NCBI GenBank assembly: GCA_016874035.1 | Contig: VGVM01000019.1 | Span: forward strand, 1 to 40,388 | Source of the DNA: Gemmatimonadota bacterium | GTDB taxonomy: Bacteria > Gemmatimonadota > Gemmatimonadetes > Gemmatimonadales > Gemmatimonadaceae | DNA length: 40,388 nucleotides | Reading direction: 5' to 3' | In this document: positions 1 through 40,388 of the stretch, piece by piece | Position numbering within the stretch: the first letter of the stretch is position 1 | How the letters are laid out: each line of letters opens with the position of its first letter | Made by a program: the position numbers and the translations under genes | The notes under the pieces: generated by a model | What the model was told of the DNA's origin: nothing | Database searches by the model: none | The model's input: the letters and a program-made list of their open reading frames with translations, nothing else

Positions 1-1776
1 CTGAGCTACACCGATGTCGAGTCCGCGCTCTTCGATGTGCTCGGCGCCGATGGGCGACCCGAGGCCGCATCGGCCGCGCCGACCCGGCGCACCGAGGTTC
101 GCCTCTACTCGGCGGCCGTGCTGCGACAGGTGCCTGAGGACCCGATCCAGCCGGTCCCGATGGGCGACGTGTTCCTGGCCCTCGACGAGGACGTTGCCGT
201 TGCGCTCCGAATGGATGGCTACACGCGCGCGGACTCGCGCACGGCGATCCCGGTCGGGCTCTACCGCGCGGGCCCGACCGCCGCGCCGATCCACCTCGAT
301 GCCGACTTCCTCGTGGGCCCGGAGGCGGCGCACCTGAACATCACCGGGGTTTCCGGCCTGGCGACCAAGACCAGCGCGGTCGAATGGCTGCTCGCCTCGA
401 TCTTCGCGCACTTCCCGTCGTCGCGCGGGAGCGTGGCCGCCGTCTGCTTCAACGTGAAAGGCCCCGACCTCTGTTTCCTCGACCAGCCGGCGACGCGACT
501 GGACGCCTCCGACCTCGAGCTCTACGCGCGGCTGGGCGTGCCGGCCGAGCCGTTCGCGGACGTGCACTACTACGCGCCGTACACGGCGCGCGGCTTCGCG
601 CTCAACACGTTGCGCTCGCACGAGGCGCTGTCCGACAACGTCTCGCCGCTGTCGTGGGGGCTGCGCGAAGTGCTGCAGTACGCCGAGGTGCTACTCAACA
701 AGGACGACGTGGACGCCAAGGCCGACGCGCTGATCGACTTCATCCGCGAACGCGTCGTGGACCAGGACTTCGATGACGACTTCCTCGGCGGCACGCGGCG
801 CGTGCAGAGCTTCACCGATCTCGAGCAGTGGTTCCGCGACCTGCTGCGCGCCATGGAGGAGCGGGACCGCGAATCGTGGCGGACGCACCACGTCGCCACG
901 ATCCGGAAGGTGCGCAACCGACTCACGAACATCTCCACCCGCTGCCGCGGGCTCGTGACCGATGACGGCACGTCGAGCGACCTTCCGTGGGGCGAGTTCC
1001 GCGATCGCGCGATCTATGTCGTGGACGTGGCCAACGTGGAAGAGGACGCCCGCGACCTCGTCTTCGCGCGCGTGGTGACGCAGCTGCGCGAGCGGCTCGA
1101 GAAACGGGCGCTCGGCGTGGACCACGTGGTGGTGTTCGTGGACGAACTCAACAAGTACGCGCCCTCGGACGGCCCGGACACCTACGTCAAGAAGATGCTG
1201 CTCGATGTCGCCGAACGCGGCCGCTACCTCGGCCTGGTCCTGTTCGCGGCGCAGCAGTTTCGGTCGCAGGTACACCGCCGGGTCGTCGGGAACGCCGGTA
1301 CCGCGCTGTACGGCCGCATGGATTCGGATGAACTGGCGACGCCGGGCTATGCGACGCTCGCGCCCGCGACACGCACGCGCCTGGCCACGCTGGACAAGGG
1401 TGAGCTGATGGTCCGCCATCCGCACTTCACGCAGCCGGTGTTCGTCCGCTTTCCCCGGCCGGCGGTGCTGTCCGGCCGGGAGGGCGTCGAACGGTTCCCG
1501 CAGGCCGCGGAGCCCACGCTCGCCGAGGCGGTTGTGCGATCGTTGCGGCGCCTGGATCGCGCGGTGACGCTCGACTGGGTCAAGGAGACGATCGCACTCG
1601 CGGACGAGGACGAAGTGCTGCGCGCCCGGAACCGCACCGTGCAGACGCGCCCTGAGGACGTCCGCGCGTTCTTCCGGGCTCAGCTCAAGCGCCGGATCGT
1701 CCCCGAGGTTGCCGCGCCGCGCCCGCGACCGGCACTGCGCACGAGCGGCGATCCCACCGACCCGTACGGGTTCTGA
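1..1776 (+). CDS. HerA-like (DUF87/FtsK-HerA superfamily) ATPase, 5' end outside window
   Basis: The reading frame is open from base 1, so the start codon lies upstream; 591 codons are visible. The protein looks like a HerA-type DNA-translocating P-loop ATPase. An N-terminal barrel-like region comes first. The P-loop follows at visible residues 116-125 (GVSGLATKTS), which keeps the Lys-Thr pair but lacks the Gly normally before Lys. A Walker B strand ends in D381-E382 (VVVFVDELNKYAP), and then comes an AERGR...FAAQQFRSQ stretch resembling the HerA sensor/arginine-finger region. HerA proteins normally feed DNA ends to NurA and to Mre11-Rad50. sbcD starts 10 nt after this stop and sbcC follows, which fits that role. 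An ATKTS P-loop seems to be a feature of a bacterial subfamily rather than damage, because the rest of the fold is intact. Its partner nuclease, if there is one, would lie left of the window. Confidence 0.75.
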   Translation: MSYTDVESALFDVLGADGRPEAASAAPTRRTEVRLYSAAVLRQVPEDPIQPVPMGDVFLALDEDVAVALRMDGYTRADSRTAIPVGLYRAGPTAAPIHLDADFLVGPEAAHLNITGVSGLATKTSAVEWLLASIFAHFPSSRGSVAAVCFNVKGPDLCFLDQPATRLDASDLELYARLGVPAEPFADVHYYAPYTARGFALNTLRSHEALSDNVSPLSWGLREVLQYAEVLLNKDDVDAKADALIDFIRERVVDQDFDDDFLGGTRRVQSFTDLEQWFRDLLRAMEERDRESWRTHHVATIRKVRNRLTNISTRCRGLVTDDGTSSDLPWGEFRDRAIYVVDVANVEEDARDLVFARVVTQLRERLEKRALGVDHVVVFVDELNKYAPSDGPDTYVKKMLLDVAERGRYLGLVLFAAQQFRSQVHRRVVGNAGTALYGRMDSDELATPGYATLAPATRTRLATLDKGELMVRHPHFTQPVFVRFPRPAVLSGREGVERFPQAAEPTLAEAVVRSLRRLDRAVTLDWVKETIALADEDEVLRARNRTVQTRPEDVRAFFRAQLKRRIVPEVAAPRPRPALRTSGDPTDPYGF

Positions 1777-1786
1777 TCCCATCACC

Positions 1787-2983
1787 GTGCGGCTCGTTCA
1801 CTTTTCCGACCCGCATCTGGGATTCCGGCAGTTCCAGCGGACGACGCCGGGCGGCATCAACCAGCGGGAAGCCGATGTCGCGCGTGCATTCGCGAATGCG
1901 ATCGACAAGACGATCGCGCTGAAGCCGGACCTGGTGTGCATCGCGGGCGACGTCTTCCACACGGTCCGCCCCACCAACCCCGCGATCCTGCACGCGTTCG
2001 CCCAGTTCACCCGGCTCACGCAGGAACTTCCGGACGCCAAGGTGATCGTGGTGGCCGGCAACCACGACCTGCCCCGGTCGAGCGAGACGGTGTGCATGCT
2101 GCGGCTGTTCGCTCCGCTCGGGATCGAGATCGCCGACACGCAGCCGCGGCGACTCGAGTACCCCGAACTCGGCCTCTCCGTGCTCGCGGTGCCGGAACTC
2201 GACAACCAGGAGATCGCCTGGGAGCCGGACGCGGCATTCAAGTACAACGTGCTGCTCGCGCACGCCGATGTCGCCGGGATCCACCCGGGCACCGAGCCGT
2301 CCGACGACGTGGCGTCGCTGCATGTGCCGGAATCGGTGCTGCAAAGTCCGGCGTGGAGTTACATCGCCCTCGGCCACTTCCACGTGTACCGGAAGGTCGG
2401 TCCCAACGCGTTCTACAGTGGGTCGCTCGACTTTGCGTCCACGAGCGCCTGGACCGAGTTGGGCATCCAGCGCAAGGAAAAGTTGCCCGGCAAGGGGTTG
2501 ATCGAGCGCGACCTGGCGACCGGGCGGCAGGTGTTTCATCCGCTGCCGGTGGTGCGCGAGTTCCTCGACCTGCCCGCGATCGAGGGCCGCGGCCTCGCGG
2601 CGGCCGAGCTGAACGCGTTGATCGGCGCGGCGGTTGAGCGGATTCCCGGCGGGATAGACGGCAAGGTCGTCCGTCTCGTGGCGCGCGATGTGTCGCGGCA
2701 CGTCGCCCGTGAGCTCGATCACAAGTCGCTGCGCGAGTGGCAGCGACGGGCGCTGCACTTCCACCTCGACACGCGCCGGCCCGAGATGATCCGCGCGGAG
2801 CGCAGCGGGGCGCCCGGCCGTCGGCCATCGTTGGCGGATACCCTGCGCGAGAGTCTCCGGAGCCGCGTGTTGACGGCCGACATCGACCGTGAACAGCTGA
2901 TCCACCTCGGCATGCACTACCTGCGCGAGGCCGAGCAGGCGGGCGCCGGTGCCACGGCGGTCGCGAGCGGGGAAGGGCCGTGA
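1787..2983 (+). CDS. sbcD: DNA repair exonuclease SbcD (Mre11 family)
   Basis: This is the nuclease subunit of the SbcCD (Mre11-Rad50) complex, which opens hairpins and trims blocked double-strand ends. From the GTG at 1787 the protein has 398 aa. All five metallophosphatase motifs are present: D8-x-H10 (SDPHLG), GD55, GNHD at 91-94, H159 (LLAHAD) and GHFH at 196-199. A C-terminal capping region follows, including the REFLDLPAIEG stretch typical of SbcD. I chose the GTG because it puts the first beta strand (RLVHFSDPH) at the N-terminus, whereas an upstream ATG at 1709 would lie inside the preceding gene. The stop overlaps the sbcC start (GTGA), so the two are translationally coupled. There is no strong ribosome site, which also points to coupling with the HerA-like gene 10 nt upstream. 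Confidence 0.93.
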   Translation: MRLVHFSDPHLGFRQFQRTTPGGINQREADVARAFANAIDKTIALKPDLVCIAGDVFHTVRPTNPAILHAFAQFTRLTQELPDAKVIVVAGNHDLPRSSETVCMLRLFAPLGIEIADTQPRRLEYPELGLSVLAVPELDNQEIAWEPDAAFKYNVLLAHADVAGIHPGTEPSDDVASLHVPESVLQSPAWSYIALGHFHVYRKVGPNAFYSGSLDFASTSAWTELGIQRKEKLPGKGLIERDLATGRQVFHPLPVVREFLDLPAIEGRGLAAAELNALIGAAVERIPGGIDGKVVRLVARDVSRHVARELDHKSLREWQRRALHFHLDTRRPEMIRAERSGAPGRRPSLADTLRESLRSRVLTADIDREQLIHLGMHYLREAEQAGAGATAVASGEGP

Positions 2984-5454
2984 AGCTCGGACGCCTCAAG
3001 CTCACGAACTTCCGCCAACACGCGGACACGGACCTGTTGTTCGAGAACGGACTGACGGGCATCATCGGTCCGAACGGCGTGGGGAAGTCCACGCTGCTCG
3101 AGGCCATCGCGTGGGCGCTGTACGGCGGCGACACGGCGCGCGGCGGCAAGGACTCGATCCGGTTCGCGCGCGCGGCCGCACGTGCGCAGGTGAAGGTCGA
3201 GCTCGAGTTTGAACTCGGGCCGCATCGGTATCGCGTCGTCCGCGGGCTCACGATGGCCGAGCTGTACCTCGATGGCGGCGACCAGCCGATCGCGAACTCC
3301 GCCAGCGCGGTCGGCGACGTGCTGCAACGGCGGCTGGGCATGTCGCGCAGCGAGTTCTTCAACACGTACTTCACCGGCCAGAAGGAACTCGCGGTGCTCG
3401 CGGCGCTGAGCGCGCCGGAGCGCGGACAGTTCCTGTCCCGTGTGCTCGGGTACGAGCGGCTCCGCGTGGCGCAGGATCTCGCGGATCAACGCCGACGCGA
3501 CCTCCGCAACGAGATCGTCGGCATGCGCAGCGGGATGCAGGATCCGGACGCCCTTGCCGCGCAAGCCGCCGAGGCGGAGGCCGCCGTGGCCGCGGCCACG
3601 TCGCGCCTCGCCGACGTGGAGATCGAGCGTTCGCGCGTGCAGGTGCAGTTCGACGCCATCGCGCCGCGTTGGCGCGACGCGCAGCGTGAACGCGAACAAC
3701 GGCAGCAGCTCGACGCGGAGATCCGGGTTGCGGACACCGAGCTTGGCGCGCTGCGACGCAACGCCGAGCGCCTGGCGGCCGAGCTCGCGCAAATCGCGGC
3801 CGCACGGCAGGCGCTCGACCCGCTGGCGAGGCAGCTCGAGCCGTTTCACGCGATCGGGCAGCGGCTGGCGGACATCCGCACGCTGGCCGCCGACGACGGT
3901 CGCCGCCGCGCGCTGGCGGAGCAGGAGGTGGCCTTGGTCGGCGAGCTCGCGGCGCTTCGCGAGCAGCGCGAATCACTGGCCACCGTGCCGGCGCAGGAAG
4001 AGCGGATCACCATGGACCTCGAGGCGGCGCGCCGTCGGCTCGAGGACGCGCAGGGCCGCCTGGAACTCCGCCGGACCGAATGGGTGCGCGACCGCCAGGA
4101 AGCGGAGACACGCCGCAACGCCCTGCGCGCCCAGTACGCCGAGCTGCGCGACCAGCGCGAGCGCCTCGTGGCGCGCGGCGAGCAGGGGGTCTGCCCCACG
4201 TGCCAGCGCCCGCTCCTCGATCACTACCGCCAGGTGCTCGACGCGCTCGACAACCAGCTCGAGACGATCACGGCCGATGGCTCGTATTTCAAGTCGCGGC
4301 TCGAGCAGCTCGAGGCGATGCCGGACGACGTCGCGGAACTGGAGACCGAGCGCAAGCGGGTCCATCAGGACGTCGGTTCGCTCGAGCGGCGCCTGGCGCG
4401 CGCGCAGGTCAGCGTGCAGCAGCTCGAGCATCTCGGGCGCGACATCGCCGCCAAGGCGCTGCGACTGGAACAGCTGCGCCAGGAGCTGAGCCGGGCCCCT
4501 GCCGTTTACGATCGCGCCGAACACCAGGCGCTGGAAGCCGAGTTCGAGCGGCTTGCCGCCGTCAGCGCGCAGGCAAACCGCCTGACCACGCAGGTGGAGC
4601 GAGAGCCGGCCCTGCGGCGGGAGCAGGACCAGGTCACGACGGGCATCGGGACGTTCACGGCGCGGCGCGACGAACTCGCCGCGCGGCGCGCCACGGTGGC
4701 GTTGTCCGACGAGGCGTATGCGGCGCTCCGCGACGACCATGAGCGTGCCACGCGAGCCCTGCAGGACGCGTCCGTGGCATCCGCCGCCGCGACGAGCGAG
4801 GTGAATGCGGCCCTTGCTACGCGCGACCGTACGGCGGCGGCGCGCCACGATCTCGCGAAGGCGCTGGAGCGCGTGGGGAACCTGGAGCGGGAGCGCGCGC
4901 TGCACGACGAGCTGCACCGCGCGTACTCCGACCTGCGCACCGACCTCAACTTCGCCATGCGGCCGGAGCTGGCCGAACTCGCCAGCGCCTTCCTGACCGA
5001 GCTCACCGATGCGCGGTACACCGAGATCGAACTCGATGACAAGTATCGGATCGTGGTGCTGGAAGACGGCGTGCCGAAACCCGTGATCTCGGGCGGCGAA
5101 GAGGACCTCGCGAACCTGGTGCTGCGACTCGCGATCTCGCAGATGATCGCGGAACGCGCGGGGCAGGCGTTCTCGCTGCTCGTCCTCGACGAAGTGTTCG
5201 GCTCACTCGACGACACGCGCCGGCAGAACGTGGTGTCGCTCCTCCGCAAGCTGCAGGACCGTTTCGAGCAGGTCATCCTCATCACGCACATTGATGACGT
5301 GCGGGACGGGCTCGACCAGGTCCTGGAGGTACGCTTCGATCCGCACTCGGGGGCGTCCATCGTGACGCGCGGCAGCGCGCGGGGCCATGAGTTGGCGGAT
5401 GGGTTCGTGCGAGGCGCGCTCGCGGCGCCGGGCGCGCCGAGGGCGCCGGCATGA
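2980..5454 (+). CDS. sbcC: DNA repair ATPase SbcC (Rad50 family)
   Basis: This is the SMC-like ATPase partner of SbcD, 824 aa. It is shorter than Escherichia coli SbcC and closer in size to archaeal Rad50. The N-terminal half carries the Walker A motif GPNGVGKST (residues 30-38). A long Glu/Arg/Ala-rich coiled coil runs from about 165 to 640 and is interrupted by the zinc hook C405-P-T-C408. The C-terminal half holds the signature SGGE (704-707), Walker B LLVLDE (D737-E738), the D-loop SLDD and the H-loop THIDD. The frame has no breaks. It starts with a GTG overlapping the sbcD stop and ends in an ATGA overlap with the acetyltransferase gene. Together with the HerA-like ATPase upstream, it should form an end-resection module. 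Confidence 0.93.
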   Translation: MKLGRLKLTNFRQHADTDLLFENGLTGIIGPNGVGKSTLLEAIAWALYGGDTARGGKDSIRFARAAARAQVKVELEFELGPHRYRVVRGLTMAELYLDGGDQPIANSASAVGDVLQRRLGMSRSEFFNTYFTGQKELAVLAALSAPERGQFLSRVLGYERLRVAQDLADQRRRDLRNEIVGMRSGMQDPDALAAQAAEAEAAVAAATSRLADVEIERSRVQVQFDAIAPRWRDAQREREQRQQLDAEIRVADTELGALRRNAERLAAELAQIAAARQALDPLARQLEPFHAIGQRLADIRTLAADDGRRRALAEQEVALVGELAALREQRESLATVPAQEERITMDLEAARRRLEDAQGRLELRRTEWVRDRQEAETRRNALRAQYAELRDQRERLVARGEQGVCPTCQRPLLDHYRQVLDALDNQLETITADGSYFKSRLEQLEAMPDDVAELETERKRVHQDVGSLERRLARAQVSVQQLEHLGRDIAAKALRLEQLRQELSRAPAVYDRAEHQALEAEFERLAAVSAQANRLTTQVEREPALRREQDQVTTGIGTFTARRDELAARRATVALSDEAYAALRDDHERATRALQDASVASAAATSEVNAALATRDRTAAARHDLAKALERVGNLERERALHDELHRAYSDLRTDLNFAMRPELAELASAFLTELTDARYTEIELDDKYRIVVLEDGVPKPVISGGEEDLANLVLRLAISQMIAERAGQAFSLLVLDEVFGSLDDTRRQNVVSLLRKLQDRFEQVILITHIDDVRDGLDQVLEVRFDPHSGASIVTRGSARGHELADGFVRGALAAPGAPRAPA

Positions 5455-6425
5455 GTGCCATGCCGCGTGCGACGCGGGCGACGGACCTGGGTGGCCCGCT
5501 CCAAGTGGCGTCGGCCGACATCCCCGAACTCAACCGCGTGTTCAGCGAGGCGTTCACCGAGCGCTACCGCCGCGACGGACTGATGGGGGTGCGCGTGCCG
5601 CCGTTGAATCCCGCGATCTGGGAGTACGCGATTGCGGGCGCAGGCGACGGCGCGATGCTCTGGCGGGATCGCGAGGGCACGATCGCGGCGTTCAACCTCG
5701 CCCACGCCTCCGGCACCGAAGGATGGATGGGCCCGCTTGCCGTACGGGAGGATTACCAGGGCGCTGGGATCGGCAAGGCGATCGTACGCGCCGGGATCGC
5801 GCACCTGCAATCGAAAGGGTGCCGCACGATCGGGCTCGAGACGATGCCGCGCACCGTGGACAACATCGGGTTCTACGGCGGGCTGGGGTTCTCGCCCGGG
5901 CCCCTCACCGTCACCGTGACGCTGGACGCGGCGGCGGGAACCGGCGTCGCGGGGCTGTGGTCCGCGATGTCTGCGAGCGAGCGCGACACCACGATCACCG
6001 GCTGCCGCGCGCTCGCCGATCGCCTGAGCGCTGGCGCAGACTTTACGAACGAAATCCTGCTGACCCATTCCCTCGCCCTGGGCGACACGGTGGTTGACGC
6101 CTCGCAGGGTTCCGTGCGGGGCTTTGCCGTATGCCACGCGGCGCCCCTGATCGAAGGCCGGTCGCGCGAGGAACTGCGCGTCCTCAAGCTCGTCGCGGCG
6201 GACGAGGCGTCGTTCGCCGAGCTCCTCGGGCGACTGCGGATGCTGGCGCGGCGCTGCGCCACGGTGCGCGCCACGATTCGCATGCAGGGCGAGTTTCGCT
6301 CCGCGTTTCGCCGCGCCATCGAGGCGGGTGCGCGCGTTCGCTGGACCGACCTGCGCATGACGCTCGACGGCTATCCGGAGCCGCCGAACCGTCCAGGTGT
6401 CGTGCTGTCCAACTGGGAGATCTGA
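5451..6425 (+). CDS. GNAT-family N-acetyltransferase with a C-terminal extra domain
   Basis: The 324-aa protein has an N-terminal GNAT fold whose acetyl-CoA loop is visible as VREDYQGAGIGKA (Q103 to G108). IGLETMPRTVDNIGFYGGLGF follows at the usual place for strands 5 and 6. Residues from about 165 onward form a second domain that resembles the degenerate C-terminal GNAT half seen in some large acetyltransferases (GFAVCHAAPLIEGRSREELRVLKLVA). The substrate cannot be told from sequence. The ATG overlaps the sbcC stop (ATGA); a second ATG at 5460 is also possible. Coupling to sbcDC is suggestive, but could simply reflect operon packing. No signal peptide is seen, so it should be cytosolic. Confidence 0.8.
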   Translation: MSAMPRATRATDLGGPLQVASADIPELNRVFSEAFTERYRRDGLMGVRVPPLNPAIWEYAIAGAGDGAMLWRDREGTIAAFNLAHASGTEGWMGPLAVREDYQGAGIGKAIVRAGIAHLQSKGCRTIGLETMPRTVDNIGFYGGLGFSPGPLTVTVTLDAAAGTGVAGLWSAMSASERDTTITGCRALADRLSAGADFTNEILLTHSLALGDTVVDASQGSVRGFAVCHAAPLIEGRSREELRVLKLVAADEASFAELLGRLRMLARRCATVRATIRMQGEFRSAFRRAIEAGARVRWTDLRMTLDGYPEPPNRPGVVLSNWEI

Positions 6426-6438
6426 CGCCGCCTGGCGG

Positions 6439-6603
6439 TCAGCGCTTGCCGGTCGCCGCTGGGTTCCCGCGCGCCACGACGCGCCAGATGAACAGGAACA
6501 CGCCGGCCGTCAGCAGCAGGTGCACCCAGCCGCCGATCTCGAACCACGTGCCGGCCGCCCACACGAGCAGCAGCACGATTGACGCGACGATTCCGAGGTC
6601 CAT
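6439..6603 (-). CDS. small two-helix membrane protein, Lmo0937/DUF5670-like
   Basis: The 54-aa product begins MDLGIVASIVLLLVW and has two hydrophobic helices (about residues 3-20 and 27-45) separated by a short glycine-containing turn (FEIGGWVHLL). It ends in a basic tail (ARGNPAATGKR). This layout matches the small Lmo0937/DUF5670 membrane proteins, whose function is unknown. I took the internal ATG at 6603 rather than an upstream one at 6657, because the extra 18 residues are polar and would precede the first helix. The gene converges with the acetyltransferase gene and starts next to the promoter of the 6S-like RNA, which runs the opposite way. The assignment rests on pattern only. Confidence 0.6.
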   Translation of the reverse strand: MDLGIVASIVLLLVWAAGTWFEIGGWVHLLLTAGVFLFIWRVVARGNPAATGKR

Positions 6604-6633
6604 GGTTTCCGTCAATTCTAGTGCGTCGCGCGC

Positions 6634-6662
6634 TGGACGCCCACCGCACCCACCCATACCTT
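6634..6662 (+). promoter_or_regulatory. sigma-70-type promoter of the 6S-like RNA
   Basis: TGGACG (6634-6639) and TACCTT (6657-6662) are separated by exactly 17 nt. The predicted first transcribed base, seven nt after the -10 box, is G6670, which is also the first base of the RNA's closing stem. That agreement between two independent signals is the main support. Neither box is perfect. Confidence 0.5.
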
Positions 6663-6669
6663 TGGCTCA

Positions 6670-6816
6670 GGAACGAAGAGGCCGACGTTTTGAGCCGATA
6701 AGTCCTTCGGGTGGGTTCGATATCTTCGTTGACGTCACGCCCGCACGGCGGGAAGGCGGAAGGCGGGGTGAGGACCTCAGACATTCGACAGGGCTTCAAA
6801 ATCCCCTCTTCGTTCC
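6670..6816 (+). ncRNA. ssrS: 6S RNA candidate (RNA polymerase-binding regulatory RNA)
   Basis: The ends form a perfect 12-bp closing stem: GGAACGAAGAGG (6670-6681) pairs with CCTCTTCGTTCC (6805-6816). A second helix pairs TTTTGA-GCC (6688-6696) with GGC-T-TCAAAA (6792-6801), leaving one bulged T. A third pairs GTCCT (6702-6706) with AGGAC (6771-6775). Between helices two and three lies an asymmetric opening: GATAA on one side and CTCAGACATTCGACA on the other. The apical part is GC-rich. This is the long interrupted hairpin with a central bubble that defines 6S RNA. The string TGAGCCGATA at the entrance of the bubble also occurs at that place in Escherichia coli 6S RNA, as does a CAxxxGACxxACATTC-like stretch opposite. 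At 147 nt it is shorter than the 180-190 nt usual in proteobacteria. 6S RNA mimics an open promoter and holds sigma-70 RNA polymerase in stationary phase. Confidence 0.72.
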
Positions 6817-6828
6817 ACTCCATTCATC

Positions 6829-6860
6829 GGAAGCTCCGGTCGCTTGCGGCCGGAGCTTCC
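6829..6860 (+). terminator. perfect 14-bp hairpin with CTTG loop after the 6S-like RNA
   Basis: GGAAGCTCCGGTCG is followed by CTTG and then CGGCCGGAGCTTCC. The arms pair throughout with one G-U wobble, and CTTG is a stable tetraloop. It starts 12 nt after the 3' end of the 6S-like RNA and lies 92 nt before the pterin operon. There is no T-run behind it (GTCACTAGC follows), so it could be a terminator that works without a T-run, a 3' processing or stability hairpin, or a leader structure of the next operon. Confidence 0.5.
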
Positions 6861-6952
6861 GTCACTAGCAGCGCTGCTCACGTTCCCGGCGGTCGCACAC
6901 GATCCGCCGGGAGCCGGAACCCGAAGTTCGGGCGGCGCGTAAGGGGGCTCCA

Positions 6953-7372
6953 GTGGCCGTCGTAACGATCACCCGTCTCGCCCGCTTCTGCGCGGCGCAT
7001 CGCCTGCACAATCCTGCGCTCGGGGATGCCGAGAACGCGCGCTTGTTCGGCAAGTGCAACAGCCCGAACTACCATGGGCACAACTACACGCTCGAGATCA
7101 CGATTGCGGGCACGCCCGACGCGACCACCGGGTACGTGATGGATTTCGGCGACCTGGACCGGATCGTGGACGAACACTGCGTGAACTTGCTCGACCACAA
7201 GAACCTCGATCTCGATGTGGCCTTCCTGGCGGGCACGCTGTCCACCGCGGAGAACATCGCGGTGGCATGCTGGCGGCAACTCGAGCCGGCGTTGCGGGCA
7301 CGCGGCGCCACGCTCGCGCGCGTAAAACTCTGGGAAACCGAGAACAACTATGTCGAATACGATGGGCGCTAG
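6953..7372 (+). CDS. 6-pyruvoyl-tetrahydropterin synthase (PTPS-II type; QueD/COG0720 family)
   Basis: This 139-aa enzyme converts 7,8-dihydroneopterin triphosphate to 6-pyruvoyl-tetrahydropterin. The zinc histidines are H16 (FCAAHRL) and H41 and H43 (YHGHNY). The catalytic Cys is C35 in GKCNSPNYHGH. LLDHKNLD and a C-terminal LWETENNY supply the remaining Asp-His and Glu residues. The spacing C-x5-HGH is the pattern described for true PTPS (PTPS-II), whereas QueD of queuosine synthesis shows C-x3-HGH. That, and the neighbours folE and an SDR reductase, favours tetrahydropterin synthesis over queuosine. The GTG start at 6953 sits behind a good ribosome site (AAGGGGGCTCCA). The 3' end overlaps folE by 23 nt. 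A QueD role cannot be excluded without testing. Confidence 0.88.
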   Translation: MAVVTITRLARFCAAHRLHNPALGDAENARLFGKCNSPNYHGHNYTLEITIAGTPDATTGYVMDFGDLDRIVDEHCVNLLDHKNLDLDVAFLAGTLSTAENIAVACWRQLEPALRARGATLARVKLWETENNYVEYDGR

Positions 7373-8033
7373 GCGGAAGGCGGCGCGCGGCGAGTCCGAC
7401 GCGGCCGCGCTGGCCGAACTGCGCGAGTTCGGGGAGGAGCCGTCGCGGATCGGGGGCGCACAGTGCACGGCGCTGCAGGATCTTGTCCGCACGCAGCTCG
7501 AGATCCTCGGCGAGGACCCCGATCGCGAAGGCCTGAAGAAGACGCCCCTTCGCGTGTCGCGCGCGATGGCCTGGTTGACGCGTGGGTACGAGATGAACGT
7601 CGCAGACGTCGTCGGCGACGCGGTATTCGAGGAGCCGCACGAGAGCATGGTGATGGTGCGGGACGTCGAGTTCTACTCGATGTGCGAGCACCACATGCTG
7701 CCGTTCTACGGACGCGTCCATCTGGCGTATATCCCGCGGGGCCACATCGTCGGGTTGTCGAAACTGCCACGCATCGTCGAGGTCTTCGCGCGGCGCCTGC
7801 AGGTGCAGGAACGCCTGACGGAACAGGTCGCCGATGCGATCGACGGCGTGCTGCGCCCGGCCGGCGTGGGCGTGGTCGTCGAGGCCTACCACCTGTGCAT
7901 GATGATGCGCGGCGTGCAGAAGCAGGCGTCACGCACGGTGACGTCTTCGCTGAAGGGGAGCTTCCGCGATGACGCGCGCACGCGGGACGAGTTCCTGCGT
8001 CTCGCGTACGGATCGGTTCCAACCGGGCTATGA
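7350..8033 (+). CDS. folE: GTP cyclohydrolase I
   Basis: This enzyme catalyses the first step from GTP to 7,8-dihydroneopterin triphosphate, feeding folate or biopterin synthesis. The 227-aa protein shows both signatures of the family: YSMCEHHMLPFYGRVHLAY and LCMMMRGVQKQASRTVTS. The zinc ligands are C112, H115 and C183, matching C110, H113 and C181 of the E. coli enzyme. It is therefore the zinc-dependent type IA enzyme. The ATG at 7350 lies inside the PTPS gene; a second ATG at 7362 is equally possible, and the first 35 residues are not conserved. Its stop overlaps the start of the SDR gene (ATGA). It makes the substrate of the enzyme encoded just upstream. Confidence 0.95.
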   Translation: MSNTMGARRKAARGESDAAALAELREFGEEPSRIGGAQCTALQDLVRTQLEILGEDPDREGLKKTPLRVSRAMAWLTRGYEMNVADVVGDAVFEEPHESMVMVRDVEFYSMCEHHMLPFYGRVHLAYIPRGHIVGLSKLPRIVEVFARRLQVQERLTEQVADAIDGVLRPAGVGVVVEAYHLCMMMRGVQKQASRTVTSSLKGSFRDDARTRDEFLRLAYGSVPTGL

Positions 8034-8740
8034 CCGCCGGGACCGCCTCGCCACTAGTCGGCCGCCGGGCGGTCGTAACGGGCGCCTCGCGAGGCATCGG
8101 TGCGGCACTGGTCCGCGAGCTCGTCGCCGCTGGCGTCGCGGTCGCCGGGGTGTCCCGCCCCGGGAGCACGGCGGTTGGCGGGCACCGCATGGTCCACGGT
8201 GACCTGGCGACGCCGGAAGGCGTGGCCACCGTCCTGCAGGGCCTGCGCGCCTGGGCGCCGGATGGGCCGGACCTCCTGGTGAACGCTGCCGGCGTGTTCC
8301 CGAACGCCACCGCGGAGCGACAGGATCCGGCGGAGTTCGCGCAGACCATGGCGATCAACGTCAACGCGGCGTTCGCGCTGACTCACTGGGCGCTCCCGCT
8401 CATGAAGGCGCGCGGGAGCGGCGATATCGTCAGCGTCGGCTCGGTCGCCGATTCCCACGCATGGCCCGGTAACTCGGCCTACGCGGCCAGCAAGTTCGGG
8501 CTGCGCGCCCTCCATGAGGTCGTGCGCGCGGAAACGCGCGGCACCGGGGTGCGCGCGATCCTCGTGTCCCCAAGCGCCACCGACACCGATGCATGGAACG
8601 CGCATGAGGCGCAGCTCGGCATCGGGTTTCCCGCCCGAAGCGAGATGCTCGCGGCCGGCGACGTGGCACGGGCGATCGTGTATGCCGTGTCGCAGCCGCC
8701 ACACGTGACGATCGAGGCGCTGCGGATTACGCGGTCCTGA
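8030..8740 (+). CDS. short-chain dehydrogenase/reductase, possible sepiapterin-reductase-like enzyme
   Basis: The protein is a 236-aa classical SDR. The cofactor loop is TGASRGIG (17-24), and an Arg/Ser-containing stretch after the second strand (VSRPGS) suggests NADPH. NAAG is at 85-88, and the catalytic residues are S138, Y151 and K155 (YAASK). Family membership is certain but the substrate is not. Its start overlaps the folE stop, so it is coupled to GTP cyclohydrolase and PTPS. In organisms that make tetrahydrobiopterin, those two enzymes are followed by an SDR, sepiapterin reductase, which reduces both side-chain carbonyls. That position makes a pterin side-chain reductase the leading guess, by inference only. 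General oxidoreductase or acyl-carrier reductase roles are alternatives. Confidence 0.85.
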   Translation: MTAGTASPLVGRRAVVTGASRGIGAALVRELVAAGVAVAGVSRPGSTAVGGHRMVHGDLATPEGVATVLQGLRAWAPDGPDLLVNAAGVFPNATAERQDPAEFAQTMAINVNAAFALTHWALPLMKARGSGDIVSVGSVADSHAWPGNSAYAASKFGLRALHEVVRAETRGTGVRAILVSPSATDTDAWNAHEAQLGIGFPARSEMLAAGDVARAIVYAVSQPPHVTIEALRITRS

Positions 8741-8753
8741 GGTCGCGCGCTCC

Positions 8754-9416
8754 GTGTTGCTTGCGCTGCTCGACATCCTCCGCTGTCCGGCCCCACACGA
8801 CGAATCGGCGCTGATCGCGCGCGTTGATGCCGGCGAGGGCGGGCACATGCGTGACGGCGTCTTGGGCTGCCCCGTGTGTCACCGCGAGTATGCGGTACGC
8901 GGCGGCGTGGTGTACTGGGCCGACGCGCCCCGCGAGGAGACTCGAAACGCGCCTCGCGCTGAACGCGAGGCCCTTCCGCAGGCGGAGGACGGCCTTCGGC
9001 TGGCCGCGCTGCTCGCGGTCAACGAGGCGAGGCGACCGATCGTGTTGGCGGGCGCGCGTGCGGCCCATGCGTCGCAGGTCGGCTCGTTCACCGAGGCGCA
9101 CCTGGTGCTGGTCAACCCGTCAGGCTCGGTCGTCCCGACGGGCACGTCCGTATTCGAGGGCTGCCTCACGCTCCCGTTCGCCGGACAATCCGTTGCGGCC
9201 GTTGCGCTCGATGCCGAGCACGACCGGCTCCTCGCGTCGGCGGTGGCGGCGATGATGCCCGGCGCGCGCGCGGTGTGTCCGTCCCGTACGCCACTCCCCG
9301 CGGGCCTCCGTGAGCTGACGCGCGACGACGCAGACTGGGTGGCCGAACGCGTCGGCTCGGCTGCCGCGACGTCAGGGGGCTTTACGCCGCTCCGTCGGAA
9401 TACAACGCCTCAATGA
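8754..9416 (+). CDS. Trm112-like zinc-domain protein with a methyltransferase-like C-terminal half
   Basis: The 220-aa protein starts with a Trm112/UPF0434-like domain: LLDILRCPAPHDESAL, then LGCPVCHREYAVRGGVVYW. Most of the usual Cys pairs are present (C11, C39, C42). The second half (about 75-205) resembles the back half of a class I methyltransferase (LTLPFAGQSVAAVALDAEHDRLLASAVAAMMPGARAV). It has no clear glycine-rich SAM loop, so it may be inactive or act as an adaptor. Trm112 proteins activate methyltransferases. It starts with GTG 13 nt after the SDR stop, so it is probably in the pterin operon. Its last 35 nt overlap the convergent acyl-CoA synthetase gene. Confidence 0.6.
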   Translation: MLLALLDILRCPAPHDESALIARVDAGEGGHMRDGVLGCPVCHREYAVRGGVVYWADAPREETRNAPRAEREALPQAEDGLRLAALLAVNEARRPIVLAGARAAHASQVGSFTEAHLVLVNPSGSVVPTGTSVFEGCLTLPFAGQSVAAVALDAEHDRLLASAVAAMMPGARAVCPSRTPLPAGLRELTRDDADWVAERVGSAAATSGGFTPLRRNTTPQ

Positions 9417-11202
9417 CCGCCGCGTAGTTCTTCTCGACGACGCGGCGCTTCACCTTCAGCGTTGGCGTCAGCTCGCCGCGATCGAGCGAAAAGTCGTGCT
9501 CGATCAGGGCGATCTTCTTGGGCGTCTCGAAGCTGGCCAGGCCGGCGAAGTGCTCATGGGTTTCCTTGTCCATCTTGGCGCGGATAGTCGGCATCTCGAG
9601 GAGCTGCGCGCGATGCGTCCAGATGATCCCGCGCTTGCCTGCCCACGCTTCGAGGGTGTCCCAGTTGGGGACGATCAGCATGACCGGGTACTTCCGCTTG
9701 TCGCCGATCATCACGGCCTGGCTGACGTACTTGTTCGTCTTGACCGCGTTCTCGATCGGCTGCGGCGCGATGTTCTTGCCGCCGGCCGTGACGATGATGT
9801 CCTTCTTCCGGTCGGTGATGCGGAGGTACCCGTCCTCGAGCACGCCGATGTCGCCGGTGTGGAACCACGCATCGGCGTCGATCGCTTCGCGCGTGGCCTC
9901 GGGGTTGTTGTAGTAGCCGCGCATGATGTGCGGCCCGCGCGAGAGGATCTCGCCGTCGGGGGCAATGGTCACTTCGACCCCCGGCACCGGCTTCCCTACG
10001 GTCCCGATCCGGAATGCCTTGGGTGTGTTCACGCAGATGACGGGCGACGTTTCCGTCAGGCCGTACCCTTCGAGGATCGTCAATCCTGCGGCGTAGAAGA
10101 ACTTGTTGATCTCCGGTGCGAGCGGTGCGCCGCCGCTCACGAAGTACTTGAGTCGGCCGCCCGTGCGCGCCTGCAGCTTGCTGAACACCAGCTTCTGGGC
10201 GATGGCGTACGCAATCGCCGTCCAACCCGAGGGCGTGCGACCGCTCAGCTTGACGTTCGCCCACCGTTCGGCGGCGCGCCGTGCCCAGAGGAAGATCCGG
10301 TGCTTGATCGGGCCGCCGGCCACGGCGTTCTCGAGCACGCGTGCGTACATCTTCTCGTACAGGCGCGGTACCGAGAAGCACATCGTGGGGCGGACTTCCG
10401 ACAGGTTGAACGGCACCGCCTCGAATGACTCGGCGTAGGCGATCGACGTCCCCGTCGCGAAGAACAGGTAGTCGCCGAGCCGCTGGAAGATGTGCGAAAG
10501 GGGCAGGAACGAGAGTGCCACATCGTGGCCCGCGAACGGGATGCAGGTGCGCGCGGACGCGACGTTGGACGACAGGTTGTCGTGCGTCAACATCACGCCT
10601 TTCGGGAGACCCGTGGTGCCCGATGTGTAGATGATCGTGGCAAGGTCGTCCGGCTGCACCTGGAGCGCATCCGCCTTCCACTGCGCCAGGCCGTTCGGCG
10701 TATCCGCCGCCGCGCCGCGCCGTTCGATGTCCCCGATGGTGATGTCCGACCCCGGGACCACCGCCGACTCGAATGTGATCACATGCTCGAGCGCGGTGAG
10801 CTGTGAGCGCACCTGCGCCACCTTGGCCGCCTGCGTGGCGTTGGACACGAAGATCGCCCGCGCGCCCGAGTTGTTCAGGATGTGAACGATCTGGTCGGCC
10901 GGGAGCGTGGGGTAGATCGGCACGTCGGACAGGCGCGCGCACTGGCAGGCCCAGTCGGCGAACGCCCACTCCGGGCGGTTCTCCGAGAGAATCGCGACGC
11001 GGTCGCCGGGGACCAATCCCATCGCGCGCAGGCCGACCGAGATTCGTGCCACGCGGGACAGCACTTCCGCGTGTCCGATCGCCTGATACTTGCCGTCGCG
11101 CTTGACCTGATAGCAGTCGGCGAGCTTGTGCTGCTCGAGCGACGAAAAGAACAGCTGCGTGAGTGTGCCGCGCTCGGGTCGGGGTCCGCCGCTGACGATC
11201 AT
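9382..11202 (-). CDS. long-chain acyl-CoA synthetase (AMP-forming)
   Basis: The 606-aa enzyme belongs to the ANL superfamily and activates fatty acids to acyl-CoA through an acyl-adenylate. Visible motifs are the P-loop YTSGTTGLPKG (192-202), the adenine-binding GYGLTETSP, the WFHTGDIG hinge-Asp motif, and the C-terminal ITDRKKDIIVTAGGKNIAP with the expected RKK and G-K residues. The length and the N-terminal SLEQHKLADCYQVKRDGKYQAI fit the FadD15/FAA1-like group seen in many Actinobacteria and Gemmatimonadota. The ATG at 11202 is preceded by a GGAG site on the coding strand. It lies 34 nt downstream of the lipoprotein gene and probably shares its transcript. The chain-length preference is unknown. 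Confidence 0.93.
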   Translation of the reverse strand: MIVSGGPRPERGTLTQLFFSSLEQHKLADCYQVKRDGKYQAIGHAEVLSRVARISVGLRAMGLVPGDRVAILSENRPEWAFADWACQCARLSDVPIYPTLPADQIVHILNNSGARAIFVSNATQAAKVAQVRSQLTALEHVITFESAVVPGSDITIGDIERRGAAADTPNGLAQWKADALQVQPDDLATIIYTSGTTGLPKGVMLTHDNLSSNVASARTCIPFAGHDVALSFLPLSHIFQRLGDYLFFATGTSIAYAESFEAVPFNLSEVRPTMCFSVPRLYEKMYARVLENAVAGGPIKHRIFLWARRAAERWANVKLSGRTPSGWTAIAYAIAQKLVFSKLQARTGGRLKYFVSGGAPLAPEINKFFYAAGLTILEGYGLTETSPVICVNTPKAFRIGTVGKPVPGVEVTIAPDGEILSRGPHIMRGYYNNPEATREAIDADAWFHTGDIGVLEDGYLRITDRKKDIIVTAGGKNIAPQPIENAVKTNKYVSQAVMIGDKRKYPVMLIVPNWDTLEAWAGKRGIIWTHRAQLLEMPTIRAKMDKETHEHFAGLASFETPKKIALIEHDFSLDRGELTPTLKVKRRVVEKNYAAVIEALYSDGAA

Positions 11203-11236
11203 TGGTTGCTCCAGATTGAGGCTTACGATTTCCGGG

Positions 11237-12025
11237 TTACTTCGGTCGCACCAGAATTACGAAACGCACCGGACTTCCGCGAACTTGGGCGCCGCGGTAT
11301 CGCACCGTCGCGAGAACGATGATCGAATCCGTAAGCGATTGGGTGAGACCGAGCGGTCGGACGGACACGCGCCGGGACGCGGTGCCGTCGGTGCCCGTCG
11401 TGTCAACGCGTGACCGCTGGGTGCCATCGCCGAGCAGCACTGCCAAGGACGTATCAGTTGGCGCGATGGCGGCACCGCGGAAGAAGGCCTGGAAGGATAC
11501 GAGCCAACCCTGTGTTCCGGTTACGCCGCCCACCGTGTCGCGCGTCGCAAGGCGCACCGCGAGGGCTTCTGACGCCACGGGCGCAACGCCCGTGTACTCG
11601 ACCGTGAACCGCGTTGCACCGGACGCCCGCACGGAATCCGGCGCGCGGGCGACCACCAATGTCTTCGAAATGGACTGCAGGGCCCCGCTGCTCGCGATAA
11701 TGCGAACCTGCCCGCCGCGGGCCTGCGCCGTCACGAGCCCTGAGGGGCTGATCGTGATCCCCGTGTCCAAGGCGATGTAGCGAACCTCCGGATCCGGGAT
11801 CACTCCGCCTGCCGTGTTCAGTGCGACCGCGCGGAGCGGGGCGGCCCGGCCAAGCGAGTCCCGCAGCGTGTCGCCGGTGACAACCGCCGGGAACGGCAGC
11901 GAGTCGAACTCAATTGCGGCGACATGCGAGGCATCGCCGGTGACGTTGGTGCACGCACCGCCAAGCGCGGCTGCCGCCAGGGCCAGCAACACCGCCGCGC
12001 GCGGCGCACGCGGCTTCCGCGTCAT
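11237..12025 (-). CDS. lipoprotein with Ig-like (Big-2 type) repeats, function unknown
   Basis: The 262-aa protein starts with a basic N-terminus and a hydrophobic helix, followed by the lipobox LGGAC (acylated Cys 25), so it should be anchored in an envelope membrane. The remainder is all-beta in character and rich in Thr, Val and Gly. Stretches such as AVALNTAGGVIPDPEVRYIALDTGITISPSGLVTAQARGG are typical of Big-2-like bacterial immunoglobulin domains. A second segment of about 110 residues resembles another beta domain. There are no catalytic motifs. The ATG overlaps the stop of the ParA-like gene (ATGA). A role in surface display or adhesion is possible but not demonstrated. Confidence 0.75.
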   Translation of the reverse strand: MTRKPRAPRAAVLLALAAAALGGACTNVTGDASHVAAIEFDSLPFPAVVTGDTLRDSLGRAAPLRAVALNTAGGVIPDPEVRYIALDTGITISPSGLVTAQARGGQVRIIASSGALQSISKTLVVARAPDSVRASGATRFTVEYTGVAPVASEALAVRLATRDTVGGVTGTQGWLVSFQAFFRGAAIAPTDTSLAVLLGDGTQRSRVDTTGTDGTASRRVSVRPLGLTQSLTDSIIVLATVRYRGAQVRGSPVRFVILVRPK

Positions 12026-12822
12026 CCCGCGAAGCGCTCCGCCAGTCGTGTGGCGAGGTTCACATACGCCTGCGATGCCGGATCACCGGGTGTGCGCACC
12101 ACCACGGGCTGCCCGGCGGCGAACGCGTCGCTGACCGCGCTGCTGCGCGGGATCATCAGGTCGAACAACAGTGTCGGCGGAACGTTGGCGCGCGCGTATT
12201 GCACGGTGCGCTCGCACGCGGGGTTACCCGCCTCGTACATCGTGAGGAGGATCCCGTCGAACGTCAGCTGCTTGTGTTTCGCGACGATGTCCTGGATGCC
12301 CCGGAAGATCTGGGGCGTGGTTTGCAGCACTAGCGGCTCGGCCTGCAGGGGAACGAGCACGCGATCGCTCGAGGCCAATGCACGCCGCGTGATGGCACCG
12401 AGCCCCGGCGGGGTGTCCACCACGACGATGTCGCAACGCTCGGCGGCCGTGGCAAGCATCGTCGGGAGCAAGTCGCCCTCGGCGATCTGCTGCGTGTAAT
12501 CGGAGTGATCTGCGTCTTCGGCGACAGAGCCGACCAGCATGACCCGCAGCCACGGCAACGACGTCGGGAGGATCACGTCACGCAGCGGGCGCGATCCCTT
12601 CAGGTAGTCCGCGAACCCGTGGGTCGCATGACCTTTCTTGAGGCCGGCACCGTAGCGCACCGAACCCTGCGGGTCCACGTCCACAATCAGCGTCTTGAGT
12701 CCGCGGCGGGCAAACGCCGCGCCCAAGTTCACCGCCGTCGTCGTCTTCCCGACGCCGCCCTTCTGGCTCACCACTGCGAGGATTCGTCCCAAGTCAGGCC
12801 TCGGCCGTGGGTGGTGCGGCAT
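12022..12822 (-). CDS. ParA/MinD-family ATPase (orphan ParA)
   Basis: The 266-aa protein carries the deviant Walker A KGGVGKTT (21-28), the A' motif VDVDPQGS, and the Walker B-like DIVVVDTPPGLG. It also has LVPLQAEPL, which is typical of the ParA/Soj group. Such proteins dimerise on ATP, bind DNA or membranes without sequence preference, and position chromosomes, plasmids or protein cargo. No parB is nearby, and the neighbours are a TPR protein and a lipoprotein, so a cargo-positioning role is as likely as chromosome partition. The ATG at 12822 overlaps the upstream TPR gene by 29 nt. A TTG at 12792 just after the TPR stop is an alternative start that would still keep the whole fold. Confidence 0.9.
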   Translation of the reverse strand: MPHHPRPRPDLGRILAVVSQKGGVGKTTTAVNLGAAFARRGLKTLIVDVDPQGSVRYGAGLKKGHATHGFADYLKGSRPLRDVILPTSLPWLRVMLVGSVAEDADHSDYTQQIAEGDLLPTMLATAAERCDIVVVDTPPGLGAITRRALASSDRVLVPLQAEPLVLQTTPQIFRGIQDIVAKHKQLTFDGILLTMYEAGNPACERTVQYARANVPPTLLFDLMIPRSSAVSDAFAAGQPVVVRTPGDPASQAYVNLATRLAERFAG

Positions 12823-13246
12823 CCGGGTTCCGGATGCTCTCCAGCGTCGCCTGGGCGTGCGTCACGAATCGGTCGGATCCGTCGCCGCTGGGCGGATGGG
12901 CAAGGAAGGCCTGCAGGTGCGACTCGGCTCCCACGGTCTCGCCGCGCTTGAGCAGGAGGAACGCGAGCCCGTAGTGCGCGCCCGAGAGCATCGGGTCGAG
13001 CTCCAGGGCTCGGCGGTACGCCCGGACCGCCTCGTCGAGGCGGCCCAGCCGGGAAAGCGCGATTGCCATGTTCTGCAGGATCTTCAGGTCGTTCGGATGG
13101 TCGCGAAGTGCCAGGCGGTACGAAGTGATGGCCGCGTCGTAGTCCCCCTGACGTTCGAGGACGAGTGCCTCGTTGAGGTAATCGAGGCGCTGCGTGTTGA
13201 CTTCCGTCTCGGGTTTTCCGCCGAACAAGCGGTTCAACCAGGACAT
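12794..13246 (-). CDS. TPR-repeat protein
   Basis: The protein has 150 aa from the ATG at 13246 (MSWLNRLFGG). Three consecutive tetratricopeptide repeats can be read at about 21-54, 55-88 and 89-122, with the usual pattern (GDYDAAITSYRLAL, GRLDEAVRAYRRALELDP, GETVGAESHLQAFL). It is a scaffold for protein-protein contacts. The frame continues upstream for 127 codons, but that extension is basic, low in complexity and antisense to the phosphoribosyltransferase gene, so I rejected it. It is the first gene of the unit with the ParA-like ATPase, lipoprotein and acyl-CoA synthetase, and may be the ParA's partner. Confidence 0.8.
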   Translation of the reverse strand: MSWLNRLFGGKPETEVNTQRLDYLNEALVLERQGDYDAAITSYRLALRDHPNDLKILQNMAIALSRLGRLDEAVRAYRRALELDPMLSGAHYGLAFLLLKRGETVGAESHLQAFLAHPPSGDGSDRFVTHAQATLESIRNPDAAPPTAEA

Positions 13247-13405
13247 GCCGAGCACCCCGCCAAGGTCACGATTCCGACGCTGCGGCGGAAGGTATTGCCG
13301 CTCCAGAGCGACAGCAACCGAACGACCCGTTTCGTCGGCATCGTTGACAGGCCGCGATACGCTACCTTGCCGTGAGGCGTCGCCGGTGCGTCGCCGGACC
13401 AACCC

Positions 13406-13933
13406 ATGACAAACAGCCCGTATTCTGACGCCCCAGGGCGGCGTGAAACGCTCCACGTGGACTGGCCGCTGTTCGGTGAGCTTTCCCGTGCGCTCGCGCT
13501 CCGCGTTTCGCGGTCGTTCACGCCGGACGTGGTGATCGGGATTGCGACCGCGGGCGTCGTCCCCGGGGCCGTGGTGGCCGCGATGCTCGACCGGCCATTC
13601 AAGTCCATGATTGTCAGCCGGCGCCATGAAGCGGACACGATCCGTGATACCCCGGCGGTGTTCGGTGCGGCGCCGGCCGAGGTGCGCGGCAAGAACGTGC
13701 TGGTGGTGGACGAGACCTGCGATTCGGGCGATACGATGCGGCTGGCCATCGCGGCCATCCGGAACGCCGGGGCGCGATCGGTGAAGACGGCCGTGAGCTT
13801 CCGGACCGGAGACTTCGTCCCGGACTTCGCCGCGCTGGAAACCGAGGCCAATGTCGTGCTGCCTTGGGATCGCGAAATCATTGTGGACGGGGTCCTCGTG
13901 CCGAACCCCAAGTACGAGACCGACGCCGAATAG
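13406..13933 (+). CDS. phosphoribosyltransferase (type I)
   Basis: The 175-aa protein has the PRPP-binding loop VLVVDETCDSGDT (98-110), preceded by VVIGIATAGVVPGAVVAAML as in purine phosphoribosyltransferases. RHEADTIRDTP provides the flexible-loop region. The closing motif FPxxE is replaced by LPWDREIIVDG, which resembles the xanthine/hypoxanthine-guanine type (COG2236-like). The exact base is uncertain. The ATG at 13406 is divergent from the TPR-ParA unit, and the 159-nt gap between them holds TTGACA (13344-13349) and TACCTT (13363-13368). Their spacing is too short for a normal promoter, so either could belong to a different pairing. The gene ends directly against the V4R gene, with no gap between the two convergent stop codons. 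Confidence 0.83.
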   Translation: MTNSPYSDAPGRRETLHVDWPLFGELSRALALRVSRSFTPDVVIGIATAGVVPGAVVAAMLDRPFKSMIVSRRHEADTIRDTPAVFGAAPAEVRGKNVLVVDETCDSGDTMRLAIAAIRNAGARSVKTAVSFRTGDFVPDFAALETEANVVLPWDREIIVDGVLVPNPKYETDAE

Positions 13934-14479
13934 CTAGGCGAGGGCCTTGGCCGCGGCTTCGTAGTGCTCGCCCGCCGTCATGCGTTCGTACAGGTGGCCC
14001 ATCACTTCGGTTGAGCCCACCAGGAAGCGGCAGTGCGGGCTGCCGGACGAGCAACACTCGACCTCGAGCACGGCCAGCGGCGCCGCAGCCGTGCGCCCGA
14101 AGAAGTCCGCGAGCAGGCCGGTCGTGTAGTGGCACGACGGATACGGGAGCGCACTGACCGGATCCGCTTCGGCCCAGTCAGCCGAGTCCACCATGGCGAC
14201 CACGTCGCCGACCGGCGTGACAGTGATGTTTCCCCATCCGGCCGTCCGGAAGAACTCCGTGGCGCGGGCTTCGAACGCCGGGACATCGAGCGAATCCACA
14301 TCCTCGCCGCGCGTCCCAAGCCATGACCGAAACGCCGCGAAGACGGCCTCCCCTCCGGCGTACCCCGCCTCCTGCAGGAACGTGGCGAAGCTGCCACCGG
14401 TATCGCGAATGAGCGCGGCCCGAAGCGCGCCGAGCGACGCACGCGGGAAGGCCAGGCAGTTCGAGGCGGGGAGATCCAT
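13934..14479 (-). CDS. V4R-domain protein
   Basis: The 181-aa protein has an N-terminal region of about 100 residues and a C-terminal V4R (4-vinyl-reductase) domain. The domain is recognisable from the spacing of Cys residues in SALPYPSCHYTTGLLADFFG (C116) and VLEVECCSSGSPHCRFLVG (C142, C143, C150). V4R domains bind small hydrophobic ligands or tetrapyrroles and are found in sensors and in bacteriochlorophyll synthesis. This copy has no output domain attached. It is the last gene behind ligA (53-nt gap), so it may be cotranscribed with it. The stop is adjacent to that of the convergent phosphoribosyltransferase. Its ligand is unknown. Confidence 0.75.
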   Translation of the reverse strand: MDLPASNCLAFPRASLGALRAALIRDTGGSFATFLQEAGYAGGEAVFAAFRSWLGTRGEDVDSLDVPAFEARATEFFRTAGWGNITVTPVGDVVAMVDSADWAEADPVSALPYPSCHYTTGLLADFFGRTAAAPLAVLEVECCSSGSPHCRFLVGSTEVMGHLYERMTAGEHYEAAAKALA

Positions 14480-14532
14480 GATGGAACAAGCTATGTGAGC
14501 GCCGCCGAGCGGGCTACTTGGGAGTAGCAGCC

Positions 14533-17387
<2,855 letters not shown>

Positions 17388-17441
17388 GGATTCTCCTGAC
17401 GTGCGAATGAACAACGTAGGTCGGGCGAGCGCACAGGGTCA

Positions 17442-18773
17442 ATGACGATCCGCGACTTGATCGCGCGGAAGCGTGACGGCGACGCCCTCAGCGACGACGA
17501 ATGGCGCTTTATCGCACACGGCGTCGCGGCCGGTGCGTTCCCCGATTACCAGGTGGCGGCGCTGCTCATGGCCTGCGTGTTGCGAGGGCTCACGTCGGCC
17601 GAGACACTCGCGCTGACCGACGCCATGCTCAAGAGCGGATCGTCGCTCGACTTGTCCCACGTCGCTGCGCCCCGGGTGGACAAGCACTCGACCGGCGGTG
17701 TGGGAGACAAGGTGTCGATCGCGCTCGCCCCGTTGGTCGCCGCCTGTGGCGTTGCGGTGCCAATGATTTCCGGTCGCGGGTTGGGGCATACGGGTGGCAC
17801 GCTGGACAAGCTCGAATCAATACCCGGGTTCTTGACGCAGCTGTCACTTGCCGAGGCGGCGCGACAAGTCGAGCGCATCGGGTGCGTCATGATCGGGCAG
17901 ACGGCGGAAATCGCGCCGGCGGACCGCAAGCTCTACGCCATGCGCGATGCGACCGCGACCGTTCCTGCGATGCCCCTGATCGCGGCGAGTATCATGAGCA
18001 AGAAGCTCGCGGAGTCGCTGACGGGGCTCGTGCTCGACGTGAAGACCGGTATCGGCGCGTTCCTGCCTCGACTGGAGGACGAAATCGCGCTGGCCCGCGA
18101 GATGGTCGCGATCGGGGCGCATTACCGGTGCCCCGTGGTCGTCCTGTTGTCGAACATGGATTTCCCGCTGGGCCGCGAGTGCGGAAACGCCAACGAGGTG
18201 GCGGAATGCGTCGCCCTGCTCAAGGGCGGCGGCCCGCCCGACCTTCGCGAACTCACGCTGCGGCTGGGGGCCGAAATGCTGGTCCTCGGTCACGCCGCCC
18301 CGACCCTGTCGGCGGCGACCGAGCGGCTCGAAGCCGCCCTCGCCGGTGGTGCGGCGCTCGAGAAGTTCCGGCAGCTCGTCGCGGCGCAGGGCGGTGACCC
18401 CGCCGTGTGCGATGACCCCGCGCGCGTGCTCCCCAAGCCCGCGCTCAGCGAGCCGTGGCGCGCGCCCCGCGACGGCGTGGTGCAGCAGGTCAATGCGCTT
18501 GGCGTGGGTCGGGGAATCACGGCGCTCGGCGGCGGGCGCGAGACGATGGACGGCGTCATTGACCACGCGGCGGGGTTTACGCTGCACGCGATTCCCGGGG
18601 ACCGGGTGGCCAAGGGCCAGGTCCTGGCGACCATTCACGCCGCGGACGCCGGGCGCGTGCAGGCCGGGCACGCGGCGCTGGACGCCGCGATCACGATTGG
18701 CGATTCGCCGGTGACGCTGCCACCGCTCATCTCTCACCGTATCACCGCCGACGGCGTCGAACGCATCGGCTAG
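17442..18773 (+). CDS. deoA: pyrimidine-nucleoside/thymidine phosphorylase
   Basis: The 443-aa enzyme splits thymidine or uridine with phosphate into base and (deoxy)ribose-1-phosphate, for salvage. The phosphate site KHSTGGVGDK (81-90) and the family signature SGRGLGHTGGTLDKLESIPG (110-129) are intact, and the C-terminal domain (APRDGVVQQVNALGVGRGITALGGGRE) is complete. Thymidine phosphorylase and broader pyrimidine-nucleoside phosphorylase (pdp) cannot be separated with certainty by eye. The ATG at 17442 lies 54 nt from the divergent TPR-ligA unit, so both promoters must fit in that short gap. Confidence 0.93.
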   Translation: MTIRDLIARKRDGDALSDDEWRFIAHGVAAGAFPDYQVAALLMACVLRGLTSAETLALTDAMLKSGSSLDLSHVAAPRVDKHSTGGVGDKVSIALAPLVAACGVAVPMISGRGLGHTGGTLDKLESIPGFLTQLSLAEAARQVERIGCVMIGQTAEIAPADRKLYAMRDATATVPAMPLIAASIMSKKLAESLTGLVLDVKTGIGAFLPRLEDEIALAREMVAIGAHYRCPVVVLLSNMDFPLGRECGNANEVAECVALLKGGGPPDLRELTLRLGAEMLVLGHAAPTLSAATERLEAALAGGAALEKFRQLVAAQGGDPAVCDDPARVLPKPALSEPWRAPRDGVVQQVNALGVGRGITALGGGRETMDGVIDHAAGFTLHAIPGDRVAKGQVLATIHAADAGRVQAGHAALDAAITIGDSPVTLPPLISHRITADGVERIG

Positions 18774-18856
18774 CCGTCGTCGGCGTGGCGGTCAGCGTTG
18801 CCGCGTCCGGTTCCCGCGGGCATCTTCCGGAACCCACATCACGGAGCCGACGTCCG

Positions 18857-19120
18857 ATGATTCCTGAGAAGTTCATCAAGTTCGCTGCGCTGGGCGCCCT
18901 CGGCGTCGCGGGCGGCGCATTCGCGGCCTACGCGGCGCTCCTCGTGGCCTTCCTGCCGACTCCCACGAGCGGAATGCCCGGCAACGGCGGCGGGTTCGAC
19001 ACGATCGGCTGGCAGACCGTCGCCGTGGCCCTGCTCGTGCCGATCGCCCTGCTTGCGGCGTGGCATGTGGACTTCGCGAAGCAACTGAAAGCCGGGCGCA
19101 ACACCTGCCCCGGGGTGTAA
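18857..19120 (+). CDS. small predicted membrane protein
   Basis: The 87-aa product starts MIPEKFIKFAALGALG and has two hydrophobic segments (about 9-33 and 52-70). They are joined by a Gly/Pro-rich loop (TPTSGMPGNGGGFDTIGW), and the end is basic (KQLKAGRNTCPGV). I do not recognise the family. A GTG at 18785 in the same frame would add 24 mostly polar residues and is less likely. It follows deoA by 83 nt and faces gyrB; the TAGGTAG inverted repeat begins directly after its stop. Confidence 0.55.
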   Translation: MIPEKFIKFAALGALGVAGGAFAAYAALLVAFLPTPTSGMPGNGGGFDTIGWQTVAVALLVPIALLAAWHVDFAKQLKAGRNTCPGV

Positions 19121-19121
19121 G

Positions 19122-19184
19122 GGATAGTAGGTAGTGGATAGTAGGTAGTAGGTAGGGCCACCCTATTACCTACTACCTACTATC
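19122..19184. repeat. TAGGTAG repeat with 18-bp inverted arms, possible bidirectional terminator
   Basis: GGATAGTAGGTAGT (19122-19135) is followed by a longer copy. The 18-mer at 19137-19154 is the exact reverse complement of TACCTACTACCTACTATC at 19167-19184, with a 12-nt loop. The arms are AT-richer than the surroundings, and the unit fills the gap between two convergent genes almost completely. It could be a REP/MITE-like mobile repeat now serving as a transcription stop for both genes. Confidence 0.75.
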
Positions 19185-19188
19185 TGGC

Positions 19189-21259
<2,071 letters not shown>

Positions 21260-21297
21260 CGGCTGTCGTCGCGCCCAAACAGCGCCGGCACAACGAC

Positions 21298-21642
21298 TTA
21301 TCGCTGCAGCTCCCAACGGATCCGCCGCACCAACGGCTGGTCCTCCGAGCGCCCCAAGCCGGTGTTCAGGCGGCCCACCAGCTGGCGCTCCATCATCGAG
21401 AGTTCCGTCATCCACGAGTGGGTCTTCACCCCGACGAACAGCGTGCCGTCGTCGGTGATCGTCCGCGCGACGGTGACCGCCGCGATCGGCGCGCCCACCA
21501 GTTCGCCCCACCGAACCACGACGTTCGCCCGTTCCACGCGGGCAACGAGCCCGCTCTCGCGCAGGAAGTCGCCTACCGCCTTGCCGATCGGCTCCGGGGC
21601 CCCCCGGCGCTCCGGGTCACGACCATCGTCGCGCTTACGCAT
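21298..21642 (-). CDS. dciA: DciA-like (DUF721) helicase-loader protein
   Basis: The 114-aa protein matches the DUF721/DciA domain: IGKAVGDFLRESGLVARVERANVVVRWGELVGAPIAAVTVARTITDDGTLFVGVKTHSWMTELSMMERQLVGRLN. The conserved VxxxW...G..I motif and the SxWxxEL-like motif (HSWMTELSMM) are present. DciA loads or activates the replicative DnaB helicase in bacteria that lack DnaC/DnaI. It starts inside the last codons of recF (8-nt overlap), the common recF-dciA arrangement, and ends before the gyrB leader. Confidence 0.85.
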   Translation of the reverse strand: MRKRDDGRDPERRGAPEPIGKAVGDFLRESGLVARVERANVVVRWGELVGAPIAAVTVARTITDDGTLFVGVKTHSWMTELSMMERQLVGRLNTGLGRSEDQPLVRRIRWELQR

Positions 21643-22819
21643 GCGCCCGGCGCTCCTCGCTCGCCAAACCCTGACGCCGGACGCGGTCTGCGCCCACCGG
21701 TGCGAAGGCGCCCGCAGACACAGACCAGCGTTCCAGGCGCGTGAACGCCTCGGGGATCTCATCCGGACGCGGAACGCAGATGATCGTCTGTGCGCCGCCA
21801 CCCGTGGCTTCGCCGGCAAGTAGCTCGAGCACCGCGCCGGCCCGCCGGCGGTCAAGTTCGGCGAACGGATCGTCCAGCAGCAGCACCGGTGCGACGCCCG
21901 TTCGTTCGCGCTGCGTTTCGGCTTCGAGGAGCCTGAGCACAATGGCGGCCGAGCGATGCTGCCCGGCCGAGCCGACGACCCGGATGTCCCGCGCGTCGAG
22001 CGAAATGCCGAGGTCGTCGCGATGCGGCCCGGTTTGCGTCGCGCCGCGTGCGAGGTCCGTTTCGCGTCCGGCGTCCAGCGCGGCGAGCAGTTCGTCCTCA
22101 CGGGTTGCGAGTGTGACGGCGGGGTCGGCAAACGGCGACTCGTACGCGAGTGCCATCGGCGCCGTCTCGCCGACGAGCCGTCCGAGTTCGGCGAATCGTC
22201 CGCCAACGGCGGCGACCCACGCGGTGCGCGCCCCGATGACAGCGGCGCCATGCTGGGCCAACGCCGGCTCCCACGCGCGGGCCTCGGCGGCCGCGTTTCG
22301 GCGGCGCCGGCGGAGTACCGCGTTCCGCCGCGTGAGTGCTGCGCGGAAGTGCCGCAGCGCATTGAGATACGAGGCATCACTCAGCGCCAGCGCGATATCG
22401 AGGTATCGCCGGCGCTCGGCTGGACCCCCGCTGATGATCGCCGCGTCCATCGGGGATACGCAGATGCTGGGCAGCGCACCCAGGGCATCGTTCAGGCGCG
22501 TGATCGGTGCGCCGTCCAGCGACACGCGCTTCGCGCCGGAACGATCGGCGCCGGCGTCCGCGCGCCGCGCCGATGCGCCTTCGAGCGCGGCGCGGACGTG
22601 AAAGGCGCTTGCCCCGAACCGGACCAGGTCCCGGTCGCGCGCGCCGCGCATGGACCGGAGCAGCCGCAGGTACGCGAGCGCCTCGAGCAAGTTCGTCTTG
22701 CCTTGCCCGTTGTCGCCGACGATCGCCATTCCCGCCGCTGGCACGTCGAATGCCGCGGTCGCGATGTTCCGGAACTCCGAGATCTCGAGGCGCCGGACTC
22801 GCGCCGCTCCAACGACCAC
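21635..22819 (-). CDS. recF: DNA replication/repair protein RecF
   Basis: RecF is an SMC-like ATPase that loads RecA at gaps through RecOR. The 394-aa protein has Walker A GDNGQGKTN (K41), the central GGPAERRRYLDIALALSDASYLNALRHFRAAL region, the signature SAGQHRSAA and Walker B VLLLDDPFAELD. The GTG at 22819 places VRRLEISEFRNI at the N-terminus as expected; a GTG four codons upstream (22831) is an alternative. It lies 28 nt behind the enoyl-CoA hydratase stop, not behind dnaN as in many genomes, and overlaps dciA. Confidence 0.93.
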   Translation of the reverse strand: MVVGAARVRRLEISEFRNIATAAFDVPAAGMAIVGDNGQGKTNLLEALAYLRLLRSMRGARDRDLVRFGASAFHVRAALEGASARRADAGADRSGAKRVSLDGAPITRLNDALGALPSICVSPMDAAIISGGPAERRRYLDIALALSDASYLNALRHFRAALTRRNAVLRRRRRNAAAEARAWEPALAQHGAAVIGARTAWVAAVGGRFAELGRLVGETAPMALAYESPFADPAVTLATREDELLAALDAGRETDLARGATQTGPHRDDLGISLDARDIRVVGSAGQHRSAAIVLRLLEAETQRERTGVAPVLLLDDPFAELDRRRAGAVLELLAGEATGGGAQTIICVPRPDEIPEAFTRLERWSVSAGAFAPVGADRVRRQGLASEERRAHA

Positions 22820-22847
22820 ACGACTCGGCACGCCGCCTGCGATCCGC

Positions 22848-23627
22848 TCAGGCGCCGCGGAACTGCGCCGGACGCTTCTCCATGAAGGCGCGCGTCCCTT
22901 CACGCATGTCCGCCGTGTTGGCCAGGGCGCCGAACGCCCGCGCCTCGGCCGCCAACGAGGCGTCGAGCGGCAGGTCGAGCCCCGCATCCACGGTCGTGAT
23001 CGCCGCGGCCAGCGCGAGCGGTCCGTTGGACAACATCGTCGTTGCGAGCGCCGTGGCGGTACCGAGCAGTGCGTCGGGCTCGGCCAGCGCTTGCGCGAGC
23101 CCGAGGCGGTACGCTTCCGCGCCGTCCACGGCCGCGCCGGTCAGCAGCAGCTTCAGCGCGTTCCCCCGGCCGATCAGGCGTGGCAATCGTTGCGTGCCGC
23201 CGTAACCCGGGATCAGGCCAAGCTTGCACTCCGGCAGGCCAAATGACGCCTTGGTGGACGCCACGCGCACGTGGCAGCAGAGCGCCAACTCACACCCCCC
23301 GCCAAGCGCAAAGCCGTTGACCGCCGCGATCACCGGCTTCTTGAGGCGTTCAATGCCCCGCATGACGGCTTGGCCCCGCAGCGACAGCGCTTCGAGCGCG
23401 GAAGGGTCGAGCGTCGCCAGTTCGGCAATGTCGGCTCCCGCGACAAACGCCCGTCCAGCCCCGGTCAGCACCACGGCGCCGACATCCGCTCGCGCCTCAA
23501 GGGCGGGAAACGTCGTTGCCAGCGCATCGAAGACCGCGGCGTTCAACGCGTTCAGCTTGTCGGGCCGGTTGATCGTGACGGTCGCGACGCGATCCGTGAC
23601 GGAAACGAGGAGGAGTGAATCGGTCAT
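22848..23627 (-). CDS. enoyl-CoA hydratase/isomerase
   Basis: This 259-aa crotonase-fold enzyme hydrates trans-2-enoyl-CoA in beta-oxidation or a related route. The oxyanion-hole motifs AGADIAEL (63-70) and NGFALGGGCELAL, and both catalytic glutamates (E113 and E133 in FGLPECKLGLIPGYGGTQ), are present, so a hydratase is favoured over inactive relatives. The ATG at 23627 begins MTDSLLLVSVTDRVATVTINRPDKLNAL, as typical for the family. A long upstream extension of the frame is antisense to mtnA and was discarded. It shares a 69-nt divergent region with mtnA. Confidence 0.92.
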   Translation of the reverse strand: MTDSLLLVSVTDRVATVTINRPDKLNALNAAVFDALATTFPALEARADVGAVVLTGAGRAFVAGADIAELATLDPSALEALSLRGQAVMRGIERLKKPVIAAVNGFALGGGCELALCCHVRVASTKASFGLPECKLGLIPGYGGTQRLPRLIGRGNALKLLLTGAAVDGAEAYRLGLAQALAEPDALLGTATALATTMLSNGPLALAAAITTVDAGLDLPLDASLAAEARAFGALANTADMREGTRAFMEKRPAQFRGA

Positions 23628-23696
23628 GGCGTCGGTGACAGGTGCGCGCGTGCAATCTACCGCACCGACCCTCGTGCTGGACGGTAACTTTTTCGC

Positions 23697-24734
23697 GTGG
23701 AACCGATTCGTGCCGTGGACTGGGCGCCCGGGCGCACCGCGCTGCGGATCATAGACCAACGCCTCCTGCCGGTCACGTTCGAACGGCGTGACCTCACGAC
23801 GGCCGACGAGATCCGCGAGGCGATTGCGACACTCGCGGTGCGCGGAGCGCCGGCGATCGGCGTGGCGGCGGCCATTGGGCTCGCCGTCGTCGCGCGACAC
23901 GCGGCGGCAGCCAAGGACGTCGGGACGGGGCGCGAGGCGTTCGTGGCGGCATGGAACACCGCGGCCGACCTGATCGCGGCCGCGAGGCCCACGGCCGTGA
24001 ACCTCGCCTGGGCCGTTGGCCGGATGCGCACGGCGGCGGCGCGCACGCCCGGCTCGGCTGCCGCGGTTGCGACGGCACTCGAAGCCGAGGCCGACGCCGT
24101 CCTCAGCGAAGATCGCGAGATGTGCGCCGCCATCGGCAACCACGGGCTCGGTTTTGTGCCTGATGGCGCGCGCGTGCTCACGCACTGCAACGCCGGCGCG
24201 CTGGCGACGGCCGGGATCGGCACGGCGCTCGCGCCCGTGTACGCGGCGCATGCCGCCGGACGCCGCGTGTCCGTGATCGCCGGCGAAACGCGACCGCTGC
24301 TGCAGGGCGGTCGCCTGACGGCATGGGAACTCACGCGCGCGGGTGTTCCGGTGCGGCTCGTCACGGACGGCATGTCGGCGTCGCTGATGCGCACCGGCGA
24401 AGTGGATGTGGTCCTCGTCGGCGCCGACCGGATCGCCGCGAACGGGGACGTGGTGAACAAGATCGGCACGTACGCCGTGGCGGTCGCCGCGCGACACCAC
24501 GGAATTCCGTTCGTCGTCTGCGCGCCGTCCTCGACCATTGATTCCTGTACGCCGACCGGTGCGGGGATCCCTATCGAGCACCGCGCGGCGGACGAGGTCG
24601 CCGCTGCCTCGCGCGCCGACAGCGCACAGGTCGCCGTATGGAACCCGGCGTTCGACCTCACGCCTGCCGCCCTGGTCACGGCGATCGTGACTGATCGCGG
24701 GGTCTGGGCGCCGCCATATTCGTTCGCGTCATGA
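23697..24734 (+). CDS. mtnA: S-methyl-5-thioribose-1-phosphate isomerase
   Basis: This methionine-salvage enzyme isomerises 5-methylthioribose-1-phosphate to the ribulose form. It is a 345-aa member of the eIF2B-related family. The catalytic Cys is C164 (THCNAGALATAGIGTAL) and the catalytic Asp is D244 (VGADRIAANGD). The N-terminal RGAPAIGVAAAIG and the NKIGTYAVA and CAPSSTID stretches complete the family pattern. It starts with GTG at 23697. No other methionine-salvage gene is visible in the window. The stop overlaps the glpK start (ATGA). Confidence 0.93.
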   Translation: MEPIRAVDWAPGRTALRIIDQRLLPVTFERRDLTTADEIREAIATLAVRGAPAIGVAAAIGLAVVARHAAAAKDVGTGREAFVAAWNTAADLIAAARPTAVNLAWAVGRMRTAAARTPGSAAAVATALEAEADAVLSEDREMCAAIGNHGLGFVPDGARVLTHCNAGALATAGIGTALAPVYAAHAAGRRVSVIAGETRPLLQGGRLTAWELTRAGVPVRLVTDGMSASLMRTGEVDVVLVGADRIAANGDVVNKIGTYAVAVAARHHGIPFVVCAPSSTIDSCTPTGAGIPIEHRAADEVAAASRADSAQVAVWNPAFDLTPAALVTAIVTDRGVWAPPYSFAS

Positions 24735-26224
24735 CGCGCGCAATCCTCGCGATTGACCAGGGAACCACGGGCTCCACCTGCTTGGTGGTGACCGCCGACG
24801 GCCGCATCACGGGCCGCGGCTACCGGGAGATCAGCCAGCATTTCCCGGCGCCCGGCGAGGTCGAGCACGACGCAATGGAGATCTTCGAGCGCACGCGGGA
24901 AGCCGGGCGCGAGGCGATCGCCCAGTCAGTCGCCGAGGCCGGGATCGCACCCGAGGCGATCGGGATCACCAACCAGCGCGAGACCGTGGTGGTGTGGGAC
25001 CGTGAAACGGGTGAGCCGCTCGGGCGTGCAATCGTTTGGCAGGATCGCCGCACTGCGAAGCGCTGCGCCGAACTCGTCGGCGACGCCGATGAGATCGCCG
25101 CACGAACCGGCCTCGTCCTGGATCCGTATTTCTCCGCGACGAAACTCGAGTGGATCCTGCAGAATCGGGCCGGGGCGGGGGGCGGTGCGCGCGCGCGCTG
25201 GATCGCGGGCACGATCGACACATGGCTTGTCTGGCGCCTGACCGGCGGCTCCGCGCATGTCACCGACCCGACCAACGCGTCGCGCACGATGCTGTTCGAC
25301 ATTGACCGCCGCTCGTGGAGTGACGAGCTGCTGCGTCGGTTCGGCGTGCCGCGGGACATGCTGCCCGAGGTCCGCCCATCGGCTGGGCACTTCGGCGTCG
25401 CCGATGCGACGCATTTCGGCCGTGAGCTCCCGATTCTTGGCGTGGCGGGCGACCAGCAGGCCGCCCTGTTCGGCCAAGGGTGCTGGACCGCGGGAACGGG
25501 CAAGAACACCTACGGGACCGGCGCGTTCCTGCTGCTCAATACCGGCTCCCAACGCCCGGTCGGGGGCCGCGGACTGCTCACCACGCTCGCGTGCGATGCC
25601 GAAGGAGCGGCGTGCTACGCGCACGAGGCGAGCATCTTCATCGCGGGCGCGGCGGTCCAATGGCTTCGCGACGGGCTCGGCGTGCTTGCGCGTGCGTCCG
25701 AGACTGAGGCGCTGGCGCGGAGCCTCGAGTCGAACGAGGGCGTGTACTTCGTCCCGGCGCTGACCGGGCTCGGCGCGCCACACTGGGACGCGCGCGCTCG
25801 CGGGACGATCGTCGGGTTGACGCGGGGCACGACCCGCGCACACTTCGCGCGCGCGGCGCTCGAAGCCATGTGCTACGGCACCGCCGATGTCCTCGCGGCG
25901 ATGCGCGCGGCGAGCGGGGCGACGCTCGATGTGCTTCGCGTGGATGGCGGTGCGGCGGCGAACGACTGGCTCATGCAGTTCCAGGCGGACGTGGTCGGTG
26001 CGCCGGTGGAGCGGCCGGACATCGTGGAGTCCACGGCACTCGGCGCGGCAGCGCTCGCGGGCATCACGGCAGGCGTGTGGCGCGACGCCGGCGAGTTTGC
26101 GTCGGCTCGCCGATTCACGCGCTTTGTCGTGGGCCCGGGCCACGCGAACGCCGCGGCGGGGCTGCGGGGCTGGCACCGTGCCGTGAACACGGCGCTCCAT
26201 TGGGCATCGATCGAGGAGGGATAA
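24731..26224 (+). CDS. glpK: glycerol kinase
   Basis: This 497-aa FGGY kinase phosphorylates glycerol to glycerol-3-phosphate with ATP. Typical motifs are the phosphate-1 loop AIDQGTTGSTCL (7-18), the glycerol-contact ITNQRETVVVWDRETG, the catalytic Asp in GVAGDQQAALFGQGCW, the GTGAFLLLNTG loop, and PALTGLGAPHWDARARGTIVGLTRGT. The length is normal. The ATG overlaps the mtnA stop, so the pair is translationally coupled although they serve unrelated pathways. The stop TAA shares its last base with the ATG of the next gene (TAATG). Confidence 0.96.
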   Translation: MTRAILAIDQGTTGSTCLVVTADGRITGRGYREISQHFPAPGEVEHDAMEIFERTREAGREAIAQSVAEAGIAPEAIGITNQRETVVVWDRETGEPLGRAIVWQDRRTAKRCAELVGDADEIAARTGLVLDPYFSATKLEWILQNRAGAGGGARARWIAGTIDTWLVWRLTGGSAHVTDPTNASRTMLFDIDRRSWSDELLRRFGVPRDMLPEVRPSAGHFGVADATHFGRELPILGVAGDQQAALFGQGCWTAGTGKNTYGTGAFLLLNTGSQRPVGGRGLLTTLACDAEGAACYAHEASIFIAGAAVQWLRDGLGVLARASETEALARSLESNEGVYFVPALTGLGAPHWDARARGTIVGLTRGTTRAHFARAALEAMCYGTADVLAAMRAASGATLDVLRVDGGAAANDWLMQFQADVVGAPVERPDIVESTALGAAALAGITAGVWRDAGEFASARRFTRFVVGPGHANAAAGLRGWHRAVNTALHWASIEEG

Positions 26225-26544
26225 TGCGCTTTGCACTGGTCTTCTCGCTTTGGACGCACCAAGGGCCGAGCGCGCCTCCGCGCGATGCCTGGTTTGCGCG
26301 CGACAAGCTCCTGCACTTCACGGCGTCCGCGCTGGTGCAAGGGGCGGCGCACAGCGCCCTGCGCGCAAATGGTCGTACATACGGCGAGGCGAGCCGCGGC
26401 GCCGCGCTCGCGACGGTGACCGTGGGGATCGGCAAGGAGGTATGGGACCGGTTTCGAGGCGGAGATCCGAGTGCCAAGGATCTCGCGTGGGATGCCGTCG
26501 GTGGGTTGAGTGCGGGCGTCGTGGTCCGGCAGGTTGATCGGTGA
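26224..26544 (+). CDS. YfiM/DUF2279-like small protein
   Basis: The 106-aa product starts MRFALVFSLW and contains ARDKLLHFTASALVQGAAHSALR, VTVGIGKEVWDRFRGGDPSAKDLAWDAVGGLSAG. The pattern of KxLHF, GKExxD and S/AKDxxxDxxG is that of YfiM-type (DUF2279) proteins, predicted periplasmic or membrane-associated and of unknown function. The N-terminus is only weakly hydrophobic, and a signal peptide is not convincing. It shares one base with the glpK stop, and the GTG of the CcmF-like gene follows 9 nt behind. Confidence 0.7.
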   Translation: MRFALVFSLWTHQGPSAPPRDAWFARDKLLHFTASALVQGAAHSALRANGRTYGEASRGAALATVTVGIGKEVWDRFRGGDPSAKDLAWDAVGGLSAGVVVRQVDR

Positions 26545-26553
26545 CGAGCCGAA

Positions 26554-27900
26554 GTGGCTGATTTCGTTTCCGCGGGGCGCCTGGCCATAGCGGTCGCGCC
26601 GCTTTTCGCAGCGTTCGCCGCAGTGGCGGCGTGGCTGGCGCTCCGTCACGATGCCGGCCGCGTCGAACAGTCCGCCCGGCGTGCAATGCTCGCGGCGGGA
26701 GGCGCGGGCGTGTTTGGTCTGTGCGGGGCGCTGGCCGCCGCGTGGCACGGCCTCACGTCGGTATCTCTCGGGGCCGCCGTGGCCGCGCAACACATGCATG
26801 CCGCGGCGGCGAGCCTTGCATTGGTCGCCCGATTGGACATGGCGATGCTCATGGGCGCCGTGCTGTTGGCCGCTGCGACCTGGAAGTACTGGAAGCCCGA
26901 TTCGCGGGACGCGCCGCGCGCGCGGCGAGCGCTGGTCGTGGTCGCGACGCTCGTCGCGCTGGCGGCATCGCTCGCGTGGTGGCGCGATCCACTTGGCGCA
27001 GGCCACGGTTCGCCGGCATACATCGCGCCGGCACTCATGCACCCGCGCGCGGTTCCCTTCCTGGTCGCGGCGATTGTGGCATCGGTGCTTGTCGGGATCG
27101 CGGTCGTGGCGGATGCCGCGCGGGCGGACGGGGCGCCGGCGGACGCGATGTCCGCGCCCAACGACGGTCGCGAGGCGTCGGATGGTGCGGGCCTCGCGGG
27201 CCCTGATGCGCTCTGGTGGCTCGCCGCCGGCGGGTGCATGATCGCATTCGCGTTCACGACATCCTGGCGGATCGCGACCGGGGGCCCGCCGTGGACGCGG
27301 GACTTGTGGGCGCTCGCCCTGCTTGGCGCCGCCGCGGTCACCGCGATGGTCGCGGCGACGCGCCGCTCGCGGCGGGAGCGATTCGAGCGCCACGACGGGC
27401 GCTGGCGCTGGCCGCGGCGCGTCGCGACCACGGGCGCCGCGCTGGCAGTCGTCGGGCTCTCAGTCGAAGCGCTGGCCCCGATCGAGCGCGTGGACGTCAT
27501 GACCCAGGAGCCGACAACGCTTCGCGACACATTCGGTCGCGAGTGGACCTTCGAGAATCAGGGTCTTTCCACCGCGCAGAACGAGTCCTACGCGAGCGTC
27601 GCGCTGGGACTCGCGGTTCGGCGCGGGGAAGGCCCCGCGACGGTCGTCGCGCCGGAGCAGCGGTCGTACCCGCTCGAGGACGGCAGCGAGCCATGGCCGC
27701 CGGTGCACATCCGGGCCGTCGTGGGCGACGCGCTGCTGCACTACCGGATCCTCGCGGTACGGTCCGGCGCGGGGGGCGCGGAACTCTCGGTGCAGTCGGT
27801 ACCGATCCCGGGGCTGCTGTGGCTTGCAACCGCGCTCGTCGCCGCCGGGTGTTGCGTCATGGCGGTGCGCCCGGGCGCCGAGGCACCGGAGCGCGCATGA
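26554..27900 (+). CDS. multi-pass membrane protein distantly like CcmF, lacking the WWD motif
   Basis: The 448-aa protein has about nine hydrophobic segments and a soluble C-terminal domain. The latter (ERVDVMTQEPTTLRDTFGREWTFENQGLSTAQNESYASVALGLAVRRG...VVAPEQRSYPLEDG) resembles the C-terminal periplasmic domain of the cytochrome c haem-lyase subunit CcmF, including the ExRxY-like EQRSYP and the final helix. PALMHPRAVPFLVAA recalls the His-Pro segment of CcmF. However, CcmF is about 650 aa and contains a WGGWWFWDP haem-handling motif, and I see none here; the middle third seems absent. It may be a shortened or repurposed relative. GTG start at 26554. It is coupled to a 35-aa membrane peptide. 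Confidence 0.5.
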   Translation: MADFVSAGRLAIAVAPLFAAFAAVAAWLALRHDAGRVEQSARRAMLAAGGAGVFGLCGALAAAWHGLTSVSLGAAVAAQHMHAAAASLALVARLDMAMLMGAVLLAAATWKYWKPDSRDAPRARRALVVVATLVALAASLAWWRDPLGAGHGSPAYIAPALMHPRAVPFLVAAIVASVLVGIAVVADAARADGAPADAMSAPNDGREASDGAGLAGPDALWWLAAGGCMIAFAFTTSWRIATGGPPWTRDLWALALLGAAAVTAMVAATRRSRRERFERHDGRWRWPRRVATTGAALAVVGLSVEALAPIERVDVMTQEPTTLRDTFGREWTFENQGLSTAQNESYASVALGLAVRRGEGPATVVAPEQRSYPLEDGSEPWPPVHIRAVVGDALLHYRILAVRSGAGGAELSVQSVPIPGLLWLATALVAAGCCVMAVRPGAEAPERA

Positions 27901-28004
27901 ACTGGATCCCGACGGCGGTCGCGCTTGCGGTGGCGCTGTGGGTGGTCGCGCCGCTGGTCCGCGGGCGCCGCGATCCTGCAGCCGGTCCTAACGCGCCGGA
28001 GTGA
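27897..28004 (+). CDS. 35-aa single-helix membrane peptide (CcmD/CcmI-N-terminus-like)
   Basis: MNWIPTAVALAVALWVVAPL is followed by a basic, Pro/Ala-rich tail (VRGRRDPAAGPNAPE). The ATG overlaps the stop of the CcmF-like gene (ATGA), which argues for real translation. Position and shape recall the tiny CcmD or the membrane anchor of CcmI, which accompany CcmF in cytochrome c maturation. The last 17 nt overlap the convergent acetyltransferase gene. Confidence 0.5.
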   Translation: MNWIPTAVALAVALWVVAPLVRGRRDPAAGPNAPE

Positions 28005-28461
28005 GCGCCTTGGTGAAGCAGTGCTTCTCGCCGACTTGCAGTTCGCTGCGGTCGATCTTCTCGTAGCGAGAAATCTTTTCCGGATACGCCGAGAGCGGCG
28101 CCCGGGAAAAATCGCAGGCGAGGAACAGTTCATCCGAGAACGACACCGCGAAGATGTGGGCGTAGCTGCGGCGACGCGCCAAGGCTTCGGCCGCCGCGAT
28201 CAGCTTTTTGCCGAGTCCCAGGCCCTGCTCGTCGCGACGCACCGCGAGCGAGATGATCTCGACGACGGTTGGCGAGTACTCGTCCAGCGCCACGCAGGCA
28301 ATCACGCCGCCGTCCGCGTCGCGGATGACCCGGTAGTCGGCGAGGTGCGCGTAGGCGAAGTCTTCTGACCGAGGCAGCGTGAGGCCGGCCGGCGCGAACG
28401 CGTTGTTCAGCGCCACCAGGGCAGGGATGTCGCTCTCAAACGCCCGCCCGATGCGGCTCAT
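27988..28461 (-). CDS. GNAT-family N-acetyltransferase
   Basis: The protein has 157 aa and a complete small GNAT fold. The acetyl-CoA loop is RRDEQGLGLGKKLI (75-88), preceded by VEIISLAV and followed by AHIFAVSFSDELFLACDF. The tail (SAYPEKISRYEKIDRSELQVGEKHCFTKAL) is reminiscent of the acetyltransferase half of amino-acid acetyltransferases such as ArgA, but this is only a weak resemblance. The ATG at 28461 overlaps the permease stop (ATGA), so it is the last gene of the transglutaminase-ABC operon. It may modify the exported product. Confidence 0.8.
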   Translation of the reverse strand: MSRIGRAFESDIPALVALNNAFAPAGLTLPRSEDFAYAHLADYRVIRDADGGVIACVALDEYSPTVVEIISLAVRRDEQGLGLGKKLIAAAEALARRRSYAHIFAVSFSDELFLACDFSRAPLSAYPEKISRYEKIDRSELQVGEKHCFTKALTPAR

Positions 28462-30161
28462 CGTTCGACCCGTTCCAGGCGGCGGAGCGCCACGCGGAGC
28501 GGCACGATCGTGGCCAGGACGCACAGCACGGCGGCGGCCGAGAACCACAGCACCATCTCGCCCACGCTCACCGGCGTGTTGTAGATCCGCGCGGCGCCAT
28601 AGCCGGCGACCGGGCGCGCTTCGAGCACGATCACGCTGCCGATGACCATCACCGACGTCATCATGTACAGGAGCCCGCCGAACGACGTCGGGATCTGGGC
28701 GGCATTCTCCGTCTCGAACTGCGGGAAGATCGTGCCAAACCCGATCGCAAGCCCGCACACCGCAAACGTCAATCCCGTGATGGTCACCACGGAGACGATG
28801 AACATGAACGGCGAGACTTGCAGCAGGAAGTTGGTGATCCCGATGATCGTCAGCGCGAGGATCAGCAGCGGAAGCGTACCGACCCAGAACTTCGCCCAGA
28901 GCAGCTCCCGCATCGCCATCGGGCTTGAGCGCAGGAGCCACAGGGTGCGGCCCTCGAGCGAGACGGCCGGGAAGATGAAGCGCGCCGCGATGGAGGAGAG
29001 CACAAACCCCGCGAGCGCGAGGTTGAGGAACGGGATCACGATCTGGATGATCCGCGTGACGCCCTCGGTCCTGAGGGGAAGGAACTTGATGTTGAACACG
29101 TACACGATCACGAGCACCGCGAGCAGGATCAGCTGGGACCACTGCGTGGTGTCGCGGAAGAACAGCCGGATCTCCTTCTGCACGAGTTCGCGGCGCAGCA
29201 CGCCCAGCGGCGCGAGCGCGTTTCGCAAGAGCGCCGACAGCTTGCCGGCGCGCGCCCAGCGCTCGGCCCCCTCCTGCGCCCGGCTGTACCCGCTGACGTA
29301 GAGGCGGCGGTGCAGCATCGCGCCGAAGACCAGCACCGCGGCGGCCGATGCCCAGAGCATGTACACGGAGAGCCAGTCGGGCCGGTCCACGAGGAAGCTC
29401 ATCCCCCCTTTTTGCACCCACTCGCTCGGCAGAAACGGCGACGTCGGCGTGCGCAGCACGGCGATGAAGTCCACGAGCGAGCGGAACCCTTCCGGGCGCG
29501 CGAGCTGCTCGGGCCGGATCAGGCGGAACAGCAGCACGAGGCCGGCGGCGGTCATGACGGCCACGACGCTCAGGATGTCCCGCGTGCGTCGGGCGGGGAA
29601 CACGTTGACCAGGACCAACGTGATGCCGCTCCCGATCACCGACGGGATCAGCACGAACGGGACGAACAGCGCGATCGCGTACGGGATGAACGCCCAGCCG
29701 CCGTCATACACCCAGCCGTAGGCCGCGAACATCGGGACCGCCATCAGCGACACCATCCAGCTCGACGCGATGACGGTCTCCAACAGCTTCGCGCCGTAGA
29801 GCCGCAGCCAATCCACCGGACCGCCCACGAGGATGTCGAGGTCCTTCGCGAGGAAGAAACTCGACAGCGCGGTAATCACGTTCGACAAGAGGAGGATCGA
29901 GAAGTAGCTGACCAGGATGAGCCCGAGCAGCTTCCCGGCGAGCAACGGACCGATCTCCTCGACGCCGCGGAAATACCGCAGCAGCCGGTACAGCACGCCG
30001 AAGATGAACGCCCAGAAGAGCAGGCCCACGGAACCGAGCACCAGCAAGCGCCACCCGCGCCCCGTATCGGCCGTCGTCGCCCGCGATCGCGCCGTCAGCC
30101 ACTTCGGCCCGAGCAGGTGCAGGAGCTTCGGGTCCGGGAGTGCGGACGCCGGACTATGCAT
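28458..30161 (-). CDS. ABC transporter permease (ABC_tran_2/PF16949-like)
   Basis: The 567-aa protein starts MHSPASALPDPKLLHLLGPKWLTARSR and has about twelve hydrophobic segments in two similar halves. Long loops are rich in Arg and Asp. The family of large permeases with LLGPKW at the front and SSPxxxxELLWAKFW in the second half (SSPMAMRELLWAKFWVGTLP) is encoded next to a single ATPase and is of unknown substrate. The start overlaps the last 8 nt of the ATPase gene. Possible roles are lipid, peptide or cell-wall export. Confidence 0.82.
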   Translation of the reverse strand: MHSPASALPDPKLLHLLGPKWLTARSRATTADTGRGWRLLVLGSVGLLFWAFIFGVLYRLLRYFRGVEEIGPLLAGKLLGLILVSYFSILLLSNVITALSSFFLAKDLDILVGGPVDWLRLYGAKLLETVIASSWMVSLMAVPMFAAYGWVYDGGWAFIPYAIALFVPFVLIPSVIGSGITLVLVNVFPARRTRDILSVVAVMTAAGLVLLFRLIRPEQLARPEGFRSLVDFIAVLRTPTSPFLPSEWVQKGGMSFLVDRPDWLSVYMLWASAAAVLVFGAMLHRRLYVSGYSRAQEGAERWARAGKLSALLRNALAPLGVLRRELVQKEIRLFFRDTTQWSQLILLAVLVIVYVFNIKFLPLRTEGVTRIIQIVIPFLNLALAGFVLSSIAARFIFPAVSLEGRTLWLLRSSPMAMRELLWAKFWVGTLPLLILALTIIGITNFLLQVSPFMFIVSVVTITGLTFAVCGLAIGFGTIFPQFETENAAQIPTSFGGLLYMMTSVMVIGSVIVLEARPVAGYGAARIYNTPVSVGEMVLWFSAAAVLCVLATIVPLRVALRRLERVER

Positions 30162-30909
30162 CGAGCACGTCCACCAGGTCGCGGGCGGCGTTTTCGCCCG
30201 TGAGCTTGAGGAAGATCTCTTCCAGGCCGCCGCCATGGCTCGACTGCTCGCGCAGGTCGTCCATCGTGCCGCACGCCGCGATCTTCCCCGCGACGATGAT
30301 CGCGATCCGGTCACATAGCGACTCGGCCGTCTCGAGCGTGTGCGTGGACATCATGATGGTGTGGCCGCGGCGCACGTATTCCCGGAACAGGTCGCGCAGG
30401 ATCTTGATGGACTTCGGGTCAAGGCCCACGTGCGGCTCGTCCACGACGATGACCTGCGGTCGGTGCACGAACGCGCTCGCGACGATGAGCTTCTGCCGCA
30501 TGCCGTGGCTGTAGCTCTCGACCAGTTCGTCGCGCCATTCCTCCAGGTCGAACAGGGCCAGCATCTCTCGCGCCCGGTGCTCGACCTCGGCGCCTTCCTG
30601 CCCATACAGGCCGGCCACGAAACGTAGGAACTCCGCTCCCGTCAACTTCTCGTAGATGAACGGCCGGTCAGGAATGAAGCCAAGCTTGCTCTTGGCCGTG
30701 ATCGGGTCCCGCGCGATGTCCACCCCACCGATCTCGATCGTTCCCGAGGTCGGCTGCAGGATCCCCGCGATCATGCGCAGCGAAGTCGTCTTCCCGGCGC
30801 CGTTCGGCCCCAGAAACCCGAACAGCTCACCGGCCGGGACGTGCAGGTTGATGCCGTTCACCGCGGTGAACGAGCCGTATTTCTTGGTCAGGTTGGTAAG
30901 CCGGATCAC
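30154..30909 (-). CDS. ABC transporter ATP-binding protein
   Basis: The protein has 251 aa from the GTG at 30909 (MIRLTNLTKKYGSFTAVNGI). Walker A is GPNGAGKTT (34-42). Instead of the usual LSGGQ, the signature reads YSHGMRQKL. Walker B is VIVVDEPHVGLD and the H-loop is STHTLETAE. The YSHGM form is known from exporters with a single-ATPase architecture. The GTG overlaps the stop of the transglutaminase gene (GTGA), and the stop overlaps the permease start, so all three are translated together. Confidence 0.92.
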   Translation of the reverse strand: MIRLTNLTKKYGSFTAVNGINLHVPAGELFGFLGPNGAGKTTSLRMIAGILQPTSGTIEIGGVDIARDPITAKSKLGFIPDRPFIYEKLTGAEFLRFVAGLYGQEGAEVEHRAREMLALFDLEEWRDELVESYSHGMRQKLIVASAFVHRPQVIVVDEPHVGLDPKSIKILRDLFREYVRRGHTIMMSTHTLETAESLCDRIAIIVAGKIAACGTMDDLREQSSHGGGLEEIFLKLTGENAARDLVDVLDA

Positions 30910-32522
30910 TGGACGCTCAACACGTTGATCGAAAGGTTGCCGACGAGCCGGATCAGCTCCGCCTGCTGTGCGACGCCGCCCACCTGGAACCGCAGGTGAC
31001 CGGCATCGGCCGGGAACTGGCCAAAGGTGGGGTCCACCGCGACCCAGTCGTTCAACCAGACCTCCGGCCACGCGTGGTAATAGAACTTGCCGCGCACGTA
31101 CGCCAGCCCGGTCGCGATCCGTGCCGGCAGCCCGATCGTGCGCGCCAGCGCCACATAGAGTTGGGTGTGCTCATTGCAGTCTCCTCGCTGCGATTCGAGC
31201 ACGGACAGCGCATTCGGCACGCTGAATGTGGGGACCTTGGCGAGCGAGTCGTGCACCCAGCGGTTGATCCGCTGCGCGACGCGCACCGGATCGCGTTCGA
31301 GGCCCACGATGGAAACGACCTTCCGGAACATCGGGATTGAGCCCACTTGGAGGAACGGTTCGGCGGCCAACTCGCGGCGGAACCGGGCGCGCAGCGAGTC
31401 GTTGCGCTCGGCGAAGTTCCACGTAGGCTGCAGCGCCGATTCCGCGTCAACCTGGACCGTGAGCGTGTCGCCGGAGAGTCGTTGGCGGCCGCCGTCCAGC
31501 GCGTATCCGCCAAGCCCGACTCCGCCGAGCCGCACGGTCAGCGTGCGAAACCGCGCGCGGCCGGCCAGCGCGTTCGCGGCGATCGCCGTTCGCTCGACGA
31601 TGTCCCCGGCGCCCGGCGACGTCGCCGCCGAGCGGTCTCGCGCCATTCGCCAGTTCTCGAATGCGATTTCATACGCCATCCGCCGAAGCGTGATGCCGCC
31701 GGCCTGTTCCGCGAGGACCACGCGACCCTGCAGGTCCACCCATCCACGGAAGCCGGGGCCGTCCGGTCCAGCCGGCTCGATACGCCACGCCCTGACCGTG
31801 TCGGTCAGCGCGCTCACCCACTCGCCGCGCGCCACGTCCATGCGTGCGCTGTCCACGACGGTGAAGACTGACTCGGCGGTGATGCGCAGCGCCTGCGGCC
31901 GTTGCGCCATGGTGGTCGGATCGAACGTGGGGACGTTGAACTCGCGGCCCACCTCCGGCGTGCGGCCGAGCGTCATGACGAGCGGCACCACGGTGGGAAG
32001 CAGGATCGGCCCCTGCACGGCGATCCGCTGGCTGTCCGCCGCCGCGCCGTTTGCCGACAGCACGAAGACGACCGCGCTGTCCCCCTCGGTGCGGCCGCCC
32101 GCCGCGATCTTCGAGCCCGGCGCATCCACGTTCACGTCGAACCCCTGCAGCGCGAGCGCGCGCGACAGCTTCACCAGGGAACGCGCCGATGCGCGTTGGC
32201 GCGAACCGGCCACCGTCAGGTCCGCGACGAAGTAGTCCGCAACATCAATGCCGGTGGTCGTCGTGTCGATGGTCGTTGAGGCGAAGCCGATCTGGGCGCC
32301 GCCCTGCTCGACGACGAAGAACGTCGCGCCTGGGCTGAGGCGCAGCGCGGCCTCCGCGAGCCGTTGCGTCTCGCCGATCAACACGTCGCGTTGCACGATC
32401 AGGGCCATGCCGACCAGCCACGCCACGATCACGCCCGCGCCAAGTCGTTTCCGCCGCCGCTCGCGTGCCGCAAACGGGTGCGTCGGGGATGCGGGGGTTT
32501 CCGGCGGTAAGGTCGATGACAT
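30906..32522 (-). CDS. membrane-anchored transglutaminase-like protein
   Basis: The 538-aa protein has an N-terminal transmembrane helix (about 28-45), a long beta-rich extracytoplasmic region, and a C-terminal transglutaminase-like cysteine-protease fold. The catalytic triad is visible: C449 in RGDCNEHTQLY, H483 in YYHAWPEVWL and D497 in WVAVDPTFGQ. Such domains usually cleave or cross-link peptides or isopeptides outside the membrane. It starts 3 nt after the TPR gene stop and overlaps the ABC ATPase start, so the three genes look like one unit. Its target is unknown. Confidence 0.85.
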   Translation of the reverse strand: MSSTLPPETPASPTHPFAARERRRKRLGAGVIVAWLVGMALIVQRDVLIGETQRLAEAALRLSPGATFFVVEQGGAQIGFASTTIDTTTTGIDVADYFVADLTVAGSRQRASARSLVKLSRALALQGFDVNVDAPGSKIAAGGRTEGDSAVVFVLSANGAAADSQRIAVQGPILLPTVVPLVMTLGRTPEVGREFNVPTFDPTTMAQRPQALRITAESVFTVVDSARMDVARGEWVSALTDTVRAWRIEPAGPDGPGFRGWVDLQGRVVLAEQAGGITLRRMAYEIAFENWRMARDRSAATSPGAGDIVERTAIAANALAGRARFRTLTVRLGGVGLGGYALDGGRQRLSGDTLTVQVDAESALQPTWNFAERNDSLRARFRRELAAEPFLQVGSIPMFRKVVSIVGLERDPVRVAQRINRWVHDSLAKVPTFSVPNALSVLESQRGDCNEHTQLYVALARTIGLPARIATGLAYVRGKFYYHAWPEVWLNDWVAVDPTFGQFPADAGHLRFQVGGVAQQAELIRLVGNLSINVLSVQ

Positions 32523-32525
32523 CGG

Positions 32526-33491
32526 CTATCCTCGCTGGCCGTCGCGGGCGCGGCGGTAGAACTCGGCCGCTTCGCCCGGCCGGCCGAGTCGGTCCAGCAT
32601 GATGCCTACCCCCTTGAATGCCCGCCAGTTCTCCGGTTCGAGTTCTCCGGCGCGGTGGTACGCGGCCATCGCATCCTCCAGTCGGTCGAGCTTGCTCAAT
32701 GCCTCGCCGAGGTAGAAGTGCGCTTGGCCGGAGTCGGGGTCCGCACGCACCACACGTTCGAGCGGCCCGACCGCTTCGCGCCACTTGGCGCGGCGACAGG
32801 CGAGCACGCCCTGCTGCAGCAGGACCGACGGGTCATCGGGCTTGACCTTGAGGGCGCGCTGGAGCTCGCGCTCCGCATCGTCGTACCGAAGGCGCCCACT
32901 CAGGATCGTCGCGCGCGCGAGGCGCAGGAGCACCGAGTCGGCGCCCGCGTCAATGGCGCGCTGCAGGACCTGAAGCGCGCCCTCGATGTTGCCGCGCTTC
33001 GCCAGCGCGTTCGACAAGGCGAGCGCGGTCTGCTCGTCGCCAGGATGTGCCTCGTGGATGCTCTTCAGCTCATCCAGGGCCGGAAGCGCGGTCGAGGGGG
33101 TCGGCATCCGCGGCGCCTTCGGGCCTGCATTCGCCGGGAGCGGCGCGGGGATCGGTCGCGGCGCCGGCGCCGGTGCCAGCGTCGGTGCCGGCCCGTGTCC
33201 GGGTCCCGCGGTCGCGACCGCCGTACGCGTATCCGGCTGTTCCTCGATATCAAACGACCATTCACCACAAACCGGCGGCTCACGCAGCAACGCGACCGGC
33301 GCGTCAATCGCCGTGGCACCGGCCGTGGGCCCGATCGAATGCGCCTCGTTGCCCGGCGCCGGAGTCGTGCGGCTGTCGAGCCCGCCGAGCGTCAGCTGAT
33401 CGGGGTCGCTGACCGGCGCCGTGCCATACGGCGTGCGCTCGCGCGGGGTTCCCCCGGTCACGATCCGCCTCGGCTTGACCAGCCGCCCCAC
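32526..33491 (-). CDS. TPR-repeat protein with a Pro/Ala-rich linker
   Basis: The protein has about 321 aa from an in-frame GTG at 33491; the exact start is uncertain. Residues from about 150 on hold five or six TPRs ([82 protein letters not shown]). A Pro/Ala-rich linker ([18 protein letters not shown]) lies before them. No signal peptide or catalytic motif is visible. A longer frame reaching 33956 is antisense to uvrA and unlikely. It probably begins the transglutaminase-ABC operon. Confidence 0.75.
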
Positions 33492-33551
33492 ACTGGGCCA
33501 ATGGGTCGCATGAAGCCCGAAATCTAGGCGGACAACACGGGCAACCTCCCG

Positions 33552-33587
33552 GGTTCGTGCCCGGGGGCCTCCACCCGGGCCCGAACC
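33552..33587. promoter_or_regulatory. GC-rich hairpin in the divergent uvrA/TPR region
   Basis: GGTTCGTGCCCGGG (33552-33565) pairs with CCCGGGCCCGAACC (33574-33587) with one mismatch, around an eight-base loop. It lies upstream of both divergent genes. It could be an operator, a 5' leader structure, or a relic. No function can be assigned. Confidence 0.4.
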
Positions 33588-33611
33588 GGCACCAGTGGCA
33601 AAGCGGCCCGG

Positions 33612-33641
33612 TTGAATGCGACCCCCCCCGTATCGCACCTT
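33612..33641 (+). promoter_or_regulatory. candidate uvrA promoter
   Basis: TTGAAT (33612-33617) and CACCTT (33636-33641) are 18 nt apart. The -10 box differs by one base from the TACCTT proposed for the 6S-like RNA. Initiation near 33648 would leave a very short leader before the ATG at 33652. Weak evidence by itself. No SOS-box-like palindrome was seen. Confidence 0.3.
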
Positions 33642-33651
33642 ACAAGGTTCT

Positions 33652-36483
<2,832 letters not shown>

Positions 36484-36521
36484 ACCCGAACGGGCAACCC
36501 GTAACCCGATACTCACCACTC

Positions 36522-37202
36522 GTGTTTGCCGTCTCCCTGTTGGACATCATCGGTCCCGTTATGGTCGGGCCGTCATCGAGCCACACCGCGGGCGCGTGTC
36601 GCCTCGGGCTGCTCGCCCGGAACCTCGTGGGCGGCACGCCGGAGCGCGCGCGAATCGAGCTGCACGGGTCCTTCGCCCGCACTGGCGAAGGCCACGGGAC
36701 CGACAAGGCGATTGTCGGGGGACTCCTGGGCTTTCGGCCCGACGACGACCGCATTCGCACCGCGCTGGACATCGCCGAACGCGACGGGCTCGCCTTCACG
36801 TTCGAGAAAGTGACGCTTGGCGACGATGGCCAGGTGCATCCCAACTCCACACGCATCACCGTGCAGCGCGGCGCTCGCGAGCACGTGATGCTCGGCGCCT
36901 CGCTCGGCGCAGGCCGAGTGATGGTCAGCGAAGTGGACGGCTACCCCGTCGAGCTGCATGGCAACCACCACGCCATCGTGCTCGTGGCCGAAGACGTGAA
37001 GGGCAGCGTGGCGCGGATCGCCGGCATCCTCGCGGACGATGGGATCAACATCGCCACGCTCCGCCTCACCAGGAAACACAAGGGCGGGGACGCCTTTATG
37101 GTCATCGAGGTGGATGAAGCACCCGGTGAGCCGGTCCGTGAGCACATCAGGGCGCTGCCCTGGGTGCGATGGGCCCACCGTCTCGACAAGGTGTCGGCGT
37201 GA
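36522..37202 (+). CDS. sdaAB: L-serine dehydratase, iron-sulfur-dependent, beta subunit
   Basis: The protein has 226 aa from the GTG at 36522 (MFAVSLLDIIGPVMVGPSSSHT). It carries the Ser-rich GPSSSHTAGA motif of the family and a C-terminal ACT domain (LVAEDVKGSVARIAGILADDGINIATLRLTRKHKGGDAFMVIEVDE), which likely senses serine. Together with SdaAA it converts L-serine to pyruvate and ammonia. A TTG at 36480 overlapping the uvrA stop is an alternative start adding 14 residues. The two-subunit form is typical of Bacillota and several other phyla. Confidence 0.93.
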   Translation: MFAVSLLDIIGPVMVGPSSSHTAGACRLGLLARNLVGGTPERARIELHGSFARTGEGHGTDKAIVGGLLGFRPDDDRIRTALDIAERDGLAFTFEKVTLGDDGQVHPNSTRITVQRGAREHVMLGASLGAGRVMVSEVDGYPVELHGNHHAIVLVAEDVKGSVARIAGILADDGINIATLRLTRKHKGGDAFMVIEVDEAPGEPVREHIRALPWVRWAHRLDKVSA

Positions 37203-37235
37203 AACGGCGAACTCGAGCCAGGGGAGACTGATCTC

Positions 37236-38120
37236 ATGTTCACCTCGTTGGCGTCCGCGATCGCCGCGGCCGAGTCGGAGGGCAAGTCGCTGTCCGCCGT
37301 TGCGCTGGAAGCGGAAGCGCTCGACCAGGGTCGGCCAGTCGCCGAAATCCGCGACGCGCTGGCGCGCGCACTGGCGGTGATGCGCGGCGCGGTTGAGCGC
37401 GGGAGTGCGGGCGACCTGAAGAGCGCGAGCGGCCTGGTGGGCGGCGACGCCGCCAAGGTCCATCACTCCACGGCTGGACCGCTCGCCGGTACCCTGTTCC
37501 GGGATGTCCTGGCACGGGCGCTCGCCGTGCAGGAGGTCAATGCGGCAATGGGAGTCATCGTTGCCGCGCCGACCGCAGGTGGCGCCGGCGTGCTTCCGGC
37601 AGTCCTCACCGGAGTGGCCGACGCGCGCGGACTGCCCGATGATCGCGTCGTTGATGCGCTGGCCACCGCGGGATTGATCGGCGCCGTTGTGGCGGAACGC
37701 GCATCGCTCTCCGGGGCGGAAGGTGGCTGCCAGGCCGAAACAGGGGCGGCGGCCGGGATGGCCGCAGGAGCCGCGACCGAAATGCTCGGCGGAACACCGC
37801 GACAGGTCGGCCACGCCGTGGCGCTGGCGCAGCAGGGAACGCTCGGGCTCGTGTGCGACCCCCTCGGCGGACTGGTCGAGCTGCCGTGTGTCTTCCGCAA
37901 CGCCACGGGCTCCGCGATCGCGCTCGCCGCGGTCGAGATGGCGCTCGCAGGCGTGGAGTTTGCGATTCCGGCCGACGAGGTGATCGACACGATGGGACAG
38001 ATCGGCCGCGAGATGGACGTGCGGTATCGCGAGACGGCGGGCGGCGGGCTGGCGGCCACGCCGACCGGCAGGCGGCTCGCGCGCGAACGGCTTGTGTCCA
38101 TCAAGCGCTCGCAGGGGTAG
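37236..38120 (+). CDS. sdaAA: L-serine dehydratase, iron-sulfur-dependent, alpha subunit
   Basis: This 294-aa catalytic subunit has the cluster cysteines C165 (GAEGGCQAETGAA), C207 and C218 (GLVCDPLGGLVELPCVFRN), which hold a [4Fe-4S] cluster that binds serine directly. The enzyme is therefore oxygen-sensitive. APTAGGAGVLPAVL and the family tail are intact. A GGGGAGAC-like stretch precedes the ATG at 37236 by about 10 nt. It follows the beta subunit by 33 nt. The next gene starts only 9 nt after the stop. Confidence 0.95.
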   Translation: MFTSLASAIAAAESEGKSLSAVALEAEALDQGRPVAEIRDALARALAVMRGAVERGSAGDLKSASGLVGGDAAKVHHSTAGPLAGTLFRDVLARALAVQEVNAAMGVIVAAPTAGGAGVLPAVLTGVADARGLPDDRVVDALATAGLIGAVVAERASLSGAEGGCQAETGAAAGMAAGAATEMLGGTPRQVGHAVALAQQGTLGLVCDPLGGLVELPCVFRNATGSAIALAAVEMALAGVEFAIPADEVIDTMGQIGREMDVRYRETAGGGLAATPTGRRLARERLVSIKRSQG

Positions 38121-38129
38121 AATCAGCGT

Positions 38130-39560
38130 ATGCGTTCCGGTTCTCCCGTCATCGCATTTCGGATGGCCGCCGTGACCCTCGCGCTGGCGGCCGGAACGCC
38201 GATCGCCGCGCAGTCCGGCGCGATCGCGGGAACCGTGTTCGACTCGTTGCGTGCGCGCATGCCCGTGCGCGACGCCACGGTCATGATCGTTGAGCTTGCG
38301 CGCACGGCGAGCACCGATACGCGCGGCCGATTCCGCTTCGACAGCGTTCCGGCGGGGCGCTACAACGTGACGTTCTTCAGCGCGATCCTCGACTCCTTGG
38401 GTATGGGTGCGCCGACGGCGACGGTCACGGTGTCGGGCGGTGGTCAATCCGAGACATGGCTCGCGTTGCCATCGCCGGCCGATCTCTACCGGCGGCTCTG
38501 CGGCCCGCCGCGCGACCAACAGCTCGGCGTCGTCGTCGGCCGCGTACGCGACGTGGATAGCGGTCAGCCGATCGCCGCGGCGACTGTCGAGACGTTCTGG
38601 GCGGAGTTCGAATACGTGGATCGCGCGTTTCGGCGCCGCCTGTTGAAGGCGACCACACGGTCGGGCCCGCAGGGCTCGTACATCCTCTGCGGGGTCCCGT
38701 CGGACTTGCCGCTCGACCTGACGGCCAGGTCGGGGGTCTTCCAGGCGGGACCGCTCACGGTGTCGCACGACCGCGATGTCGTCCTCCTGCGGGACATCAC
38801 GGTCAGCGTACGCGATTCCGCCGCGCGCGCCGACACCACGGTCTTGGTCCGGGACTCCGCCGCGGTTCCGCGCGGGACCGGTATTGTCCGCGGCCGCGTC
38901 AGGGAACGCACCGGCCGTCCCGTGGCCGACGCGCCGGTCCGCGTGGTCGCCGATGCGCGCGAAACCCGCTCCGGCCCCGACGGTTCGTTCACGCTCGTCG
39001 GCGTGCCGGCCGGCTCACGCATGGTCGAGGGGCGAGCGATCGGCTACGGTCCGGCCACGTCGGTCGCCGATGTCCCGACCAACGGAACGGTGGCCGTTGA
39101 GATCACGTTCGACCGGCGCGCCCAGGAAATGAAGGCGATCACCATCATCGGCCAGCGGCGGCGACCGGAGTACAGTGGATTCTCGGAGCGCATGAGCTTG
39201 GGGGCCGGCCGGTTCATCGATGAAACCGAGATGAGGCGTCGGCCGGTGGCCAGGATCGGCGACGCCATTCGCCGCGGCGGCAATGTGACGTACGACATGA
39301 CGTCCATCGGCCCGGAGCTGAAGATGCGCCCCACGGGTTCGATGTCGAACGATTCGCGCTGCACGCCGAACTTCTACCTCGACGGCGCCTACATCGCGCC
39401 GCCGTCAAGCGTCGAACGCCAGACCCTGCTCCAGATGATCGAGTCCCTCGTGCTTCCGGAGGACGTCATCGGCATCGAGATGTACGCCTCGCTGGGCACC
39501 GTCCCCGCGCAGTTCGACCGGGGCAACAACTGCGGGGCGATCGTTATCTGGACGCGGTAG
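38130..39560 (+). CDS. secreted protein with CarboxypepD_reg-like domains and a TonB-plug-like end, no barrel
   Basis: The 476-aa protein has a signal peptide ending near AAQSG (residue 29). Three carboxypeptidase-regulatory-like beta domains follow: about 30-110 (GAIAGTVFDSL...TDTRGRFRFDSVPAGRYNV), 144-225 (VVGRVRDVDSGQPIAAATV...GSYILCGVP) and 270-340 (GIVRGRVRERTGRPVADAPV...GSFTLVGVPAG). The last 120 residues look like a TonB-receptor plug (IDETEMRRRPVARIGDAIRRGGNV, then CTPNFYLDGAYI and IEMYASLGTVPAQFDRGNNCGAIVIWTR). The outer-membrane barrel that normally follows is absent: the gene ends here. Such plug-only proteins are frequent in Gemmatimonadota. Partner unknown. It may be cotranscribed with sdaAA. 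Confidence 0.72.
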   Translation: MRSGSPVIAFRMAAVTLALAAGTPIAAQSGAIAGTVFDSLRARMPVRDATVMIVELARTASTDTRGRFRFDSVPAGRYNVTFFSAILDSLGMGAPTATVTVSGGGQSETWLALPSPADLYRRLCGPPRDQQLGVVVGRVRDVDSGQPIAAATVETFWAEFEYVDRAFRRRLLKATTRSGPQGSYILCGVPSDLPLDLTARSGVFQAGPLTVSHDRDVVLLRDITVSVRDSAARADTTVLVRDSAAVPRGTGIVRGRVRERTGRPVADAPVRVVADARETRSGPDGSFTLVGVPAGSRMVEGRAIGYGPATSVADVPTNGTVAVEITFDRRAQEMKAITIIGQRRRPEYSGFSERMSLGAGRFIDETEMRRRPVARIGDAIRRGGNVTYDMTSIGPELKMRPTGSMSNDSRCTPNFYLDGAYIAPPSSVERQTLLQMIESLVLPEDVIGIEMYASLGTVPAQFDRGNNCGAIVIWTR

Positions 39561-39569
39561 CGCGGAGGA

Positions 39570-39595
39570 GGTCCCTACCTATATAGTAGGGGACC
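39570..39595. terminator. short hairpin after the plug-like gene
   Basis: GGTCCC-TAC (39570-39578) pairs with GTAGGGGACC (39586-39595) with one bulged base, around CTATATA. It begins 9 nt after the stop of the plug-like gene. No T-run follows, so it would be an imperfect terminator. It could also be the operator or leader of the YbjN-pspA unit. Confidence 0.4.
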
Positions 39596-39709
39596 GTTGG
39601 ACCGCCGCTGGCGCCAACCGCTGTGTCGGAGCGAAACTTCCGGGGTGCCAGCACCCGTAGTCGGCACCGCAGCATAGAGTTCGTCGGCCGTTTGCGCGGA
39701 GTGGTGGGC

Positions 39710-40111
39710 ATGGTGACCAAGGACGACATTCAGGCGTTCCTCGACCGGCTGGCCGGTTCGGGGACCACATACACCGAAGTCTCGGACGGCCTCTGGGATC
39801 TGCGACCCGGCGGCGCGCTCGATTTCAGTGTCGCCGTGCACTATTCGCCGCCGGTAGTCGTCCTGCGCATTCGCGTGATGGACTTGCCGGCCGATTCACG
39901 CCAGACGGCGCTCACGCGCCGCCTGCTCGAACTCAACGCCACGGACCTGCTCCATGGTTCGTACGGCATCGAGGGCGACACGGTCATCCTCACGGAAGCC
40001 CTGGAACTCAGCCACCTCGATTTCGAGGAATTCCTGGCATCATACGAGAGCATCACGCTCTCCCTGGCATCGCACATTCGCGAACTCGCGACCTTCAGAG
40101 AGGCTCGCTGA
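39710..40111 (+). CDS. YbjN-domain-like protein
   Basis: The protein has 133 aa from the ATG at 39710 (MVTKDDIQAFLDRLAG). Its alternating alpha-beta pattern (TTYTEVSDGLWDLRPGGALDFSVAVHYSPPVVVLRIRVMDLP...RRLLELNATDLLHGSYGIEGDTVILTEALELSHLDFEEFLASYESITLSLASHI) is that of YbjN/type III chaperone-like domains. Several of these bind partners in stress responses. It ends 2 nt before the pspA start, so the two are likely cotranscribed. An in-frame extension to 39623 is poorly conserved-looking and lies in a GC-rich leader. Confidence 0.68.
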   Translation: MVTKDDIQAFLDRLAGSGTTYTEVSDGLWDLRPGGALDFSVAVHYSPPVVVLRIRVMDLPADSRQTALTRRLLELNATDLLHGSYGIEGDTVILTEALELSHLDFEEFLASYESITLSLASHIRELATFREAR

Positions 40112-40113
40112 CG

Positions 40114-40388
40114 ATGGGCATTTTCGATCGCATCGCCACGCTCTTCAAGTCCAACATCAACGACCTGATCTCCAAGGCGGAGAATCCGGAGAAGATGCTG
40201 GACCAGATCGTGCTCGACATGAAGAACGACCTGGTGCGCGCCAAGCAGCAGGTCGCCGCCGCCATCGCCGATGAAAAGCGACTGAAGGACCAGGCCGAGC
40301 AGGAGTACAAGACTGCGCAGGACTGGGAACAGAAGGCCATGCTCGCGATCAAGGAGAACCGCGACGACCTGGCGAAGCAGGCGCTCCT
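40114..40388 (+). CDS. pspA: phage-shock protein A (PspA/IM30/ESCRT-III family), 3' end outside window
   Basis: Ninety-one codons are visible before the window ends. MGIFDRIATLFKSNINDLISKAENPEKMLDQIVLDMKNDLVRAKQQVAAAIADEKRLK is characteristic of the N-terminal amphipathic helix and first coiled-coil helices of PspA/Vipp1. Members bind and repair the cytoplasmic membrane and are induced by envelope stress. The YbjN-like gene directly upstream may be a regulator or chaperone, by inference. Confidence 0.9.
   Translation, partial: MGIFDRIATLFKSNINDLISKAENPEKMLDQIVLDMKNDLVRAKQQVAAAIADEKRLKDQAEQEYKTAQDWEQKAMLAIKENRDDLAKQAL

Follow-up and report, generated by a model that had tools for sequence, protein, structure and literature searches.

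A probable single-copy 6S RNA gene (ssrS) in a Gemmatimonadaceae bacterium

The locus and its neighbours

The window, by which we mean the whole 40,388-nucleotide stretch of DNA that was analysed, carries a conserved structured RNA at positions 6670-6816 of the plus strand. Upstream of it is a gene for a GNAT acetyltransferase; downstream are the gene for 6-pyruvoyl tetrahydropterin synthase (PTPS), whose reading frame the RNA precedes by about 136 bp, and then folE. The measured span of the RNA is 147 nt, the same length that had been given in an earlier note on this DNA. The plus strand was assigned because many of the base pairs are G-U pairs on that strand. Divergent from the RNA gene, a 54-aa membrane protein, MDLGIVASIVLLLVWAAGTWFEIGGWVHLLLTAGVFLFIWRVVARGNPAATGKR, is predicted at 6439-6603 on the minus strand, with a weak match to DUF5670 (21.4 bits against a cut-off of 23.5).

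The earlier note had also proposed a promoter with a predicted start at the first base of the stem. The -35-like hexamer TGGACG (6634-6639, +) is followed after 17 nt by the -10-like hexamer TACCTT (6657-6662, +), which reads TACATT in most homologues; together they put the start at about 6670. The footprint T[TG]GAC...TAC..T is conserved upstream of the homologues, its T[TG]GAC part being kept in 14 aligned upstream regions. A strict consensus sigma-70 scan calls neither hexamer at the locus. Behind the RNA lies an inverted repeat, GGAAGCTCCGG...CCGGAGCTTCC (6829-6860, +), seen as a self-match on the opposite strand; it is terminator-like but has no T run. The strict scan does not call this repeat as a terminator, and hairpins are found at its position in many homologues.

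In beta- and gamma-proteobacteria, ssrS commonly lies immediately after zapA (PMC7641849), and the order in E. coli is zapA-ssrS. Neither zapA nor fau adjoins the RNA of the window. In two other genomes of the class (G104 and G110), zapA is directly upstream of the RNA on the same strand, and in G107 the end of a ZapA gene (PF05164, 52.9 bits) lies a short way upstream. The gene order of E. coli, with zapA first, is found in deep-branching members of the class. Synteny with fau was sought through PF01812 (5-formyltetrahydrofolate cyclo-ligase), which matched in none of 41 relatives, including the genome of the window, and in 11 of 14 control genomes; the cyclo-ligase was either lost or replaced in the order.

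Fold, covariation and pRNA template

Folded as a single sequence, the window RNA does not stand out from its shuffled versions (z = -1.34, with 16 out of 200 shuffles equally good). In spite of this weak fold, structure beyond chance is present, because the homologues show compensatory pairing. We aligned 53 homologous sequences without structure and then derived a consensus fold of 45 pairs. Standard pairs fill 95.6% of the pair cells in this family alignment, against 88.7% in shuffles, and when the consensus fold was slid along the alignment, pairing was at most 58%. Both-sided changes occur in 25 of the 45 pairs (10.7 in shuffles), and not one of 500 shuffles reached any of the five measures of the family structure test. 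Class-wide, in an alignment fitted to the model, compensatory changes are found in 37/45 pairs, and again none of 500 shuffles was as good. The covariation check suggested in the earlier note thus came out strongly in favour of the fold.

The RNA has a rod-shaped fold composed of a closing stem, helix P2, a central bubble and an apical arm with a hairpin. The perfect 12-bp closing stem described earlier is present, also in the predicted fold: its 5' arm GGAACGAAGAGG (6670-6681, +) pairs with the 3' arm CCTCTTCGTTCC (6805-6816, +), which is the exact reverse complement, and compensatory changes between the arms are seen in 9 of 10 modelled pairs. P2, the downstream duplex, is formed by the 5' strand UUUUGAGCC (6688-6696, +), which is also the predicted pRNA template, and the 3' strand GGGCUUCAAAA (6791-6801, +). 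P2 has compensatory changes both in the family and across the class; in the model-fitted alignment, for instance, 18 sequences have A-U in place of U-A. The apical arm and the 3' side of the central bubble extend over 6707-6789 (+) and have covarying helices in both alignments; the arm is capped by the hairpin CCCGC-ACG-GCGGG at about 6740-6752 (+).

Covariation also supports an alternative helix, in which AAGUCCU (6700-6706, +) can pair with AGGGCUU (6790-6796, +), the latter being shared with the P2 3' strand. Within the family this helix has 23 both-sided cells, against 9.3 in shuffles. P2 and the alternative helix are both conserved. Another small hairpin in the 3' bubble, GUGAG/CUCAU, is well conserved but competes with better-supported helices; we make no claim for it. 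A candidate '-10-like' motif, UACAUU, was seen in the 3' bubble. The RNA L137 (G107:C251, minus strand) is a divergent 6S RNA directly after zapA; its P2 is AAATTTCGAT/ATCGAAATTT, compared with the T-run/A-run usual elsewhere.

Published start positions of the pRNA are U44 in E. coli and C40 in B. subtilis (PMC8876501). The string TGAGCCGATA at 6691-6700 (+), which had been reported as common to the window RNA and E. coli 6S RNA, is indeed found with the same ten letters in the annotated E. coli ssrS, and the conserved TGAGCC(GAT/AAC) occupies the site of the pRNA template in E. coli 6S RNA. The start template is predicted to be U30 of the window RNA (6699, +). Of 93 homologues, 92 have a T or a C at this position, a count that takes in L113 and L140 (both C); the exception is L137. 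The predicted pRNA of the window RNA would read 5'-AUCGGCUCAAAACG, with the 5' end 5'-AUCGGCUCAAAA..., and the E. coli pRNA as read from the ssrS sequence begins AUCGGCUCAGGGGA; the first 9 nt of the two are identical. Judged by sequence conservation, the 5' bubble strand contains a putative pRNA template with a pyrimidine as its start base.

Distribution and identity of the RNA

6S RNA, a small RNA of wide occurrence in bacteria, mimics an open promoter and thereby blocks RNA polymerase. We built a covariance model, R1, from the 53 homologues of the window RNA. R1 matches the window RNA with 156.8 bits (E 5.7e-37), and this is its sole match in the window. By DNA similarity, the locus matches 57 of 99 related genomes, nearly all of them within the family. 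R1 reaches further: of 246 genomes searched in the class, 220 have a match, nearly always a single one, so that the RNA is widely conserved with one gene per genome. Among the matches listed, three class members (G039, G226 and G269) have two each, which may be second 6S RNA genes or assembly effects; B. subtilis is an example of a bacterium with a second 6S RNA gene. In a sample of 121 genomes from the phylum, R1 has matches in 108; outside the class, one of six genomes gave a match, and a weak one. The assignment of the DNA to Gemmatimonadota, which the earlier note had made with reserve, is confirmed by exact matches of a conserved core motif in a species-genome collection: all 30 are Gemmatimonadota, many are named Gemmatimonadaceae, and one is named Roseisolibacter, a genus of the Gemmatimonadaceae.

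At gathering scores, Rfam gave no match in the window. With permissive settings, the 6S RNA model RF00013 scores 16.7 bits at 6688-6801, far below its cut-off of 46.4; other Rfam families that scored low at the locus were rejected as chance-level. Among the same 246 genomes, RF00013 has matches in 8 at E 0.01 and scores above the cut-off in 2 (about 1%), in a search run with stricter filters than a locus-by-locus scan. In the latter scan, four class members score above the cut-off at the R1 positions (L136, 56.6; L117, 53.6; L137, 53.3; L115, 51.4 bits), and therefore both models meet on the same RNAs. The RF00013 search that had been suggested as a check thus fails for the window copy and succeeds for homologues of the same RNA, so that homology to the Rfam family is established through the relatives. 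The miss of the window copy reflects weakness of the Rfam model.

In the 4 kb of E. coli DNA that surround ssrS, R1 scored 24.1 bits (E 4e-5) inside the annotated gene, and its next best match there had 8.6 bits. Four lines of evidence consequently tie R1 to 6S RNA: the overlap with RF00013, the match to E. coli ssrS, the gene order with zapA, and the pRNA template motif. The reading of the locus as 6S RNA, already put forward in the earlier note, is supported by RF00013 on the homologues, by R1 on E. coli ssrS and by covariation. We conclude, with a probability of about 0.96, that 6670-6816 (+) is the single-copy 6S RNA gene (ssrS) of a Gemmatimonadaceae bacterium, with a predicted promoter of its own.

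The score of the window copy far below the RF00013 cut-off would also fit a polymerase-binding structured RNA that is not 6S RNA by descent, such as an Ms1-like binder of the core enzyme. However, homologues of the RNA pass that cut-off, R1 finds E. coli ssrS, and both the pRNA template and the zapA synteny match 6S RNA, which makes such an origin very improbable. The position of the RNA just upstream of the PTPS frame could suggest a cis-acting element, namely a leader or attenuator of the PTPS-folE pterin operon, or else that the RNA is where the upstream gene ends. We find this hardly credible, because in other genomes the RNA stands next to unrelated genes, with zapA upstream in the deep members, and because the RNA has a promoter footprint of its own and, in many homologues, a hairpin behind it.

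Since long open frames cross the RNA on both strands (6131-6868, + and 6374-6823, -), it might instead be part of a protein-coding gene. Open frames are, however, common in such G+C-rich DNA, and neither frame has a Pfam match. In addition, the indels among the homologues are not multiples of three, and the changes are paired and compensatory. The chance that the segment is coding is negligible.

Proposed mechanism and comparison with known systems

By analogy with known 6S RNAs, the following mechanism is proposed. The 6S RNA gene would be transcribed from its own sigma-70-type promoter, and the RNA would fold to the rod of closing stem, P2, central bubble and apical arm. As in E. coli and B. 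subtilis, it would bind the holoenzyme with the housekeeping sigma factor as an open-promoter mimic and thereby lower transcription when nutrients are short. When NTPs are available again, transcription would begin on U30 (6699), and the polymerase would move back along the 5' strand through GCC and P2. The resulting pRNA, 5'-AUCGGCUCAAAACG..., would open P2 and free the GGGCUU strand for pairing with AAGUCC, which lies immediately past the start site, and the RNA would be released.

Two types of release have been described (PMC8876501). In the first, found in E. coli and other gamma-proteobacteria, a long hairpin forms in the 3' bubble; in the second, found in B. subtilis and A. aeolicus, the distal 5' bubble pairs with the P2 3' strand in a central bubble collapse helix (PMC8876501). 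The alternative helix of the window RNA has the pairing of the second type. Class-wide, its best pairing score is 15.6, against 14.4 with partners swapped among sequences (highest 14.9 in 300) and 11.1 with the 5' strand shuffled, although relatedness among the sequences inflates these class-wide tests. In energy predictions for 51 sequences, the alternative helix had a mean pairing of 0.40, which rose to 0.79 once the template was blocked as by a 14-nt pRNA. Because the alternative helix covaries, beats swapped and shuffled partners, and gains pairing when the template is blocked, we favour release of the B. subtilis type with moderate confidence.

The role of the alternative helix as a switch is putative, and the same energy prediction suggests that in the window RNA the helix is mostly formed already in the free state. 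This raises the idea, which we consider rather unlikely, that in the free 6S RNA of Gemmatimonadota a collapse helix, formed beforehand, keeps most of the central bubble shut and leaves the start region GCCGAUA bulged. The free-state bubble of E. coli and B. subtilis 6S RNA is described as open. If the idea is true, the polymerase must open a pre-closed bubble on binding, and the ground state would be unlike the open bubble of those two species.

These results indicate that a phylum widespread in the environment has a near-universal regulator of transcription that Rfam hardly ever detects there. The R1 alignment might serve as the seed of a new Rfam model or of a widened one. So far, the case for release through a collapse helix has come from probing of the structure and from mutants, in two lineages, and our result lends evolutionary support to this type of 6S RNA release. 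A search of a limited set of papers, without key 6S surveys such as the main one (Wehner 2014), gave none that joins 6S RNA with Gemmatimonas, Gemmatimonadetes or Gemmatimonadota; earlier reports are possible.

The window RNA resembles E. coli ssrS (RF00013) in its rod-like build (closing stem, P2, central bubble, apical arm), in the TGAGCCGATA template and the 9 nt with which the predicted pRNA starts, and, in deep-branching relatives, in the zapA gene upstream. It differs from E. coli ssrS in length (147 against 183 nt), in its U/A-rich P2, in having no sign of the E. coli 9-bp 3'-bubble hairpin, in its score below the Rfam cut-off, and in having neither zapA nor fau alongside. The likeness to B. 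subtilis 6S-1 and A. aeolicus 6S RNA is in the alternative helix, which matches the published central bubble collapse helix, and, for B. subtilis, in the pyrimidine start template, C40 (PMC8876501). In comparison with these two, the window RNA is compact, and GCCGAUA is bulged in its predicted free form. 6S-Flavo RNA (RF01685) is likewise a lineage-specific 6S RNA that was missed by earlier searches and found by comparative genomics (PMC2864571); it belongs, however, to Bacteroidetes, and RF01685 finds nothing at the 6S locus of the window, even with E values allowed up to 10. Ms1 RNA of actinobacteria is described as structurally related to 6S RNA (PMC9130861). Ms1 binds the core polymerase, whereas the window RNA can be aligned to 6S models and has retained the template motif of 6S RNA.
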